64,000 nt of DNA, taken from assembly GCF_000768335.1 (NCBI RefSeq), contig NZ_AVPT01000002.1, positions 124,001 through 188,000 of the forward strand. The letters are read 5' to 3'. The position numbers and the translations under genes are program-made. Shown piece by piece: positions 1-64,000 of the stretch (positions are counted from its first letter, which is position 1; each line of letters starts with the position of its first letter). Source of the DNA: Lysobacter arseniciresistens ZS79 (GTDB lineage: Bacteria > Pseudomonadota > Gammaproteobacteria > Xanthomonadales > Xanthomonadaceae). The notes under the pieces are model-generated. The model searched no databases and was not told the DNA's origin. It saw nothing but the letters and a program-made list of their open reading frames with translations.

Positions 1-29
1 CGCAGGCTGCGCGGGCGCAGCGACTTCAT
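1..29 (-). CDS. Partial: start of a sensor histidine kinase (inferred)
   Basis: Only the first nine codons are inside the window (ATG at 29-27, reading MKSLRPRSL). The stop of the response regulator gene and this ATG overlap as TGATG, the coupling usual between an OmpR-family regulator and its histidine kinase. The Arg/Lys-rich start fits the cytoplasmic end before a first membrane segment. The kinase identity comes only from position and overlap; no kinase motif is visible here. Confidence 0.55.
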
Positions 30-721
30 CAGCGTCCGTCCGCCGCGGCCACGCGTGCGAGCCGGTAACCCACGCGCGGCACGGTCTGGATCAGCTTGAC
101 CGGGAACGGCCCGTCCACCTCGCGCCGGAGCTCGTAGATGTGGGAGCGCAGCATGTCGCCGTCGGGCGGCTCGTCGCCCCACAGCACGCGTTCGAGCTGC
201 TCGCGGGTGACCACGGCGGGGCTGGCGCGCATCAGTACCTCCAGCAGCTTGCGGCCCGCCGGGAACAGGTGCACCGGGGCCTCGCCGCGGCTGGCCTCCA
301 GCGTCGACAGGTCCAGCCGCAGGTCCTCCACCTCCAGCACACGGCTGCGCGCGCGGCCCTGGATGCGGGCCTGCAGGCTCTCCAGCCGCACTTCCAGCTC
401 GGGCAGGTCGAACGGCTTGGTCAGGTAGTCGTCGGCGCCGGCGCGGAAACCTTCGAGTTTGTCGGGCAGCTCGTCGCGCGCGGTCAGCATGATCACCGGC
501 ATGTCGCTGTCGCCCTCGTCGCGCAGCTTGCGCAGCACCTCCGGGCCGTCCATGCGCGGCAGCATCCAGTCGAGGATCAGCGCGTCATAGGGCTGGGTCA
601 GCGCCAGGTGCAGGCCGGTGATGCCGTCGGGCGCGGCATCCAGCACGTGGCCGCGCGCCTCGAAGTAGGCGAACAGGTTGGCGACCAGGTTGCGGTTGTC
701 TTCGATGACCAGCAGGCGCAT
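29..721 (-). CDS. ColR-type OmpR-family response regulator
   Basis: Two-domain DNA-binding response regulator of 230 aa. The receiver has the acidic pair after MRLLVIED, phosphoacceptor Asp51 (LILDWMLP), the conserved Thr in MLTARD (about residue 80) and Lys102 (LTKPFD). The C-terminal winged helix (about 130-225) carries a PPDGDMLRSHIYELRR stretch very like ColR/VgrR proteins of xanthomonads. I start at the ATG at 721; an in-frame TTG two codons upstream is less likely. The gene overlaps its presumed kinase and is divergent from lipid A-modifying genes. ColR family members elsewhere respond to metals or cationic stress and control eptA-type genes, so control of the adjacent block is the natural inference. 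A TCCGAC-type pair in front of the gene suggests autoregulation. Confidence 0.88.
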   Translation of the reverse strand: MRLLVIEDNRNLVANLFAYFEARGHVLDAAPDGITGLHLALTQPYDALILDWMLPRMDGPEVLRKLRDEGDSDMPVIMLTARDELPDKLEGFRAGADDYLTKPFDLPELEVRLESLQARIQGRARSRVLEVEDLRLDLSTLEASRGEAPVHLFPAGRKLLEVLMRASPAVVTREQLERVLWGDEPPDGDMLRSHIYELRREVDGPFPVKLIQTVPRVGYRLARVAAADGR

Positions 722-773
722 GGGCAATCCGTGGTGTCGGCCTTCGGCCGCCGTGCAGCGTGCGGCGAGGCAT

Positions 774-790
774 GTCGGAAATCCGTCGGC
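774..790 (-). promoter_or_regulatory. Possible autoregulatory site of the response regulator
   Basis: On the minus strand, GCCGAC (790-785) and TCCGAC (779-774) lie exactly 11 bp apart, about 55 bp before the regulator ATG. Their sequence and phase match the half-sites found before the PAP2 and LTA-synthase-like genes. Inferred, not demonstrated. Confidence 0.4.
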
Positions 791-817
791 GGCAGGTTAA
801 CCGAAACCCCACAGGCG

Positions 818-879
818 TCCGACGGCGCTCCGACGCCGCACGCACGCGGCTCCGACGTGACGGGCACCGGCTTCCGACG
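818..879 (+). promoter_or_regulatory. Phased TCCGACG direct repeats (candidate regulator operator)
   Basis: Four exact copies of TCCGACG begin at 818, 829, 851 and 873, so spacings are 11, 22 and 22 bp and all copies fall on one face of the helix. Tandem half-sites at 10-11 bp are the usual target of OmpR-family regulators, and such a regulator is encoded divergently next door. The last copy overlaps the most upstream possible GTG start of the PAP2 gene, which argues for a start further downstream. Confidence 0.6.
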
Positions 880-926
880 TGGCCATCCCGAGCATGCGCA
901 GCGTGTTCGGTCGTGGTGATGCGTAC

Positions 927-1610
927 ATGGGTTCCAAAGACGTGGCGTTGTGGGTGTGGCCGTTGGCCGCGTTGGCGTTGCTGTCGGTCTGGCTGCTGGG
1001 TCTGCGCGGCGACCTGTGGCTGGCCGACTGGCTGTATGCGTGGGAAGGCGGACGTTGGGCGCTGCAATCGCACTGGCTGACCGGGCCGGTATTGCACACG
1101 GGCGCGCGCCATGCGTCGACCGCGGCGTGGGTGGGCGTGGTGCTGGCGTGGCTGGCGTCGCTGCTGCATCCCGGCTGGCACGCGTGGCGCCGACCGCTGG
1201 GCTACCTGGCGTTGGCAGTGTTGCTTGGCACAGGACTGGTCTCGGCGCTGAAGGCCCATAGCCAGATGGATTGTCCGTGGGATCTCGCGCGCTACGGTGG
1301 CACCCGCGCTTACCACCGTCCATGGCAGGCCGCCGGGCAAACGCCGGGACGCTGCTTCCCCGCCGGCCACGCCAGCGCTGGCTACGCATGGCTGGCGCTG
1401 TACTTCTTTTTTGATGCGGTACGGCCCCGATGGCGTAGACGCGGGTTGGCGGCCGGACTCGGGCTCGGGTTGCTGTTCGGCATCGACCAGCAGTTGCGCG
1501 GGGCGCACTTCCTGTCGCACGACCTGTACAGCGCGGCGATCTGCTGGTTCATCGCATTGGGGCTGTCCCGCTGGGTGCTCCGTTCGCGCCGCGCGGAGAT
1601 GCTGGCATGA
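927..1610 (+). CDS. PAP2-family membrane phosphatase
   Basis: Integral membrane phosphatase of the PAP2 superfamily (LpxE/PgpB-like), probably acting on lipid phosphates or lipid A in the periplasmic leaflet. Hydrophobic helices fill the protein. The three PAP2 signatures are visible: a K-x6-CPWDL variant of motif 1 (KAHSQMDCPWDL), PAGHASAG for motif 2 and RGAHFLSHDLYSA for motif 3 with the catalytic His and Asp. I choose the ATG at 927 (227 aa). An ATG at 894 and a GTG at 879 are also in frame, but the operator-like repeats run to 879. The 3' end overlaps the eptA-type gene by 4 nt (ATGA), so the two are probably co-translated. The exact substrate is not known from sequence. Confidence 0.85.
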   Translation: MGSKDVALWVWPLAALALLSVWLLGLRGDLWLADWLYAWEGGRWALQSHWLTGPVLHTGARHASTAAWVGVVLAWLASLLHPGWHAWRRPLGYLALAVLLGTGLVSALKAHSQMDCPWDLARYGGTRAYHRPWQAAGQTPGRCFPAGHASAGYAWLALYFFFDAVRPRWRRRGLAAGLGLGLLFGIDQQLRGAHFLSHDLYSAAICWFIALGLSRWVLRSRRAEMLA

Positions 1611-3268
1611 GCAGCATCCCGCTGGCCCGATCACCGTTGTGGGCAGAGGCTTTGCGCGCAGTCGCACAATGGCGGCCGCGAAGCACGGTGGAGGCGCTGG
1701 TGATGCTGGCCAGCGGCTACTTCGCGCTGACCGCCAACGGGCCGTTCTGGCAGGCGGCATTGGGCCATGGCTGGGCGCAGTGGCGGCTGGCGGTGGCGTT
1801 GTTCGTCTTGCTGTTCGGGCTGCACGGGCTGTTGCTCGGGCTGCTGCTGGCGCGGCCGTGGGCCAAGCCGGCGTTGTCGCTGCTGCTGGTGGTCACCGCC
1901 GGTGCGACCTTCCACATGCAGTCCTACGGCGTGTACCTGGACGCCGACATGCTGCGCAACGTGTTGCATACCGATTGGGCCGAGTCGCGCGAGTTGTTCA
2001 CCCCCGGGCTCGGCCGGCACCTGCTGGTGTTCGCGGGCGTGCCGTGTGCGTTGCTGTCGCGCGTGGAACTGGTGCGCCGGCCGATGTCGCGGGCCTTGCT
2101 GGTGCGCGCCGGGTTCCTGCTGTCGATGTGGGTGCTGCTGATGCTGGGCGCCGCGGTCTCGTTCAAGGACCTGTCTTCCCTGCTACGCAACCAGCACGAG
2201 GCGCGCTATCTGGTGACGCCGGCCAACTATCTGTACGGCCTGGGCAATCTTGCCCTCGCGCACCCTCCCACGCATGACGCGCCCCTGCTGCCCGTGGCGG
2301 TGGACGCGCGCCAAGCGCCAGCGGCGGCCACCCGCAAGCCACGCCTGCTGGTGCTGGTGGTGGGCGAAACCGTACGGGCGCAGAACTGGGGCCTGAACGG
2401 ATACGAGCGCCAGACCACGCCGGAACTGGCGGGCCTGGACGTGGTGAACTTCCCGCACGTGCAAGCCTGCGGCAGCAGCACCGAGGTCTCGCTGCCGTGC
2501 ATGTTCTCGCCCTGGGGACGCGAAGAATACGACGAGGATCGCATCCGCACGCACCAGTCCTTGCTGCATGTCCTGCAGCGCGTCGGGGTGAACGTGACGT
2601 GGCATGACAACCAGAGCGGCTGCAAGGGCGTGTGCGAAGGGCTGGAGTTCGAGTCGGCGGCCGCATCTGCCGACCCCGCCCTGTGCGACGGCCTGCGTTG
2701 CCTGGACGAGGGCCTGCTGGCGGGCCTGCCGCGCCGGGCCGGAGCGGACGCCGGCGACAGGGTCATCGTCCTGCACATGCTGGGCAATCACGGCCCCAGC
2801 TACTTCCAGCGTTATCCGCCCGCGTTCAAGCGTTTCCTGCCCGCCTGCGAAACGGCCGAACTGGGCCACTGCTCGCGCGAGGAGATCGTCAACGCCTACG
2901 ACAACGCGGTGCTCTACACCGACCATGTGCTGTCGCAGGCGATTGCCCGGCTGCGTGAAGTGGAGGGCTACGACGCCGCGCTGCTGTATCTGTCCGACCA
3001 CGGCGAGTCGCTGGGCGAGAATGGGCTGTACCTACACGGCATGCCCTACCCGATCGCGCCGCAGCAGCAACTGCAGGTTCCGATGCTGATGTGGTTCTCG
3101 TCGCGGTTCGCCGCGGGTGCGGGACTGGACCTGCCGTGCCTGCGCGAACGCGCCACCCAGCCGGCCAGCCACGACGCCCTGTTCCCGACCGTGCTCGGCC
3201 TGTTCGACGTGCACACCGCCGCCTACGTCCCCGAGCGCGACCTCACCGCCGGCTGCCGGCCCGGCTGA
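1607..3268 (+). CDS. eptA: EptA/MCR-type phosphoethanolamine-lipid A transferase
   Basis: Transfers phosphoethanolamine from phosphatidylethanolamine to lipid A phosphates, lowering negative surface charge and polymyxin binding (family knowledge). At 553 aa it has the usual length. About five membrane helices occupy residues 15-175, followed by a periplasmic sulfatase-fold domain. The nucleophile is Thr255 in VGETVRAQNW. Metal-binding residues appear in LSDHGESLGENGLYLHG (about 463-479) and HMLGNHGPSY, and paired cysteines (ACGSSTEVSLPC, GCKGVC) match EptA disulfides. It sits directly behind a PAP2 phosphatase and opposite a ColR-type regulator. This is a chromosomal xanthomonad-type gene with host-like codon use, with no sign of a mobile mcr cassette. 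Confidence 0.93.
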   Translation: MSSIPLARSPLWAEALRAVAQWRPRSTVEALVMLASGYFALTANGPFWQAALGHGWAQWRLAVALFVLLFGLHGLLLGLLLARPWAKPALSLLLVVTAGATFHMQSYGVYLDADMLRNVLHTDWAESRELFTPGLGRHLLVFAGVPCALLSRVELVRRPMSRALLVRAGFLLSMWVLLMLGAAVSFKDLSSLLRNQHEARYLVTPANYLYGLGNLALAHPPTHDAPLLPVAVDARQAPAAATRKPRLLVLVVGETVRAQNWGLNGYERQTTPELAGLDVVNFPHVQACGSSTEVSLPCMFSPWGREEYDEDRIRTHQSLLHVLQRVGVNVTWHDNQSGCKGVCEGLEFESAAASADPALCDGLRCLDEGLLAGLPRRAGADAGDRVIVLHMLGNHGPSYFQRYPPAFKRFLPACETAELGHCSREEIVNAYDNAVLYTDHVLSQAIARLREVEGYDAALLYLSDHGESLGENGLYLHGMPYPIAPQQQLQVPMLMWFSSRFAAGAGLDLPCLRERATQPASHDALFPTVLGLFDVHTAAYVPERDLTAGCRPG

Positions 3269-3292
3269 ACGAGACCGGTCGAGACGCGTCAT

Positions 3293-3332
3293 TCCGACGC
3301 TTCTCCGACACCCCTCCCACCGGCTTCCGACC
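3293..3332 (+). promoter_or_regulatory. Second phased TCCGAC array upstream of the LTA-synthase-like gene
   Basis: TCCGAC occurs at 3293, 3304 and 3326, with a one-mismatch copy (TCCCAC) at 3315, giving four units at a constant 11-bp step. A TTGACG that could serve as -35 follows at 3341, but no good -10 is evident. The same motif and phase as at 818-879 suggest that one regulator controls both transcription units. Confidence 0.55.
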
Positions 3333-3384
3333 CCTCGCTGTTGACGATGACGTCGTCGTGCCGACGTACGTGCAGGTGTTGCCG

Positions 3385-5313
3385 ATGTTGTCGAAAGCGC
3401 TGGGGCCAGCCAAGCCGCTGCTGTGGTTCTTCGTCGCCGGGCTGGTGTTGCTGAGCGCCTCGCGGCTGGGCTTGGCGTTGTGGAAGTTCGACCAGGTCAG
3501 CCATGTCCACGGCTGGACGAATGTCCTGCTGCAGGGCGTACGGGTTGACGTGGCGACGCTGTGCCTGCTGCTTGCCCTGCCGGCGGTCGCGGTGCTGCTG
3601 CTGCCGGTCAGCCGCATCCTGCGCGTCGCGGTGCCGCTGTGGCTGGCTGCGTGCATGGCGCTATTGCTGCAACTGGAACTGGCCACGCCCGGCTTCATGG
3701 GCGAGTACGGGCTGCGGCCGAACCGGCTGTTCCTCGAATACCTGGTCTACCCGCGCGAAGTGTTCTCGACCCTGTGGCATGGCCGTCCGCTGCAGCTGAT
3801 GCTGGCACCGGTCGCGGTCGCGCTGGCCTTGTGGCTGGGATGGAAGGCCGCGTGTGCGCTCTCGACCCGCCCACGCGCAGTTGCCCCCGCGTGGCTGCGC
3901 GTGGTTGTCGCCACGCTGGCGCTGCTGCTGTGTGCGATGGGCGCGCGCTCCACCCTCGGTCACCGTCCGCTCAACCCGGCGATGGTCGCTTTCAGCTCCA
4001 ACCCGCTGGTCAACCAGCTGCCGCTCAACTCCTTCTACGCGCTCGCCCACGCCACCCGACAGTGGCTGCAGCAGGAGGACAGTGCGATGGACCTGTACGG
4101 CGCGCTGCCCGAAGACGAGGTGATCGCCGCGGTCCGCGCCGGCACCGGCCTGCCCGCGGACGCCTTCACCAACGACGGCATCCCCACCCTCGCCGTGCGC
4201 ACGCCAACGTATACCGGCGCGCCGAAGAACCTCGTCATCGTGCTGGAAGAGAGCCTCGGCGCGCAATTCATCGGTCACCTCGGCGGCCGCCCACTGTCGC
4301 CCAACCTCGACCGCCTCAGCGGGCAGGCGTGGACCTTCACCCGCATGTACGCCACCGGCACCCGCAGTGTGCGCGGCATCGAGGCGGTGGTCGCCGGCTT
4401 CGCACCGACGCCGGCGCAAGCGGTGGTCAAGCAGCCCAAGGCACAGCGCGACTTCTACACCCTGGCCCGGACCCTCGGCGCGCGCGGCTATGACACCACC
4501 TTCTACTACGGGGGCGAGAGCCACTTCGACAACATGCGCGGCTTCTTCTTCGGCAACGGTTTCGGCCGCGTGATCGAGCAGAAGGATTACCTCGACCCGC
4601 AGTTCACCGGCTCATGGGGCGTCAGCGACGAAGACCTGTTCGCCCGCGCCGACGAGGAGTTCAACCGCCTGCACGACGCCGGCAAACCGTTCTTCGGACT
4701 GGTGTTCTCATCCAGCAACCACGACCCGTTCGAGTTCCCCGACGGCCGCATCGCCCTGTACGAGCAGCCGAAGCAGACCCGCAACAACGCCGCCAAGTAC
4801 GCCGACCACGCCGTCGGCCGGTTCTTCGAGCGCGCGATGGCCTCCGATTACTGGGACGACACCGTGTTCCTCGTCGTCGCCGACCACGACTCGCGCGTAT
4901 TCGGCCGGGACCTCGTCCCGATCGACAACTTCCACATCCCCGCGCTGATCCTCGGCGGCGGCATCACCCCGCGCCGCGACGACCGCATCGCCAGCCAGAT
5001 CGACCTCGGCCCGACCCTGCTGTCCCTGGTCGGCATCGACGACCCGACCCCGATGACCGGCCGCGACCTCACCCGCGCCACGCCCGGCCTGCCCGGCCGC
5101 GCCCTCATGCAGTACGACGCCAACTTCGCCTGGATGCAGGGCGACGACGTGGTGGTGCTGCAACCGCAGAAGCCGCCGAAGCAGTTCCGCTACGACCTCG
5201 CCACCAGGCGCCTGCAACCCGCCCCGCTGGACCCGGCGCTGGCGAAGACCGCGCATGCGCAGGCACTGTGGGGATCGCTCGCTTACCAGAAGCAGTGGTA
5301 TCGCATTCCGTGA
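3385..5313 (+). CDS. LTA-synthase-like sulfatase-family membrane enzyme
   Basis: Inner-membrane alkaline-phosphatase-superfamily protein related to LtaS and to OpgB-type phosphoglycerol transferases; 642 aa from the ATG at 3385. Four or five helices occupy roughly residues 10-190, then an extracytoplasmic catalytic domain. Visible features are VIVLEESLGAQFIGHLGG with a probable Ser nucleophile, GGESHFDNMRGFF, and the metal site FLVVADHDSR followed by NFHIPALILGG. Gram-negative bacteria make no lipoteichoic acid. Known relatives move phosphoglycerol or phosphoethanolamine onto periplasmic glucans or lipid A, so an envelope-decorating role is inferred. The frame extends upstream to 3091, but that part overlaps eptA and contains the repeat array. 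It probably has its own promoter. Confidence 0.82.
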   Translation: MLSKALGPAKPLLWFFVAGLVLLSASRLGLALWKFDQVSHVHGWTNVLLQGVRVDVATLCLLLALPAVAVLLLPVSRILRVAVPLWLAACMALLLQLELATPGFMGEYGLRPNRLFLEYLVYPREVFSTLWHGRPLQLMLAPVAVALALWLGWKAACALSTRPRAVAPAWLRVVVATLALLLCAMGARSTLGHRPLNPAMVAFSSNPLVNQLPLNSFYALAHATRQWLQQEDSAMDLYGALPEDEVIAAVRAGTGLPADAFTNDGIPTLAVRTPTYTGAPKNLVIVLEESLGAQFIGHLGGRPLSPNLDRLSGQAWTFTRMYATGTRSVRGIEAVVAGFAPTPAQAVVKQPKAQRDFYTLARTLGARGYDTTFYYGGESHFDNMRGFFFGNGFGRVIEQKDYLDPQFTGSWGVSDEDLFARADEEFNRLHDAGKPFFGLVFSSSNHDPFEFPDGRIALYEQPKQTRNNAAKYADHAVGRFFERAMASDYWDDTVFLVVADHDSRVFGRDLVPIDNFHIPALILGGGITPRRDDRIASQIDLGPTLLSLVGIDDPTPMTGRDLTRATPGLPGRALMQYDANFAWMQGDDVVVLQPQKPPKQFRYDLATRRLQPAPLDPALAKTAHAQALWGSLAYQKQWYRIP

Positions 5314-5437
5314 CGGCAGCGCTGTGCGGAAACAGGTACTCCGGGACGGCATCGCAGTGTCCGGGAGAACCGATCTCCCACCCAACGAAGCCAACGCCTC
5401 CACCCGCGGGCGCCGGACGGCGGGGAGATTGCGGAAA

Positions 5438-5457
5438 GTCGGCCATGGATGGCCGAC
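5438..5457. repeat. Intergenic palindrome
   Basis: A perfect 9-bp inverted repeat, GTCGGCCAT and ATGGCCGAC with a GG centre, lies in the 306-bp gap between the LTA-synthase-like gene and rhlE (convergent ends). Similar GGCCATGGATGGCC palindromes occur between genes in xanthomonads, so this may be a REP-like element. Apart from this and the rhlE terminator I see nothing else in the gap. Confidence 0.5.
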
Positions 5458-5560
5458 GGCCCCGAGTCAGGGCAGGGCGCCCTGGCCGAGGGGTGCAGCA
5501 ATTCCCCGCCGGCCGGTGACCGCAGCGCTCCAGTCGGAGCTCCACCCCAATACTCCAGCG

Positions 5561-5590
5561 AAAAAAAGAAGGCCGACATCTCTGCCGGCC
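5561..5590 (-). terminator. Rho-independent terminator of rhlE
   Basis: On the minus strand GGCCGGC-AGAGAT-GTCGGCC is followed by TTCTTTTTTT. It lies about 30 bp past the rhlE stop. Confidence 0.85.
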
Positions 5591-5619
5591 TCCCATCAAT
5601 ACGTCACGCAACCCGCGTG

Positions 5620-6963
5620 TCAGGCAGCGCCACCGCCGCCGCCACGGCGCGAGCCGCGTCCCTGCCCGCCGCCACGCTGCTTCGGCCCCGCATGCGCGTG
5701 GCCCTGGCGCGCGGCTCCCGGCTTGCCGTGCCCACGGTTGCCGGCGTTGCGTCCGCCACCCGGGCGCGGCCCGCGGTTGCCCGCGTTCTGGCGCGGGTTC
5801 GGCAACGCCACGTCCAGGCGCAGCGGGCGGCTCGGCTCGTAACCGGCAACGGTCACCAGCTCCACCTCGTTCTTGAGGATCTTCTGGATCTGCCGCAGCA
5901 GCCCACCTTCGTCGTGCGACACCAGCGACAGCGCCTCTCCGCTGGCACCGTTGCGGCCGGTGCGGCCGATGCGGTGCACGTAGTCCTCGGCCACCATCGG
6001 CAGGTCGTAGTTGATCACCAGCGGCAGGTCCGGGATGTCCAGGCCGCGCGCGGCGACGTCGGTCGCCACCAGCACGCGTGCCTTGGCCGCCTTGAACAGG
6101 TTCAACGCCTTCTGGCGCTGCGCCTGGCTCTTGTTGCCGTGGATCGCGACCGCCTTCAGGCCGGACTGCTCGAGCTGTTCGGCAAGCCGGTTGCAACCGT
6201 GCTTGGTGCGGCCGAACACGATCACCTGCTCGCCCGGGCGCTTGGCCAGGATCTCCACCAGCAGGTCGCGCTTGCGGCCGGCGTCGACCGGGTGCGCCCG
6301 GTGCGCGATGGTCTCGGCGATGGTGTTGTTGGCCGCCACCTGCACCTGCTGCGGGTTGCGCATGAACTGCAGCGCGAGCTGCTTGAGCTGCGCCTCGAAC
6401 GTCGCCGAGAACAGCAGCGTCTGCCGCTGCGCCGGCAGCTTGCCGAGGATGCGCTTGATCGCCGGCAGGAAGCCCATGTCGAGCATGCGGTCGGCCTCGT
6501 CCAGCACCAGGATCTCGATGCCGTCGAGGCGCGCGGTGCCGCGCTCGATGTGGTCGATCAGCCGGCCCGGGGTGGCCACCAGCACGTCGACGCCGCGACG
6601 CAGCATGTCGACCTGCGGACCCATGCCGGCGCCGCCGAAGATGGTGCCGAAGTTCAGCCGCAGGTGCTTGCCGTACGAGCGGATGCTGTCGTTGACCTGC
6701 ACCGCCAGTTCGCGGGTGGGCACCAGCACCAGCGCGCGCACCTTGCGCGGGCCGTTGGCGGCGGTCTGCCTGGACAGGTGGTTGAGCAGCGGCAGGCCGA
6801 ACGCGGCGGTCTTGCCGGTGCCGGTCTGGGCGCCGCCCAACAGGTCGTGGCCGGCCAGCACCAGCGGGATGGCCTGGGCCTGGATCGGGGTGGGCGTGGT
6901 GTAGCCCTGTTCGGAAAGCGCGCGCAGCAACGCGGGCGCGAGCCCGAGCGATTCAAAAGTCAT
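5620..6963 (-). CDS. rhlE: ATP-dependent RNA helicase RhlE (DEAD-box)
   Basis: DEAD-box RNA helicase of 447 aa, acting on structured RNA in ribosome assembly or mRNA turnover. All motifs are present in order: Q motif (TPTPIQAQAIP), AQTGTGKT, PTRELAVQV, TPGRLIDHIE, DEAD in VLDEADRMLDMGF, SATF, then in the second RecA domain ATDVAARGLDI and HRIGRTGR. The tail from about residue 370 is basic and Gly/Arg/Asn-rich, typical of RhlE RNA-binding extensions. The start MTFESLGL at 6963 matches the family; the open frame continues upstream but lacks family similarity there. The gene stands alone, with a hairpin in its 5' leader and a strong terminator. Confidence 0.95.
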   Translation of the reverse strand: MTFESLGLAPALLRALSEQGYTTPTPIQAQAIPLVLAGHDLLGGAQTGTGKTAAFGLPLLNHLSRQTAANGPRKVRALVLVPTRELAVQVNDSIRSYGKHLRLNFGTIFGGAGMGPQVDMLRRGVDVLVATPGRLIDHIERGTARLDGIEILVLDEADRMLDMGFLPAIKRILGKLPAQRQTLLFSATFEAQLKQLALQFMRNPQQVQVAANNTIAETIAHRAHPVDAGRKRDLLVEILAKRPGEQVIVFGRTKHGCNRLAEQLEQSGLKAVAIHGNKSQAQRQKALNLFKAAKARVLVATDVAARGLDIPDLPLVINYDLPMVAEDYVHRIGRTGRNGASGEALSLVSHDEGGLLRQIQKILKNEVELVTVAGYEPSRPLRLDVALPNPRQNAGNRGPRPGGGRNAGNRGHGKPGAARQGHAHAGPKQRGGGQGRGSRRGGGGGAA

Positions 6964-6986
6964 GTTGGAACTCCGAGTAAAGAACA

Positions 6987-7002
6987 CCGCACACGCGTGC
7001 GG
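6987..7002 (-). promoter_or_regulatory. rhlE: Hairpin in the rhlE 5' leader
   Basis: CCGCAC-ACGC-GTGCGG forms a perfect 6-bp stem beginning 24 nt upstream of the rhlE ATG. On the transcript it is followed by UGUUCUUUAC, so it resembles a weak attenuator or a leader structure the helicase itself could open. The rest of 6964-7241 shows no gene and no clear promoter. Confidence 0.4.
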
Positions 7003-7241
7003 CAAGACCCGGAGCGTTCCCTTGAACCGCGCTGCGAGTATTTCTTTTTGTGACGGCACCGGATGCTCCGGGCCGTGTCGGCGCGACGAAAGACGTGCGG
7101 GATAGTCGCACCGGACCACGCCTTTCGGGGCGGGGGGTCTTGGCCGGGAGGCCAACCCGTGCGAGGGCATACCTGGGAAACGTGCCCCTTGCGGGGTAGG
7201 CAGCCGTGCGCTGAACGGGGCGGATCTTACGGGAAAGCGGC

Positions 7242-7269
7242 GGGCGGCGCCATTGACGCGGCGCCGCCC
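7242..7269 (-). terminator. Strong hairpin after the permease/M1 gene
   Basis: A perfect 10-bp stem (GGGCGGCGCC and GGCGCCGCCC, 8-nt loop) lies 10 nt past the stop of the minus-strand permease/M1 gene. It has no T-tract, so it may protect the mRNA 3' end or need Rho. Confidence 0.45.
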
Positions 7270-7278
7270 GTTCAGCCG

Positions 7279-10200
7279 CTACATCGACACGCGCCTGCGG
7301 TTGTCGGAGGAGACCCGGTCGATGAGCTTGTTGAAGGGATCGAAGCCCGCCTCGTACGGGAGCTGATCAACGACCACCGTCACCTTCGGCGATTCAGCGG
7401 TGATGTGGTGGCGTTCGAGGTACAGCACCTCCTCGTCGGCCTCCTCGCCCGACGGTCCGCGCGCGAACACGCCCACCTCGATCCAGTCGTCGAGCTTCGC
7501 GGGCGTCTCCCTGCCCTCGCCGTCGGCATAGAGCTTCGCCGCGTGCAGGTCGAGGGTGACCTCGTACGTCCCATCGTCTCGCCGCACCGCGGTCGCACTC
7601 TGCACGCGGTTGTCGTAGAAGCTGATCTTCTCGAACAGGTCGGTGATCAGCTGGTCGTGCCGCGGGCCGGCTTCGGCGCGGATGTACTGCAGCAGCTCGG
7701 CCGAGGTGGTGAACGGTGCCTGCTGGTAGGCCTTGTCGGCGATGAACTTCGACAGCGCGCGGTTGAGCGCGTCCTCGCCGATCTCGTCGCGCAGGCGGTA
7801 GAACACCAGCGAGCCCTTGCGGTAGTGGATGTACGGCTGGTTCTCGACGCGGTACAGCGGCAGCTCCTCGATGTTCTCGCCGGCGCGGCCGGACAGGTAG
7901 CGGTCCAGTTCGTACTTGAGGAAGCGGCGCATCTTCGCGCGCCCGTATTCCTTCTCCATCACCATCAGCGCCGAGTACTGTGCCAGCGACTCGCTGAGCA
8001 CGGTCGAGCCCTGCACGTCGGCGCCGATCACCTGGTGCGCCCACCACTGGTGCGCGATTTCGTGCGCGGTGACGTAGAACACGTAGTCGATCGCGTCCTC
8101 GTCGCGCAGGTCGGCGATGAAACCGATCGACTCCGAGTACGGGATGGTGCCGGCGAACGCCTGGGCGAAGCTGCTGTAGCCGGGGAACTCCAGGATCCGC
8201 ACCTGCTCGTGCTGGTACGGGCTGAAGTTGGCTTCGTAATAGGCCAGCGACTTCTGCACCGACTCGATCATGCGGTCGACGTTGTACGGGTGCTTGGGGT
8301 CGTAATAGACCTCGATCGGGACCTCGCCGGCGGTGCCTGCCTTGTATGCGCCCTTCCTGACTTCCCATTCCGCTGACAACGTGGCGTGGAAGTTCAGCAT
8401 CGGCCGCTGCATCGCGTAGTCGAAGCAGCGGCGGCCGTCGCGCTCGTACTCCTTCACCAGCACGCCCGGCGCCAGCGCGATCTGCTCCGGGGTGGTGCAG
8501 ACGGTGGTGCTGAAGTCGACCCAGTCCGCGTCGTCGCCGATGTAGGTATTGGCGCGGGCGGCCTCGTCCTCGAGTCTGGCCATGCGCGGCAGTTCCTCCA
8601 TGCCGCGCTTGCGGCGTTCGTTGCGGTCGCTGATCTGGCTGCCCGCCGAATAGCCGAAGCGCGGCAGCAGTTCCTCCGAATTGAAGAACGTGCCGTTGTC
8701 GACCAGGTGGGTCCAGCCTTCGTCGTTGCCGAAACCCCCGCGGGCGTAGCTGACGGCGAAGTCCATCTGCCGGGTATCGCCGGGCTGCATCGGCGCGCCG
8801 AGTCTGTAGATGCGGTAGCCGAGCTGCTCGTCGTTGCTGGTGATCGCCGCTTCGCCAAAGCCGAGCCGGTCCAGCCCGCTGTCCGGGTACCACTGGACGT
8901 GCAGATCGGTGATCGGCACGTCGTGCGGATTGGTCACGGTGTAGCTGCCGCGGACCCGCACGCGCTGCTCGTGCGGGTACAGGTCGACCTCGGTCCGCAC
9001 CGCGGTGATGCGCGGCTGTGGCAGGCCGTCGTACTGGCGGTACAGCTCCTCGTACCGCTGCTGGCGGTCGAGTGCGTCGTCGCCGGCCAGGTACTCGTTG
9101 CGGACGTTGGTGTTCCAGAAGATGAAGCCGCCCAGCGCCGCGAACAGCGCCACGCTGGCCGCCAGCGCCCAGCCGTTGCCGCCGGCCAGCCGCTGCCGTG
9201 CGAGCCGGAACCGCTCGCGACCACTGGGGGCGACACCTCGCACCCAGAACGCCGCCGATACCAGCAGCAGTGCCAGCAGGCACGCGCCCCAGTACGACTG
9301 GAACCACAGCCGCCCAGCCAGGAAGTGGCCGTAGCCGTTCATGTCCGAATACGGCGCCGCCGGCGCGGAGCCGTAGTTGTAGAGGTTGTGGTCGAAGTCG
9401 AGGAAGCCCAGCGTGCCCTGCAACACCAGCCACGCGATCAGCAAGCCGTAGCCGATGAACTTGTTGTTGCTCAGCACCTGCAGCACCAGCGCCAGCCCGC
9501 CCATCAGCACGAACGGCACCGAGCCCAACAGCAACTCGCGCGCGTACAGCCCCGGCTCGATCGCGGTGAAGCCCTTGAACAGCTGGAATCCGGCAGCCGC
9601 CACCGCGCCCACGGCCTGGAACGCAAGCACGACCGCTGCCAACGCGGCCATCTTGGCCGCCAGCGGCACCCAGTTGGGAACCGGCATCGCGTCGGTCACT
9701 TCCCCCAGCCGCGCGCCGCGCTCCTTCCACACCAGCTCGCCGGCATAGAACATCACGACGAAGATCAGCATGAAGCTGAAACCGCCCTGCAGCGTCGTCA
9801 CCATCAACGACGTGACCGGATGCACGCGCGTGCCGTACATGCTTTCAGCCATGCTGGCGATGGCGATGAAGTTGGCGACCGCGAACAGCAGCATCACCAG
9901 GAACGGCACGCTGCGGAACACGCCGACGGTATCGAACCGCCACTGCCGCAGGAACTGCGACCACGCGACCGCCCCACCCCTGGCCGGAACCGCGCGCGGC
10001 GGCGCCACGACCGGACGCGTGGACGACGCCGGCTGCGGCTGGCGCCGCCCGAACCGGCCACCTGCCCACCCGCGCCCGGTACCGGTGCGCTGGGGCTTGA
10101 ACAACGCGAACGCCGCCGTCACCAGCGCCACCGCCACCGCGAGCCACAGCGCCCGGTTGGCGAGCAGGTACCCGGTCAGCGCCGGCAGGTCGCGGTTGAG

Positions 10201-10881
10201 CTGGTCCGCCGACCAGTAGCGGGTGGTCCGCTCCAGCGCGGTCATCCCCAGCGGGTCGATCAGGGTGGCGACCCATACATTGTCGAGGTCGGCGGTCAGC
10301 ACACCGGCTACCGAGTTGAGGATGAAGAAGCCGATCACCCCGAGGTACACCACCAGCACGCTGCGGGTGGTCACGGCCAGCAACGCCAGCAGGGCACCGC
10401 TGAAGATCAGGTTCGGGACCACCAGCACGGCGAAACCCCAGGCATACGGCGCCAACGAGAACGGTCCGAGCCGTTCCGGGTCCACCCACGGCATCGTCGG
10501 CCCGGTCATCAGCCCGAGCGCCACGACCAGGTAGATCACCAGGCACGCCGTCACCGCCGCCATGAAGCGCCCGAGCAGGAAGTCGCGCTTGCGCATCGGG
10601 CTGGAGAAGAGCAGGTCGGCGGTACCCAGCTCGAAGTCGCGCAGCAGCGCGCCGCTGATGAAACTGACGATCACCAGCAGCCCGAGCACGGTGAACATGC
10701 CCAGGAACTTGACGATCACCGTCGGCGCATTGCGGTCGACGTTGCCGACCGAATTGCCGATCACGATCGCATCGGAGCTGGAGGCCCCGAACGCGAACAG
10801 CCCGAACATCAGCGCCAGCAGCCACAGCAGAGGCGCACGCAGCTGCTGCCGCAGCTCGAAGCGGAAGAATTCGAAGGGCAT
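7279..10881 (-). CDS. ABC transporter permease fused to M1-family metallopeptidase
   Basis: A 1,200-aa fusion. Residues 1-600 are ABC-2-type permease-like, with about a dozen hydrophobic helices in two blocks (roughly 15-300 and 340-600). Residues 620-1200 are an M1 gluzincin domain, presumably periplasmic. The zinc site is HEIAHQWW at about 938-945 with the downstream Glu in TVLSESLAQYS, and the family Tyr lies in YRKGSLVFYRLRDE. The usual GxMEN exopeptidase motif is not recognisable; the equivalent stretch reads GTIPYSESIGF. Aminopeptidase activity is therefore not assured. The gene follows its ATPase by 13 bp. Similar fusions are known in xanthomonads and Bacteroidetes; the substrate is unknown. 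The start is the ATG at 10881. Confidence 0.85.
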   Translation of the reverse strand: MPFEFFRFELRQQLRAPLLWLLALMFGLFAFGASSSDAIVIGNSVGNVDRNAPTVIVKFLGMFTVLGLLVIVSFISGALLRDFELGTADLLFSSPMRKRDFLLGRFMAAVTACLVIYLVVALGLMTGPTMPWVDPERLGPFSLAPYAWGFAVLVVPNLIFSGALLALLAVTTRSVLVVYLGVIGFFILNSVAGVLTADLDNVWVATLIDPLGMTALERTTRYWSADQLNRDLPALTGYLLANRALWLAVAVALVTAAFALFKPQRTGTGRGWAGGRFGRRQPQPASSTRPVVAPPRAVPARGGAVAWSQFLRQWRFDTVGVFRSVPFLVMLLFAVANFIAIASMAESMYGTRVHPVTSLMVTTLQGGFSFMLIFVVMFYAGELVWKERGARLGEVTDAMPVPNWVPLAAKMAALAAVVLAFQAVGAVAAAGFQLFKGFTAIEPGLYARELLLGSVPFVLMGGLALVLQVLSNNKFIGYGLLIAWLVLQGTLGFLDFDHNLYNYGSAPAAPYSDMNGYGHFLAGRLWFQSYWGACLLALLLVSAAFWVRGVAPSGRERFRLARQRLAGGNGWALAASVALFAALGGFIFWNTNVRNEYLAGDDALDRQQRYEELYRQYDGLPQPRITAVRTEVDLYPHEQRVRVRGSYTVTNPHDVPITDLHVQWYPDSGLDRLGFGEAAITSNDEQLGYRIYRLGAPMQPGDTRQMDFAVSYARGGFGNDEGWTHLVDNGTFFNSEELLPRFGYSAGSQISDRNERRKRGMEELPRMARLEDEAARANTYIGDDADWVDFSTTVCTTPEQIALAPGVLVKEYERDGRRCFDYAMQRPMLNFHATLSAEWEVRKGAYKAGTAGEVPIEVYYDPKHPYNVDRMIESVQKSLAYYEANFSPYQHEQVRILEFPGYSSFAQAFAGTIPYSESIGFIADLRDEDAIDYVFYVTAHEIAHQWWAHQVIGADVQGSTVLSESLAQYSALMVMEKEYGRAKMRRFLKYELDRYLSGRAGENIEELPLYRVENQPYIHYRKGSLVFYRLRDEIGEDALNRALSKFIADKAYQQAPFTTSAELLQYIRAEAGPRHDQLITDLFEKISFYDNRVQSATAVRRDDGTYEVTLDLHAAKLYADGEGRETPAKLDDWIEVGVFARGPSGEEADEEVLYLERHHITAESPKVTVVVDQLPYEAGFDPFNKLIDRVSSDNRRRVSM

Positions 10882-10894
10882 GCCGGTGCCCCGC

Positions 10895-11806
10895 TCAGGC
10901 CGCGGCGACTTGCGCGGGGTGGCCGGCCTGCTGGCGCAGGCGCTGGAAGTAGACGTCCTCCAGGTCCGGCGCGACCTGCTCGAAGCCGTCCTCCGGCCGC
11001 TCCGGCGCAAACACGTGGATCACCGGGTTGCCGGCGACCAGCCGGGTCGACAGAACAGTGTGGCGGCTCTCGTAATCGCCCAGCGCGGCCTTCGCCACCT
11101 GCTTGCGCCAGACCTGGCTGGCCAGCGCGTCGATCGCGTCGGCGGGGTGGCCGGCCAGCAGCACCTGGCCCCTGTTCATGATCGCCATCGTCGGGCACAG
11201 GTCGGTCACGTCCTCGACGATATGGGTCGACAGGATCACCGCGACGCTCTCGCCGATCTCCGCCAGCAGGTTGAGGAAGCGGTTGCGCTCCTCCGGATCG
11301 AGGCCGGCGGTGGGTTCGTCGACGATGACCAGCCGCGGGTCGCCCAGCAACGCCTGGGCGATGCCGAAGCGCTGGCGCATGCCACCGGAGAACGTACCGA
11401 GGTTGCGTTTGCGCGCGTCCCACAGGTTGACCTGCTGCAGCAGGCCGTCGACCACCTCGCGGCGCTGTTTGCGCGCGGTCAGGCCCTTGAGCACGGCGAA
11501 ATGTTCGAGCAGGTCCAGCGCGCTGACCTTCGGGTAGACGCCGAAGTCCTGCGGCAGGTACCCCAGCTGGCGCCGCACGGCGTCCTTGTCGCGCAACACG
11601 TCGATGACCACCCCGCCCTCGCCCGCCAGCGTGGCGCTGCCGCCATCGGCCTCCTGCAGCGTCGCCAGCGTGCGCATCAGCGACGACTTGCCGGCGCCGT
11701 TGGGCCCGAGCAGGCCGAACATGCCGCGTGGCACGTCCAGGCTGACGCCGTCGAGCGCACGTACTCCATTGGCATAGGTCTTGGAGAGGTCGCGGATGGT
11801 GAGCAT
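10895..11806 (-). CDS. ABC transporter ATP-binding protein
   Basis: ATPase subunit of 303 aa for the fused permease downstream. Walker A is GPNGAGKSS (about 34-42), the Q-loop region LGYLPQDFG, the signature FSGGMRQR, and Walker B LVIVDEPTAGLD, followed by the switch His in STHIVED. The last 80 residues form the C-terminal extension typical of the CcmA/NatA group. The start MLTIRDLSKTYANG at 11806 is chosen by homology; the longer frame to 11923 adds unrelated sequence. The signal before the ATG is weak. Together with the next gene it makes a complete two-gene exporter-like unit. Confidence 0.92.
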   Translation of the reverse strand: MLTIRDLSKTYANGVRALDGVSLDVPRGMFGLLGPNGAGKSSLMRTLATLQEADGGSATLAGEGGVVIDVLRDKDAVRRQLGYLPQDFGVYPKVSALDLLEHFAVLKGLTARKQRREVVDGLLQQVNLWDARKRNLGTFSGGMRQRFGIAQALLGDPRLVIVDEPTAGLDPEERNRFLNLLAEIGESVAVILSTHIVEDVTDLCPTMAIMNRGQVLLAGHPADAIDALASQVWRKQVAKAALGDYESRHTVLSTRLVAGNPVIHVFAPERPEDGFEQVAPDLEDVYFQRLRQQAGHPAQVAAA

Positions 11807-12064
11807 GTATGCACGTCCCTGTAAGGCTGCCGCCAGTCGCGGCACGGCGATCGTAGGCGGGCCGGTGAACCGCCAACATGGGCAAAAGTCATCCGTGACC
11901 AAGGGCGCGGTGCCATCCGGCACTGCCCTCGGCCGCGGCAGCCTGCTTGTTCAGGATTCCGGCATGACCTTCGACACCCGCCGGCCGCTCCGGCCGGGTT
12001 TAACGTCGTCCGGTCCCGGCGTCCGCCCGGGTGTCTTCCCCATGCCTTACGGCCGGAGCCCTAC
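11807..12064. other. Divergent intergenic region, ABC unit / M13 peptidase
   Basis: This 258-bp gap must hold both promoters, but no convincing -35/-10 pair, repeat or RNA structure stands out. The only long open frames are extensions of the neighbouring genes. Confidence 0.5.
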
Positions 12065-14167
12065 GTGAACAAACCGCAAGTCCTGCTGCTGTCCTTCGCC
12101 ATCGCCACCGCTGTCGCCGCCTGCTCCAGCCAGGACGCCGCGCCGGCCGACACCACCGCCGATGCCGCGCCGGCCGCCGACGCCAACGCCCTGACCCTCG
12201 ACGAGAGCACCCTGCCGCCGGTCAACCGCTTCAGCGCCGACCAGCTCGACACCAGCAAGAACGCCTGCACCGACTTCGGCGGCTACGTCAACGGCAAGTG
12301 GCTGGCCGCCAACGAGATCCCGGGCGACCGCACCAGCTGGGGCGCGTTCGAGATGCTCGACGAGCGCTCCACCGCGATCCAGCGCCAGTTGGCCGAGCAG
12401 GCCGCCGCCAACGACGGCGCCACCGGCGTGCAGGACATCGTCGGCGACTTCTGGGCCACCGGCATGAACGCCGAGCAGATCAACGCCCAGGGCATCAAGC
12501 CGATCCAGGACCGCCTCGACGCGATCGCCGCGCTCGACAGCCAGGAGGCCGTCGCCGAGTACCTGCGCACCAGCGCGGCCCGGGGCGAGAACTTCCTGTT
12601 CGGCTTCGGCCCCGAGGCCGACTTCAAGAACTCCGACATGAACATCGCCTACGCGATGCAGGGCGGCCTGGGCCTGCCGGACCGCGGCTACTACTTCGAC
12701 GCCGACAAGAAGGACAAGCTCGAGGCGTACCAGGCGCACGTCGCCAAGGTGCTCGAACTGTCGGGCATGCCGGCCGCCGAAGCGACCGACCGGGCGGCCG
12801 ACGTGGTCGCGTTCGAGACCCGCCTGGCCAAGGTGTCCAAGTCCAGCGAGGAGATGTCGCGCGATGTCTCGCTGTTCTACAACCCGGTCACTCCGGCCGA
12901 GGCCGACAAGCTCACCCCGAACTTCACCTGGACGAAGTTCTTCGAGTCACAGGGCCTGCAGGCGCCGGAGATGTTCTCGCTGGCGATCCCGGCCTTCCAC
13001 CAGGAAGTCAGCACCATGCTGGGCGAAGTGCCGGTCGAGGACTGGCAGGCGTACCTGCGCTTCCACACCGTCGACGGCGCGTCGCCGTACCTGTCTGACG
13101 CGTTCGTGCAGGAGAACTTCAACTTCTACAACAAGACCATGCGTGGCCAGAAGGAGCTGAAGGAGCGCGCCAAGCGCGTGCTCGACACGATCGAGGGCAA
13201 TGTCGGCGAGGCACTCGGCCAGATGTACGTCAAGGTCGCCTTCTCGCCCGAGTCCAAGGCGCGGATGGAAACGCTGGTCACCAACCTCAGCGAGGCACTC
13301 AAGGTCCACCTCGAAGGTCTGGAGTGGATGGGCGACGAAACCAAGAAGCAGGCGATGGAGAAGTGGGCCAGCTTCACCCCGAAGATCGGCTACCCCGACA
13401 AGTGGCGCGAGTGGACCGGCCTGGAGACCGGCCGCGACAGCTACATCGGCAACGTGCTGGCGGCCAACGAGTTCAACTACAAGTGGAACCTCGGCAAGAT
13501 CGGCAAGCCGGTCGACAAGACCGAATGGGGCATGAGCCCTCAGACGGTCAACGCCTACTACAACCCGCTGGCCAACGAGATCGTGTTCCCGGCTGCGATC
13601 CTGCAGCCGCCGTTCTTCGACCCGGAAGCGGGTGACGCGATGAACTACGGCGGCATCGGCGCGGTGATCGGCCACGAGATGATCCACGGCTACGACGACC
13701 AGGGCAGCCGCTTCGACGCCAAGGGCAACTTCGAGAACTGGTGGACCGAGGCCGACGCCAAGGGCTTCTCCGGCCTGACCGACCAGCTGGTCGCGCAGTT
13801 CGACGCCTACGAGGCGATGCCGGGCAAGAAGGTCAACGGCAAGCTGACCCTGGGCGAGAACATCGCCGACCTGGGCGGGCTGGCGATCGCCTACGACGCC
13901 ATGAAGAAGGCGACCGAAGGCACCGAGGACCCGATGACCGACGGCATGACCCGCGACCAGCGCTTCTTCGCCAACTGGGCGACGGTGTGGCGTCGCAACT
14001 TCACCGACCAGGAGCTGGAGGTGCGCCTGACCACCGACCCGCACGCACCGGCCAACTTCCGCGCGATCGGTGCCCCGTCCAACCTGCCGCAGTTCGCCGC
14101 GGCGTTCGACTGCAAGGCCGGCGACGCAATGGTGCGCGGCGACGGCGACCGCGTGGTGATCTGGTAA
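12065..14167 (+). CDS. M13-family metallopeptidase lipoprotein (PepO/neprilysin-like)
   Basis: Zinc endopeptidase of 700 aa, anchored as a lipoprotein: a short signal peptide ends in TAVAAC with Cys20, followed by an Ala/Asp-rich linker. An N-terminal M13 domain begins near residue 55 (NACTDFGGYVNGKW). The zinc ligands are His537 and His541 in HEMIHGYDD and Glu598 in GENIADLGG. The substrate-binding stretch NAYYNPLANEIVFPAAILQ is conserved, as is the end, where a Cys is followed by VVIW. It probably degrades small peptides in the periplasm or at the outer membrane. It stands alone and ends at a strong terminator. Confidence 0.93.
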   Translation: MNKPQVLLLSFAIATAVAACSSQDAAPADTTADAAPAADANALTLDESTLPPVNRFSADQLDTSKNACTDFGGYVNGKWLAANEIPGDRTSWGAFEMLDERSTAIQRQLAEQAAANDGATGVQDIVGDFWATGMNAEQINAQGIKPIQDRLDAIAALDSQEAVAEYLRTSAARGENFLFGFGPEADFKNSDMNIAYAMQGGLGLPDRGYYFDADKKDKLEAYQAHVAKVLELSGMPAAEATDRAADVVAFETRLAKVSKSSEEMSRDVSLFYNPVTPAEADKLTPNFTWTKFFESQGLQAPEMFSLAIPAFHQEVSTMLGEVPVEDWQAYLRFHTVDGASPYLSDAFVQENFNFYNKTMRGQKELKERAKRVLDTIEGNVGEALGQMYVKVAFSPESKARMETLVTNLSEALKVHLEGLEWMGDETKKQAMEKWASFTPKIGYPDKWREWTGLETGRDSYIGNVLAANEFNYKWNLGKIGKPVDKTEWGMSPQTVNAYYNPLANEIVFPAAILQPPFFDPEAGDAMNYGGIGAVIGHEMIHGYDDQGSRFDAKGNFENWWTEADAKGFSGLTDQLVAQFDAYEAMPGKKVNGKLTLGENIADLGGLAIAYDAMKKATEGTEDPMTDGMTRDQRFFANWATVWRRNFTDQELEVRLTTDPHAPANFRAIGAPSNLPQFAAAFDCKAGDAMVRGDGDRVVIW

Positions 14168-14213
14168 GCGGTTGACCGCTCAGGACTGGCCGTTCCCGTC
14201 CGGCCAGACCGCG

Positions 14214-14246
14214 AAGGCCCGGGTTTCCCCCGGGCCTTCTTTTTTC
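14214..14246 (+). terminator. Rho-independent terminator after the M13 peptidase gene
   Basis: GGCCCGGG-TTTCC-CCCGGGCC followed by TTCTTTTTTC. The T-run ends at the stop codon of the convergent rhomboid gene. Confidence 0.9.
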
Positions 14247-14900
14247 TCACCTGACAATGCGCGGCCGCGGTGGCGGGCGGCGGCCGAACGGTGGCTGGCC
14301 ACGCCAGTAGCGGATCAGCAGCCAGCCGAACAGCATCCCGCCCAGGTGCGCGAAGTGCGCCACGCCCGGCTGCCAGCCGGTGAACCCGAACAGCAGTTCG
14401 GCCACGCCGTAGACGATCACCAGCGTGCGCGCCTTCATCGGGATCGGCGGGATCAGCAGCATCACCCGCTGGTGCGGGAACAGCATGCCGTAGGCCAGCA
14501 GCAGCCCGAACACGCCGCCGGACGCACCGACGGTCGGGTACGCCGGCCCGCCCTGCGACATCGTCCACGCGCCGACCGCCAGCTGGCACACCGCCGCGCC
14601 GACGATGCAGACCAGGAAGTAGGTCAGGAAGCGCTTGCCGCCCCACGTGTGCTCCAGCGGCGCACCGAACATCAGCAACGCCAGCATGTTGAACAGCAGG
14701 TGGGCGATGTCCCCGTGCATGAAGCCGTAGGTCAGCAACTGCCACGGCAGGAACTCGATCGCGCCATAACCATCGCCGCTGCCCAGCGGCCAGAGCATGA
14801 ACGCCGCGAGCGCCAGGTCGCCCAGCACCATCTGCAGCAGGAACACCACTCCGTTGGCGATCATCAGGCCCCGGGTCATGGGCGGCAGGTTGGAAAACAT
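14247..14900 (-). CDS. Rhomboid family intramembrane serine protease
   Basis: Six-helix membrane protease of 217 aa. The catalytic pair is Ser127 in GASGGVFG and His185 in HFAHLGGMLFGW. The N-terminal helix pair carries the family HLLFNMLALLMFG pattern (His and Asn before the active helix). The start at 14900 has a strong AAGGAGGT five bases upstream; the long upstream extension of the frame is not coding. It cleaves transmembrane segments of other membrane proteins; the substrate is unknown. The basic Pro/Arg tail is cytoplasmic. The ATL gene lies 61 bp upstream on the same strand. Confidence 0.93.
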   Translation of the reverse strand: MFSNLPPMTRGLMIANGVVFLLQMVLGDLALAAFMLWPLGSGDGYGAIEFLPWQLLTYGFMHGDIAHLLFNMLALLMFGAPLEHTWGGKRFLTYFLVCIVGAAVCQLAVGAWTMSQGGPAYPTVGASGGVFGLLLAYGMLFPHQRVMLLIPPIPMKARTLVIVYGVAELLFGFTGWQPGVAHFAHLGGMLFGWLLIRYWRGQPPFGRRPPPRPRIVR

Positions 14901-14961
14901 CGCACCTCCTTGGAATGGCGCGCATGGTAGCCGGTCGCGCGTGAAGCACCGCCGCGCGGGC

Positions 14962-15294
14962 TCAGCCGCCGAAGCCCCAGACCTGCTCGTCCAGCGTCGC
15001 CGCCGCAGCCTGGCCGCGGACCCGGCCGTTCTCGACCCGCACGCCTTCGGCCCGCAGGCGCTGGCTCTGCTCGGCGAACTCCGGAGAATCCGGCGGGAAC
15101 GCGATGCGCCCGTCCGAGCGCAGCACCCGGTGCCACGGCAGGTCGCGGTCCCCGTTGCCGCTGAGCAGCCGCGCGACCATGCGTGCACGGCCCGGCAGGC
15201 CGGCGCGCCGGGCCACCTCGCCATAGCCGGCGACCCGCCCCGGCGGAATCGCGCGGATGGCGGCGAGGATGCGTGCGGTGGCGTCGGTCTCCAT
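14962..15294 (-). CDS. Alkyltransferase-like protein (ATL), MGMT family without the acceptor Cys
   Basis: A small MGMT-family DNA-binding domain of 110 aa. The PCHR acceptor motif is replaced by PWHR (GDRDLPWHRVLRSDGRIAF), so it cannot take up alkyl groups. ATL proteins such as E. coli YbaZ bind O6-alkylguanine and hand the lesion to nucleotide excision repair (family knowledge). The helix-turn-helix (GRVAGYGEVARRAGLPGRAR) with its Arg finger is intact. I start at METDATARI (15294); the frame extends 14 codons further but would overlap the divergent gene at 15335. Confidence 0.88.
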   Translation of the reverse strand: METDATARILAAIRAIPPGRVAGYGEVARRAGLPGRARMVARLLSGNGDRDLPWHRVLRSDGRIAFPPDSPEFAEQSQRLRAEGVRVENGRVRGQAAAATLDEQVWGFGG

Positions 15295-15334
15295 GCCGGG
15301 AGCATGATAGGCGTCCCGCACTGGAGACGCGCCC

Positions 15335-15745
15335 ATGTCCGGCTTCCAACAGATCCGCCAGCAGCTGTCCGACGCGGGCTACCGCATGTCGGTGCAGGAG
15401 GAGGGAGTGATCTGCATCGAGCTGTCGCTGGAACAGGGCACCCGCCACCAGGCGATCTTCCTGTCCGAGCTGGAAGACGACGACGGCCGTCCCTACCTGC
15501 GGGTCAGCAGTGCGGTGGCGCCGACCACCGGGCTGGACGCGCGTCGGGCGCTGGTCTTCAACTGGCAGAGCCGGGTCGGCTACCTCGCCATCGGCGACCT
15601 CGACGGCGTGCCCTACCTGCAGCTGTGCGAGAACCGCCCGCTCGACAGCCTCGATGCCGCCGAGGCGCACCGGCTGGTGCTGGAGATCGGCGGCCTCGGC
15701 GACCGCATGGAGCGGGCGCTGTCGGCCGACGGCGACCTGCTCTGA
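15335..15745 (+). CDS. Conserved protein of unknown function (136 aa)
   Basis: A soluble acidic protein without signal peptide or membrane segment. Alternating strands and two helices (an N-terminal QIRQQLSDAGY and a C-terminal AAEAHRLVLEIGGLGDRMERAL) recall the compact alpha/beta fold of YbjN or secretion-chaperone proteins, but I cannot assign a family. GGAGAC lies 8 nt before the ATG. It is divergent from the ATL gene and convergent with the phosphate transporter, so context gives no function. Confidence 0.7.
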   Translation: MSGFQQIRQQLSDAGYRMSVQEEGVICIELSLEQGTRHQAIFLSELEDDDGRPYLRVSSAVAPTTGLDARRALVFNWQSRVGYLAIGDLDGVPYLQLCENRPLDSLDAAEAHRLVLEIGGLGDRMERALSADGDLL

Positions 15746-15749
15746 CCTG

Positions 15750-16877
15750 TCAGGCCCAGCCCATCGCCGCCATCAGGCGGTACAGGCCGTAGGCGAAGCC
15801 GCCGGCCATCGGGATCGTCAGGATCCACGCCCAGATCATCTTCTCGACCACGGTCCACTTGATCGCGTTGAGGCGCTTGGCCGTGCCCACGCCCATGATC
15901 GCCGAGGAGATGTTGTGGGTGGTCGACACCGGGATGCCCAGCGACGACGCCGCCATGATCACCGACGCGGCGCTGGTCTCGGCCGCGAAGCCGTGGATCG
16001 GGTGCAGCTTGACCAGCTTGTGGCCGAGCGTCTTGATGATCCGCCAGCCGCCGGCCGCGGTACCCGCCGCCATCACCGCGGCGCAGGTCAGCTTGATCCA
16101 CAGGTCGATGTCGCCTTCCGCCAGCGCGCCCTCGGACGGGTGCAGGAACGCCAGCCAGCCCGGCAGGTTGTCGAGCACCCCGGTGGCCTGGGCGCTGACC
16201 AGGGTCAGGGCGATGATGCCCATGGTCTTCTGGGCGTCGTTCATGCCGTGGGCGAAGCCCATGCCGGCGGCACTGAGGATCTGCGCCTTGCCGAACAGGC
16301 CGTTGACCCAGCGCGGCCGCGCCAGCCGCGCCAGCACCCCGCCGCTGGCGGCCATGCCGGAGATGATCGCGAACAGCACGCCCATCACCAGGAAGCCGGC
16401 CAGGAAGCCCAGCACCGGAGAGGACACCATCGGCACGATCACCTTCCACAGCACGCCGGCGCTGCGCCAGACCGGATCGGCCGGCTCGGACCAGATCACC
16501 ACGTCGAGGTTGTTGCCCGCCGCCGCCAGCGCGGCGCCGAGCAGGCCGCCAATCAGCGCGTGCGAGGACGACGACGGCAGCCCTAGCCACCAGGTTATCA
16601 GGTTCCAGATGATGCCGCCGGCCAGCGCGCACAGGATCAGCTGTGCGCCGACCTCGACCACGCCGGCATCGATCAGCCCAGAAGCGATCGTCTTGGCCAC
16701 GGCAGTGCCGGCCAGCGCGCCCAGCAGGTTCATGCCGGCGGCCATCATCACCGCCTGCGCCGGCGACAGCACCTTGGTGGCGACCACCGTGGCGATCGAG
16801 TTGGCGGTGTCGTGGAAGCCGTTGATGTACTCGAAAGCGAGCGCGACCAGCACCACGACAATGACCAGGGTCAACAT
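15750..16877 (-). CDS. pit: Inorganic phosphate transporter, Pit family
   Basis: Low-affinity metal-phosphate/H+ symporter of 375 aa with about ten membrane helices. Both inverted signature repeats are visible: N-terminal FEYINGFHDTANSIATVVATK and a central GMGFAHGMNDAQKTMGIIAL. LPSSSSHALIGGL and GIPVSTTHNISSAIMG are the paired Ser/Thr substrate loops. It follows the DUF47 gene by 10 bp, the classic Pit arrangement, and is shorter than PitA of E. coli. Confidence 0.93.
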   Translation of the reverse strand: MLTLVIVVVLVALAFEYINGFHDTANSIATVVATKVLSPAQAVMMAAGMNLLGALAGTAVAKTIASGLIDAGVVEVGAQLILCALAGGIIWNLITWWLGLPSSSSHALIGGLLGAALAAAGNNLDVVIWSEPADPVWRSAGVLWKVIVPMVSSPVLGFLAGFLVMGVLFAIISGMAASGGVLARLARPRWVNGLFGKAQILSAAGMGFAHGMNDAQKTMGIIALTLVSAQATGVLDNLPGWLAFLHPSEGALAEGDIDLWIKLTCAAVMAAGTAAGGWRIIKTLGHKLVKLHPIHGFAAETSAASVIMAASSLGIPVSTTHNISSAIMGVGTAKRLNAIKWTVVEKMIWAWILTIPMAGGFAYGLYRLMAAMGWA

Positions 16878-16887
16878 CGGCGACGCC

Positions 16888-17514
16888 TCAGGAGTTCTTC
16901 AGGACGATTTCGTAGGCGACCACGCCGGCCTCGCGGCAGCGGTCGATCGCCTTCTCGAGGATCTCGAAGAACTCCTTGAGCAGGAACATCTGCAGCGGAT
17001 CGAGCTTGCCCGAGTAGATGTCCCGGTACAGCTCCAGCATCAGCCGGTCGGCCTCGTTCTCGAGCGCGCGCAGTTCGTCGCTGAGCGCCTTCATCTGGTC
17101 GAGCTTCATCTTCGGCAGGGCGCGGATCATCTTGACCACCACGCTGGCGGCCTGCTCCAGCATCGCCGCACGCGGGGCGAAGTCGATGTGTTCCAGGTGC
17201 TGCAGCGCCAGCGAGTAGCGGTCGGCGAACTTCTCGATCTGCTTGGGGATCTTGTACAGCGCCGACCCCAGCGCCTCGATGTCCTCGCGCTCGATCGGGG
17301 TGATGAAGCTGTCCACCAGCGCCTGGCTGATCTTGTCGGAGGCCTCGCGCTCGCGCTGGCGGGCCAGCTTGAAGGCGTCCAGCGCCGGCTGGCGGTCGGT
17401 ACCCCGGAGCATTTCGTGCAGGGCCTTCGATGCGTCGTGGGCCGCCACCGCGGCCTCCTCGAGCAGCGTGTAGAACTGGTTGCCTTGGCCGAACATGGTT
17501 TGCAGGGAAAACAT
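16888..17514 (-). CDS. DUF47 (PhoU-like) partner of the Pit transporter
   Basis: An all-helical PhoU-related protein of 208 aa thought to modulate Pit transport. Family features are the N-terminal FSLQTMFGQGNQFY, PIEREDIEALGSALYKIP (metal-binding helix) and a second half with acidic and His/Asp residues (HLEHIDFAP, ALENEADRLMLELYRDIY). The start at 17514 is chosen by homology; GAGGTC lies 6 nt upstream. It is the first gene of a two-gene unit. The 287-bp gap upstream (17515-17801) holds no recognisable gene. Confidence 0.92.
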   Translation of the reverse strand: MFSLQTMFGQGNQFYTLLEEAAVAAHDASKALHEMLRGTDRQPALDAFKLARQREREASDKISQALVDSFITPIEREDIEALGSALYKIPKQIEKFADRYSLALQHLEHIDFAPRAAMLEQAASVVVKMIRALPKMKLDQMKALSDELRALENEADRLMLELYRDIYSGKLDPLQMFLLKEFFEILEKAIDRCREAGVVAYEIVLKNS

Positions 17515-17801
17515 CGGGATGACCTCGTCGTGCCGTGTCGGGTACCGGACAGCAGGAATGGGAATGGGAGGGATCGCGCGCCGCGCAGGCACGCCACAGG
17601 GCGCGATTATGACGGTTTGATGACCGATCCGCTCACGCGGGCTTCATCCGGGGGTGCCGACCCGTGCTGATACCATCGGCCGGCGCCGATCCCGGTGCGC
17701 CCCACCCCACGCTCAATGGACGACGACCCTAGACCTCCGCCTGCCGGCCGCCGCGCCCGCCCATCCCGCAGTCCGTTTCCCCTTCGACCAGGAGCCCGCC
17801 C

Positions 17802-19148
17802 ATGCTGGAGCTTCTGATCGTCCTCGCCCTGATCGTGCTCAACGCCTTCTTCGCGATGTCGGAGATGGCTCTGGTGACCTCCCGCAAGCTGCGCCTGAAG
17901 CAGCTGGCCGAGGATCCGGCCGCGCCCAGCCGCGCCGCCCGCAAGGCGCTGGCGCTGGCCGAACACCCCGACAACCTGCTGTCGACCGTGCAGGTCGGTA
18001 TCACCCTGATCGGCGTGCTGACCGGCCTGTTCGGCGGCGAGGCGATCGGCATGATCATCGCCGGCTGGCTTGAAGGCCTGTGGCCCGACGCGCGCGAGTA
18101 CGCGCAGCCGATCGGCATCGGCACAGCGGTCGCGCTGATCACCGCCGCCCAGGTGATCTTCGGCGAGCTGGTGCCCAAGCGGCTGGCGATCACCAACCCG
18201 GAGCGGATCGCCTGCGCGGTCGCCATCCCGCTGTCGGCGCTGGCGAGCGCGGCCACCCCGGTGGTGCTGGCGCTGGGCGCGATCAACCGGGCGGTGCTGC
18301 GGCTGCTGGGCATCCGCGACGACGCCCGCAGCGCGATCAGCGAAGAGGAAATCCGCCTGCTGGTGAGCGAGAGCCACGAGCAGGGCGTGATCGACGCCGA
18401 CGAACGCAAGATGGTCAACCGCGTGCTCGGCCTCGGCGACCGCACCACCGACAGCCTGATGACGCCACGCACGCGGATCACCTGGCTGGACGCCGACGCT
18501 TCGCTGGACGACAACCTCGCGGTCATGCGCAGCTCGCCGTTCTCGCGCTTCCCGGTGTTGCGCGGCAACGACCAGGACGTGGTCGGCGTGGTCGAGGCCA
18601 AGTCGCTGCTGCGTGCGCTTGCGCCGGGCGTGCCGATCGACCTGTTCGGCGACATGCGCGAGGCGCTGTTCGTGTCCGAGTCGACCCATGCGATGAAGCT
18701 GCTGGAGATCTTCCGCGAGGAGCAGCAGTCGCTGGCGCTGGTGGTCGACGAGTACGGCGACGTGACCGGCGTGGTCACGGTCAACGACGTGATGAGCGCA
18801 GTGATCGGCCGGGTGCAGGCCGGAAACCCGGCCTCGGAGCATTACGAGGAAGGCGACGCGCCGGTGGTCGAGCGCGCCGACGGCTCGTGGCTGATCGACG
18901 GCTCGCTGCACGTGGAGGACCTGCGCGAACTGCTCGGCGACAACGTCCCGGGCGAGGATGAACATGATTTCCACACTGCCGCCGGCATGGTGATCGCCCA
19001 CTTCGGGCGCATCCCCAACGTCGGCGAGACCTTCTCGTGGCCGGGCTGGAGGATCGAGGTCGTCGACCTGGACGGCCCGCGCATCGACAAGTTGCTGCTG
19101 TACCGAGAGGTCGCGCAGGATTCCGACGGCGATGAAACCACCGGCTAG
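17802..19148 (+). CDS. CNNM/CorC-HlyC family transporter-like protein
   Basis: A 448-aa membrane protein with a DUF21 (CNNM) domain of three to four helices (residues 1-190, with the LNAFFAMSEMALVTSRK signature), a pair of CBS domains (about 205-335; FSRFPVLRGND, SLALVVDEYGDVTGVVT) and a C-terminal CorC/HlyC domain (about 355-440). Relatives export or sense Mg2+/Co2+, while others are called hemolysins without good evidence. A haemolytic role is not supported here. AGGAG precedes the ATG. The 3' end overlaps the next gene by 17 nt. Confidence 0.9.
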   Translation: MLELLIVLALIVLNAFFAMSEMALVTSRKLRLKQLAEDPAAPSRAARKALALAEHPDNLLSTVQVGITLIGVLTGLFGGEAIGMIIAGWLEGLWPDAREYAQPIGIGTAVALITAAQVIFGELVPKRLAITNPERIACAVAIPLSALASAATPVVLALGAINRAVLRLLGIRDDARSAISEEEIRLLVSESHEQGVIDADERKMVNRVLGLGDRTTDSLMTPRTRITWLDADASLDDNLAVMRSSPFSRFPVLRGNDQDVVGVVEAKSLLRALAPGVPIDLFGDMREALFVSESTHAMKLLEIFREEQQSLALVVDEYGDVTGVVTVNDVMSAVIGRVQAGNPASEHYEEGDAPVVERADGSWLIDGSLHVEDLRELLGDNVPGEDEHDFHTAAGMVIAHFGRIPNVGETFSWPGWRIEVVDLDGPRIDKLLLYREVAQDSDGDETTG

Positions 19149-19773
19149 GCAGGCCCGCGAAACCCTTTCCGAGGCCGGCACGCGTGCCCTGCTAGACGCC
19201 TTCGCGGTCGGCGACCCCGACGAGGTGCTGCAGCTGGGCGACGTGTTCGCCGGGCTCGGCAAGCGTTCGTTCGGGATGCTGCTGTTCGTCTCCACCCTGC
19301 CCGCCTTCATTCCGATCCCGGGCGTGGGCGGCGCGATCAGCGGGCCGCTGGTGGTGCTGGTCGGCGCGCAGTTGCTGCTGGGCCGGCGGACGCCGTGGTT
19401 GCCGCGCTTCATCGCCCGCCACGGGCCGCACCGCCACGCGATGCTGCGTTTCCGCGACCGCCTGTCGCCGTGGCTCGCGCGGCTGGAGCGGCTGGTCCGC
19501 CCGCGCGCGACGGCGATGCTCGACTACCGCCCGGCCGGCGCGGTCACCGGCCTGCTGCTGGTCCTGCTGGGCCTGTTGCTGTCGCTGCCGATTCCGTTCA
19601 CCAACTTCCTGTTCGGCGCGTTGCTGCTGCTGTTCGCGCTGGCTCTGCTGGAGCGCGACGGCAAACTGATGATCGTGGCGTGGCTCGCCGGAGCGGTGGC
19701 GGTGGCGGTGTTCGGCGTGTTGTCGGGGCAACTGGCGGCGATGGCGGCGCGCTGGGCCGACCTGCTGGTCTGA
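19132..19773 (+). CDS. ExoD-like membrane protein
   Basis: A 213-aa protein of the ExoD family with four to five membrane helices. Recognisable parts are GKRSFGMLLFVSTLPAFIP followed by IPGVGGAISGPLVVLVGAQL, and the C-terminal SLPIPFTNFLFGALLLLFAL. ExoD was named for an exopolysaccharide/alkaline-tolerance phenotype in rhizobia; its biochemical role is unknown. The start overlaps the CorC-type gene out of frame, so the two are co-expressed. Confidence 0.85.
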   Translation: MKPPARQARETLSEAGTRALLDAFAVGDPDEVLQLGDVFAGLGKRSFGMLLFVSTLPAFIPIPGVGGAISGPLVVLVGAQLLLGRRTPWLPRFIARHGPHRHAMLRFRDRLSPWLARLERLVRPRATAMLDYRPAGAVTGLLLVLLGLLLSLPIPFTNFLFGALLLLFALALLERDGKLMIVAWLAGAVAVAVFGVLSGQLAAMAARWADLLV

Positions 19774-19790
19774 GCGTCGCCGCGGGCCGA

Positions 19791-22010
19791 TCAGCCCCGG
19801 TCGAGCATCTTGTCCAGCACGGTGCGCGGGGCCGGCTCCGGCAGCGGCCGGTCGTCCCGCAACTGCGCCATGAACGCCTCCAGCGCCATCGGCTGGCCGA
19901 GCCAGTAGCCCTGCGCCTGGTCGCAGCCGCGCTCGCGCAGCAGGCCGTACTGGCCCTCCTTCTCCACGCCCTCGGCGACCACCGTGATGCCCAGCGAGTG
20001 CGCCATCGCGATGATCGCCGTGGTCAGCGCGAGGTCGTCCGGGTCGCGCAGGATGTCGGCGACGAAGCTGCGGTCGATCTTCACCCCGTCCACCGGCACC
20101 CGGCGCAGGTGGCTCAGGCCGGAAAAACCGGTACCGAAGTCGTCCAGCCACACCTTCACGCCGGTCTCGCGCAGGCGCGACAACAGCTTGCCGGCGAGGA
20201 TCTCGTCGCCGATCACCGCGGTCTCGGTCAGCTCGACGTGCAGGTGTTGCGGGTCCAGTCCGCTGTCGGCCAGCGAGGTGGCGACCACCTGCGGCAGGTC
20301 GCCGCTGCGCAGCTGCCGCGGCGACACGTTGACCGACACGAACAGCGGCGGCTCGCCGGGCCGCGCCCGCTGCCAGTGCACCGCGTCGCGGCAGGCGGCG
20401 TGCAGCACCCTCGGGCCGATGGTCTCGATCAACCCGCTCTGCTCGGCGACGTCGATGAACACCGAGGGCGCCACCTGCCCCAGCTCGGGGTGCTGCCAGC
20501 GCAGCAGCGCCTCGGCGCCGACCAGGCGGCCGTCGGACAGGCGGTGGATCGGCTGGTAGGCCAGGCTCAGCTCGCCGCGCGCCCAGGCGCCGCGCAGCTC
20601 CTGCTCCATGTGTACGCGCCGCTCGACCGCCTGGTCCATCGCCCGGCTGTAGAAGCGGTAGCAGTTCTTGCCGGCGACCTTGGCCTGGTACATCGCGATG
20701 TCGCCGTTCTTCATCAGCGCGGTCGCGCTGGAGGCGTCGTCGGGGAACAGGCTGATGCCGATCGAGGTGCCAAGGAACACCTGCCGCCCCTGCAGCGACA
20801 GCGGTGCGCCCAGCGCGGTCACCAGCGCCTCGGCCAGGCGCGTCGCGACCGCCCGGGCGTCGCCTTCGTGGCCGGTGCCGGCGTCGCTCTCCACCAGGAT
20901 CACGAACTCGTCGCCGCCGAACCGCGCCAGCATCGCCTCGCCGCCGCCGAGCCGGTCGACCACCCGCCGGATGCGCTGGGCGAACTGCAGCAGCACCTCG
21001 TCGCCGACGTCGTGGCCCAGGGTGTCGTTGATGCGCTTGAAGTCGTCGATGTCGGCGAACAGCAGCGCCAGTTCGCGGCCGGCGCCATGCAGGCACAGCA
21101 GGTGCTGGTCCAGTGCCTCGCGGAACGCCAGCCGGTTGGCCAGGCCGGTCAGCGCGTCGGTATAGGCCATGCGGCGGATGTCGCGGTCGTGGCGAACCAC
21201 GCTGTCGCGCATCCGCCCGAATGCACGCACCAGGTCGCCCAGCTCGTCCGCGCGCGCGCTCGACGGCAGTCGCCGGTCGCCACCGTCGCCGGGCTCCAGC
21301 TGGCCGAGCTCGATCTCGCGCGCGGCATCGGCCAGGGCGCGGATCGGTTGCACCAGAGAGCGGCGCACCAGCCACGACACGCCAAGGCCCAGCAGCAGCA
21401 GGCCGGCGCCGAACACCGCCAACCACGTGACGTTGCGCCGGCCGAGGTCGTCGAGGCGGGTGCGCAGGTCGCCGATCGCGCCCTCGCGGGTGGCCTGTAT
21501 CGCGCCCAGGTCGTAGCCCACCCGCACGCCGCCCACGCGCTCGCTGCCGATCATCACCGGCATCGCCACGTCCATCAGCTCGTCGTTGAACTGCGTGTGG
21601 ATCCGCCGCGCCTTGATCGCCTCGTAGGCGAGCGGGTCGGTCATGGGCCGGCCGTAGCCGCGGATCTCGTCGGTGCCGTCGTGCAGGATCTCGCCGTTGG
21701 CGTCGAACACCAGCACGTAGCGGGTGTCGGACTGGCGCAGCGCGGCCTTGACCAGCGCGCCGATGGCGTCGAGGTCGAAGTAGTACATCGGGTTGGCGAG
21801 CGAGTCGGCCAGCTGCACCACCGTGCCCTCGCCGCGCCGCTGCAGGCTGTCGCCGGCCATTTCGCTCATCGCCACGCGGCTGATGTGCTCGACCTCGTCC
21901 TGCATCGTGCCCTGGCGGTGCAGCAGCAGCGCGATCAGTGCCGCGACCACCAGCAGTCCGCCGCCCATCATCAGCAGGAACTGCGCGTGCAGGCCGGGCC
22001 GCAACTTCAT
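19791..22010 (-). CDS. Membrane GGDEF-EAL c-di-GMP protein
   Basis: 739 aa. One helix (about 12-32), a periplasmic sensor region (about 33-180), a second helix, HAMP (about 205-260), GGDEF (about 275-450) and EAL (about 475-725). The cyclase site is intact (ARFGGDEFVIL, near 362-367), as is the phosphodiesterase signature (AEALLRW, near 498) with LTETAVIGDE and DDFGTGFSGL. Both activities are therefore possible. The start overlaps the stop of a PhnD-like binding protein gene by 4 nt (ATGA), so the binding protein may deliver the signal read by the periplasmic domain (inference). Confidence 0.92.
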   Translation of the reverse strand: MKLRPGLHAQFLLMMGGGLLVVAALIALLLHRQGTMQDEVEHISRVAMSEMAGDSLQRRGEGTVVQLADSLANPMYYFDLDAIGALVKAALRQSDTRYVLVFDANGEILHDGTDEIRGYGRPMTDPLAYEAIKARRIHTQFNDELMDVAMPVMIGSERVGGVRVGYDLGAIQATREGAIGDLRTRLDDLGRRNVTWLAVFGAGLLLLGLGVSWLVRRSLVQPIRALADAAREIELGQLEPGDGGDRRLPSSARADELGDLVRAFGRMRDSVVRHDRDIRRMAYTDALTGLANRLAFREALDQHLLCLHGAGRELALLFADIDDFKRINDTLGHDVGDEVLLQFAQRIRRVVDRLGGGEAMLARFGGDEFVILVESDAGTGHEGDARAVATRLAEALVTALGAPLSLQGRQVFLGTSIGISLFPDDASSATALMKNGDIAMYQAKVAGKNCYRFYSRAMDQAVERRVHMEQELRGAWARGELSLAYQPIHRLSDGRLVGAEALLRWQHPELGQVAPSVFIDVAEQSGLIETIGPRVLHAACRDAVHWQRARPGEPPLFVSVNVSPRQLRSGDLPQVVATSLADSGLDPQHLHVELTETAVIGDEILAGKLLSRLRETGVKVWLDDFGTGFSGLSHLRRVPVDGVKIDRSFVADILRDPDDLALTTAIIAMAHSLGITVVAEGVEKEGQYGLLRERGCDQAQGYWLGQPMALEAFMAQLRDDRPLPEPAPRTVLDKMLDRG

Positions 22011-22924
22011 TCGACCTCCGCCCGCACCCGCGCCACGCCGGTCCGGATCCGCTCCAGTGCCTGCTGCGACGCCGGGTCGACCGGCAGGAACCGGGTGGTC
22101 TGGAAGAACCGCAGCATCGCCTCGCGCGCGTCGGGGTCGCCGGCCGCCTCCACCAGCACCTGCCGCAGCCGCTCGCGCACGCGCGGGTCCATGTCACCGC
22201 GCACCAGTTCCACCGCCCGCGGGTAATCCTCCGTGCGGCCGATCACCACCAGGTCGGCCTTGAACGCCGGCGGCATCCGCCGCGGGTTGGTCCAGTCGAG
22301 GTTGCTCATCACCCCGGCGTCGACCAGCTCCTTGTGCACCCAGGTGGCGATGTTGAGCTCCGAGCGGGCGAACACGTAGCCCAGCGCGTCGGTGCCGATG
22401 CGGTCGAGCGGAGAAAGCAGGATCTCCAGCTCGATGCCGCGGGCCAGCAGTTCGCCGGCCGGCGCGAAGTAGGCGCTGGTCGACGACGGCCGCTGGAACG
22501 CGATCCGGTGGCCGCGCAGGTCGTCGAGCGACTCGATGCCGCTGTCGCGGCGAGCGAAGAAGATGCTGTGGTAATGGCTGGTGCCGTCGCGTTCGGTCAC
22601 CAGCAGCGGCTCGGCGCCGGCGCGCTCGCGCAGCAGCATGCCGGTGCCGGCGGTTTCGGTGACCCAGTCGACCCGCCCGCGGCGCAGGTAGCTGGCCATC
22701 TGCTGCGAATCGCGCGCCATCAGGATCCGGCCCTCGCGGATGCCAACGTCGGCCATGCGCGGGACCACGTAGTCCAGCAGCGGTTCGAGCTGGCCGTAGT
22801 GGGTGCCGGGGTCGTCGCTGATCCGGCCGAGCACCAGCACGCCGTCGTCGGCCGCCGACGCCGGCGTGGCCCAGATGGATGCGGCAAGCAGCAGGGTTGC
22901 CAGGCGGCGCAGGCAGGCGATCAA
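22007..22924 (-). CDS. PhnD-like periplasmic substrate-binding protein
   Basis: A 305-aa secreted protein. The signal peptide ends at about residue 24 (TPASAADD), then a two-lobe PhnD/SsuA-type binding fold with the family stretch GHRIAFQRPSSTSAYFAP, where Ser/Thr residues normally hold the phosphate or phosphonate oxyanion. No ABC permease or ATPase gene is nearby. Instead the gene is translationally coupled to a GGDEF-EAL protein, so a sensory rather than transport role is inferred. The ligand cannot be told from sequence. Confidence 0.85.
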   Translation of the reverse strand: MIACLRRLATLLLAASIWATPASAADDGVLVLGRISDDPGTHYGQLEPLLDYVVPRMADVGIREGRILMARDSQQMASYLRRGRVDWVTETAGTGMLLRERAGAEPLLVTERDGTSHYHSIFFARRDSGIESLDDLRGHRIAFQRPSSTSAYFAPAGELLARGIELEILLSPLDRIGTDALGYVFARSELNIATWVHKELVDAGVMSNLDWTNPRRMPPAFKADLVVIGRTEDYPRAVELVRGDMDPRVRERLRQVLVEAAGDPDAREAMLRFFQTTRFLPVDPASQQALERIRTGVARVRAEVE

Positions 22925-23006
22925 GACGTGACCCCGGGGACGCCCGGTGTGCGGGCACCGCGGCAGCCTAATTCAAACGCAGGCGGTCCGATACTGCCGC
23001 GCCGGG

Positions 23007-23786
23007 TCAGTCGCGACGCGCGAGCATCGCCATGCGCTGCGCGTCGGACAGGATGCCGCGCAGCAGCCGGACCTCGCGTTCGTCGAGGTCGGCGCGCAGG
23101 AACAGCCGCCGCAGCTTGCGCATCGCCGAGTCCGGGGCCCGGCCCTTGTGGAAGTCGATGTCGTCCAGCGCCTCGCCGAGCTGGCCGAACAGTCCCTCCA
23201 GCTGCGCGTGGGACGCCGGCGGGTCGCGCGGCCCGGCGGGCTGGGCCGGCGCGGCGCCGGCCAGCAGCGCCAGCCGCAGCTCGTAGCTCAGCACCTGTAC
23301 CGCGGCGGCCAGGTTCAGCGAGCTGTAGCCGGGATTGGCCGGGATGTGGACGGCGGCGTGGCACAGCTGCAGTTCGTCGTTGTCGAGCCCGGTCCGCTCG
23401 CGCCCGAACACCAGCGCGACCTCGGCCCCGCCGGCGGCGGCATCGACCGCGCGCGCGGCGGCGTCGCGCGGAAGCAGCTCCTCGAGCTGGACCCGCCGGC
23501 TGCGCGCGGTGCAGCCCAGCACCAGCCGGCAGTCAGCGACGGCCTCGGCCAGCGTGGCGTGCCGGACGGCGCCTTCGAGCACGTCGTCGGCACCGGCCGC
23601 CAGCGCCGATGACTCGGCGTTGGGCGCCTTCTCCGGCGCGACCAGCACCAGCCGGGCCAGCCCCATCGTCTTCAGCGCGCGGGCGGCCGAGCCGATGTTG
23701 CCGGGGTGCTGGGTGCCCACGAGGATGATCCGCAGGCGGTCGGCGGCGGCCTCCGCAGGCGCGCCCGGCGTCGATTCGGTGTTCAT
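23007..23786 (-). CDS. trmJ: tRNA (cytidine/uridine-2'-O-)-methyltransferase TrmJ
   Basis: SPOUT methyltransferase of 259 aa that modifies the 2'-OH of tRNA position 32. The N-terminal [32 protein letters not shown] and the trefoil-knot SAM-binding [20 protein letters not shown] are all present, with the C-terminal helical extension of TrmJ. I start at MNTESTPG (23786). The frame upstream is only antisense to suhB. It is divergent from suhB across about 105 bp. Confidence 0.92.
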
Positions 23787-23802
23787 CGGGCAATGGTAAA
23801 CT
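23775..23802 (+). promoter_or_regulatory. suhB: Possible suhB promoter
   Basis: TTCGGT (23775) and TAAACT (23797) are spaced 16 bp apart, about 90 bp before the suhB start. The -35 is poor, so this is a weak call. Confidence 0.3.
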
Positions 23803-23891
23803 GCGCGGCCGGCCACGACCCCGTCGTGCGACCGCCGGCCCGCTCTTTCCCGCTGCCAGCCCGTCCCCACCTCCCGTCGAGGCCATTTGCC

Positions 23892-24719
23892 ATGCAGAAA
23901 CCCGCCGTCACCCTCATGGTCAAAGCCGCCCGCGCCGCCGGCAACGTGCTGCTGCGCCACATGCACAAGCTCGACGCGCTGAACGTGGTGGAGAAGGACC
24001 GGCTCGACTTCGCCAGCGAAGTCGACGGCTTGGCAGAGAAGGAGGTCATCAAGGAATTCCGCCGTTCGACCCCGGACTACGCGATCCTCGGCGAGGAAGG
24101 CGGCGCGGTGAAGGCGAAGAACGGAAGCCGATTCACCTGGGTGATCGACCCGCTCGACGGCACCAGCAACTACCTGCGCGGCATTCCCCACTTCTGCGTT
24201 TCGCTGGCGCTGGTCGAGAACGGCGAGCCGATCCACGGCGTGATCTTCGACCCGCTGCGCAACGAGTTGTTCACCGCCAGCCGCGGCAGCGGCGCGACAC
24301 TCAACGACAAGCGCGTGCGCGTGGCCGACCGCAAGGACCTGGACGGCGCGATGGTGCTCACCGGCTTCCCGCCACGCGAGCGCCCGCGTGCCAGCGCCCA
24401 GCTGAAGTGCCTGGACACCCTGCTGGTCGAGATCGAGGACATCCGCCGCACCGGCTCGGCCGCGCTGGACCTGGCCTACGTGGCCTGCGGACGCGCCGAC
24501 GCCTACTTCGAGGCCGGGGTGAAGCCCTGGGACATCGCCGCGGGCGCGCTGATGGTGCGCGAGGCCGGTGGCAAGGTGTCCGACTTCCGCGGCCGTCCGA
24601 CCGGCCCGATGGACGCGCGCGGTGTCGACAGCCGGCCGTTGCTGGCCGGCAACATCAAGGTCGCCGAGCTGCTGCAGCAGCGGATCCTCAACACCGGATA
24701 CGCCGCGGCGTTCGACTGA
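23892..24719 (+). CDS. suhB: Inositol-1-monophosphatase SuhB
   Basis: Mg2+-dependent inositol monophosphatase-fold protein of 275 aa; in E. coli SuhB also serves rRNA antitermination and ribosome assembly. Metal-site motifs are [22 protein letters not shown] and [17 protein letters not shown]. The start [11 protein letters not shown] follows the family, and the longer frame to 23706 overlaps trmJ. The gene ends at a bidirectional terminator shared with secF. Confidence 0.94.
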
Positions 24720-24737
24720 CCCTCCCCGGCGGGACAC

Positions 24738-24768
24738 AAAAAAGGCCACGCAACCGCGTGGCCTTTTT
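24738..24768. terminator. Bidirectional terminator between suhB and secF
   Basis: A run of A, GGCCACGC-AACC-GCGTGGCC, then TTTTT. It serves both convergent genes. Confidence 0.9.
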
Positions 24769-24791
24769 CGTGCCTGCGACGCGCCCCGCGG

Positions 24792-25760
24792 CTACGGGCG
24801 CCGGGCCAGCGCGGCCTCGTCCTTCGCCTTCGGCAGCAGGTCCTGCTTGGTGACCTTGAGGAAGCCCAGGGTCAGCAGCGGCGAGGCGATGAAGATCGAC
24901 GACAGCGTACCGACCACCACGCCGATCAGCTGGGCCTCGGCCATGCCGCGCAGCGAGCCGCCGCCGTAGAGGTACAGCGCCAGCACCGCCAGGAACGCCA
25001 CGAACGAGGTGATCACCGTGCGCGACAGGGTCTGGTTGATCGACGCGTTGATGATGGAGTCGGGGTCGGCCCGCATCGAGCGGAAGTTCTCGCGGATGCG
25101 GTCGAACACGACAATGGTGTCGTTGATCGAGAAGCCCAGCACCGCCAGCACGCCGGCGAGCACGGTCAGGTCGAACTCGTGGCCGGTCAGCGAGAACCAG
25201 CCCAGCACGATCACCACGTCCTGCAGCGAGGTGATGACCGCGGCGATCGCGAACTTCTTCTCGAATCGGAACGAGATGTAGATCAGGAACCCGACAACGA
25301 CGAAGATCACCGCCCAGATGCCGTTGAGCGCGAGGTCGCGGCCGACCTGCGGGCCGACGAAGTCGCTGCGCACCACGGTGCCCGGGTTGTCCGGCGTCGA
25401 TACCGCCTTCGTGATCTGCGCGGCGGCCTGGGCGTTGGCGGCGACGTTGTTCTCGGCGTCCTCGACCCCGTCCAGCTGCATGCGCACCAGCAGGTCGTTG
25501 CCCGAACCGAACGAGATCACCTGGGCGTCGCCGAAGCCGGCGTCGGCCAGTCGGCCGCGTGCCGCCTCGATGTTCACCGGCTGGGCGAAGCGCAGTTCGG
25601 TGACGGTGCCGCCGGTGAAGTCCAGCGCGAAGTTGAAGCCCTGCGTGGCGACCGAGCCGAGCGACACGATCGTCACGAGGATCGCCACCACGAAGGCGAC
25701 CCACTTCATGCGCAGGAAGTTGATCTTCGGTTCGGCCGGGAAGATGGTCAGAAATTTCAT
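24792..25760 (-). CDS. secF: Protein translocase subunit SecF
   Basis: 322 aa, six membrane helices. It forms the SecDF proton-driven motor that pulls preproteins through SecYEG. The signature GFSINDTIVVFDRIRENFR is present in the fourth-helix region, with a periplasmic domain between helices 1 and 2 (about 45-135). Last gene of the queA-tgt-yajC-secD-secF operon, 12 bp behind secD. Confidence 0.96.
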   Translation of the reverse strand: MKFLTIFPAEPKINFLRMKWVAFVVAILVTIVSLGSVATQGFNFALDFTGGTVTELRFAQPVNIEAARGRLADAGFGDAQVISFGSGNDLLVRMQLDGVEDAENNVAANAQAAAQITKAVSTPDNPGTVVRSDFVGPQVGRDLALNGIWAVIFVVVGFLIYISFRFEKKFAIAAVITSLQDVVIVLGWFSLTGHEFDLTVLAGVLAVLGFSINDTIVVFDRIRENFRSMRADPDSIINASINQTLSRTVITSFVAFLAVLALYLYGGGSLRGMAEAQLIGVVVGTLSSIFIASPLLTLGFLKVTKQDLLPKAKDEAALARRP

Positions 25761-25772
25761 GTGCGTTTCCCG

Positions 25773-27638
25773 TCAGATCGCGATGGACTTGAGTTTCTTG
25801 CGCCAGCCGTAGATCAGCGTGGCCATCGCGCGCGAACCGGACACCGCGGTGTACATCGAGGTCACGATGCCGACGATCAGCGACACCGCGAAGCCCTTGA
25901 CCGGCCCGGTGCCGAACGCGAACAGCGCGACGCCTGCCAGGACCGCGGTCATGTTGGCGTCCATGATGGTGCCGGACGCCTTCTCGTATCCGGTGGCGAT
26001 CGCGGTCTTGGGCGGCATGCCGGCGCGCAGTTCCTCGCGGATGCGCTCGTTGATCAGTACGTTCGCATCCACCGACAGCGCGACGGTCAGCGCGATGCCC
26101 GCCAGGCCCGGCAGGGTCAGGGTGGCGCCGAACAGCGACATCACCGCCACCAGCATCAGGATGTTGAGCAGCAGCGCGGCACAGGTAATCAGGCCGAACA
26201 TGCGGTAGTAGACCAGGAAGAACAGCAGCGCGAAACAGAAGGCGAAGATGACCGCGGTCAGGCCGCGCTCGATGTTCTCCTTGCCCAGGCTCGGGCCGAC
26301 GACACGCTCCTCGACGAAGTCCATCGGCGCCGCCAGCGAACCGGAGCGCAGCAGCAGCGCCAGGTCGGCCGCCTCGCGGGCGCTGTCCAGGCCGGTGGTC
26401 TGGAACTCCTTGCTGAAGACGCCGTTGATGGTGGCGACCGAGATCACCTCCTCGCTGACACGGGTGGTCCGGACTTCCTCGCCGTTGACCATCCGCACCT
26501 CGGGGATGCGCTCGATGTAGACCACCGCCATCGGCTTGCCGACGTTCTGGCTGGTGAAGTCGAACATGCGCTGGCCACCGGAGGCATCCAGCCGCACCGA
26601 CACCGACGGCGTGCCGGTCTGCGGGTCCATGCCCGAGGTGGCGCCGATCAGCTGGTCGCCCGAGGCGATCACGCGCTTGTTGAGCAGGATCGGGATCGGC
26701 TTGCCGTCCGGGCCGAGCTCCTTGCGGTAATAGACCTTGGCCTGTGGCGGCACGTTGCCGCTGGCGACCGCGTCGTAGGCGTTGCCCTCGACCACCGCGC
26801 GGTACTCGAGGGTGGCGGTAGCACCGATCAGCCGCTTGGCTTCGGCGGTGTCCTGCACGCCGGCCAGCTCGACCACGATGCGGTCGCTGCCCTGCCGCTG
26901 GATCAGCGGTTCGGCCACGCCGAGGGCGTTGATGCGGTTGCGCAGGGTGCCGAGGTTCTGCTCCAGCGCGGCGGTCGCCATGCGCTGCAGTTCGGCATCG
27001 GGAATCGACAGGGTGATCGTCCGGCCTTCGACCTCGGCGGTCAGCGCCGGCTGGCTGGTGGCGATCTGCTGGCGCGCCTTTTCGACATCGGCGGCGTCGG
27101 CCAGGGTGATGACCACGCGGTTGTCGGGACGGCGGCTGACCGACTCGTAGCGGATGCGGGCGTCGCGCAGCACCACCCGGGCGTCCTCGACGATCGCGGT
27201 CACGTGCTTGTCGAGCGCGGCTTCCTGGTCGACCTGCATCAGGAAGTGCACGCCACCCTGCAGATCGAGGCCGAGCGACATGCCCTTGGCGCCCAGCGCC
27301 GTCAGCCAGTCCGGCACGGTCGAGGCGAGGTTGAGCGCCGACACGTAGTCGCTGCCGAGCACCGGCTCCAGCGCGTCGGAGGCCTCGCTCTGGGCCTCCG
27401 CACTGGGCAGCCGGACCAGCACGTCCTCGTCACCCAGCTCGACCGCCTTGACCGGCACGCCGGCGGCGTCGAGCGCGGTTTCGATACGCTCAACCAGCGC
27501 GGCGTCGACCGGTGCGCCGCGGGCGGCGGTGACCTGGACGGAGGGATCCTTCTGGTACAGGTTGGGCAACGCGTACAGCGTGCTCAGCAGGATGGCCAGC
27601 ACCAGTACGACGTATTTCCAGCGCGCGTAAGTCAGCAT
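25773..27638 (-). CDS. secD: Protein translocase subunit SecD
   Basis: 621 aa with six helices and a large periplasmic P1 domain between helix 1 and helix 2 (about 30-450), beginning after the LPNLYQKDPSVQV segment. GLDLQGGVHFLMQVD and the later VDANVLINERIREELRAG are SecD hallmarks. It works with SecF and YajC at the SecYEG channel. Confidence 0.96.
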   Translation of the reverse strand: MLTYARWKYVVLVLAILLSTLYALPNLYQKDPSVQVTAARGAPVDAALVERIETALDAAGVPVKAVELGDEDVLVRLPSAEAQSEASDALEPVLGSDYVSALNLASTVPDWLTALGAKGMSLGLDLQGGVHFLMQVDQEAALDKHVTAIVEDARVVLRDARIRYESVSRRPDNRVVITLADAADVEKARQQIATSQPALTAEVEGRTITLSIPDAELQRMATAALEQNLGTLRNRINALGVAEPLIQRQGSDRIVVELAGVQDTAEAKRLIGATATLEYRAVVEGNAYDAVASGNVPPQAKVYYRKELGPDGKPIPILLNKRVIASGDQLIGATSGMDPQTGTPSVSVRLDASGGQRMFDFTSQNVGKPMAVVYIERIPEVRMVNGEEVRTTRVSEEVISVATINGVFSKEFQTTGLDSAREAADLALLLRSGSLAAPMDFVEERVVGPSLGKENIERGLTAVIFAFCFALLFFLVYYRMFGLITCAALLLNILMLVAVMSLFGATLTLPGLAGIALTVALSVDANVLINERIREELRAGMPPKTAIATGYEKASGTIMDANMTAVLAGVALFAFGTGPVKGFAVSLIVGIVTSMYTAVSGSRAMATLIYGWRKKLKSIAI

Positions 27639-27694
27639 CGATTGCCCCTGCGGCAGCTCCCCGGCCGCCGTTGGTCAAGTGGTGTGGCGGCGGC

Positions 27695-28030
27695 TCAGGC
27701 CGACTTCAAGGTGCCCTTGGGCAGGACGTTGGCGATCGAGCCCTTCTGCACGCGGATACGCACGTTGGCGGCGACCTCGACGGTGATGAAGTTGTCGCCC
27801 AGGTCGACCACGGTGCCCGCAATGCCGCCGTTGGTCAGCACTTCGTCGCCGCGCGAGAGCTTCTCCAGCATCGCCTTGTGCTCCTTGGCGCGCTTCATCT
27901 GCGGGCGGATCATCAGGAAGTACATCACGCCGATCAGCAGGATCGGGAACAGCAGCGACATGCCGAAGCCGCCCGGCTGGGCCGCGGTCTGGGCGTGGGC
28001 GGGGGCGATCACGAGGTCGAGCAGGTTCAT
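27695..28030 (-). CDS. yajC: Preprotein translocase subunit YajC
   Basis: 111 aa. One N-terminal membrane helix (about 25-43, FPILLIGVMYFLMIRPQMKR) and a cytosolic SH3-like domain (GDEVLTNGGIAGTVVDLGDN). It accompanies SecD/SecF. The start at 28030 gives the usual length; the extended frame is not coding. Confidence 0.95.
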   Translation of the reverse strand: MNLLDLVIAPAHAQTAAQPGGFGMSLLFPILLIGVMYFLMIRPQMKRAKEHKAMLEKLSRGDEVLTNGGIAGTVVDLGDNFITVEVAANVRIRVQKGSIANVLPKGTLKSA

Positions 28031-28134
28031 GTCGGTATCCGTGAAGGACTGAAAATAGCCGGGGATTATGCCACGGCGGCGGCGCTGGCCTTGCCGGGAC
28101 GGGCGTTGGCGGGAGCGGTGGGCCCCGCCGGCCG

Positions 28135-30369
<2,235 letters not shown>

Positions 30370-30399
30370 TTATGCCCCACCGGCCGCGCATGGTAGAAT
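30370..30399 (+). promoter_or_regulatory. Possible promoter of the class III aminotransferase gene
   Basis: TAGAAT at 30394-30399 is a good -10. TTATGC 18 bp upstream is a poor -35. A transcript would start near 30406 with a roughly 135-nt leader. This is the divergent region with queA (30297-30539); nothing else is recognised in it. Confidence 0.4.
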
Positions 30400-30539
30400 C
30401 GCGCAACCATTTGTTTTTTAACGGAAAACGCTGGACCACGGGATTCATCCAAACGGGTAATGGGCGCCGCCTGGCGCCGCAACAGACCCGACCTGTGCGT
30501 TTCCGGGGCGTTTTCCGCATCACAGGAGAACCGACCCGA

Positions 30540-32060
30540 ATGTCCAGCGCTTCCGATTCCATCGTCGCCCGGCTCGCACCGCTGCGCGCCCACGGCGGCG
30601 AACGCCGCACGGTCGGCCTCGACGACGCCACCCTCGCCCGTTTCGCCGGCAATGCCGACCTGGCGGCGGCGGTCGATGCCGCGGTGGCCGAGTACGGCCG
30701 CATCCGCGACGGCGCGCTGGGCCGCCAGGCGGCCGATCTGCTCGAACTCGACGAGCGCGCGCAGGCCGAGACCATCCAGGCCGGCTACGTCAACTTCTAC
30801 CAGGACGACGCGGTCAACCCGTACGTCGCCCTCGCCGCCCGCGGGCCGTGGGTCGTCACCCTCAAGGGCGCGGTGCTGCACGACTCCGGCGGCTACGGCA
30901 TGCTCGGTTTCGGGCATGCGCCGGCCAGCGTGATCGAGGCGATGGCCAAGCCGCAGGCGATGGCCAACATCATGACCCCGAGCGTGTCGCAGCTGCGCTT
31001 CAGCGGCATGCTGCGCGAGGCGATCGGGCTTGGCCGCGAGTGCCCGTACAGCCACTTCCTGTGCCTCAACTCGGGCTCCGAGTCGGTCACCCTCGCCGCC
31101 CGTATCGCCGACACCAACGCGCGGACGATGACCGACGAAGGCGGCCGCCACGCGGGCCGCACCATCAAGCGCGTGGTGGTCAAGGGTGGTTTCCACGGCC
31201 GCACCGACCGCCCGGCGCTGTACTCGGATTCCACCCGCAAGACCTACCTGCAGTACCTGGCCAGCTACCGCGGTGAGGACAGCGTCATCGCGATCCAGCC
31301 GTACGACACCGCGGCGCTGGAGCAGGTGTTCGCCGATGCCGAGGCCAACGGCTGGTTCATCGAGGCGATGTTCCTGGAACCCGTCATGGGCGAAGGCGAC
31401 CCGGGCCGCAGCGTGCCGGTCGAGTTCTACAGCGCCGCCCGCCGGCTGACCAAGGACCACGGCTCGCTGCTGCTGGTCGACTCGATCCAGGCCGGCCTGC
31501 GCGCCAACGGCGTGCTGTCGATCGTTGACTACCCCGGCTTCGAGAACGTCGAGGCGCCGGACATGGAGACCTACTCCAAGGCGCTCAACGCCGGCCAGTA
31601 CCCGCTGTCGGTGCTCGCGGTCAGCGAGCACGCCGCCGGGATCTACCGCAAGGGCCTGTACGGCAACACCATGACGACCAACCCGCGCGCGCTCGATACC
31701 GCCTGCGCGGTGCTGTCGATGGTGACGCCCGACGTGCGCGAGAACATCCGCGCCCGAGGCGCCGAGGCGATCGCCAGGCTGGAGAAGCTCAAGGCCGAGC
31801 TCGGCGGGCTGATCACCAAGGTCCAGGGCACCGGCCTGCTGTTCTCCTGCGAGCTCTCGCCGCAGTTCAAGTGCTACGGCGCCAACTCCACCGAGGAGTG
31901 GCTGCGCGAGCACGGGATCGGCGTGATCCACGGCGGCGCCAACTCGCTGCGCTTCACCCCGACCTTCACCATGACCGGCGAGGAACTCGACCTGCTGGTG
32001 TCGATGGTCGGCCGCGCGCTCCGCGAAGGCCCGCGTGCCAGCGAGGCCGCCGCGGCCTGA
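30540..32060 (+). CDS. Class III PLP-dependent aminotransferase
   Basis: 506 aa, fold type I. The cofactor region includes [17 protein letters not shown] (phosphate-binding), the [12 protein letters not shown] stretch, a DSIQAGLR turn equivalent to the usual DEVQTG, and the Schiff-base Lys in [17 protein letters not shown]. It is longer than ornithine or GABA aminotransferases (about 400-450 aa) by an N-terminal extension of about 80 residues. The substrate is not evident. AGGAGA lies 10 nt before the ATG at 30540. The gene is alone and ends at a strong terminator. Confidence 0.88.
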
Positions 32061-32083
32061 GCGGATGCGCCGACGCAGTGACG

Positions 32084-32112
32084 AAAAGGCCGGGCATGCC
32101 CCGGCCTTTTTT
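32084..32112 (+). terminator. Rho-independent terminator after the aminotransferase gene
   Basis: GGCCGGG-CATGC-CCCGGCC followed by TTTTTT. Confidence 0.92.
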
Positions 32113-32154
32113 GTGCGCCGCGGTTCCAGCCTAGGATAGGTCCCGGCAAGACAC

Positions 32155-32202
32155 CCTCTATCGAAGTGATACGAAGAATCGAATGGAGCATTTCGATAGA
32201 GG
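32155..32202. promoter_or_regulatory. Palindromic operator candidate upstream of catalase
   Basis: CCTCTATCGAAGTG (32155-32168) and CATTTCGATAGAGG (32189-32202) are inverted repeats with one mismatch, separated by 20 bp. CTAT/ATAG cores recall OxyR half-sites, but the OxyR 7-bp spacing does not fit. It ends 51 bp before the catalase ATG, so it could be an operator for an oxidative-stress regulator or a hairpin in the leader. Confidence 0.5.
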
Positions 32203-32252
32203 AAGGCAATGTAGGTAGCACCCAGGCAGCCATCGCGACCAAGGAGCCCCAC

Positions 32253-33749
32253 ATGAGCAAGAACGACGCCCGCCACCCCGGTTCCACCACCGGCACCGGC
32301 GCCCCCGCCCCGAGCGACCGCAACTCGCTGACGATCGGCCCGAACGGCCCGATCCTGCTGCACGACGTGCACTTCCTCGAGCAGATGGCGCACTTCAACC
32401 GCGAGAAGGTCCCCGAGCGCCAGCCGCACGCCAAGGGCGCCGGCGCGTTCGGCGTGTTCGAGACCACCGAAGACGTGTCGAAGTACACGAAGGCCGCGCT
32501 GTTCCGGAAGGGCGCGAAGACCGACATGCTGGCGCGCTTCTCCACCGTCGCCGGCGAACAGGGCAGCCCCGACACCTGGCGCGACGTGCGCGGCTTCTCG
32601 CTGAAGTTCTACACCGACGAGGGCAACTACGACCTGGTCGGCAACAACACCCCCGTGTTCTTCGTGCGCGACCCGATGAAGTTCCCGCACTTCATCCGCA
32701 GCCAGAAGCGCCTGCCCGACTCCGGCCTGCGCGACAACCACATGCAGTGGGACTTCTGGACCAGCAACCCGGAGACCGCGCACCAGGTCACCTACGTGAT
32801 GGGCATCCGCGGGCTGCCGCGGACCTGGCGGCACATGAACGGCTACGGCTCGCACACCTACATGTGGGTGAATGCCGAGGGCGAGAAGTTCTGGGTCAAG
32901 TACCACTTCCACACCGAGCAGGGCATGCAGTACTTCAGCAACGCCGAGGCCGCCGAGATGGCGGGCCGCGACGCCGACTTCCACCGCGCCGACCTGTTCA
33001 ACGCGATCGCCCGCGGCGAGCACCCGAAGTGGAAGCTCTCGGTGCAGGTGATGCCCTATGCCGACGCCGCCGACTACCGCTTCAATCCGTTCGACCTGAC
33101 CAAGGTCTGGCCGCATGCCGACTACCCGCTGATCCCGGTCGGCACGATGACGCTCAACCGCAACCCGGAGAACTTCTTCGCCCAGATCGAGCAAGCGGCG
33201 TTCTCGCCGGGCAACACGGTGCCGGGGATTGGCTTGTCACCCGACAAGATGCTGCTGGGCCGCGCGTTCGCCTATGCCGACGCACAGCGCAACCGGATCG
33301 GCACCAACTTCCACCAGTTGCCGGTCAACCAGCCGAAGGTGCCGGTCAACAGCTACATGTTCGACGGCCAGATGGCCTACCACCACAGCGGCCACGCGCC
33401 CGTGCACGCGCCCAACAGCGGTGGCCGGCCGTGGGCGGACCAGACCGGCGCGGTCGACGATGGCTGGGAGGCCGACGGCGAGATGGTGCGCAGCGCCTAC
33501 ACCCTGCACGCCGAGGATGACGACTTCGGCCAGCCCGGCACGCTCGTGCGCGAGGTGCTGGGCGACGCCGAGCGCGACGCGCTGGTCGACCAGGTCGCCG
33601 GCAGCCTGCTCGGCGGCGTGCGCAGCCCGGTGCTGGAGCGCGCGTTCGAGTACTGGAAGAACATCGACCCCGGCGTCGGCCAGCGGATCGAGGACAAGGT
33701 CCGCGCGGGCGCCGCGCCGGAACCGGCCGAAGGCATGGGCGAAGGTTGA
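32253..33749 (+). CDS. Monofunctional haem catalase (small-subunit clade)
   Basis: Converts hydrogen peroxide to water and oxygen. 498 aa, small-subunit clade length, no large C-terminal flavodoxin-like domain. Catalytic His in [15 protein letters not shown], distal Asn in [13 protein letters not shown], proximal haem Tyr in [21 protein letters not shown]-binding residues follow in the RSAYTLH region. No signal peptide, so cytoplasmic. AAGGAG lies 6 nt before the ATG at 32253; the 29-codon upstream extension crosses the palindrome and is unlikely to be translated. Confidence 0.94.
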
Positions 33750-33779
33750 AGCCTGCCGCGTGTGCGGCGACGCTGCGTG

Positions 33780-34520
33780 TCAGCGTCGCCGCCGCGACAG
33801 CCAGGCCAGGCCGGCCACCAGCAGGACCGCACCGCCGATCCACCAGGGCCAGTGGGAGGCCCGCGGCGCGGCGGTACCGGTCACGGCGACGGCGGCACTC
33901 GCCTGCGGCACAGCCGGGGTGGCGGGGTTGCGGTTAGCGCGCGGCGCCAGCTGCCATGTGCCGTCGATCAGGCGGACACGCCCGGCCAGCGACGGCAGCA
34001 CCAGTTCGCGCCACGTCACGCGCAGGTCGCCGATCTGCGGGTCGAGGGGGTTCTCGGAGCTCGTCAGGCCGTCGCCGTCGGGCTGGAACGTCGCCGACAG
34101 GTTGCCCGGCAGCCGCGAGAAGTTCGGACGGAAATCCTCCCAGCGACCGAGGACCTTGAGTACGGTGACGTCGATCGGCCATCCGTCGAGGGTGGCGTCC
34201 TGCGCCCACACGCGCAGGCTGTCGAGCGGGATCGACGGCGGGTTTTCATGCCCCGGGGCGAAGCCCGACGAATCGACCAGCGCCGCCTTCCAGGCGCGCT
34301 CGTAGCGGCCGTCGCCGGTGCGCAGCCACTGGAACATCTCGACCCGGCGGTCGAGCCCGAAGCGGTGGGTGCCCACGCCGAACTCGCGGTCGACCAGCTC
34401 CCCGCCGGACGCCAGCGAGCCTTCCGGCGCGGCATCGAGCGGCACCTGCGCGGACACGGTGCCGGCGGCGAGCCACGTCGCCGCCAGCCACGCGCAGGCA
34501 AGCACCACGAGCCGCTTCAT
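33780..34520 (-). CDS. TMEM43-like membrane protein
   Basis: 246 aa. Signal peptide (about 1-26, ending VSAQ), an extracytoplasmic body, and one C-terminal helix ([18 protein letters not shown]) with a basic end. [11 protein letters not shown] and [20 protein letters not shown] match the TMEM43/DUF1625 family, which normally has about 400 aa and several C-terminal helices, so this is a short version. The function of bacterial members is unknown. Its ATG overlaps the stop of the MBL-fold gene by 4 nt. Confidence 0.65.
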
Positions 34521-35407
34521 GCAGCCAGCGCCCTCGCCCGCAGTTCGGCCACCTCGTGCTCGGTGGCGTAGCGGCCGCGCTCGTCGCGGGTCACGCTGGC
34601 GAGCGCGCAACCCGGGTCGTGGGTGAAGAACAGATGGACGTTGCGCGCGAGCTTGTCGGCCAGGAACGCCTGCTTCTCGTCGATCAGCAGTTCGGCGTTG
34701 CGGTCGTAGCCCATCGTGATCGGCACGTGCACCCACGGCCGCCCGGGGATCAGGTCGGCGCAGAACACCACGCCGCCGTGGGCTTCGCCGTCGACGCGCT
34801 CGGGCCCGACGATCTCGGCCAGCATCAGGCCCGGCGTGTGTCCGTCGCTGTAGTGGAAGCGCACGGCGTCGCCGAGTGTCTTCGAATATTCACCGTCGAC
34901 CAGTTCCAGCCGCCCGGTCGTCTCGATCAGCGCCGGCAGTTCCGGGATGAAGCTGGCGCGGTCGCGCGGGTGCGGCGCCAGCGCGCGCTGCCAGTGTTCG
35001 CGGCCGATCACGTAATGCGCGTTGGGGAACACCAGCCGCAGCGGCTCGCCCTCGGCATGCGGCGCCAGCAGGCCGCCGGCGTGGTCGAAGTGCAGGTGCG
35101 ACAGCACCACCACGTCGATGTCGGCGGGCTGGAAACCGGCCCCGGCCAGCGACTCGAGCAGCACGTGGCGGTCCTCGACCACGCCGTAGCGTTCACGCAG
35201 CTTCGGTTCGAAGAACGCGCCGATGCCGGTCTCGAACAGTACGGTCTTCCCCGCCAGCGGCGCCGCCAGCAGCGCGCGGCAGGCCAGCTCGATGCGGTTG
35301 GCGTCGTCCGGCGGCGACCACTTGCTCCACATCGCCCGCGGCGCGTTGCCGAACATCGCGCCGCCGTCGAGCTTCTGGCTGTTGCCCATCAGCGACCAGA
35401 GTTTCAT
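34517..35407 (-). CDS. MBL-fold metallo-hydrolase
   Basis: 296-aa cytosolic metallo-beta-lactamase-fold enzyme. Zinc ligands in HLHFDHAGG, then [19 protein letters not shown] and HLFFTHDPG in order. The overall pattern resembles lactonase/quorum-quencher-like or glyoxalase-like hydrolases, but the substrate is not clear. The start [20 protein letters not shown] at 35407 is preceded by GGGAG. It is co-transcribed and overlapping with the TMEM43-like gene. Confidence 0.88.
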
Positions 35408-35603
35408 GCCGGCTCCCGTCCATTCGCAGCCCCGCTGCACCAACGCCATGATCGGCGATCGGGCGATGGAGGGGAACCTCACGCCGTTCCGCGGGGCGGG
35501 GCACAGTGTCCCGCGCCACCGGCGTGCAACCCCAAGGGTTCTCGCCGCATCCTTTCCAGTGAGGGCCGGAACCACGGCCGGCCGTTCCCCCAAGGAGGAC
35601 ACG

Positions 35604-36746
35604 ATGCGCAAACCACTGCTGCCGGCGCTGGTCGCCGCCGCCCTGCTGGCAATCCCGTACGTCGCCGCGGCGCAGCAATGCCCGGGCGACGAGCATTTCC
35701 GCAAGGCCCGCGGGGTCGTCGAGGACCTGCAGCGGATCGTCACCCCCGACGGCATCCAGGACACCTACAAGACGGAGATCGGCGGCATCGACCAGTGGGT
35801 CAACGTGCGCGGCGAGCACCGCGACAACCCGATGATCCTGTTCGTCCACGGTGGCCCCGCCTCGCCGACGATGCCGAGCACCTGGCAGTTCCAGCGGCCA
35901 ATCGAGGAGTACTTCACCGTCGCCCATTACGACCAGCGCGGCGCCGGCAAGACCTACCTGGAGACCGACCCGGAGTCGATCGCCGACACCATCCGCATCG
36001 ACACCTACGTCGACGATGCGATCGAGCTCGCCGAGCACCTGCGCGAGCGCTACGGCAAGGACAAGCTGGTCCTGGTCGGCCACAGCTGGGGCACCGTGGT
36101 CGGCATGAAGGCCGCGCTCGAGCGCCCCGACCTGTTCCACGCCTACGTCGGCATCGGCCAGGTCATCAACACCGCGACCAACGAACGGCTCAGCGTCGAA
36201 TACGGCCTGCAGCAGGCCCGCAGGGACGGCAACGCCACGGCGATCGCCGAGATCGAGTCGATCTCGCCCTACCCCGGCGACCAGCCGATCACCCGCGAGC
36301 GCATCATCATCGCCCGCAAGTGGCCGCAGCACTACGGCGGCCTCAACGCCTACCGCGACGCCGGGCAGGACTACTACTACAGCGCGTCGCTGCTGTCGCC
36401 GGCATACGACTGCGAGGACCGCGAGGCGTTCTTCGAGGGCAACGTGTTCACCCTCGGCCGCCTGCTCGATGCGTTCCTGCAGGTCGACATGAGCGGCGTG
36501 GATGAATTCCCGATCCCGGTGGTGATGTTCCTGGGCCGGCACGACTACACCACCCCGTCGGCGCCCACCGCCGAGTGGCTGGAGCAGGTCGATGCGCCGT
36601 ACAAGCGCGCGGTGTGGTTCGAGAACTCCGCGCACATGATGCCGTGGGAGGAGCCCGGCAAGACGCTGGTGAGCCTGCTGCGGTACGTGCGACCGCTGGC
36701 GGTTCCGGCCGACGCGGATACCGCGCCACCGGCGACTGCGCGGTAG
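35604..36746 (+). CDS. Secreted alpha/beta-hydrolase (prolyl-aminopeptidase-like)
   Basis: 380 aa. Signal peptide to about residue 23 (VAAAQ). The oxyanion stretch is [12 protein letters not shown], with nucleophile Ser161 (GHSWGTVVG), acid Asp314 (GRHDYTTP) and His344 ([11 protein letters not shown]). HGGP and the cap organisation resemble proline iminopeptidases, though a signal peptide is unusual for that group. AAGGAGG lies 5 nt before the ATG at 35604. The divergent gap with the MBL gene (35408-35603) shows no clear promoter. Confidence 0.88.
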
Positions 36747-36837
36747 CGGCAACGGGTCGCCGCCGCGGCCGTCGTGATGCGCGCCAAGCGGTGGGGCGCA
36801 TACTGCGTCCGCCAACCGCGGTAGTGAGGAGACCGCC

Positions 36838-37542
36838 GTGCGGATACTTGCAGCGACCACCCTCGCCCTTGCCGTGCTGTTCATGATGCTTCCAGCGAGG
36901 GCGCAGTCGGTACCCGAACACACCCGGCTGGTGAACTGCCCGGCCGTTATGGAACTTTATCTGCCCGGGGACTACTACTTCTGCATCGGCGGCCACCGGC
37001 TGGCGGATGGCTACGCCAGAGCGGCGATCGACTATTTCGAGCGCGCCGCCGGGTGGGGCCACAAGCGTGCCCAGTACGTACTCGGCTTGATGCATTTCCA
37101 AGGTGATGGCACGCCGTCAAACCGTCCGTTGGGGCTGGCGTGGATGACATTGGCCGCCGAACGCCACGACCGCGACATGGACGCCGCGCTGGCGTATGCA
37201 CGACGACACTCGAGCAAGGTCGAACGCCAGCGGGCCGAGCATATGCTGGCGGAAATGTGGCCGGCCTACGCCGATGAGTTTACTGTCAGGCGCGCCGCGA
37301 CCCGTTACGAACGCGAAACCCGCGACCTGCGGCGCGCAACGGCGCGGGACCCCTTCTCGAGGGTCTATATCGCGGGCCTCGGGCAGGGCTCCGCCAGCAG
37401 CATGCTTATGCGCATGGATCAGCGTGCGGACCGATTCTTCGATGGGGCGCGCAGCGGCGATGTGAGACTGGGCCCGCTGGAGGTGGTCGATGAGCCTCGC
37501 GCGCTAGACCACGGGGATGACATGAAAGAAGACGGACCCTGA
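36838..37542 (+). CDS. Sel1-repeat-like secreted protein
   Basis: 234 aa from a GTG with GAGGAG just upstream. Signal peptide to about residue 23 (ARAQS). RAAIDYFERAAGWGHKRAQYVLGLMHFQGDG is a Sel1/TPR-like helix pair and a second weaker one follows (GLAWMTLAAERHDRDMDAALAYA). The C-terminal third has no recognised domain. Codons ending in A/T are commoner here than in neighbours (for example CCGGCCGTTATGGAACTTTA), a mild hint of different ancestry. The function is unknown; Sel1 proteins usually mediate protein contacts. Confidence 0.75.
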   Translation: MRILAATTLALAVLFMMLPARAQSVPEHTRLVNCPAVMELYLPGDYYFCIGGHRLADGYARAAIDYFERAAGWGHKRAQYVLGLMHFQGDGTPSNRPLGLAWMTLAAERHDRDMDAALAYARRHSSKVERQRAEHMLAEMWPAYADEFTVRRAATRYERETRDLRRATARDPFSRVYIAGLGQGSASSMLMRMDQRADRFFDGARSGDVRLGPLEVVDEPRALDHGDDMKEDGP

Positions 37543-37564
37543 CATCACCTCTGCCGATTTGTGA

Positions 37565-39307
37565 TCAGGGATTCGTGGTTGACTCCGGCAGCACCGCGGC
37601 CTCGCCGACCGGGTTGCGCGGGTCGGTGCCGCCGGACAGCTCGCCGCTGCGCTTGTCCCAGGCGACCGCCTGCAGGTTGCCCCAGGTGTCCTCGCCGGCG
37701 TTGACGGTGTGGCCCATCGCCTCCAGCGTCTTCACAGTCGACGGCGACAGCGCGCCCGCCTCGGCCGAGATGACGTCGGGCAGCCACTGGTGGTGATAGC
37801 GCGGCAGCGCGGCGACCTGCTGGGCGTCGAGGCCGGCATCGAAGCCGAGGATGCCGACCAGCACCTCGGTGATGATCCGGCTGCCGCCCGGCGCGCCGAG
37901 GATCGCCACCTTGTCGTCGGACTCGATGAAGGTCGGCGTCATCGAACTGAGCATGCGCTTGCCCGGCTCCACCGCGTTGGCCGCGAAGCCCATCACGCCA
38001 AAGGCGTTCGGCGTGCCGGGCTTGAGCGCGAAGTCATCCATCTCGTTGTTGAGCAGCACCCCGGTGCCCGGCGCGACCAGGCCGGAGCCGTACAGCAGGT
38101 TGACGGTCTGGGTGGCCGACACCCGGTTGCCTTCGCCATCGATGATCGAGAAGTGGGTGGTCTCGTCGTCCTCGAGCGGCACCGGCTGGCCGGACAGCAG
38201 GTCGCTCGGGGTGGCCCGGTCGGGGTGGATGGTGGCACGCAGGCCGGCGGCGTAGGCCGGGTCGGTCAGCAGCGCCAGCGGCATATCGACGAAGTCCGGG
38301 TCGCCCAGGTAGATCGTGCGGTCGCGGTAGGCGCGCCGCATTGCTTCGACGACCAGGTGGATGCGGTCGGGCTCCTCCATCGCGGCCAGGTCCCAGCCGC
38401 CCAGGATCTGCAGCATCTGCGCCAGCGCGACGCCGCCCGACGACGGCGGCGGCGCGGTGACGACGTGCCAGCCGCGGTAGTCGAACCCGATCGGCTCGCG
38501 CAGGCGGACCTCATAGCCGGCGAGGTCATCGACGGTCCAGCGGCCGCCTTCCTCGGCCACCGAGGCGATCAGCGCCTGGCCGACGTCGCCGCGGTAGAAG
38601 CCGTCGAAGCCCTGCGCGGCGATCAGTTCCAGCGTGCGGGCGAGATCGGGCTGGCGCAGGGTCTCGCCGACCTGCGGCGGGTCGCCGTCCGCCAGGAACA
38701 CCTCGCGGGTGCCGCGGTAGCGTTCCATCACCGCGCTGCGGCGGGCGTAGCCGCGTTCGAGCCGCTCGTAGACCGGGAAGCCTTCGCGGGCGATGCGGAT
38801 CGCCGGTGCCAGCGAGGTCGACAGCGGCAGCTCGCCGTACTCGCGCGCCAGGTGCACCAGCGCCGCCGGCAGGCCGGGGATGCCGGCCGACCACGGGCCG
38901 TTGGTGGCGCGGTCGCGGTCGAGCCCGCCGTCGGCGTCGAGGTAGGCCTCGGGCGTGGCCGACGCGGGCGCGGTCTCGCGCGCGTCGATGAACACGTCGC
39001 GGCCGCTGTCGGCGTCGTGCAGCAGGAAGAACCCGCCGCCGCCCAGGCCGGAACTGATCGGTTCGACCACCGACAGCGTCGATGACACCGCCACCGCCGC
39101 GTCGAACGCGTTGCCGCCGCGGCGGATCATCTCCAGCCCGGCTTCGGTGGCGAGCGAGTGCGCGCTTGCGATCGCGGTGCCCGGCGGGGTGATCGCGGCC
39201 GCGGCCGCGGTGGGCGCGCCGTCATGCGCGGGGGCGGTGGTCGCGCAGCCGGCCAGCAGGCCGGCCAGGACGCCGGCGGTCAGAACCGGTCGCAGTGCCT
39301 TGTGCAT
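37565..39307 (-). CDS. ggt: Gamma-glutamyltransferase (lipoprotein)
   Basis: 580-aa Ntn hydrolase that self-cleaves and hydrolyses or transfers gamma-glutamyl groups, as in glutathione use in the periplasm. The autoprocessing nucleophile is Thr383 in DDETTHFSIID. GLGGGGFFLLHD, NNEMDDFA and MLSSMTPTF are conserved. A lipobox (GLLAGCATT, Cys at about 21) predicts a membrane-anchored form rather than the soluble enzyme of E. coli. The start is the ATG at 39307, 16 bp after the ferredoxin stop. Confidence 0.94.
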   Translation of the reverse strand: MHKALRPVLTAGVLAGLLAGCATTAPAHDGAPTAAAAAITPPGTAIASAHSLATEAGLEMIRRGGNAFDAAVAVSSTLSVVEPISSGLGGGGFFLLHDADSGRDVFIDARETAPASATPEAYLDADGGLDRDRATNGPWSAGIPGLPAALVHLAREYGELPLSTSLAPAIRIAREGFPVYERLERGYARRSAVMERYRGTREVFLADGDPPQVGETLRQPDLARTLELIAAQGFDGFYRGDVGQALIASVAEEGGRWTVDDLAGYEVRLREPIGFDYRGWHVVTAPPPSSGGVALAQMLQILGGWDLAAMEEPDRIHLVVEAMRRAYRDRTIYLGDPDFVDMPLALLTDPAYAAGLRATIHPDRATPSDLLSGQPVPLEDDETTHFSIIDGEGNRVSATQTVNLLYGSGLVAPGTGVLLNNEMDDFALKPGTPNAFGVMGFAANAVEPGKRMLSSMTPTFIESDDKVAILGAPGGSRIITEVLVGILGFDAGLDAQQVAALPRYHHQWLPDVISAEAGALSPSTVKTLEAMGHTVNAGEDTWGNLQAVAWDKRSGELSGGTDPRNPVGEAAVLPESTTNP

Positions 39308-39323
39308 CGCTCGCTCCTGTTGG

Positions 39324-39575
39324 TCACGAACCCTGTTGCAGGCGCAGCAGCTTGGCCAGCAGTTGCTCGTGTGATTCGGAAAGGTCCGGATCGGGGTCGA
39401 TGCACTCGACCGGACAGACAACGACGCATTGTGGCTCGTCGAAGTGGCCCACGCACTCGGTGCACCGGGCCGGGTCGATCACGTAGATGGTTTCGCCCTG
39501 CGATATCGCCTGGTTCGGGCAGGCCGGTTCACAGACGTCGCAGTTGACGCACAGATCGTTGATCTTGAGGGACAT
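39324..39575 (-). CDS. YfhL-type 2[4Fe-4S] ferredoxin
   Basis: 83 aa. Two cluster motifs: CVNCDVCEPACP (residues 9-20) and CTECVGHFDEPQCVVVCPVEC, where the longer insert in the second motif is typical of the Alvin/YfhL group. In xanthomonads this gene often lies near coaD. It is on the same strand upstream of ggt and downstream of the lipoprotein gene. Confidence 0.93.
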   Translation of the reverse strand: MSLKINDLCVNCDVCEPACPNQAISQGETIYVIDPARCTECVGHFDEPQCVVVCPVECIDPDPDLSESHEQLLAKLLRLQQGS

Positions 39576-39632
39576 GGGGCTCGCGCATCGGGACGCCCGC
39601 GCCCGCCGAGGCGGCAGGCGCGGGCCCCTGCA

Positions 39633-40142
39633 TCACTTGGCCTCGACGAACTGGTAGTTCACGCCGGCCGGCTCGACCGCGGCGCGCACGCGCTCGTTGT
39701 CGGCCGCGTCGCCGATGAAGAGCAGCTTGACGCCCTTCATCGAACCCGGATCGACCTTGGCGAACGCGCCGACGACGATGTCGGCCATCATCGCCGACTC
39801 CGGCGAGCCGAACGCGACCAGGTTGCCCTCGACGATGCCGCGCTGCATCGCGACCTCGATCTCTTCCTTCAGCCGCTCGTGCGCGCCCTCGAAGCCGGCC
39901 GACTCGGACGACGGCAGGTAGTACAGGTACGGGTTGTTGCTGATGTCGCCCATGTTGCGGGTGACCACGTCGGACAGGTACACGCCCCAGGCCTGCTCGT
40001 CGTTGTTGTCGGCGGGACGGGTCACGGCCGGCTTGGCGTCGGCGTCGGCGACGGTGTCGGAGGCGGCATCGTCCTTCTGGCAGGCGGCCAGCAGCGGCAG
40101 CGACAGCAGGGCGATCAGCAGCAGGCGGGTGGTGGTTTTCAT
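39633..40142 (-). CDS. Lipoprotein of unknown function
   Basis: 169 aa. Signal peptide with lipobox LPLLAAC (Cys at about 21), an Asp/Ala-rich linker, then a compact domain from about residue 48 (EQAWGVYLSDVVTRNMGD). The C-terminal half (VKLLFIGDAADNERVRAAVEPAGVNYQFVE) reads like a small alpha/beta unit. I do not recognise the family. It lies between coaD and the ferredoxin gene on the same strand, with a 53-bp gap from coaD. Confidence 0.75.
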   Translation of the reverse strand: MKTTTRLLLIALLSLPLLAACQKDDAASDTVADADAKPAVTRPADNNDEQAWGVYLSDVVTRNMGDISNNPYLYYLPSSESAGFEGAHERLKEEIEVAMQRGIVEGNLVAFGSPESAMMADIVVGAFAKVDPGSMKGVKLLFIGDAADNERVRAAVEPAGVNYQFVEAK

Positions 40143-40195
40143 CGTAGCTCCCCTGGTTGGGTCGGAAAGGCGGGTGGGACGGGTGGATCGGAAGG

Positions 40196-41394
<1,199 letters not shown>

Positions 41395-41461
41395 CGGGAC
41401 GGGTTCCGGGCCGGTGCTAGCATGTGCGGCCATTGTCCAACATGTCCCGGGCCGCCATCCG

Positions 41462-42826
41462 ATGGTCAGTTTCTTCCGCCGCAAGAAGCCTGAAACGCCT
41501 GCCGGCAGCGAGTCCGCGCGACGCTACAGTGCCGAGGAACTGGCGGCGGCGTTCCCGACCGCGCCATCGGGCGATGCGCCGGTCGCGCCCAGGGCGCCCG
41601 ACCCGGCCCCTGTTGCGGCGCCGGTGGATGACCGGGCCGCGGTGGTCGAAAAACCGGCCGAAGCGGTGGAAGAGTCGCACGATGCGGCCCGAAAACCCGC
41701 CGTAGCGGCGGAACCAGCGGAAACCGAAGTCCCGGCGGCCGCTGTCGAGGCTCCCGCTCCGACGCCCGCAACCGCGCCGGCCGCTTTGGCCCCGGAACCC
41801 GCACCCGCGCCTCCCACCCCGGCGCCCGCCCCCCGACCCGCACCCGAAGCGCCGGCGGAACCCGACCTCCCCGGCGTCGCCAACCCTGGCGCCGCCGCGG
41901 CCCCGGCCGGCAAGCGCGGCTGGCGCGAGCGCCTGCGCGGCAGCGCGTTCGCGCGCAGCTTCGGCGGGCTGTTCTACACCAACCCGAAACTCGACGAGGA
42001 CCTGCTCGACCAGATCGAGACCGCGCTGATCACCGCCGATGTCGGCGTGGCCGCGACCACCGAACTCGTCGCCGGCTTGCGCAAGCGCATGAACGCGCGC
42101 GAATTCGCCGACGCCCACGCGCTGCTGCTGGCCCTGCGCGAACAGCTGCTGGCGCTGCTGCGCCCGGTCGCCGTGCCGCTGCGGGTCGCGCGTGACGGCA
42201 AACCCTTCGTGCTGCTGACCGTGGGCGTCAACGGCGTCGGCAAGACCACCACCATCGGCAAGCTGGCCAAGCGCTTCAAGGACGAGGGCCGGCCGCTGAT
42301 GCTGGCCGCCGGCGACACCTTCCGCGCCGCCGCCGTCGCGCAGCTGCAGGCCTGGGGCGAGCGCAACGGCGTGGCCGTCATCGCCCAAGGCCAGAACGCC
42401 GACGCCGCCTCGGTCGCGTTCGACGCGCTGCAAGCCGCCACCGCCCGCAACATCGAGGTGCTGATCGCCGACACCGCCGGCCGCCTGCACACCCAGCAGG
42501 GACTGATGGCCGAGCTTGGCAAGATCAAGCGCGTGCTGCAGAAGATCGACCCGTCCGCGCCGCACGAGGTGCTGATGGTGATCGACGGTACCACCGGCCA
42601 GAACGCGGTCAGCCAGTTGCGCCAGTTCCACGCCGCGGTCGGCGTGACCGGCTTGGTGGTGACCAAGCTCGACGGCACCGCCAAGGGTGGCGTGGTGTTC
42701 GCGCTGGCCCGCGAGTTCGGCATCCCGATCCGCTTCGCCGGCATCGGCGAGCGGCCGGAGGACCTGCGCGTGTTCGATGCCGAGGCATTCGTCGACGCGC
42801 TGCTGCCGGAGACGCTCGGCACCTAG
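41462..42826 (+). CDS. ftsY: Signal recognition particle receptor FtsY
   Basis: 454 aa. GTPase receptor that docks SRP-ribosome complexes at SecYEG. Begins MVSFFRRKKPE, then an Ala/Pro/Glu-rich acidic A domain (about 10-145) of low complexity, the N domain, and the G domain with TVGVNGVGKTTTIGKLAK (near 257), DTFRAAAVAQLQ, ADTAGRLH and TKLDGTAKGG. The ATG at 41462 is chosen because the longer frame is antisense to rsmD. TAGCAT at about 41418 might be its -10. Confidence 0.95.
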   Translation: MVSFFRRKKPETPAGSESARRYSAEELAAAFPTAPSGDAPVAPRAPDPAPVAAPVDDRAAVVEKPAEAVEESHDAARKPAVAAEPAETEVPAAAVEAPAPTPATAPAALAPEPAPAPPTPAPAPRPAPEAPAEPDLPGVANPGAAAAPAGKRGWRERLRGSAFARSFGGLFYTNPKLDEDLLDQIETALITADVGVAATTELVAGLRKRMNAREFADAHALLLALREQLLALLRPVAVPLRVARDGKPFVLLTVGVNGVGKTTTIGKLAKRFKDEGRPLMLAAGDTFRAAAVAQLQAWGERNGVAVIAQGQNADAASVAFDALQAATARNIEVLIADTAGRLHTQQGLMAELGKIKRVLQKIDPSAPHEVLMVIDGTTGQNAVSQLRQFHAAVGVTGLVVTKLDGTAKGGVVFALAREFGIPIRFAGIGERPEDLRVFDAEAFVDALLPETLGT

Positions 42827-42838
42827 CCGGGCCGGCAG

Positions 42839-44128
42839 GTGGAAACCGGACCGGCACCCCGCAACAGGCTGGCAACGCGACTGACTCCGCGCGGGAGGCG
42901 GCTCTGGCTTGCCGTCGCGGCGGCGTCGGTGCTGCTCGCGCTGGCGCTGACCTGGCTCGTCCAGCCGCCGCGGGTGGCCGGGCTCGTCCTCGACCGCACA
43001 GGCGCCGCGCTCGGGCTGGAGATCAGCGCCAGCGGCATCAGCGAGTACACCTTGCGCGGCAACCCGACCCTGGTCGTGCGCGACCTCGTGGCGCGGCAGC
43101 CGGGCGCTGACACGCCCGTGCTGCGGGCCGGGCGCGTGTTGCTGTCGTTGCCGTGGTCGACCCTGCGCAGCCGCGGCGCGGAACTGACCGTGGACCATGT
43201 CGAGCTGGACGCGCCCCGGCTCGACCTGGCCGCATTGCAACGCTGGCGCGAAAGTCGCCCGCCATCCGGCGAGGTGCGCATCCCGACCCTCACCGGCGGC
43301 CTGGAGGTCACCCGCGGCGAGGTCCTTGGCGATGGATGGTCGGTCGACCGCATCGCGCTGCAACTGCCGTCGCTGCATCCCGACCGCACGGTCGCCGGCC
43401 GCATCGGCGGGCGTTTCCGCAACGGCGACACCACGGTGCCGTTCGACCTGCAGGCGGTGCTGACGGCGCCGTCGATGGACGCCGCGCTGGGTGCGTCGGG
43501 CATCGCGACGGTGGTGACGCCGCAGTGGCGGCTGCCGATGCGGACGACCTTCTCGGGACGGCTGCACGACGGCGACGATGCGCTGGGGCTGGACGGGTTC
43601 CGGCTCGGCGCCGACGCCCAGCGCGTGGCGGACGGGCGCGAGCTGCCGTTCGTGTTCGGGCTGGCCGGGCCGGTGCGTTACCGCGACGGCCGCTTCACGG
43701 TCGCGCCGCTGGGCGTTGCGCTGCGCGGACCGGGGCAAGGACCGGTGCCGGACCTCGATGGTCTTGGCCGCTTCGCGTGGGACGGGGGGCTTTCGCTGGG
43801 TCTGGAAGGCACCCTCGCCGGCTGGCCCCAAGCGTGGCCGTCGCTGCCACCGCCGCTCGACCGGGCCGACGCGCCGCTGCCGTTCGCGCTCGACTACTCC
43901 GGCCCGGCCAGTCTGTCCGGACCGGCCCGCCTCAATCTGCAGCGCGGCGTGACCGCGTTCGACGCCCGCTTCCGCCTGCCCGACGTACTCGCCTGGGTCG
44001 ACCGGATCGACACCGGCACGCCGCTGCCACCGCTGGACGGCACCTTCTCGACGCCGCGACTGGAAATCGCCGGCGCGACGCTCGAAGGCGTCGAGATCGA
44101 ATTCAGCGAAGACCCCGCCGATGACTGA
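42839..44128 (+). CDS. AsmA-like inner-membrane protein
   Basis: 429 aa from a GTG. One N-terminal helix (about 23-43, LWLAVAAASVLLALALTWLV) followed by a long beta-rich extracytoplasmic region with repeating amphipathic strands, as in AsmA/GspN-like bridge proteins. SADHVELDAPRLDL-like strands and DGTFSTPRLEIAGATLEGVEI at the end are typical. A role in outer-membrane lipid or protein handling is inferred. It overlaps mutY by 8 nt and follows ftsY by 12 bp. Confidence 0.7.
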   Translation: METGPAPRNRLATRLTPRGRRLWLAVAAASVLLALALTWLVQPPRVAGLVLDRTGAALGLEISASGISEYTLRGNPTLVVRDLVARQPGADTPVLRAGRVLLSLPWSTLRSRGAELTVDHVELDAPRLDLAALQRWRESRPPSGEVRIPTLTGGLEVTRGEVLGDGWSVDRIALQLPSLHPDRTVAGRIGGRFRNGDTTVPFDLQAVLTAPSMDAALGASGIATVVTPQWRLPMRTTFSGRLHDGDDALGLDGFRLGADAQRVADGRELPFVFGLAGPVRYRDGRFTVAPLGVALRGPGQGPVPDLDGLGRFAWDGGLSLGLEGTLAGWPQAWPSLPPPLDRADAPLPFALDYSGPASLSGPARLNLQRGVTAFDARFRLPDVLAWVDRIDTGTPLPPLDGTFSTPRLEIAGATLEGVEIEFSEDPADD

Positions 44129-45233
44129 AGCATCCACCCAACGCGCCGGTGACGACACGCACCAGCAGGCCGAAGCCGCGCCACCCGCGGCCGGCGACAG
44201 CTTCGCCACCCGCCTGCTCGCCTGGTTCGACCGCAGCGGCCGCCACGACCTGCCGTGGCAGCACCCGCGCACGCCCTACCGCGTGTGGCTGTCGGAAATC
44301 ATGCTGCAGCAGACCCAGGTACGGACCGCCGCGCCCTATTTCGAGCGCTTCGTCGCCGCCCTGCCCGACCTGCCCTCGCTCGCCGCCGCCGACCTCGAAC
44401 AGGTGCTCGCGCTGTGGTCGGGGCTGGGCTACTACGCCCGCGCCCGCAACCTGCGCGCCGCCGCGCGCCGCTGCGTGGAACTGCACGACGGCGAGCTGCC
44501 GCGTGATATCGACGCCCTCGTCGCCCTGCCCGGCATCGGCCGCAGCACCGCCGCGGCGATCCTCTCGCAGGCCTGGGGTGACCGCCACGCGATCCTCGAC
44601 GGCAACGTCAAACGCGTGCTCGCGCGCTACCACGGCATCGCCGGCTGGCCGGGCACGCCCGCGGTCGAGCGCGAGCTGTGGAAGCTGGCCGGACAACACC
44701 TGCCCGACGCGCGCATGCCCGACTACACCCAGGCGCAGATGGACCTCGGCGCGACCCTGTGCACACGCGCGGACCCGGCCTGCGTGCTGTGCCCGCTGCA
44801 GGCCGATTGCGTCGCCCGCATCGAAGGCCGCACCGCCCAGCTGCCGACGCCCCGACCCGGCAAGGTGCTGCCGCAGCGTCACGCCCACGTGCTGTGGGTC
44901 GAGGACGCCGACGGCCGCGTGCTGCTGCAACAGCGCCCGCCGACCGGCCTCTGGGCATCGCTGTGGACGCTGCCGCAGGCCGACGACATCGCCGCGGCGC
45001 GCAGGTGGTTTGACCGCCACCTGGACGGCGACTTCGACGCCGCCACCGAAACGCCGGCCATCGCCCACGCCTTCAGTCACTACAGGCTGGAACTGCGCCC
45101 GCTGCACTGGCGCGGCATCGCCCTGCGCGGCGCGGTCGGGGACAATGACGGCCTGCGCTGGGTCGCGCGCGGGCAACTGGACGCGCTCGGCATCCCCGCG
45201 CCGATCCGCCGCCTGCTCGAAACCGGGCGCTGA
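44121..45233 (+). CDS. mutY: A/G-specific adenine glycosylase MutY
   Basis: 370 aa. Removes adenine opposite 8-oxoguanine. Catalytic Glu in [11 protein letters not shown], helix-hairpin-helix [15 protein letters not shown], Asp in [12 protein letters not shown], and the 4Fe-4S loop C-x6-C-x2-C-x5-C ([17 protein letters not shown]). A C-terminal NUDIX-like 8-oxoG reader follows (about 245-365). The first 25 residues are an unstructured addition. It is followed by yggX, as in many gammaproteobacteria. Confidence 0.96.
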
Positions 45234-45256
45234 CAACCCCCCACACGAGGTCCGCC

Positions 45257-45529
45257 ATGCCGCGCGCCGTCTACTGCGAATACGAGAAACGCGAAACCGA
45301 GGGGCTCGATTTCGTGCCCTGGCCCGGCCCGGCCGGCAAGCGCGTCTACGCCCACATCGGCAAGGGCGCGTGGGCCGCGTGGCTCGCGCACCAGACCATG
45401 CTGATCAACGAGAACCGGCTGTCGCCGATGAACCCCGAGCACCGCGCCTTCCTCGAAGGCGAGATGCTCAAGTTCCTGTTCGGCGGCAACGCCGAGAAGC
45501 CGGCCGGCTACGTCCCGCCGGCGGCCTAG
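45257..45529 (+). CDS. yggX: YggX, Fe(II)-trafficking/oxidative protection protein
   Basis: 90 aa. Cys7 in [43 protein letters not shown] and MLKFLFGG are the family core. Protects iron-sulfur clusters from oxidative damage. GAGGT lies 5 nt before the ATG. The stop overlaps the convergent lipoprotein gene by 4 nt. Confidence 0.95.
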
Positions 45530-45963
45530 AGCGACGCGCGGGCCACGTCCTCGGCCTGCCGGATCGCCTTGACGTCGAGCGGCTGGATCGTCTCGATCCG
45601 GCACGGGATGCTGGTCGACTGGTCCAGGACCACCACGTTGTCGAGGCCGGCGAACACCGCGCCGGTCTGGTCGCTCAGTGAGATCGACCGCGCCACGTCC
45701 AGCCGCGGGCAGGCGCTGGCCAGCCGCAGCAGGTAGGCGTCGCTCGGCCGCGTCCAGACCACCAGCGCGTCGTCGCCGATCGGCTCCCAGCTGTGCAGGG
45801 TGCCGAAGTAGCTGAACTTGTTGACCGGCGCGCCGGCGTGGTCGAAGTAGATCTGCTGGCGCTGGGTCTCCGACAGCGTCGGGCCGGTGGCGCAACCGGC
45901 CAGCAGCGCGAGCGCCGCGAGCGCGGGCGACAGCCGCGCGGCGGTGAGGGTTTGCGTCTTCAT
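45526..45963 (-). CDS. DUF6491-like lipoprotein
   Basis: 145 aa. Lipobox LALLAGC (Cys at about 24), then a small domain with [21 protein letters not shown] and two cysteines ([20 protein letters not shown]) that may pair. This pattern matches a lipoprotein family common in xanthomonads that I recall as DUF6491; function unknown. The start is the ATG at 45963. Confidence 0.75.
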
Positions 45964-46062
45964 GGCTGACTCCCGGGTGTTTGGCACTGGTGTCGCGTCC
46001 ATCATGCCCCTCCCCGCGTTGCGCGGCACGGCACCGGCGAAGCACGTTCAGCGCGCGGCAGC

Positions 46063-46091
46063 TTGCCAGCTCTGCCGGCGCCCCGTATCAT
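46063..46091 (+). promoter_or_regulatory. Sigma-70 promoter of tRNA-Phe
   Basis: TTGCCA (46063-46068), 17-bp spacer, TATCAT (46086-46091), followed by the GC-rich discriminator GCCGCTCC typical of stringently controlled stable-RNA promoters. The predicted start, near 46098, is about 24 nt before the tRNA. Confidence 0.75.
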
Positions 46092-46121
46092 GCCGCTCCT
46101 CGCACGGCCCGACCGTGTAGT

Positions 46122-46197
46122 GGCCGGGTAGCTCAGTTGGTAGAGCAGGGGATTGAAAATCCCCGTGTCGGGGGTTCGATTCCCTCCCCGGCCACCA
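46122..46197 (+). tRNA. tRNA-Phe (GAA)
   Basis: A 76-nt cloverleaf with encoded CCA. Acceptor GGCCGGG pairs with CCCGGCC; D-arm GCTC-AGTTGGTA-GAGC; anticodon stem GGGGA/TCCCC with anticodon GAA at 46155-46157; TPsiC arm GGGGG-TTCGATT-CCCTC. Its 3' end is duplicated at 47619-47637. Confidence 0.97.
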
Positions 46198-46199
46198 TT
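46181..46199 (+). repeat. attL-like direct repeat (tRNA-Phe 3' end)
   Basis: Left copy of the 19-bp perfect repeat. It covers the TPsiC 3' strand, the acceptor 3' strand, CCA and two bases beyond. Confidence 0.7.
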
Positions 46200-46220
46200 C
46201 TTGAAGTGGCGTAGAACCCA

Positions 46221-46254
46221 AGCCCCGCAAGGCATTCAGGCCGGCGGGGCTTTT
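46221..46254 (+). terminator. Terminator after tRNA-Phe
   Basis: GCCCCGC and GCGGGGC with a 15-nt loop, then TTTT. It lies inside the left end of the scar, so it arrived with the inserted DNA if the island reading is right. Confidence 0.65.
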
Positions 46255-46356
46255 CATTGGAGGGTGCTTCGCCTTCCATCATCCCTCCTCCGGGGTAGCA
46301 CGGCGATCATCCTCGCCTCGATGGGCTCGGACCTCGATCCGCAGCAACCCCGGCAG

Positions 46357-46545
46357 TGACCTGCCCCCACAGAGCCGTACCCGTCGAAGCTACGCAGAGT
46401 CCGTCATCCAGAATGGGCGGACATGCGCGAGAGTCGCTTCACCGCGGAGCAGCTTCAGCCCGGCCAGCTACTACGTCTGGCGGACGAAGCGGCGGCATGG
46501 AGGCCGAAGACGCCAAGCGGCTGAGGGAGCCGGAGAACAACTGTC
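46357..46545 (+). pseudogene. IS3-family (IS407/IS51-like) left end and orfA remnant
   Basis: TGACCTGCCCCCAC at 46357 resembles an IS3-group terminal repeat. An ATG at 46423 reads MRESRFTAEQ, the usual start of IS3 orfA. The following roughly 25 codons are missing. ASYYVWRTK then GGMEAEDAKRLREPENN resume in shifted frames, matching the end of the orfA helix-turn-helix and the leucine-zipper start. No orfB is present. Confidence 0.6.
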
Positions 46546-46567
46546 CGCGACGCCTTCCGCCATCCCG

Positions 46568-47019
46568 TCAGGGTTTGACTTCATACCGGCTGGAAATCGC
46601 GACCCGGTTCCAGGCATTGACGACGATCCCATGCCACGCGATTGCTGCGACTTCGTCCGGCGAAAGGTGCATGGCCGCCGCTTCGTACCGGTCGTCGGCG
46701 AACTGCCCGTCGGAGATCAGGGTCATGGCCTCGCCCATATCCAGTGCAGCGCGCTCCTTGCCAGTGAAGTAGCCCGATTCTCGCCAAGCCGAAGCATCGC
46801 AATGCGGTCCGTTGTCTCGCCTGTGGCAAGCGCGTCCCGGGCATGCAGCCGGACGCAAAAGGCGCACTGGTTGAGCTGCGAGACGCGAAGCGCGATCAGA
46901 TGGGCGAAACCGGAAGCGATGCCGGCAGCGTTCAGCGCGTTTGTCGCGGACCTGTCGAGCCCGACCACGGCCTGGTACAGGTCGGGAAGGGCTTTGCCAA
47001 GGTTGACTCGACTGGACAT
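46568..47019 (-). pseudogene. Frameshifted AhpD-like / carboxymuconolactone decarboxylase family gene
   Basis: The start at 47019 reads MSSRVNLGKALPDLYQAVVG and continues through the CxxC site NQCAFCVRLHARDA to DRIAMLR. It then loses frame near 46791; the adjacent frame continues SAWRESGYFTGKERAALD through VVNAWNRVAISSR to the stop at 46568. One missing T (CTT-TCG read as CTTCG) explains it. Intact relatives of about 150 aa are peroxidase-like CMD proteins. It could also be a sequencing error. Confidence 0.75.
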
Positions 47020-47172
47020 GGGTTTTCTCTATGCAGGGAGGGTTTGTGTGGCGGCCGGCGCGCGTCAGGCCTGAGTGGCGACGATGGTCAGCGAGGGCCC
47101 TACCCGTGTACGGAGGCGATGGGATGCGCACCTGCGAACAGATGCATGGCCGGGCCATGGCTCGGGGTCAAC

Positions 47173-47373
47173 TCATGGCGCGAACCTGAGCATGCAGACG
47201 CCCACGACGACCAGCGCGATGCCGCCCAAACGCATCATGCTCAGCGATTCCCCGAACAGCCAGATACCCACCGCCGCGGTGCCGGCCGCCCCTATGCCCG
47301 TCCAGACGGCGTAGGCGGTGCCGACCGGCAGGACCGTCAAGCTGCGGCCCAGCAACCAGCCCTGTTCCGGCAT
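47173..47373 (-). pseudogene. Truncated SMR (SugE/Gdx-type) transporter gene
   Basis: 66 codons matching only the second half of a small multidrug resistance protein: SLTVLPVGTAYAVWTGIGAAG, then GESLSMMRLGGIALVVVGV. Intact SugE/Gdx (guanidinium exporters) have about 105 aa and four helices with an essential N-terminal Glu, which is missing here. Upstream sequence belongs to another remnant, so a deletion or recombination removed the 5' half. Confidence 0.75.
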
Positions 47374-47390
47374 GAGATCGGCTGCAAGGC

Positions 47391-47615
47391 TCAGGGAACA
47401 GGCAGCCCGTTTTGCGGGCGGGCCTGACAGCCCGGCTGAGGCGCTCGACGCCGGGAACCGTCGCGCGGCACGGTAAGGCCGCGACTCCCAACCTTGGGTT
47501 CCACACGGTGTGCAGCCAGGTACGCGTCCAAGTCCGCGACGGCATAAGCGACTCTACGGCCCAACCGTGCCTACGCGGGAGCAATACCCCTTATGCGCCA
47601 ATCCTGAAGGGTTCG
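47391..47615 (-). pseudogene. Excisionase-like HTH (HTH_17/AlpA-type) remnant
   Basis: Read from 47615 downward: GVRTLQDWRIRGIAPA, an in-frame TAG, then ARLGRRVAYAVADLDAYLAA and a tail to a TGA at 47391. This is the second half of the winged-helix domain found in integrative-element excisionases (RTLQ-WR-RG ... LGRRVAY-V-DLDAWLA). The start is lost at the tRNA-like repeat, and the TAG breaks the frame. It sits at the attR end, where such genes are expected. Confidence 0.5.
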
Positions 47616-47618
47616 GAC

Positions 47619-47637
47619 TCCCTCCCCGGCCACCATT
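47619..47637 (+). repeat. attR-like direct repeat of the tRNA-Phe end
   Basis: Right copy of TCCCTCCCCGGCCACCATT. The 76 nt before it do not fold as a tRNA, so it is an attachment-site copy rather than a second tRNA gene. Confidence 0.7.
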
Positions 47638-47657
47638 GCTTTGATGTGTGATCAACG

Positions 47658-47682
47658 CGCCCGCTCGACACGCCGGCGGGCG
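47658..47682 (+). terminator. Hairpin beyond attR (possible ancestral tRNA terminator)
   Basis: CGCCCGC and GCGGGCG followed by TCTTGTTCT. It would follow tRNA-Phe directly if the scar were removed. Weak T-tract. Confidence 0.4.
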
Positions 47683-47715
47683 TCTTGTTCTGGACCACCA
47701 TCGTTCGCAGGCGCG

Positions 47716-47745
47716 AAAAAAAGGGCCCGGCAAAATACCGGGCCC
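47716..47745 (-). terminator. Rho-independent terminator of the subtilase gene
   Basis: On the minus strand GGGCCCGG-TATTTTG-CCGGGCCC followed by TTTTTTT. Confidence 0.92.
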
Positions 47746-47772
47746 GCTTCCAGCATCTGTGGGGAGCCGGCC

Positions 47773-50289
47773 TCAGTCCTCGGCGCTCCGGTAATGCCCC
47801 AGGTAGCGTCCGGCAGCCACCGCGTAGGCGGCCCGGGTGACCTTGCGGGTCGGGTCGAAGTACGCGTGAAGGGTCGGCTGCAGATCGTACGGCCCTTGGC
47901 TCAGGGCGAAGCGCGCGTTGATGAGGCCGAGGTCCAGCGCGAGCTGCACGTAGCCGCGCAACGGTGCCGGGATCTGCGCCGCGTCGTCGAGCGGGATCCG
48001 CTTGCCGTCATGGAACGCGGTGAGCGCACCGGTGAATCCAAGCGCCTGGTCCTGCAACGCAAGGCTCTGCACCAGCGAATACGCCAGGCTCATGCGGGTG
48101 ACCGCGTCGTTCGGGCGGAACTCGCCGTTGTGCAGCCCCATCACCCCGTTCTGGGTGTAGCCGAGGTCGCGCAGGGCGGCGCCGGTGGCTATCGCGGATT
48201 CGGCGAACGGGTACGCCCGATCCGTCTGGTCCAGGTCCGAGAAGCTCGGCTGCCCGTCGAACGGCAGGTACTGGCGGATGCTGGTGCCCATCAGCAGGTA
48301 CTCGGCCAGTTCGCTGCGCTTGAGGTTCTGGTCGGCCCGGAAACGCCGGTCCGAGTAGCCATCCACCAGCCGGTTGGCAACAGCGAACTCGATCGCCTTG
48401 CGTGCAGGGTGGCCGGCGATGTCGTCCATGCCGCTGTAGCCGCCGCTGTTGATGAAACCGATCTCGCCTTCCACGGTTCCGGGCGCACCGTAGCCGTTGG
48501 TGGCATCCAGCGGGTCGAGATCGGCGCCGGACACCGAACCGATGCCGCGCACGGTAATCCGCCAGGTGCCGGCCTTGCCGGGTCCGCCGGTGCTGACGCT
48601 GGGGCCGAGTTCCGGCAGCGAAATCGCCGATCCGTAGCGCACGCCATCCGGGTCGATAAGCACCAGTGCCAGGGTGTTGTCGCCGATGTCGGCCCGGGCA
48701 TTCACCCAGGCCACGTCCGGGCCGACGGTGAAGCTCTGCTCCTCGACTGTGCCGACCGGTGCGAAGTCGACCGAGAACGGCAGCGGGTCGGCGCCCGGGA
48801 CAACGGTGGCATTGCTGTTGAACTCGCGCAGCGCGTTGACGGTGCCGCCAAAGTCGTCACGCAGCCCGGCCGCCCCGGCGACCGCGGCGTAGGCATTGAC
48901 GTGGCCGGCGCCCGCCTCCCAGAACAGGCGCCCCGTCATGTTGGTCGCGGTCCGTTCGAGGATGTCACGGACCTCGGCTGGCTTGAGCCGCGGGTTGGCC
49001 TCCAGCATCAGCGCGACGATGCCGGCGACATGCGGGGTCGCCATCGAGGTGCCGCTCATGTGTGTGTAGAACGGCAGGTGCTCGGGTGCGAGGTTGGCCG
49101 CGTCGAACTCGGCTGCCAGTGGCGGCAGCGCGCCGGTTGCGGTGCGGGTCGAGACGATGTCGACGCCGGTCGCGACCACGGTCGGTTCGTTGTAATAGGT
49201 CCACTGCACGCCGTCGGGCATGGTGAAGGTGCCGTTCTCGAAGCGCTTGCCCCGCGAGGAGAACCCGGTCAGTACCGCGTCCTTCTCGCCGGCCCCCACC
49301 GAGATCACCCACGGTGCCTGCGCGTACGGGTTGTGGGTGTCCTCGCCGGGACCGTCGTTGCCGGCGGCGAAGACGCTGACGATACCGCGCTTGTACAACT
49401 CGTAGGTGGCGATGTTGACCGGATTCAGCGGGTCGAAATCGCCGGAGCTTCCCCACGAGTTGCTGGTGACGCGGATCGGCGCGTCGAAGCTGAACTGGTT
49501 GGTCGCGGCGTAGTCCAGGCCGCCGACCGCATCGAGGATGAACAGCACCGCGCCGGAGCCGTAGCCAACCAGGTCCGCGCCCGGTGCGACACCGCGATAG
49601 AGGCCGTTCGAGCGTTCTCCGCTGCCGGCGATGGTGCCGGCGAGGTGGGTGCCGTGGCCCGAGCCCAGGTCGGTATTGGGCTGGCCCTCCAGGTAGGTCA
49701 TGGGCACGAAGCCCGGCGCCAGGTCCGCGGCCACCTCGGCGAGGATGTTCTGCGGGGCCAGCACGTTCTCCACCACGCGCTCGCCGAGCTTGATGTCCTC
49801 GTGGGTCGCGTCGACACCGGAATCGTTGACCACGACGGTCACGCCGCGACCGCTGAACGGAATCGCCTGGCCGAAATCGCCCGGCCGGTCGACCGTGTGC
49901 TCGGCCCCCGAGACCTGCCGCGCCTCCTTGTTGAAGTAGCGCAGCGGCGCGTTGAAGCGGATCGACAGTACATCGTCGCGTGCCGCCAGCGCGCGGATCT
50001 CGGAGGGCGTCGCGAGCGCCCCGGCGATCGGCAGGATGCGCATGGTGACGCCGCGGTCGATCCCCAGCGACTCCAGCGTCGCTATCTGGCTGGCGCTGAC
50101 GGGGGTCGACTGGTCGTAGCTGACCACCACCTGCAACTCGTCGGTTGCGCCCGCCGCGGCCATCCGGGCCAGCAGTTGCGGATCGAGGTCGGCGTCGGCG
50201 AGCGCCATTCCGCTGGCGATCATGCCGGCGGCGATGGCGCAGATGCGGAAGGAACGACGGTGGGCTATCACGGGGGACTGGACAGGCAT
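47773..50289 (-). CDS. Secreted S8 serine peptidase with C-terminal SLH-like domains
   Basis: 838 aa. Signal peptide to about residue 31 (SGMALADA), a propeptide-like region (about 35-110), then the subtilisin domain with Asp in VVVNDSGVDATHED (near 153), His in GSGHGTHLAGTIAG (near 215), the oxyanion-hole Asn in SVFAAGNDGPG and Ser in HMSGTSMATPHVAG (near 411). A beta-rich P/PPC-like region follows, then three SLH-like modules (about 625-832): AIEFAVANRLVDGYSDRRF, AESAIATGA with NGEFRPNDAVTRMSLAYSL, and ALDLGLI with DPTRKVTRAAYAVAAG. SLH modules anchor proteins to cell-wall polymers and are unusual in this lineage. The start at 50289 has GGAG 6 nt upstream. Divergent from the secreted-protein gene. 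Confidence 0.9.
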   Translation of the reverse strand: MPVQSPVIAHRRSFRICAIAAGMIASGMALADADLDPQLLARMAAAGATDELQVVVSYDQSTPVSASQIATLESLGIDRGVTMRILPIAGALATPSEIRALAARDDVLSIRFNAPLRYFNKEARQVSGAEHTVDRPGDFGQAIPFSGRGVTVVVNDSGVDATHEDIKLGERVVENVLAPQNILAEVAADLAPGFVPMTYLEGQPNTDLGSGHGTHLAGTIAGSGERSNGLYRGVAPGADLVGYGSGAVLFILDAVGGLDYAATNQFSFDAPIRVTSNSWGSSGDFDPLNPVNIATYELYKRGIVSVFAAGNDGPGEDTHNPYAQAPWVISVGAGEKDAVLTGFSSRGKRFENGTFTMPDGVQWTYYNEPTVVATGVDIVSTRTATGALPPLAAEFDAANLAPEHLPFYTHMSGTSMATPHVAGIVALMLEANPRLKPAEVRDILERTATNMTGRLFWEAGAGHVNAYAAVAGAAGLRDDFGGTVNALREFNSNATVVPGADPLPFSVDFAPVGTVEEQSFTVGPDVAWVNARADIGDNTLALVLIDPDGVRYGSAISLPELGPSVSTGGPGKAGTWRITVRGIGSVSGADLDPLDATNGYGAPGTVEGEIGFINSGGYSGMDDIAGHPARKAIEFAVANRLVDGYSDRRFRADQNLKRSELAEYLLMGTSIRQYLPFDGQPSFSDLDQTDRAYPFAESAIATGAALRDLGYTQNGVMGLHNGEFRPNDAVTRMSLAYSLVQSLALQDQALGFTGALTAFHDGKRIPLDDAAQIPAPLRGYVQLALDLGLINARFALSQGPYDLQPTLHAYFDPTRKVTRAAYAVAAGRYLGHYRSAED

Positions 50290-50498
50290 GGTGGCTCCGG
50301 ATTGAGGATTGCAGGGGGTGCCGCCAGTGTTCCCACCCCGCGGCGCCACGTTCCATCCGGGGTTGCCACCACCCGCCACAGGGGAAAACACCCAGCCGGC
50401 CGGGCTTCAACCCGCCGCCGTGGGTGGAACCCCCTACAGACCCGCGCGGGCGGGTGTATTACGCTCGGGCCATCGTGTCTGTTCTCCGGAGATCCGGT
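50290..50498. other. Divergent intergenic region, subtilase / secreted protein
   Basis: 209 bp expected to carry promoters for the subtilase (minus) and the secreted-protein/kinase cluster (plus). I see no convincing consensus elements; an alternative sigma factor is possible. Confidence 0.4.
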
Positions 50499-51347
50499 AT
50501 GTCGTCGCCCCGGTCGAAACTCCACGCCATTGCCGGCGCACTGCTCACCACCCTGCTGGCGCTTGCCGCACCGGCCGCGGCCCAGTCGCTGCCGGTCACG
50601 GTGAATGCCAGCGGCAACACCGCCACCGCGACAGTCGGCCTGCCCGGCCAGGTCCTGGCCGACCTCACCATCACTTTTGACGAAGCGTCCGGACTGAGCG
50701 CCTCCAGCCTGGGCGTCAGCGCCCGTCTGGTGGACCTGTCGGACCCGACACTGCTCGCGCGACTGCCAGACCTGTCCCTGGTCGAACTCGACTCCGCGCT
50801 GCCGTTGATGATCACTATCGAACCGCCGCCGCTCGGCGGGCTGGCCTTCCACCGCACCGCCCGGGTGGAAGTGCACACGCACCTGCTCGATTACGCCCCG
50901 GCCACGCCGTACCGCCTGATCAAGGCCCCACTGGGCGGCGCGTTCCGCGACATCACTTCGGATGTTTCCCCCGGCAGCGTCCGTGCGCGCGGCACCACCG
51001 GCGGCTTCTCGCAATTCCTGGTAGTGGCCGACCTGCGGGAGACCGGCAGCGTCATCGACACCAAGTTCCACCGCCTGCGGGGCCTCGTCGACGGGCTGCC
51101 GGTCACCGAGCAGCCGGCTTTCCGCTCGAGGCTCGACGCGGCCGAAGCCGCTGTGCGGCACGGCGACTACCCCGCTGCGATGGCGGCACTCGACGCGATC
51201 CGTGCGCATGCCGCGGCCCGGGCCGGGACAGGCATCGAGGACGAATGGCGTGCCGCCGGAGGCAGCCGCAACGACGCAGGCGAAATCATCGCTGGCGCCG
51301 AGACCCTGCAGTTCAGCATCGCCTTCCTGCGGGACTACGGCCAGTAG
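50499..51347 (+). CDS. Secreted protein of unknown function
   Basis: 282 aa. Signal peptide to about residue 28 (APAAAQS). A beta-rich N-terminal half (SLPVTVNASGNTATATVGLPG, FHRTARVEVHTHLLDY) and a helical C-terminal part (about 185-282; EQPAFRSRLDAAEAAVRHGDYPAAMAALDAIRAHA) that resembles a surface-protein spacer. No membrane helix other than the signal. It stands between the divergent subtilase and the kinase cluster on the plus strand, 76 bp before the FHA gene, so it may belong to the same pathway as sensor, substrate or effector. I cannot assign a family. Confidence 0.75.
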   Translation: MSSPRSKLHAIAGALLTTLLALAAPAAAQSLPVTVNASGNTATATVGLPGQVLADLTITFDEASGLSASSLGVSARLVDLSDPTLLARLPDLSLVELDSALPLMITIEPPPLGGLAFHRTARVEVHTHLLDYAPATPYRLIKAPLGGAFRDITSDVSPGSVRARGTTGGFSQFLVVADLRETGSVIDTKFHRLRGLVDGLPVTEQPAFRSRLDAAEAAVRHGDYPAAMAALDAIRAHAAARAGTGIEDEWRAAGGSRNDAGEIIAGAETLQFSIAFLRDYGQ

Positions 51348-51423
51348 TCGCCGCCCACACCGCCCGCCGCGGCGGGCACCGGCCGCTGGCCCACCACGCG
51401 CGCCCAGGCGCTAAGATGCCTCG

Positions 51424-52332
51424 ATGCAGGCGCGACTGATCGCCTATCCGCCCGAGGACGCCGCACTGATCCGATTGATCGGACCGGGCGACGTGATCGA
51501 TGTCGGGCGCGATCCGGTCAGCGGACTGGTACTCGACCACTCATCCGTGTCGCGAGCGCACGCGCGGTTGCACGGTGCGGCCGACCATTTCCGCCTGCTC
51601 GATCTCGATAGCAAGAACGGCAGTTTCGTCGACGGTTTCCGCTGCCGCGACATCCGCCTGCCGGCCTCGTGCTGGCTGCGATTCGGCGACGTGTATTGCG
51701 AGCTGGTTCCGGTCAGCGAGGCTGAACTGGCCAGCGCCGAAACGGGATTGCAGCAGCGCAGGCTGCAGGCAACCGCACACACCGCCCGCATCCAGGGGCT
51801 TACCCGGCTGGACGACCTGCTCGAGGCCACGCTGCGTGCAGTGCTGGAACTCGCGCAGTGCGAGCGCGGGTTCGTGCTGCTTGCCGCGTCCGACGGAACC
51901 ACCGCCGACTGGACCGTCCGGTCCTGCCTTTCGCTGGAACCCGCCGCGCTCGCCGGCCGCGAGTTCTCCGGCAGCGTCGGCGCGGTGCAGCAGGCCATCC
52001 GGCAGCACCGGCCGGTGATCGCCAACGACGTGAGCCGCGTGGGCTGGCTGGCCCGGCGCGATTCCGTGGTCATGGCCGGCATTAGCGCCCTCGCCTGTCT
52101 GCCGCTGATCGACGGCGACCGCATCCTCGGCGCGTTGTATGTCGACCGCCTGTCGCACGGACCCGCCCTCAGCACGCTCGACGTCGAGCTGCTGAAGGCA
52201 TTCACCGAGAACGCAGCGGTCTGGATCTCCGCCCGGCGCGCCAGCGAGGTGCTGGACGCCCGCGCGAAGTCGTTGCCAGACTGGGGACGGATCGTCGCCG
52301 CGCACCCACTCGCAGCCTTCGGCGACGCATGA
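51424..52332 (+). CDS. FHA-GAF domain protein
   Basis: 302 aa, cytosolic. FHA domain about 8-95 with the phosphothreonine-binding residues in VGRDP, SSVSRAHARLHG and DSKNGSFVDG. A coiled linker is followed by a GAF domain about 128-280 (FVLLAASDGT, ACLPLIDGDRILGALYVDRL). FHA domains read Thr phosphorylation, so this protein is a likely partner or substrate of the Ser/Thr kinase encoded immediately downstream. The genes overlap by 4 nt (ATGA). Confidence 0.9.
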   Translation: MQARLIAYPPEDAALIRLIGPGDVIDVGRDPVSGLVLDHSSVSRAHARLHGAADHFRLLDLDSKNGSFVDGFRCRDIRLPASCWLRFGDVYCELVPVSEAELASAETGLQQRRLQATAHTARIQGLTRLDDLLEATLRAVLELAQCERGFVLLAASDGTTADWTVRSCLSLEPAALAGREFSGSVGAVQQAIRQHRPVIANDVSRVGWLARRDSVVMAGISALACLPLIDGDRILGALYVDRLSHGPALSTLDVELLKAFTENAAVWISARRASEVLDARAKSLPDWGRIVAAHPLAAFGDA

Positions 52333-55300
52333 CCGGCCAGCAACCGCCAGGATCTCCCCGGGCGGCCGCCGAGACCGCTACGGGCATCCACCTGCCACTC
52401 GACCTCGTGCCCGGCACGGTGCTCGCCGGCCGTTTCCGAATCGAGTCGATGCTCGGCGTCGGCGGCATGGGGGTGGTGTACCGGGCCACCGACGACACCC
52501 TCGGGGTGCCGGTCGCGCTCAAGCTGCTGCGGCCCGAACTCGCGCGGCGGACCGACGCGATCGAACGGTTCCGCGACGAACTGCTGATGGCCCGGCAGGT
52601 GTCTAGCCCACACGTGGTGCGCATCCACGACATCGTCCGGCATGACGACCAGTGGCTGATCAGCATGGACCTGATCGACGGTGAGTCGCTCGGCCGACGG
52701 CTCGACCGCGAATGCCGCCTGCCCGTCCACGAAGCCCTGCGCATCACCCGCCAGGTCGCCGAGGGGCTTGGTGCCGCGCACGCGCGCGGGGTGGTCCATC
52801 GCGACCTCAAGCCGGCGAACATCCTGCTGGACGCGTCCGGCGACGCCTACATCACCGATTTCGGCGTCGCCCGGTCGCTGTCGAGCAGCGGCCTGACCCG
52901 CTCGGGCGCGGTGGTCGGCACCCCCGACTACCTGTCGCCGGAACAGGCACGGGGCGAAGCGGTGGACGGCCGCAGCGACCTCTACGCGCTGGGCCTTATC
53001 CTGTACGAGATGCTTGCCGGGCAGCAGGCCTTTGCCGGCGGCACCGTCACCGAGGTGCTGGCGCAACGCATGGTCCGCACGCCCGCCCCGGTCACCGCCC
53101 TCCAGCCCGATGTCCCGACATGGGTGGCACGCCTGGTCGACCGGCTGCTCCGGCCGCGTGCGGCACACCGTTTTGCGGACGCGGCCGCGGTAGTCCAGGC
53201 CATCGACCGCAAGGAGGTCCCGCGCGACGTGGCGCCGCCACGCCGCGCGGTGTGGGCGGTGGCGCTGCTGCTGTTGTTCGCGTCGCTGGCGGTGGCTGGA
53301 TGGTGGTGGTCCCAGCGCACGCCGGTGTCCGTCGCTCCGGTGGCACCGACCACGCTCGACAGGCTCATGGTGTTGCCGGTTACGACCCCCGACGGGCGCA
53401 TCGACGACCCGCGGCTCGCCGCCCTCGGCGCCCATCTGCGCCAGGCGATCACGGCGGGGGCCGGGGGCGCCGTGGTCGACGATGAGCGCACCTGGCAGGT
53501 CCTGCGGCAACTCGAACCCACCGGGCGCGCGACCGCCGACATCGATGCTCTCCACGTGGTCGGGGTGGCCGAACGCATCCTGCAACCGGTGTTGCAGCAA
53601 CGCGACGGGCGGGTTCGCATCCATTCGACGCTGTACCGGCACAACGGCGGCGCGACCACCATCACCGGCCCCTTTGCGGACGACGCCGTCGCTGCCCTGC
53701 AGGCGTGGGCCGAGCACGCGACCAGCGGGCTGCCCGTCGTCGGCCAGACCGGGCTCGACCTGGCGCTGCCGGAGTCGCCTGCGGCCCTCGATGCACTCGG
53801 CCAGGGGCTGATCGCGCAACGGGCAGGGGCGCTGGGCGATGCCCTGGGACATCTCCGCGACGCCACGTCGCTGGCTCCCGACTACGCACTGGCCTGGCTG
53901 TCCCTGGTGGACACCGCCCTCGCGATCGGCGAGCACGACGTGGCGGAGACGGCCATCGACAAGGCAGTCGCGTCGGCCACCACCGGGACCGGGCTGGCGC
54001 CGCGAATACAGGCGCGGCAGGCACTCCTGGAAGGCGACCCGACCCGCGCAGTGGCGTCGTGGCGTGCCCTAGCCGAGCGCCAGCCGGACGACACCAGCCT
54101 CGCCCTCGAACTGGCCCGCGCGCAAGGCGCCGGCGGCGACTTCACCGGCGCGCTCGCGACGCTGCGGCAGCTGGTCCAGCGGGACGACAACGACCCGCGC
54201 GTCTGGTTCGAGCTCGGCAAGTTCTCTATCCTGAGCGGCGATGCGCGCCGGGCGGTGGACGACCACCTCGTACGTGCACTTGTGCTGTACAAGCGCAGCC
54301 GCAACGGCTTCGGCGAAGCGGAGACCGTCAACGCGCTGGGCGTCGGCTACGGCCGGCTCGGCCAGACCGCCGACGCGATCGAGCAGTACCGCAAGGCGGT
54401 GGAGTTGCGCGGCCTGGTCGGCAATCGGCGCGGGGTTGCCACCAGCCTGCGCAACCTGGCCAATCTCTACGCGCTCACCGGCGACTTCGAGCAGGCGGCG
54501 GGGCACCTCGCGCGCGCGCGGACGCTCCACGAGGAGCTCGGCGACCGTGCCGGGCTGGCCGCCGTGGAGAACGAGTTGGGCCTGCTGCTCGAGGAGCGCG
54601 GCGACTACCTGGCCGCGCTGCAGGCGTTCCAGCGGTCGCTGCGCGCATGGCGCGACGCCGTCGACCCGCACGGCGTGGCCCAGGCGCTCAACGACATCGG
54701 CTTCGCCAACTACCAGCTCGGCGACTACAACGATGCACAGGTCTATTGGCGGCAGGCCGCCACGGCCCACGCCGACCTCGGCAACCGGACGGGCCTGATC
54801 CGCACCACGCAAAACCTTGGCCTGCTCGACACCGCGCGGGGTGAATGGGACCGGGCACGCCAGCGCCTGCTCACGTCTCTGGCGGAGGCGGAGCAACAGC
54901 AGATGGTCGAGGAAGCGGCGGTCAGCCACCGCAACCTCGCCGAACTGGAGTTGCTGCAGGGTCACCTCGACGCCGCGCTCGAACAGGCCGACGCGGCCGC
55001 GTCGATGTTCGAGCATCGCGACGACCAGCGCGGCCGGGTCGACGCGGTTTTGCTCACGGTACAGGCGCTCATCGCTGCCGGGGCGCCCGCCGAGGCCGCC
55101 GCCCGCCTGGCCGAGATCCAGCCGTCGCTGCAGGAGGCATCGCTCGAACAGCAGGCGATCGCCCGGCTTGTGCGCGCCCGGCTGCCACCCGCCGCGGGTT
55201 CGCCAGTCGCGACGGCCGAACTGGAGCACGCCGCCCGGCTGGCCGCCGCCTCCGGCGTGCGGGCCCTGCAGTTGCAGATCGCGCTGCAACGCGCGCGGAT

Positions 55301-55658
55301 CACAGGCACGTTGCCGGCGGATCTCGATGCCGGGACCGAGTCGCTGGGCCACGCCACGCTGCGCCTGGCGTGGCTCGAACTGGCCATGCGGCAGGCTCTG
55401 CAGCGCGGTGATCCCGGCGCCGCCGTCACCGCATACCGCGAGGCGGCGCGCCTGCTACGCAATGGCGACCACCTTGATGCCGGCGCCCTCCACCGGCTCG
55501 GCGCCGCGGCGCATGCCGCCTCCGGCGACACCGCAGGCGAGGAGGCCGCGCTGCGGCTCGCCCGCGACGCCGACGCCACCCGGCGACGGCGACTGCCCAC
55601 CCGCCTGCGCGACGAGCGGAGCGCCGCCGCAAACGCATCGCAACGGAGTGCTCGATGA
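52329..55658 (+). CDS. Ser/Thr protein kinase with TPR domain
   Basis: 1,109 aa. Hanks-type kinase domain about 38-300: glycine loop GVGGMGVVYRA (near 43), VALKLL Lys (near 65), HRDLKPANILL (near 157), DFGVA (near 177) and PDYLSPEQARG. One membrane helix about 308-328 (VALLLLFASLAVAGWWW). Outside it, a region recalling TolB/FlgO-like nucleotide-free domains (about 340-480), then about ten TPR-type helical pairs (about 480-960) and a helical end. The large TPR part is on the far side of the membrane if the helix is inserted N-in. It overlaps both neighbours by 4 nt, making one translational unit with the FHA-GAF and histidine kinase genes. Confidence 0.92.
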   Translation: MTGQQPPGSPRAAAETATGIHLPLDLVPGTVLAGRFRIESMLGVGGMGVVYRATDDTLGVPVALKLLRPELARRTDAIERFRDELLMARQVSSPHVVRIHDIVRHDDQWLISMDLIDGESLGRRLDRECRLPVHEALRITRQVAEGLGAAHARGVVHRDLKPANILLDASGDAYITDFGVARSLSSSGLTRSGAVVGTPDYLSPEQARGEAVDGRSDLYALGLILYEMLAGQQAFAGGTVTEVLAQRMVRTPAPVTALQPDVPTWVARLVDRLLRPRAAHRFADAAAVVQAIDRKEVPRDVAPPRRAVWAVALLLLFASLAVAGWWWSQRTPVSVAPVAPTTLDRLMVLPVTTPDGRIDDPRLAALGAHLRQAITAGAGGAVVDDERTWQVLRQLEPTGRATADIDALHVVGVAERILQPVLQQRDGRVRIHSTLYRHNGGATTITGPFADDAVAALQAWAEHATSGLPVVGQTGLDLALPESPAALDALGQGLIAQRAGALGDALGHLRDATSLAPDYALAWLSLVDTALAIGEHDVAETAIDKAVASATTGTGLAPRIQARQALLEGDPTRAVASWRALAERQPDDTSLALELARAQGAGGDFTGALATLRQLVQRDDNDPRVWFELGKFSILSGDARRAVDDHLVRALVLYKRSRNGFGEAETVNALGVGYGRLGQTADAIEQYRKAVELRGLVGNRRGVATSLRNLANLYALTGDFEQAAGHLARARTLHEELGDRAGLAAVENELGLLLEERGDYLAALQAFQRSLRAWRDAVDPHGVAQALNDIGFANYQLGDYNDAQVYWRQAATAHADLGNRTGLIRTTQNLGLLDTARGEWDRARQRLLTSLAEAEQQQMVEEAAVSHRNLAELELLQGHLDAALEQADAAASMFEHRDDQRGRVDAVLLTVQALIAAGAPAEAAARLAEIQPSLQEASLEQQAIARLVRARLPPAAGSPVATAELEHAARLAAASGVRALQLQIALQRARITGTLPADLDAGTESLGHATLRLAWLELAMRQALQRGDPGAAVTAYREAARLLRNGDHLDAGALHRLGAAAHAASGDTAGEEAALRLARDADATRRRRLPTRLRDERSAAANASQRSAR

Positions 55659-56398
55659 CTGTTTCCCCCTCGCCCTCCCCGGACCACACCTCCCTGCCCG
55701 AACTGCGCGAACAGTACCGGCGCCTGCTGCATCGGCTGGAAGCGAATGAACGCGAGTTCCGCCGCCTGGCGCGCTCGGTATGGCGGGTGCAGGAGGACGA
55801 GCGCAGGCGCATCGCGCGCGAACTCCACGACGGCATCGGCCAGAACCTCACCGCGCTCAAGCACCGCATCGCGCAGCTCGGCAGCGACCTGTCAGCCGGC
55901 ACCGGTGCCCACGCCCGCGTCGACGCCGCCTTGGCGCTATGCAGCGACACCCTAGAGGACACCCGCCAGCTGTCCCGGCTGTTGCGGCCAGCGATCCTCG
56001 ACGACCTGGGCCTCGAAGCCGCGCTGCGATGGCTGGCGCGCAGCCAGGGCGAGGCCAGTGGCCTGGCGGTGACGGTCGAAACGGAGCCGCTGCCGCGCCT
56101 CGCCGACGATCTGCAGACGCTTCTGTTCCGGGTGGCGCAGGAGGCGCTGGGCAACGTGGCCCGGCACGCCGGCGCGGCCAACGTGCTCATCCGTCTTATA
56201 GCTCGCAACGAACACCTCCAGCTGCAGGTGCTGGACGACGGCCGCGGCTGCGACCCGGCCACCGCACCGGCATCGGGTGGCAGCGGCCTAGGTGGCATGC
56301 GCGAACGCCTGCGGCTGCACGGCGGACGGCTGGAGCTGCATTCGAGTCCCGGCAACGGCACCCGGGTGCGCGCCGTCGTCCCGCTTGACGACGACTAG
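55655..56398 (+). CDS. Soluble sensor histidine kinase (NarL/LiaS-type)
   Basis: 247 aa without membrane helix or input domain. An N-terminal coiled coil (LREQYRRLLHRLEANEREFRRLARSV) leads into the HisKA_3 motif with the phospho-His in ERRRIARELHDGIGQNL, then HATPase with VAQEALGNVARHA, DDGRGCD and GSGLGGMRERL. Such kinases take their signal from partner proteins; the kinase-TPR or FHA-GAF protein is the obvious candidate. Confidence 0.92.
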   Translation: MTVSPSPSPDHTSLPELREQYRRLLHRLEANEREFRRLARSVWRVQEDERRRIARELHDGIGQNLTALKHRIAQLGSDLSAGTGAHARVDAALALCSDTLEDTRQLSRLLRPAILDDLGLEAALRWLARSQGEASGLAVTVETEPLPRLADDLQTLLFRVAQEALGNVARHAGAANVLIRLIARNEHLQLQVLDDGRGCDPATAPASGGSGLGGMRERLRLHGGRLELHSSPGNGTRVRAVVPLDDD

Positions 56399-56419
56399 GG
56401 GGTCGCGCACGTTAGCGCG

Positions 56420-57064
56420 ATGCATCCCATCCGCGTCCTTATCGCCGATGACCACACGCTGGTCCGCGAAAGCCTGGTCGGCGTGCTGCAGGCGGACGGC
56501 GAGGTGGTGGTGGTTGGGCAGGCCGCCGATGGTCCGGGTCTGCTGGCCCTGGCAGCCGTAGCCCGGCCCGACGTGGTTATCACCGATATCTCGATGCCGG
56601 GACTCAACGGTATCGAGGTGGTGAGACGTCTGCACGAGCAGTTGCCCGAGGCGCGGGTGCTGGTGCTGACCATGCACCAAGAGGACGAGTACGTGCTGCA
56701 GGCGGTGCGTTCCGGCGCCTCGGGATACCTGGTCAAGGACAGCCCGACCACCGACCTGATAGCAGCGGTGCATGCACTCGCCGAAGGCCGGAGCTATTTC
56801 GGGGCGCAGGCTTCGCGTGCCCTGGCGGCACAGCTGCAGGACCCGCAGCGCCGGGTCGAGGACCCATACGGGCGCCTCACCGCGCGCGAACGCGAGGTCT
56901 TCCACCTGATCGCCGAGGGTCTCACCACCAAGGAAATCGCGCGTCGGCTGGACATCAGCCCGAAGACCGGCGAGAACCACCGTGCCCGCGTGCTGGCCAA
57001 GCTGGAGATGCGCAATACCGCCGAGCTGGTGCGTTATGCACTGCGCCGCGGCCTGCTCGACTGA
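56420..57064 (+). CDS. LuxR/NarL-type response regulator
   Basis: 214 aa. Receiver with the DDH acidic patch, Asp in VVITDISMPGLNG (near 54), Thr in VLVLTMHQ and Lys in YLVKDSP. C-terminal LuxR helix-turn-helix with LTAREREVFHLIAEGLTTKEIARRL and SPKTGENHRARVLAKL. It is 21 bp after the histidine kinase, so the cognate output of that kinase; targets unknown, possibly the divergent subtilase and secreted-protein genes. Confidence 0.93.
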   Translation: MHPIRVLIADDHTLVRESLVGVLQADGEVVVVGQAADGPGLLALAAVARPDVVITDISMPGLNGIEVVRRLHEQLPEARVLVLTMHQEDEYVLQAVRSGASGYLVKDSPTTDLIAAVHALAEGRSYFGAQASRALAAQLQDPQRRVEDPYGRLTAREREVFHLIAEGLTTKEIARRLDISPKTGENHRARVLAKLEMRNTAELVRYALRRGLLD

Positions 57065-57125
57065 CCGCGCCAGCCCCACCATTCGCCGTAGTATCCTCGG
57101 GCTTCCACACGGCGGAGCGTGCAGC

Positions 57126-57611
57126 ATGGCGGGCAGGACCTGGGGGCGGTGGTTGGCGGTGGCGACGGTAGGGCTTGTGCTTGCAGCGTGCACGAGCGGC
57201 CCGGTGCGCCGGGTGTCGGAGCCTTCCGCGCGGATCCAGCAGCTCACCGTGCGCGCCGACGGCAACTGGTCGGTCGACCTGCGGCTGGAGAACTACAGCA
57301 GCATCCCGATGCGGTTCGACGCGATCAGCCTCGCGCTGGAGGTCGACGGCCACGCCGCGGGCACGCTCGTCGCCCGGCCGGGCATCACCATCGGGCCGGA
57401 GTCGGCGGATGTCGACGAAGTCGTGCTGGTGCCGTCGGCGGCGGCCAAGTTCGCGGTGGCGCAGGCGCTCGGGCGCGGCGAGGCGGTGGACTACTCGCTC
57501 GAAGGGTCGGTCACCGCGACCCCCGACGAAGCGGGCCAGCGCGTGTTCGACGACCTCTCGCGCCGCAGTGCGTTGAGCCCGGCGCCGGGGCTGCCCGGCG
57601 TCATGCGCTGA
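57126..57611 (+). CDS. LEA14/WHy-domain-like lipoprotein
   Basis: 161 aa. Signal peptide with lipobox GLVLAAC (Cys at about 22). The body has a WHy/LEA14 pattern (WSVDLRLENYSSIPMRFDAISLALEVDG), a small Ig-like beta fold of uncertain role in stress tolerance or export. Starts 61 bp after the response regulator gene, whose stop it does not overlap; a separate promoter is possible. Confidence 0.8.
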   Translation: MAGRTWGRWLAVATVGLVLAACTSGPVRRVSEPSARIQQLTVRADGNWSVDLRLENYSSIPMRFDAISLALEVDGHAAGTLVARPGITIGPESADVDEVVLVPSAAAKFAVAQALGRGEAVDYSLEGSVTATPDEAGQRVFDDLSRRSALSPAPGLPGVMR

Positions 57612-57688
57612 CACGCTCCGGCGGCACACCTTTTTCTTTTGCCCGGCGCGGTCGCCCGTGCCGGCGCCCCACATCCAACGAGGCATCC

Positions 57689-59479
57689 ATGAGCAAGTAC
57701 ACGGCGCCCCTGCGCGACATGCGTTTCGCCCTCCACGACGTGCTCGGCATCGACACCGCCCTGCCCGCGCTCGGCCACGAGGAGGCCGGCCGGGAGCTGG
57801 TCGACGCGGTGCTGGACGAGGCGGCGCGCTTCACCGAGTCGGTGCTCGCCCCGCTCAACGAGGTCGGCGACCGCGAGGGTTGCCGCCACGACAAGGCCAC
57901 CGGTGCGGTCACCACGCCGACCGGCTTCAAGGAGGCCTACGCGCAGTACGTCGAAGCCGGCTGGCCGGGCCTGACCGCGCCGACGGAGTTCGGTGGCCAA
58001 GGCCTGCCGCACGTGGTGGGCTTCGTGCAGAAGGAGATGGTCGACAGTGCCAACCTGGCCTGGGGCAACTTCCCCCTGCTCGGCCACGGCGCCACCGAGG
58101 CGCTGCGCCAGCATGGCGAGGACTGGCAGCGCGAGGTCTTCCTCAAGCCGCTGGTGTCGGGCGAGTGGACCGGCACGATGTGCCTGACGGAGCCGCACTG
58201 CGGCACCGACCTGGGCCTGCTCAAGACCCGCGCCGAGCCGCTCGACGGCGGCCGCTACGCGATCTCGGGCACCAAGATCTTCATTACCGCCGGCGAGCAC
58301 GACATGGCGCCGAACATCGTCCACCTGGTGCTGGCGCGGCTGCCGGATGCGCCGTCGGGCAGCAAGGGCATCTCGCTGTTCGTGGTGCCGAAGTTCAGGG
58401 TCGACCGCGACGGCAATGTCGGCGAGCGCAACGCGGTGGCCTGCGGGTCGCTCGAGCACAAGATGGGCATCCACGGCTCGGCGACCTGCGTGATGAACTT
58501 CGACGGCGCCGAGGGCTACCTCGTCGGCCAGCCCCACAAGGGCATGTCGCACATGTTCACCATGATGAATGCCGCGCGGTTGGCGGTCGGCCTGCAAGGG
58601 CTCGGGCTGTCGGAGCGTGCCTTGCAGAACGCGCTGGCCTACTCGCGCGAGCGGCTGCAGTCGCGCTCGCTGTCGGGCCCGAAGCTGCCCGGCAAGCCGG
58701 CCGACCCGATCATCGTCCACCCCGACGTGCGCCGCATGCTGCTGACCTGCAAGGCGCTGGTCGAGGGCGGCCGGGTGATGGCCTACCACGCCGGCCTGAT
58801 GGTCGACACCGCCGAGGCCGCCGGCGACCCGGCCGAGCGCGAACGCGCCGAGGCGCTGGTCGAGTTCATGACCCCGATCGTCAAGGCCTGCCTGACCGAG
58901 TGGGGCATCGAGTGCACCTACCACGCGCTGCAATGCTTCGGCGGCCATGGCTATATCGCCGAGCACGGGATGGAGCAGCTGGCGCGCGACGCCCGCATCA
59001 CCACGCTCTACGAGGGCACCACCGGCATCCAGGCGCTGGACCTGGTGGGGCGCAAGATCCTAAAGCTGCAGGGCGCGGGGCTGAAGGCGTTCGGCGCGAT
59101 GGTCGCGGATTTCTGCCGTGAGCACTCCGGCAACCCGGCGCTGGCCGGACTGGTCGGTCCGCTGGCGGACAAGGCGCGCGAATGGGAGGAGCTGACGGTC
59201 GCCGTCGCCAAGGCCGCCGCGGCCAACCCCGAGGAGGTCGGTGCCGCCTCGTACGACTACCTGATGTATTCGGGCTACGTGACCCTCGCCTACTGGTGGG
59301 CGCGCAGCGTCGCCGCGGCCGAGGCCTCCGACCAGCCGGAAGGCTTCAAGGCCGGCAAGCGCGAAACCGCCCGCTTCTACTTCCAGCGCGTGCTGCCGCG
59401 CACGCTCGCGCACGCCGGCGCGATCCGCAGCGGCGCCGCGCCGCTGATGTCGCTGGACGCGGATCACTTCGACGCCTGA
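57689..59479 (+). CDS. Acyl-CoA dehydrogenase (DmdC/FadE-type, long form)
   Basis: 596 aa. FAD-dependent acyl-CoA dehydrogenase with the extra C-terminal domain of DmdC-like enzymes. TGTMCLTEPHCGTDLG and ISGTKIFITAGEHD flank the FAD/substrate site. The catalytic base is the Glu in ITTLYEGTTGIQALDLVGRK. The C-terminal helical region follows from about 475. Likely beta-oxidation or 3-methylmercaptopropionyl-CoA oxidation; the sequence alone does not separate these. Start MSKYTAPLRDMRF at 57689. Confidence 0.92.
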   Translation: MSKYTAPLRDMRFALHDVLGIDTALPALGHEEAGRELVDAVLDEAARFTESVLAPLNEVGDREGCRHDKATGAVTTPTGFKEAYAQYVEAGWPGLTAPTEFGGQGLPHVVGFVQKEMVDSANLAWGNFPLLGHGATEALRQHGEDWQREVFLKPLVSGEWTGTMCLTEPHCGTDLGLLKTRAEPLDGGRYAISGTKIFITAGEHDMAPNIVHLVLARLPDAPSGSKGISLFVVPKFRVDRDGNVGERNAVACGSLEHKMGIHGSATCVMNFDGAEGYLVGQPHKGMSHMFTMMNAARLAVGLQGLGLSERALQNALAYSRERLQSRSLSGPKLPGKPADPIIVHPDVRRMLLTCKALVEGGRVMAYHAGLMVDTAEAAGDPAERERAEALVEFMTPIVKACLTEWGIECTYHALQCFGGHGYIAEHGMEQLARDARITTLYEGTTGIQALDLVGRKILKLQGAGLKAFGAMVADFCREHSGNPALAGLVGPLADKAREWEELTVAVAKAAAANPEEVGAASYDYLMYSGYVTLAYWWARSVAAAEASDQPEGFKAGKRETARFYFQRVLPRTLAHAGAIRSGAAPLMSLDADHFDA

Positions 59480-59486
59480 TCAGCCC

Positions 59487-59519
59487 GGTCGCGACGGCCG
59501 GCACCGCCCCGTCGCGACC
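59487..59519 (+). terminator. Perfect hairpin after the acyl-CoA dehydrogenase gene
   Basis: GGTCGCGACGG and CCGTCGCGACC form an 11-bp stem with an 11-nt loop, 8 bp past the stop. There is no T-tract, so termination is uncertain; it may stabilise the mRNA. Confidence 0.4.
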
Positions 59520-59552
59520 CCGCCCGCCACTCGGCAGACAAGCTGCAACAAA

Positions 59553-59575
59553 ACGGGTATATGCTCGATACCCGT
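59553..59575. promoter_or_regulatory. Palindrome over the HNH gene start
   Basis: ACGGGTAT-ATGCTCG-ATACCCGT is a perfect 8-bp inverted repeat with a 7-bp centre. The TATATGCT inside could be a -10 element, and the right arm reaches the GTG at 59574. This layout suits a repressor operator. Confidence 0.5.
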
Positions 59576-60254
59576 GGAGAACGACAGAGCGCCATTACGC
59601 CTCGTCAACTCCGGCACCGCGACGGGATCCGTCCCGTCCGGCCCGGACGGCCCCGCAGTCGCCCCGCGGCACGGCATCGAACGGCTCAACTCGGTCCGCC
59701 TGCTCGCACTGGACGCCCACGGCCGCGTGCTCGACTGGATGAACTGGCAGCAGGCCGCCTGCCTCTACGCCCGCGACGCCGTCGCCTGGACACTCGGCGA
59801 GCCCTGCCTGCAGGTCCATGGCGGAACCAACCGGCTCAGCGGCGCACAGAGTCTGATCGAACTGCACCCGATCGTCGCCGCCCGCGGCCACGCCCGCGCC
59901 CATGCGCTGGACCCGACCCCGGCGCTGACCAACGCCGCCCTGTTCGCCCGCGACGCCCACCTGTGCCTGTACTGCGGCCGCGAGTGCCACCGCCCGCAAC
60001 TGACGCGCGACCACGTGCTGCCGGTGTCCAAGGGCGGACGCGACGTGTGGGAGAACGTCGTCGCCGCCTGCTTCCACTGCAACTCGCGCAAGGGCAACCG
60101 CACCCCGCAGCAGGCCGGCATGCCACTGCTGGCCGTGCCCTACCGGCCGAGCTGGGTCGAGCACCTGATCCTGTCCAACCGCAACATCCTCGCCGACCAG
60201 ATGGCGTTCCTGAAGAGCCACCTGCCCAAGAAGCACGCGCGCTCGCTCAACTGA
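59574..60254 (+). CDS. HNH endonuclease family protein
   Basis: 226 aa. The HNH core (about 130-185) has CLYCGREC, TRDHVLPVSKGG, WENVVAACFHCNSRKG; the paired cysteines hold a structural zinc, and the Asp-His pair with the Asn forms the nuclease site. An N-terminal domain (about 35-125; RLLALDAHGRVLDWMNWQQA) is conserved in xanthomonads. The start is uncertain: the GTG at 59574 has no ribosome site and overlaps the palindrome. Relatives are McrA-like; whether this is defence or housekeeping is unknown. Confidence 0.82.
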   Translation: MENDRAPLRLVNSGTATGSVPSGPDGPAVAPRHGIERLNSVRLLALDAHGRVLDWMNWQQAACLYARDAVAWTLGEPCLQVHGGTNRLSGAQSLIELHPIVAARGHARAHALDPTPALTNAALFARDAHLCLYCGRECHRPQLTRDHVLPVSKGGRDVWENVVAACFHCNSRKGNRTPQQAGMPLLAVPYRPSWVEHLILSNRNILADQMAFLKSHLPKKHARSLN

Positions 60255-60375
60255 CCCGTCGCGACAGAATCTGCCCCGGCCCTGTCGCCACGCGCCGGCT
60301 ATCGACGCTGGGCGCGCATTGACGCTCGCGGTCGCCTCCGCAACACTCCGGTCACCTGTATTACTGGACTTGACG

Positions 60376-61440
60376 ATGGCCCTGACTTTCGGCGTGACCG
60401 GCATGGACCCGGCCACGGAAACCTCGCTGAAAGCGGCGTTCACCGAAGCCAACAAGCGCCTCGGCGGCGCCTGGCAGCTGCTGCCCGAGACCCAGGGCGA
60501 CCACATCGTGGTCGACATGGACAGCATGTACGGCCCGATGAGCTGGCTGCGGTTGCATGCCGCCGGCAAGACCGTCATCGGCCTGACCTCGGCGCCGCGC
60601 ACGCAGGCCGACTTCCGCCTCGGGCAGCCGTTCGACGCCGCTTCGGTGGCGCAACTGCTGGCCGAGCTTGCACCCGATGTCGCGGCCGCGACCCCGGCCG
60701 GCCTCACCCCCGCCCCGCAGCCGCAGGACCAGTTGCCCGAGGAGCAGCCGCAACCGGTCGCGGAAGCACCCGCCGCCTCGCGGACCGAGGAGCTCGACGA
60801 ACCACGCGAACCCGCCAGCGCCGCGGTCGCCCGGGTGGTCCCGGCCGCACCGACGCTGCAGCCGCACGTGCCGGCAGCGGTGGAGCCCGAGCCCAGCAAG
60901 CTCGCCGACTGGCTGGCATCCGGCCGCATCGCCGGCAAGGTCCGGCTGGAACGCGACGGCACCGCGGTGCTGATCGACACCGACGCGCGCCGCTACCACG
61001 GCCCGTCCGCACTCAAGCCGCTGACCGCGCACGTCAGCGACGATCTCGACGCGGGCGACTTCTCCAGCCCCGGCGACTGGGACGCGCAGGCCGCCAAGGC
61101 CGGCGAGGCGCAACCACTGACCCGCCTGCTGTGGCTGGGTGGGCTGCTGGCCGGCCAGGGCACGCTGATGCCCGGCTTCGATCCGCACGCGCGCTACCAG
61201 ATGCTCAAGTGGCCGCAGACCGAGCGCGAGTACCCCAAGCACTTCCGCATCGCCACGGTGATGATGAAAGGCCCGGCCACGCTGGCCGAGATCGCCGAGG
61301 CCAGCGGCGTCCCCGCGGCCGACGTCACCGACTTCGTCAACGCCAGCCTCGCCACCGGCTTCGCCGACGTCGAGCGGCCACCGGAGCCGGAACCGGAGGC
61401 GCCGAAGGCCGGCCTGTTCGGGCGCCTGCGCGGGCGCTGA
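60376..61440 (+). CDS. Unknown protein with winged-helix-like C-terminus
   Basis: 354 aa. An N-terminal compact domain (about 1-95; MALTFGVTGMDPATETSLKAAF, GPMSWLRLHAAGKTVIGLTS), a Pro/Glu/Ala-rich linker (about 110-195), a middle domain (about 195-275) and a C-terminal winged-helix-like segment (ATLAEIAEASGVPAADVTDFVNASLATGFADV) ending LFGRLRGR. The first domain looks like a degenerate receiver fold, so a signalling role is possible, but I do not recognise the family. An in-frame TTG at 60319 would add 19 residues. Confidence 0.7.
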   Translation: MALTFGVTGMDPATETSLKAAFTEANKRLGGAWQLLPETQGDHIVVDMDSMYGPMSWLRLHAAGKTVIGLTSAPRTQADFRLGQPFDAASVAQLLAELAPDVAAATPAGLTPAPQPQDQLPEEQPQPVAEAPAASRTEELDEPREPASAAVARVVPAAPTLQPHVPAAVEPEPSKLADWLASGRIAGKVRLERDGTAVLIDTDARRYHGPSALKPLTAHVSDDLDAGDFSSPGDWDAQAAKAGEAQPLTRLLWLGGLLAGQGTLMPGFDPHARYQMLKWPQTEREYPKHFRIATVMMKGPATLAEIAEASGVPAADVTDFVNASLATGFADVERPPEPEPEAPKAGLFGRLRGR

Positions 61441-61524
61441 CCGCCGCCGGGCGCGGGCTCGCGCAACCTTGCCCCGCTCCCGGCGGGGCGGGACAATGGG
61501 CGACTGCCGTCCGACGCCGTATTG

Positions 61525-63441
61525 ATGATCGATCCGCAACGCTATCCGCGCCTGTCCCGCATCTCGGTGCCGGCCGACCTGCGCCAGTTTCCCGAAGACG
61601 AACTGCCGGCCATCGCCGATGAGCTGCGCGGCTACCTGATCGAGCAGGTCGCGCAGTCGGGCGGCCATTTCGGCGCCGGCCTCGGCGTGATCGAGCTGAC
61701 CGTCGCCCTGCACTGGCTGTACGACACCCCGGCCGACCGGCTGGTGTGGGACGTCGGCCACCAGACGTACCCGCACAAGATCCTCACCGGCCGCCGCGAC
61801 AGCATCCACACGGTCAAGCAGAAGGACGGCGTCGCGCCGTTCCCCAAGCGCGAGGAGTCCGAATACGACACCTTCGGCGTCGGCCACAGCTCGACCAGCA
61901 TCTCGGCCGCGCTCGGCATGGCGATCGCGCTGCAGCGCGCCGGCGACGACCGCAAGGTGGTCGCGGTGATCGGCGACGGCGCGATCACCGGCGGCATGGC
62001 GTTCGAGGCGCTGGCCCACGGCGGCGGCATGGGCGACGAGCCCGGCGGCGTCGAGCCGAACCTGCTGGTGATCCTCAACGACAACCAGATGTCGATCTCC
62101 GAGAACGTCGGCGGGGTGACGCGGATGCTCGGGCGGCTCTCGGGCAGCCGCACGCTCAACGCGATCCGCGAGGGCGGCAAGAAGCTGCTGGGTGACAAGC
62201 ACGGCGCGCCGGCGCGCTTCGTCAAGCGCTGGGAGGAGCAGTGGAAGGGCATGGTGCTGCCGTCCACCTTCTTCGAGGAGCTGGGCTTCCACTACACCGG
62301 TCCGATCGACGGCCACGACATGGGCGCGCTGCTGGGCGCGCTGAAGACGCTCAAGGGCCTGAAGGGCCCGCAGCTGCTGCACATCATCACCACCAAGGGC
62401 AAGGGCTACGAGCTCGCCGAGGGCGACCAGATCGGCTACCACGCGGTCAGCCCGTTCGACCCGGCGCAGGGCATGGTCAGCAAGGGCGGCGCGAAGAAGC
62501 CGAGCTACACCGACGTGTTCGGCGACTGGCTGTGCGACATGGCCGCCGCCGACGAGCGCCTGCTCGGCATCACCCCGGCGATGCGCGAAGGCTCCGGCCT
62601 GGTGCGCTTCAGCAGGGAATACCCGCGGCGCTACTTCGACGTCGCCATCGCCGAGCAGCACGCGGTGACGCTGGCCGCCGGCATGGCCTGCGAGGGCGCC
62701 AAGCCGGTGGTCGCGATCTACTCGACCTTCCTGCAGCGCGGCTATGACCAGCTGGTGCACGACGTCGCGATCCAGAACCTCGACGTGCTGTTCGCGATCG
62801 ACCGCGGCGGCGTGGTCGGCCCCGACGGCGCCACCCACGCCGGCAACCTCGACCTGAGTTACCTGCGCTGCGTGCCGAACATGGTGGTGATGGCGCCGGC
62901 CGACGAGGAGGAGTGCCGCAAGATGCTGTCGACCGGCTTCCGCTTTGAGGGGCCGGCGGCGGTGCGCTACCCGCGCGGCACCGGTCCCGGCGTCGCGCTG
63001 CAGCCGGGCCTGGACACGCTGCCGATCGGCAAGGCGGAGGTCCGTCGCGAAGGCGGGCCGGTCGCCCTGCTCGCCTTCGGCGCGATGGTGGCCGCGGCCG
63101 AGCAGGTCGGCGCCGCGCTCGGGCTGACCGTGGTCAACATGCGCTTCGTCAAGCCGCTCGACCGTGAGCTGGTGCTGCGGCTTGCGGCGCGCCACGAAGG
63201 CTTTGTCACGATCGAGGACAACGTGGTCGCCGGTGGTGCCGGCAGCGGCGTGGCCGAACTGCTGGCGGCCGAGGGCGTCACCCTGCCGGTGCTGCACCTC
63301 GGCTTGCCCGACGCGTTCCAGCACCACGCCAGCCGCGAGCAGCTGCTGGCCGAGGCCGGCCTCGACGCCGCGGGCATCGAGGCCAGCGTACTGGCGCGCT
63401 GGCCGGGGCTCGGCCAGGCCCGCGGCACGGCGACCGGCTGA
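61525..63441 (+). CDS. dxs: 1-deoxy-D-xylulose-5-phosphate synthase
   Basis: 638 aa. First enzyme of the MEP isoprenoid pathway, condensing pyruvate and glyceraldehyde 3-phosphate on thiamine diphosphate. The TPP motif starts [19 protein letters not shown] and ends [12 protein letters not shown], with an insertion of about seven residues ([11 protein letters not shown]) between the two parts. Catalytic His/Glu region [15 protein letters not shown] and a transketolase C-terminal domain are intact. Start [10 protein letters not shown] at 61525; a TTG directly before it is also possible. Confidence 0.95.
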
Positions 63442-63454
63442 CGGCCGTTCCGCG

Positions 63455-64000
63455 TTATCCCAGGGGCCGCGGCTTCACGGATGCGGCCCCGGTCGCGTCC
63501 TCTTCCCCATCGACTTCCTCCTCACCCGGTGCCGCGTCCGCCGGTGACAGCAGGCGGTAGCCGCGTGCCACCAGCCCGGCGAGCATCCCGTCCGCCGCCA
63601 ACACCTCGTCCATCGGCAGCAGCGCGAACGTCACCGCGTTGGCGCCCAGCGCGCGCTCGGCTTCGTCGATCCACAACGTGCGGACCCGCTCGCCCACGTC
63701 GCCGTAACCCCGGCTCTTCGCGAACTCGCTTTCGAACACTGCGCCGAGGCAGGCACGGTCGACGCTGGGGGCCGGCAGGCTGCGCAGCGTGTCGATGTCA
63801 CCGGTGGCCCAGGCGTTGGCGCGCGCCACCAGCCGCGGCATCCCGGCTTCAAGCTGCTGCAACGTGCCCTCCATGCAGGCGACGTCGTTGACGGCGGTGC
63901 GGTTGTACGCACGCACCAGCTCGCGCGGCTCCTCGACGTCGGCCCGCACGTTGACCAGCGTCGGCTTGATGCCCTCGGCCTTGAACATCGCCTGCAACTG
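63455..64000 (-). CDS. Probable TraB/GumN family protein (5' end outside the window)
   Basis: 181 codons of the C-terminal part; the gene continues past 64000. The end is helical, with RVRTLWIDEAERALGANAVTFALLPMDEVLAADGMLAGLVARGYRLLSP recalling the closing part of TraB/GumN proteins (a final glycine-rich turn then GxLLxxLxxxGY). The tail is an acidic Glu/Asp-rich stretch. Function in this family is poorly defined. Convergent with dxs, 13 bp apart. Confidence 0.55.
   Translation of the reverse strand, partial: QLQAMFKAEGIKPTLVNVRADVEEPRELVRAYNRTAVNDVACMEGTLQQLEAGMPRLVARANAWATGDIDTLRSLPAPSVDRACLGAVFESEFAKSRGYGDVGERVRTLWIDEAERALGANAVTFALLPMDEVLAADGMLAGLVARGYRLLSPADAAPGEEEVDGEEDATGAASVKPRPLG

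Follow-up and report, generated by a model that had tools for sequence, protein, structure and literature searches.

The left end of the 64-kb stretch of DNA analysed here (the window) carries a two-component system and, facing away from it, three genes for envelope enzymes. The features of the locus are listed below.

1-29, minus strand: start of raxH, sensor kinase, from its translation; continues beyond the window (L061 4744-6030, minus strand)
29-721, minus strand: raxR ortholog, OmpR-family response regulator (Pfam Response_reg and Trans_reg_C)
757-762, minus strand: -10-like CACGCT on the raxR side, 11 nt past the last half-site
774-790, minus strand: raxR-facing box GCCGAC-N5-TCCGAC, predicted to be autoregulatory; half-sites read directly, recurring in orthologs
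818-878, plus strand: predicted lpxE box, with four half-sites read directly
890-895, plus strand: -10-like GAGCAT of lpxE, 11 nt past the 873 half-site
927-1610, plus strand: lpxE-like PAP2 phosphatase (Pfam PAP2)
1607-3268, plus strand: eptA, lipid A phosphoethanolamine transferase (NCBIfam P_eth_NH2_trans, 546.8 bits, cut-off 500)
3293-3331, plus strand: predicted box of the LtaS-like gene, with four half-sites
3343-3348, plus strand: -10-like GACGAT of the LtaS-like gene, 11 nt past the 3326 half-site
3385-5313, plus strand: LtaS-like/phosphoglycerol-transferase-like enzyme of sulfatase fold, VP1736 family (Pfam Sulfatase)

The genes are tightly packed, with the ATG of raxH overlapping the stop codon of raxR and an ATGA overlap, read in the sequence, joining lpxE to eptA. 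The top NCBIfam match of the lpxE-like protein was PAP2_lipid_A, at 78.3 bits, far under the cut-off of 275 bits. The LtaS-like protein matched VP1736 (PDB 3lxq) with 551 bits across 448 residues, but LtaP/LtaS with just 49-69 bits; no paper on VP1736 was found in the literature search. The raxR and lpxE frames are open from TTG 727 and GTG 879, respectively, the latter overlapping the predicted promoter. Both of these starts are probably too early, and ATG 721 for the regulator, ATG 927 for lpxE and ATG 3385 for the LtaS-like gene were preferred because they are compatible with the predicted promoters.

The regulator has the receiver and winged-helix domains of the OmpR family and the attributes of a RaxR ortholog, with a 76% identical protein in the Xanthomonas cissicola genome. 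In G258, which is taken for that genome since both place and score coincide exactly, the RaxR homolog lies beside arnT-lpxE-eptA. The adjacency to lpxE, eptA and/or arnT that marks RaxR-RaxH, with overlapping lpxE and eptA, was found in the window map and in the architecture tally of 94 loci. The kinase carries ExxE at residues 37, 125 and 128, near TM1 and near TM2, with the membrane helices placed by eye. Xanthomonas RaxR is reported to be a ColR ortholog encoded beside arnT/lpxE/eptA (Stewart and Ronald, 2021; PMC8306577), and the earlier note was right to call the regulator ColR-type in the sense of this reported orthology.

That note had placed helically phased TCCGAC copies upstream of these genes, and re-reading of the copies in the window found all of its coordinates correct. 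Upstream of lpxE, TCCGAC followed by G stands at 818, 829, 851 and 873 on the plus strand, in a single 11-bp register whose remaining in-phase slots, at 840 (ACGCAC) and 862 (GGGCAC), are degenerate. TCCGAC likewise stands at 3293, 3304 and 3326 upstream of the LtaS-like gene, where the 3315 slot reads TCCCAC. The pair that faces the regulator gene is on the minus strand, with GCCGAC at 790-785 and TCCGAC at 779-774, 11 bp apart. Both in the window and at raxR loci, these are direct repeats in 11-bp register, as in class II activator boxes of the PhoB/PmrA type.

Conservation was assessed in 94 raxR loci from 28 genera and, for some counts, in a dereplicated set of 88 loci. Allowing up to one mismatch, a phased pair precedes raxR at 89 of the 94 loci and in 27 of the 28 genera, although such genome counts overstate independence because the sequences are related by descent. 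The phased motif, which the earlier note had proposed to seek in related genomes, is thus kept in sister species and across genera. Exact pairs occur in 18 of the 28 genera; at five of the 94 loci (G086, G177, G069, G159 and G036) there is no pair, even with one mismatch, within 450 nt upstream of raxR. In the dereplicated set, the 330 nt upstream of lpxE contained a pair with no more than one mismatch in 70/70 cases and those upstream of the LtaS-like gene in 7/7, but those upstream of arnT, in its own orientation, in only 16/34; a CAGCCT control gave 0/185 genes. The LtaS-like gene recurs as a target, with a phased pair in 11/11 raxR-linked homologs and the box in 12/13 close homologs.

We consider it very probable, from sequence comparison, that the phased TCCGAC arrays are operators through which RaxR activates lpxE-eptA, the LtaS-like gene and raxR-raxH. 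Promoters of the PhoB (pho box) and PmrA box type have tandem half-sites one helical turn apart, over the -35 region and upstream of the -10 element. As in activator boxes of this type, the distance from box to -10 was found to be fixed: NANNNT, a -10-like sequence, begins 11 nt past the end of the array in 81 of 83 lpxE and LtaS-like promoters if each array is traced through its exact half-sites to the last one. A count of the -10 A and T at one fixed offset gave 79/83, against 0-2 at 16 neighbouring offsets. The A and T were at this offset in 20/23 raxR-facing exact pairs and, for exact pairs alone across all divergent-side genes, in 49/66. When box and -10 were searched for as one pattern in 80 raxR genomes, 80 matches were obtained in 60 genomes, 69 of them within 10 kb of raxR, versus one match for the control. 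Three of these 69 (G083, G219 and G035) lie outside the raxR upstream region and are chance-like, and the exact pair with its -10 has no match in the window's own genome and 19 others of the 80.

In the mechanism that we propose, phosphorylated RaxR would bind head-to-tail along a single face of the helix, with one half-site per 11-bp turn, such that the array covers the place of a missing -35 and ends 11 nt ahead of a weak -10. Given an array over an absent -35 and a fixed gap to the -10, RaxR would be expected to recruit RNA polymerase in the manner of PhoB and PmrA. The three boxes would then drive lpxE-eptA, the LtaS-like gene and, by autoregulation, raxR-raxH, and RaxH may sense metal or envelope stress as the signal. 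RaxR might instead bind the arrays but repress, or activate some genes and repress others, as Pseudomonas ColR is reported to do in repressing the arn operon and activating eptA (PMC8306577). We regard this as improbable, since the array stands in the -35 place at a fixed 11-nt gap from the -10, which fits activation, and since repressor sites are not expected to hold such a gap over many genera.

Activation by RaxR itself, rather than by some other protein, is favoured by the distribution of the motif. Of 297 family genomes, 161 matched the regulator at E<=1e-80. Exact pairs averaged 2.05 per genome where raxR was matched (at least one in 152/161) and 0.46 where it was not (51/136), whereas the reversed control gave 0.32 and 0.27, respectively; the motif is thus tied to the presence of the regulator. 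Among genomes without a raxR match the box was missing at 16 of 17 eptA loci. Some lipid A genes away from raxR also have the box, namely arnT-like and lpxE-eptA in G036, lpxE in G190 and eptA in G271; the distal boxes of G036 are without the -10. Binding by one or more other OmpR-family regulators, for instance a paralog of about 55% identity, with raxR merely adjacent, is a less probable alternative still. A search of the genome with the regulator protein gave 35 matches at E<=0.001, direct repeats 4-5 nt apart are typical of OmpR-family regulators (PMC2689224), and the recognition helix of one 50% identical paralog (DTLRSHLYNLRK) is fairly similar. Against this, the box is missing at lpxE-eptA in sister species that have the 55% paralog and no raxR match. 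Moreover, the recognition helix reads D(M/L)LRSH(I/V/M)YELRR in 12 of 14 aligned RaxR proteins, G014 and G020 each having a single change, but differs in paralogs of 54-57% identity (DSLRVHIHGLRA in 7/7).

Exact pairs at the 94 raxR loci are 11 bp apart in 54 cases, 22 in nine and 14 in one, with none at the other steps from 7 to 23; among 120 hexamer permutations, exact 11-bp pairs arose only with TCCGAC (54) and with CTCCGA (10), a shifted form of it. The whole 3.09-Mb genome holds two exact TCCGAC-N5-TCCGAC sites, both at this locus, and none of the reversed control pattern; the motif, which the earlier note had proposed to scan for, is therefore not random genome-wide. The two pairs in the window compare with an average of 0.03, and never more than one, in 200 first-order Markov simulations. 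Allowing one mismatch, there were 20 sites versus 11 for the control, five of the 20 at this locus; a two-mismatch scan of the window, with 12 found against 11.5 expected, lacked the power to be of use. The other 15 one-mismatch sites could be dismissed as chance for lying under long ORFs, but this argument is weak; we preferred the -10 check because the three one-mismatch sites of the locus itself also lie under long frames. By this check, A and T were at the -10 offset in only one of the 15 (41239-41255 of the window, minus strand). Although TCCGAC is moderately common (39 copies in the window) and several of the distal pairs in other genomes are overlapped by ORFs and chance-like, the spacing histogram, the permutation control and the genome-wide counts leave a chance or codon-driven origin of the phased copies in G+C-rich DNA with a negligible probability.

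Taken together, the data support the interpretation of the earlier note, that the adjacent regulator acts on phased half-sites. RaxR orthologs are present in X. cissicola, Stenotrophomonas rhizophila and Pseudoxanthomonas beigongshangi, while the genomes of Lysobacter terrigena and Dyella mobilis gave no RaxR match at E<=1e-70. The scan of genome contigs by which these named genomes were reached kept 80 loci, none above 51% identity. In four sister species (G001, G002, G007 and G009), the same place is occupied by a different regulator, 42-43% identical, together with CTGAGA-N5-CTGAGA. We lean, with some reserve, towards a combined reading in which the operator was turned over together with the regulator, the RaxR regulon of Lysobacterales is read through a specific box, and the LtaS-like VP1736-type transferase is a fourth envelope enzyme of the regulon. 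If true, regulator and half-site (TCCGAC for CTGAGA) were exchanged at one promoter while the 11-bp geometry was kept, and these species would offer a natural test of joint operator and regulator change. RaxR owes its name to a role that it was presumed to have in expressing raxSTAB; the predicted box directs attention to the remodelling of lipid A and to an LtaS-like enzyme that is uncharacterised, and it is sharp enough that direct RaxR targets may be readable from genomes.

The predicted box resembles the PhoB and PmrA boxes in its tandem half-sites, one turn apart over the -35 region, and differs from them in its half-site and, at lpxE in the window, in a register of six slots, four of them exact.

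It also resembles the Pseudomonas ColR box in being a direct-repeat site of an orthologous regulator upstream of envelope genes, but the half-site is another (PMC2689224). The P. putida consensus, (T/C)(T/C)NA(C/G)NN(T/C)TTTTT(C/G)AC (Kivistik, 2009; PMC2689224), does not occur in positions 1-5400 of the window even when two mismatches are allowed, and it has four matches elsewhere in the window versus 4.06 expected. Within 450 nt upstream of raxR, the 94 loci yielded one perfect and three one-mismatch matches; with up to three mismatches, 77/94 loci matched, compared with 25/92 for a control region lying 3 kb beyond, which we put down to T-richer intergenic DNA as a candidate cause. Furthermore, ColR is reported without autoregulation (PMC2689224), whereas a raxR-facing box recurs here.

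The locus is also like that of Xanthomonas RaxR-RaxH, in the regulator pair, the overlapping lpxE and eptA, the divergent layout and the ExxE motifs in the sensor region of the kinase (PMC8306577). DNA binding by RaxR had not been demonstrated as of that paper, the available main text of which contains neither "binding site", "direct repeat", "promoter" or "operator" nor "lipoteichoic", "sulfatase", "LtaS" or "phosphoglycerol". No RaxR box was found in the titles and abstract openings of the literature searched, and no title on such a site was among the matches listed for TTCCGAC and Xanthomonas. To the RaxR-RaxH system as described in the available main text of PMC8306577, the present analysis adds a predicted box and a fourth target gene.

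By domain search, raxR encodes an OmpR-family response regulator. The kinase gene (raxH) overlaps it and continues beyond the window edge, and the sensor region of the kinase has ExxE at residues 37 and 125/128. A PAP2 phosphatase gene adjoins, which we call lpxE after its neighbours and not for passing a model cut-off; it overlaps, as ATGA, the gene of a phosphoethanolamine transferase (eptA) that scores above the family cut-off. This gene order is that of the Xanthomonas RaxR-RaxH arrangement with arnT, lpxE and eptA described in PMC8306577, whose authors make the case that RaxR-RaxH is the true ColR-ColS ortholog and say that DNA binding by RaxR had not been demonstrated. The fourth, LtaS-like gene encodes a sulfatase-fold enzyme; among solved structures the nearest is that of the uncharacterised VP1736 (3lxq; 551 bits, versus 49-69 bits for lipoteichoic acid primase and synthases). 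Both the LtaS-like enzyme and VP1736 have TGTRSVRG near the place of the LtaS catalytic threonine (KTS); judging from these residues, this family may use as its nucleophile either a serine or a threonine at a shifted position.

An earlier note had reported TCCGAC half-sites at 11-bp steps in three places of this locus, and on re-reading the sequence all of its half-site coordinates were correct. The half-sites (predicted RaxR sites, read from the sequence) and the elements around them are as follows.

818, 829, 851 and 873, plus strand: TCCGAC half-sites ahead of the PAP2-eptA unit
3293, 3304 and 3326, plus strand: TCCGAC half-sites ahead of the LtaS-like gene, with TCCCAC at 3315
790-774, minus strand: GCCGAC/TCCGAC pair at an 11-bp step, toward the regulator
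890-895, plus strand: -10-like GAGCAT, exactly 11 nt past the last half-site of the lpxE box
3343-3348, plus strand: -10-like GACGAT, exactly 11 nt past the last half-site of the LtaS-like gene box
762-757, minus strand: -10-like CACGCT for raxR, exactly 11 nt past the last half-site
796-801: GTTAAC, 11 bp above the raxR pair
927: ATG start of lpxE (PAP2), a better fit than the longest-ORF GTG at 879
721: ATG start of the regulator, a better fit than the longest-ORF TTG at 727

GTG 879 and TTG 727 fall within or ahead of the regions predicted to hold the promoter and the transcription start.

Of 297 genomes in the family, 161 gave a regulator match at E<=1e-80; 91 of the 161, with three genomes from other families of the order, supplied 94 raxR loci. 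Conservation in related genomes, put forward in the earlier note as a check on the motif, was borne out, with a pair of at most one mismatch in 89 of the 94 loci and 27 of 28 genera, and exact pairs in 18 of the 28; genome counts are not independent, which the per-genus counts meet in part. Across the 94 loci, no pair was found upstream of raxR, even with one mismatch, in G086, G177, G069, G159 and G036. Exact pairs occurred at a spacing of 11 in 54 loci, of 22 in nine and of 14 in one, with none at the remaining spacings from 7 to 23. Just two of 120 permutations of the hexamer yielded any: TCCGAC itself (54) and CTCCGA, which overlaps it (10). Same-strand TCCGAC-TCCGAC distances of up to 45, counted over the 450 nt immediately upstream of raxR in the 88 dereplicated loci, fell at 11 (68 pairs), 22 (12), 33 (7) and 44 (4), with one pair each at 14, 25, 32 and 36. 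The block 1.5 kb further on held 16 pairs at 11 and two at 22, near the lpxE start when arnT intervenes; the blocks at 3 and 4.5 kb held one and none.

The expectation that the phased motif would not recur at random genome-wide also held: the 3.09-Mb own genome has two exact pairs (TCCGAC-N5-TCCGAC), both at this locus, and none of the reversed control. Allowing one mismatch gave 20 sites versus 11 for the control. Five of the 20 belong to this locus, and one of the 15 outside it shows the A and T of the -10 element at the offset given below. Because of these exact-pair and one-mismatch counts, the box is seen to be confined in this genome to the one locus, as far as the pattern is sensitive enough to detect it. 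The sole off-locus pair with A and T, at window 41239-41255 on the minus strand, sits under a long ORF.

Within 330 nt upstream, a pair with no more than one mismatch preceded lpxE in 70/70 cases, the LtaS-like gene in 7/7, arnT in 16/34 and eptA in 4/74 (88 loci); the control hexamer CAGCCT gave 0 for all four genes. The eptA gene lies less than 40 nt from the preceding gene in 69 of 74 cases, and the stretch upstream of arnT holds a raxR-facing pair in 26 of 34. In G190, G235 and G311 the LtaS-like gene, with an array to itself, is the first to be found on the divergent side of raxR. Sixty-six genomes were searched and returned 13 LtaS-like homologs of at least 47% identity. All 11 that are raxR-linked (linkage was checked in G301 and G259) carry a phased pair, which is exact in ten and has one mismatch in G006. 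The exact pair of the unlinked homolog in G086 is on the opposite strand, the unlinked homolog in G164 has no pair, and no pair lies within 200 nt of three more remote homologs (33-35%).

Should the boxes serve RaxR, they would also be expected at targets placed elsewhere. The raxR of G036 has no box beside it; exact pairs stand in that genome at an unlinked lpxE-eptA unit and at an arnT-like gene, likewise unlinked (48% identity with that of G008; its sole NCBIfam match is the ArnT model, below cut-off), both without a canonical -10. Pairs also lie ahead of an unlinked lpxE in G190, where raxR faces the LtaS-like gene, ahead of an unlinked eptA in G271, where arnT and lpxE are seen at the raxR locus and eptA is not, and about 430 nt ahead of an unlinked lpxE-eptA in G311. 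Genomes with a raxR match average 2.05 exact pairs versus 0.46 without one (controls 0.32 and 0.27). In 16 of 61 genomes without a match eptA was found (17 loci), and the box pair is absent from 16 of these 17 loci; the exception is G094, in which the presence of raxR cannot be judged because its contig is 4636 nt. Several distal exact pairs sit under ORFs, and not every one is meaningful.

Unlinked exact pairs with -10 spacing were also seen before similar short unidentified reading frames at L337 and L338 (G127 and G184, one genus), which could be a further target, about 390 nt before an ORF at L339 and L340 (G068 and G126, one genus) whose sequence suggests, by eye, an alpha/beta hydrolase, and at L344 (G086) ahead of a 268-aa ORF that by eye resembles a membrane protein.

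In four genomes of the window's own genus without a raxR match (G007, G002, G009 and G001; loci L380, L381, L383 and L384), lpxE-eptA adjoins a different OmpR-type regulator, 42-43% identical over the part compared. An exact CTGAGA-N5-CTGAGA in their lpxE-eptA promoter region, about 850 nt upstream of eptA, replaces the TCCGAC box; it is the geometry of that box with another word.

The regulator and its neighbours are already known, as is the kinship of the regulator to ColR; the literature searched gave no published account of the box, the promoter geometry, autoregulation or the LtaS-like target. The published ColR consensus (PMC2689224) differs from the TCCGAC box and is absent from this locus. 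On these grounds we file the box as a predicted OmpR-family activator box for RaxR, a regulator with none found in print.

Alignment of the exact last pairs revealed a -10-like element, with A and T at +29 and +33, respectively, counted from the pair start, both present in 49 of 66 pairs toward divergent genes and 20 of 23 toward raxR. When the arrays of the lpxE and LtaS-like promoters were extended across inexact half-sites, A and T stood at the offset in 79 of 83 and at the 16 neighbouring offsets in 0-2 of the same promoters; extension across exact half-sites only gave 81/83. Taking one per genus and gene, 23 of 26 fitted, and in the remaining three (lpxE of G000, G089 and G295) the array continues to a further TCCGAC and then fits. 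Some arrays are degenerate. AAC is favoured at in-register positions upstream of the exact pair, which look like weaker half-sites. A search of 80 raxR genomes for the exact pair plus the A and T of the -10 gave 80 matches, in 60 genomes, and one control match. Sixty-nine matches lay within 10 kb of raxR; three of these (G083, G219 and G035) stand ahead of neither raxR nor the genes divergent from it, and probably arose by coincidence in coding sequence. The pattern was absent from 20 of the 80 genomes, among them the own genome, whose arrays are interrupted. In PhoB- and PmrA-type activator promoters tandem half-sites lie over the -35 region, and the layout from box to -10 element found here is the layout of those promoters.
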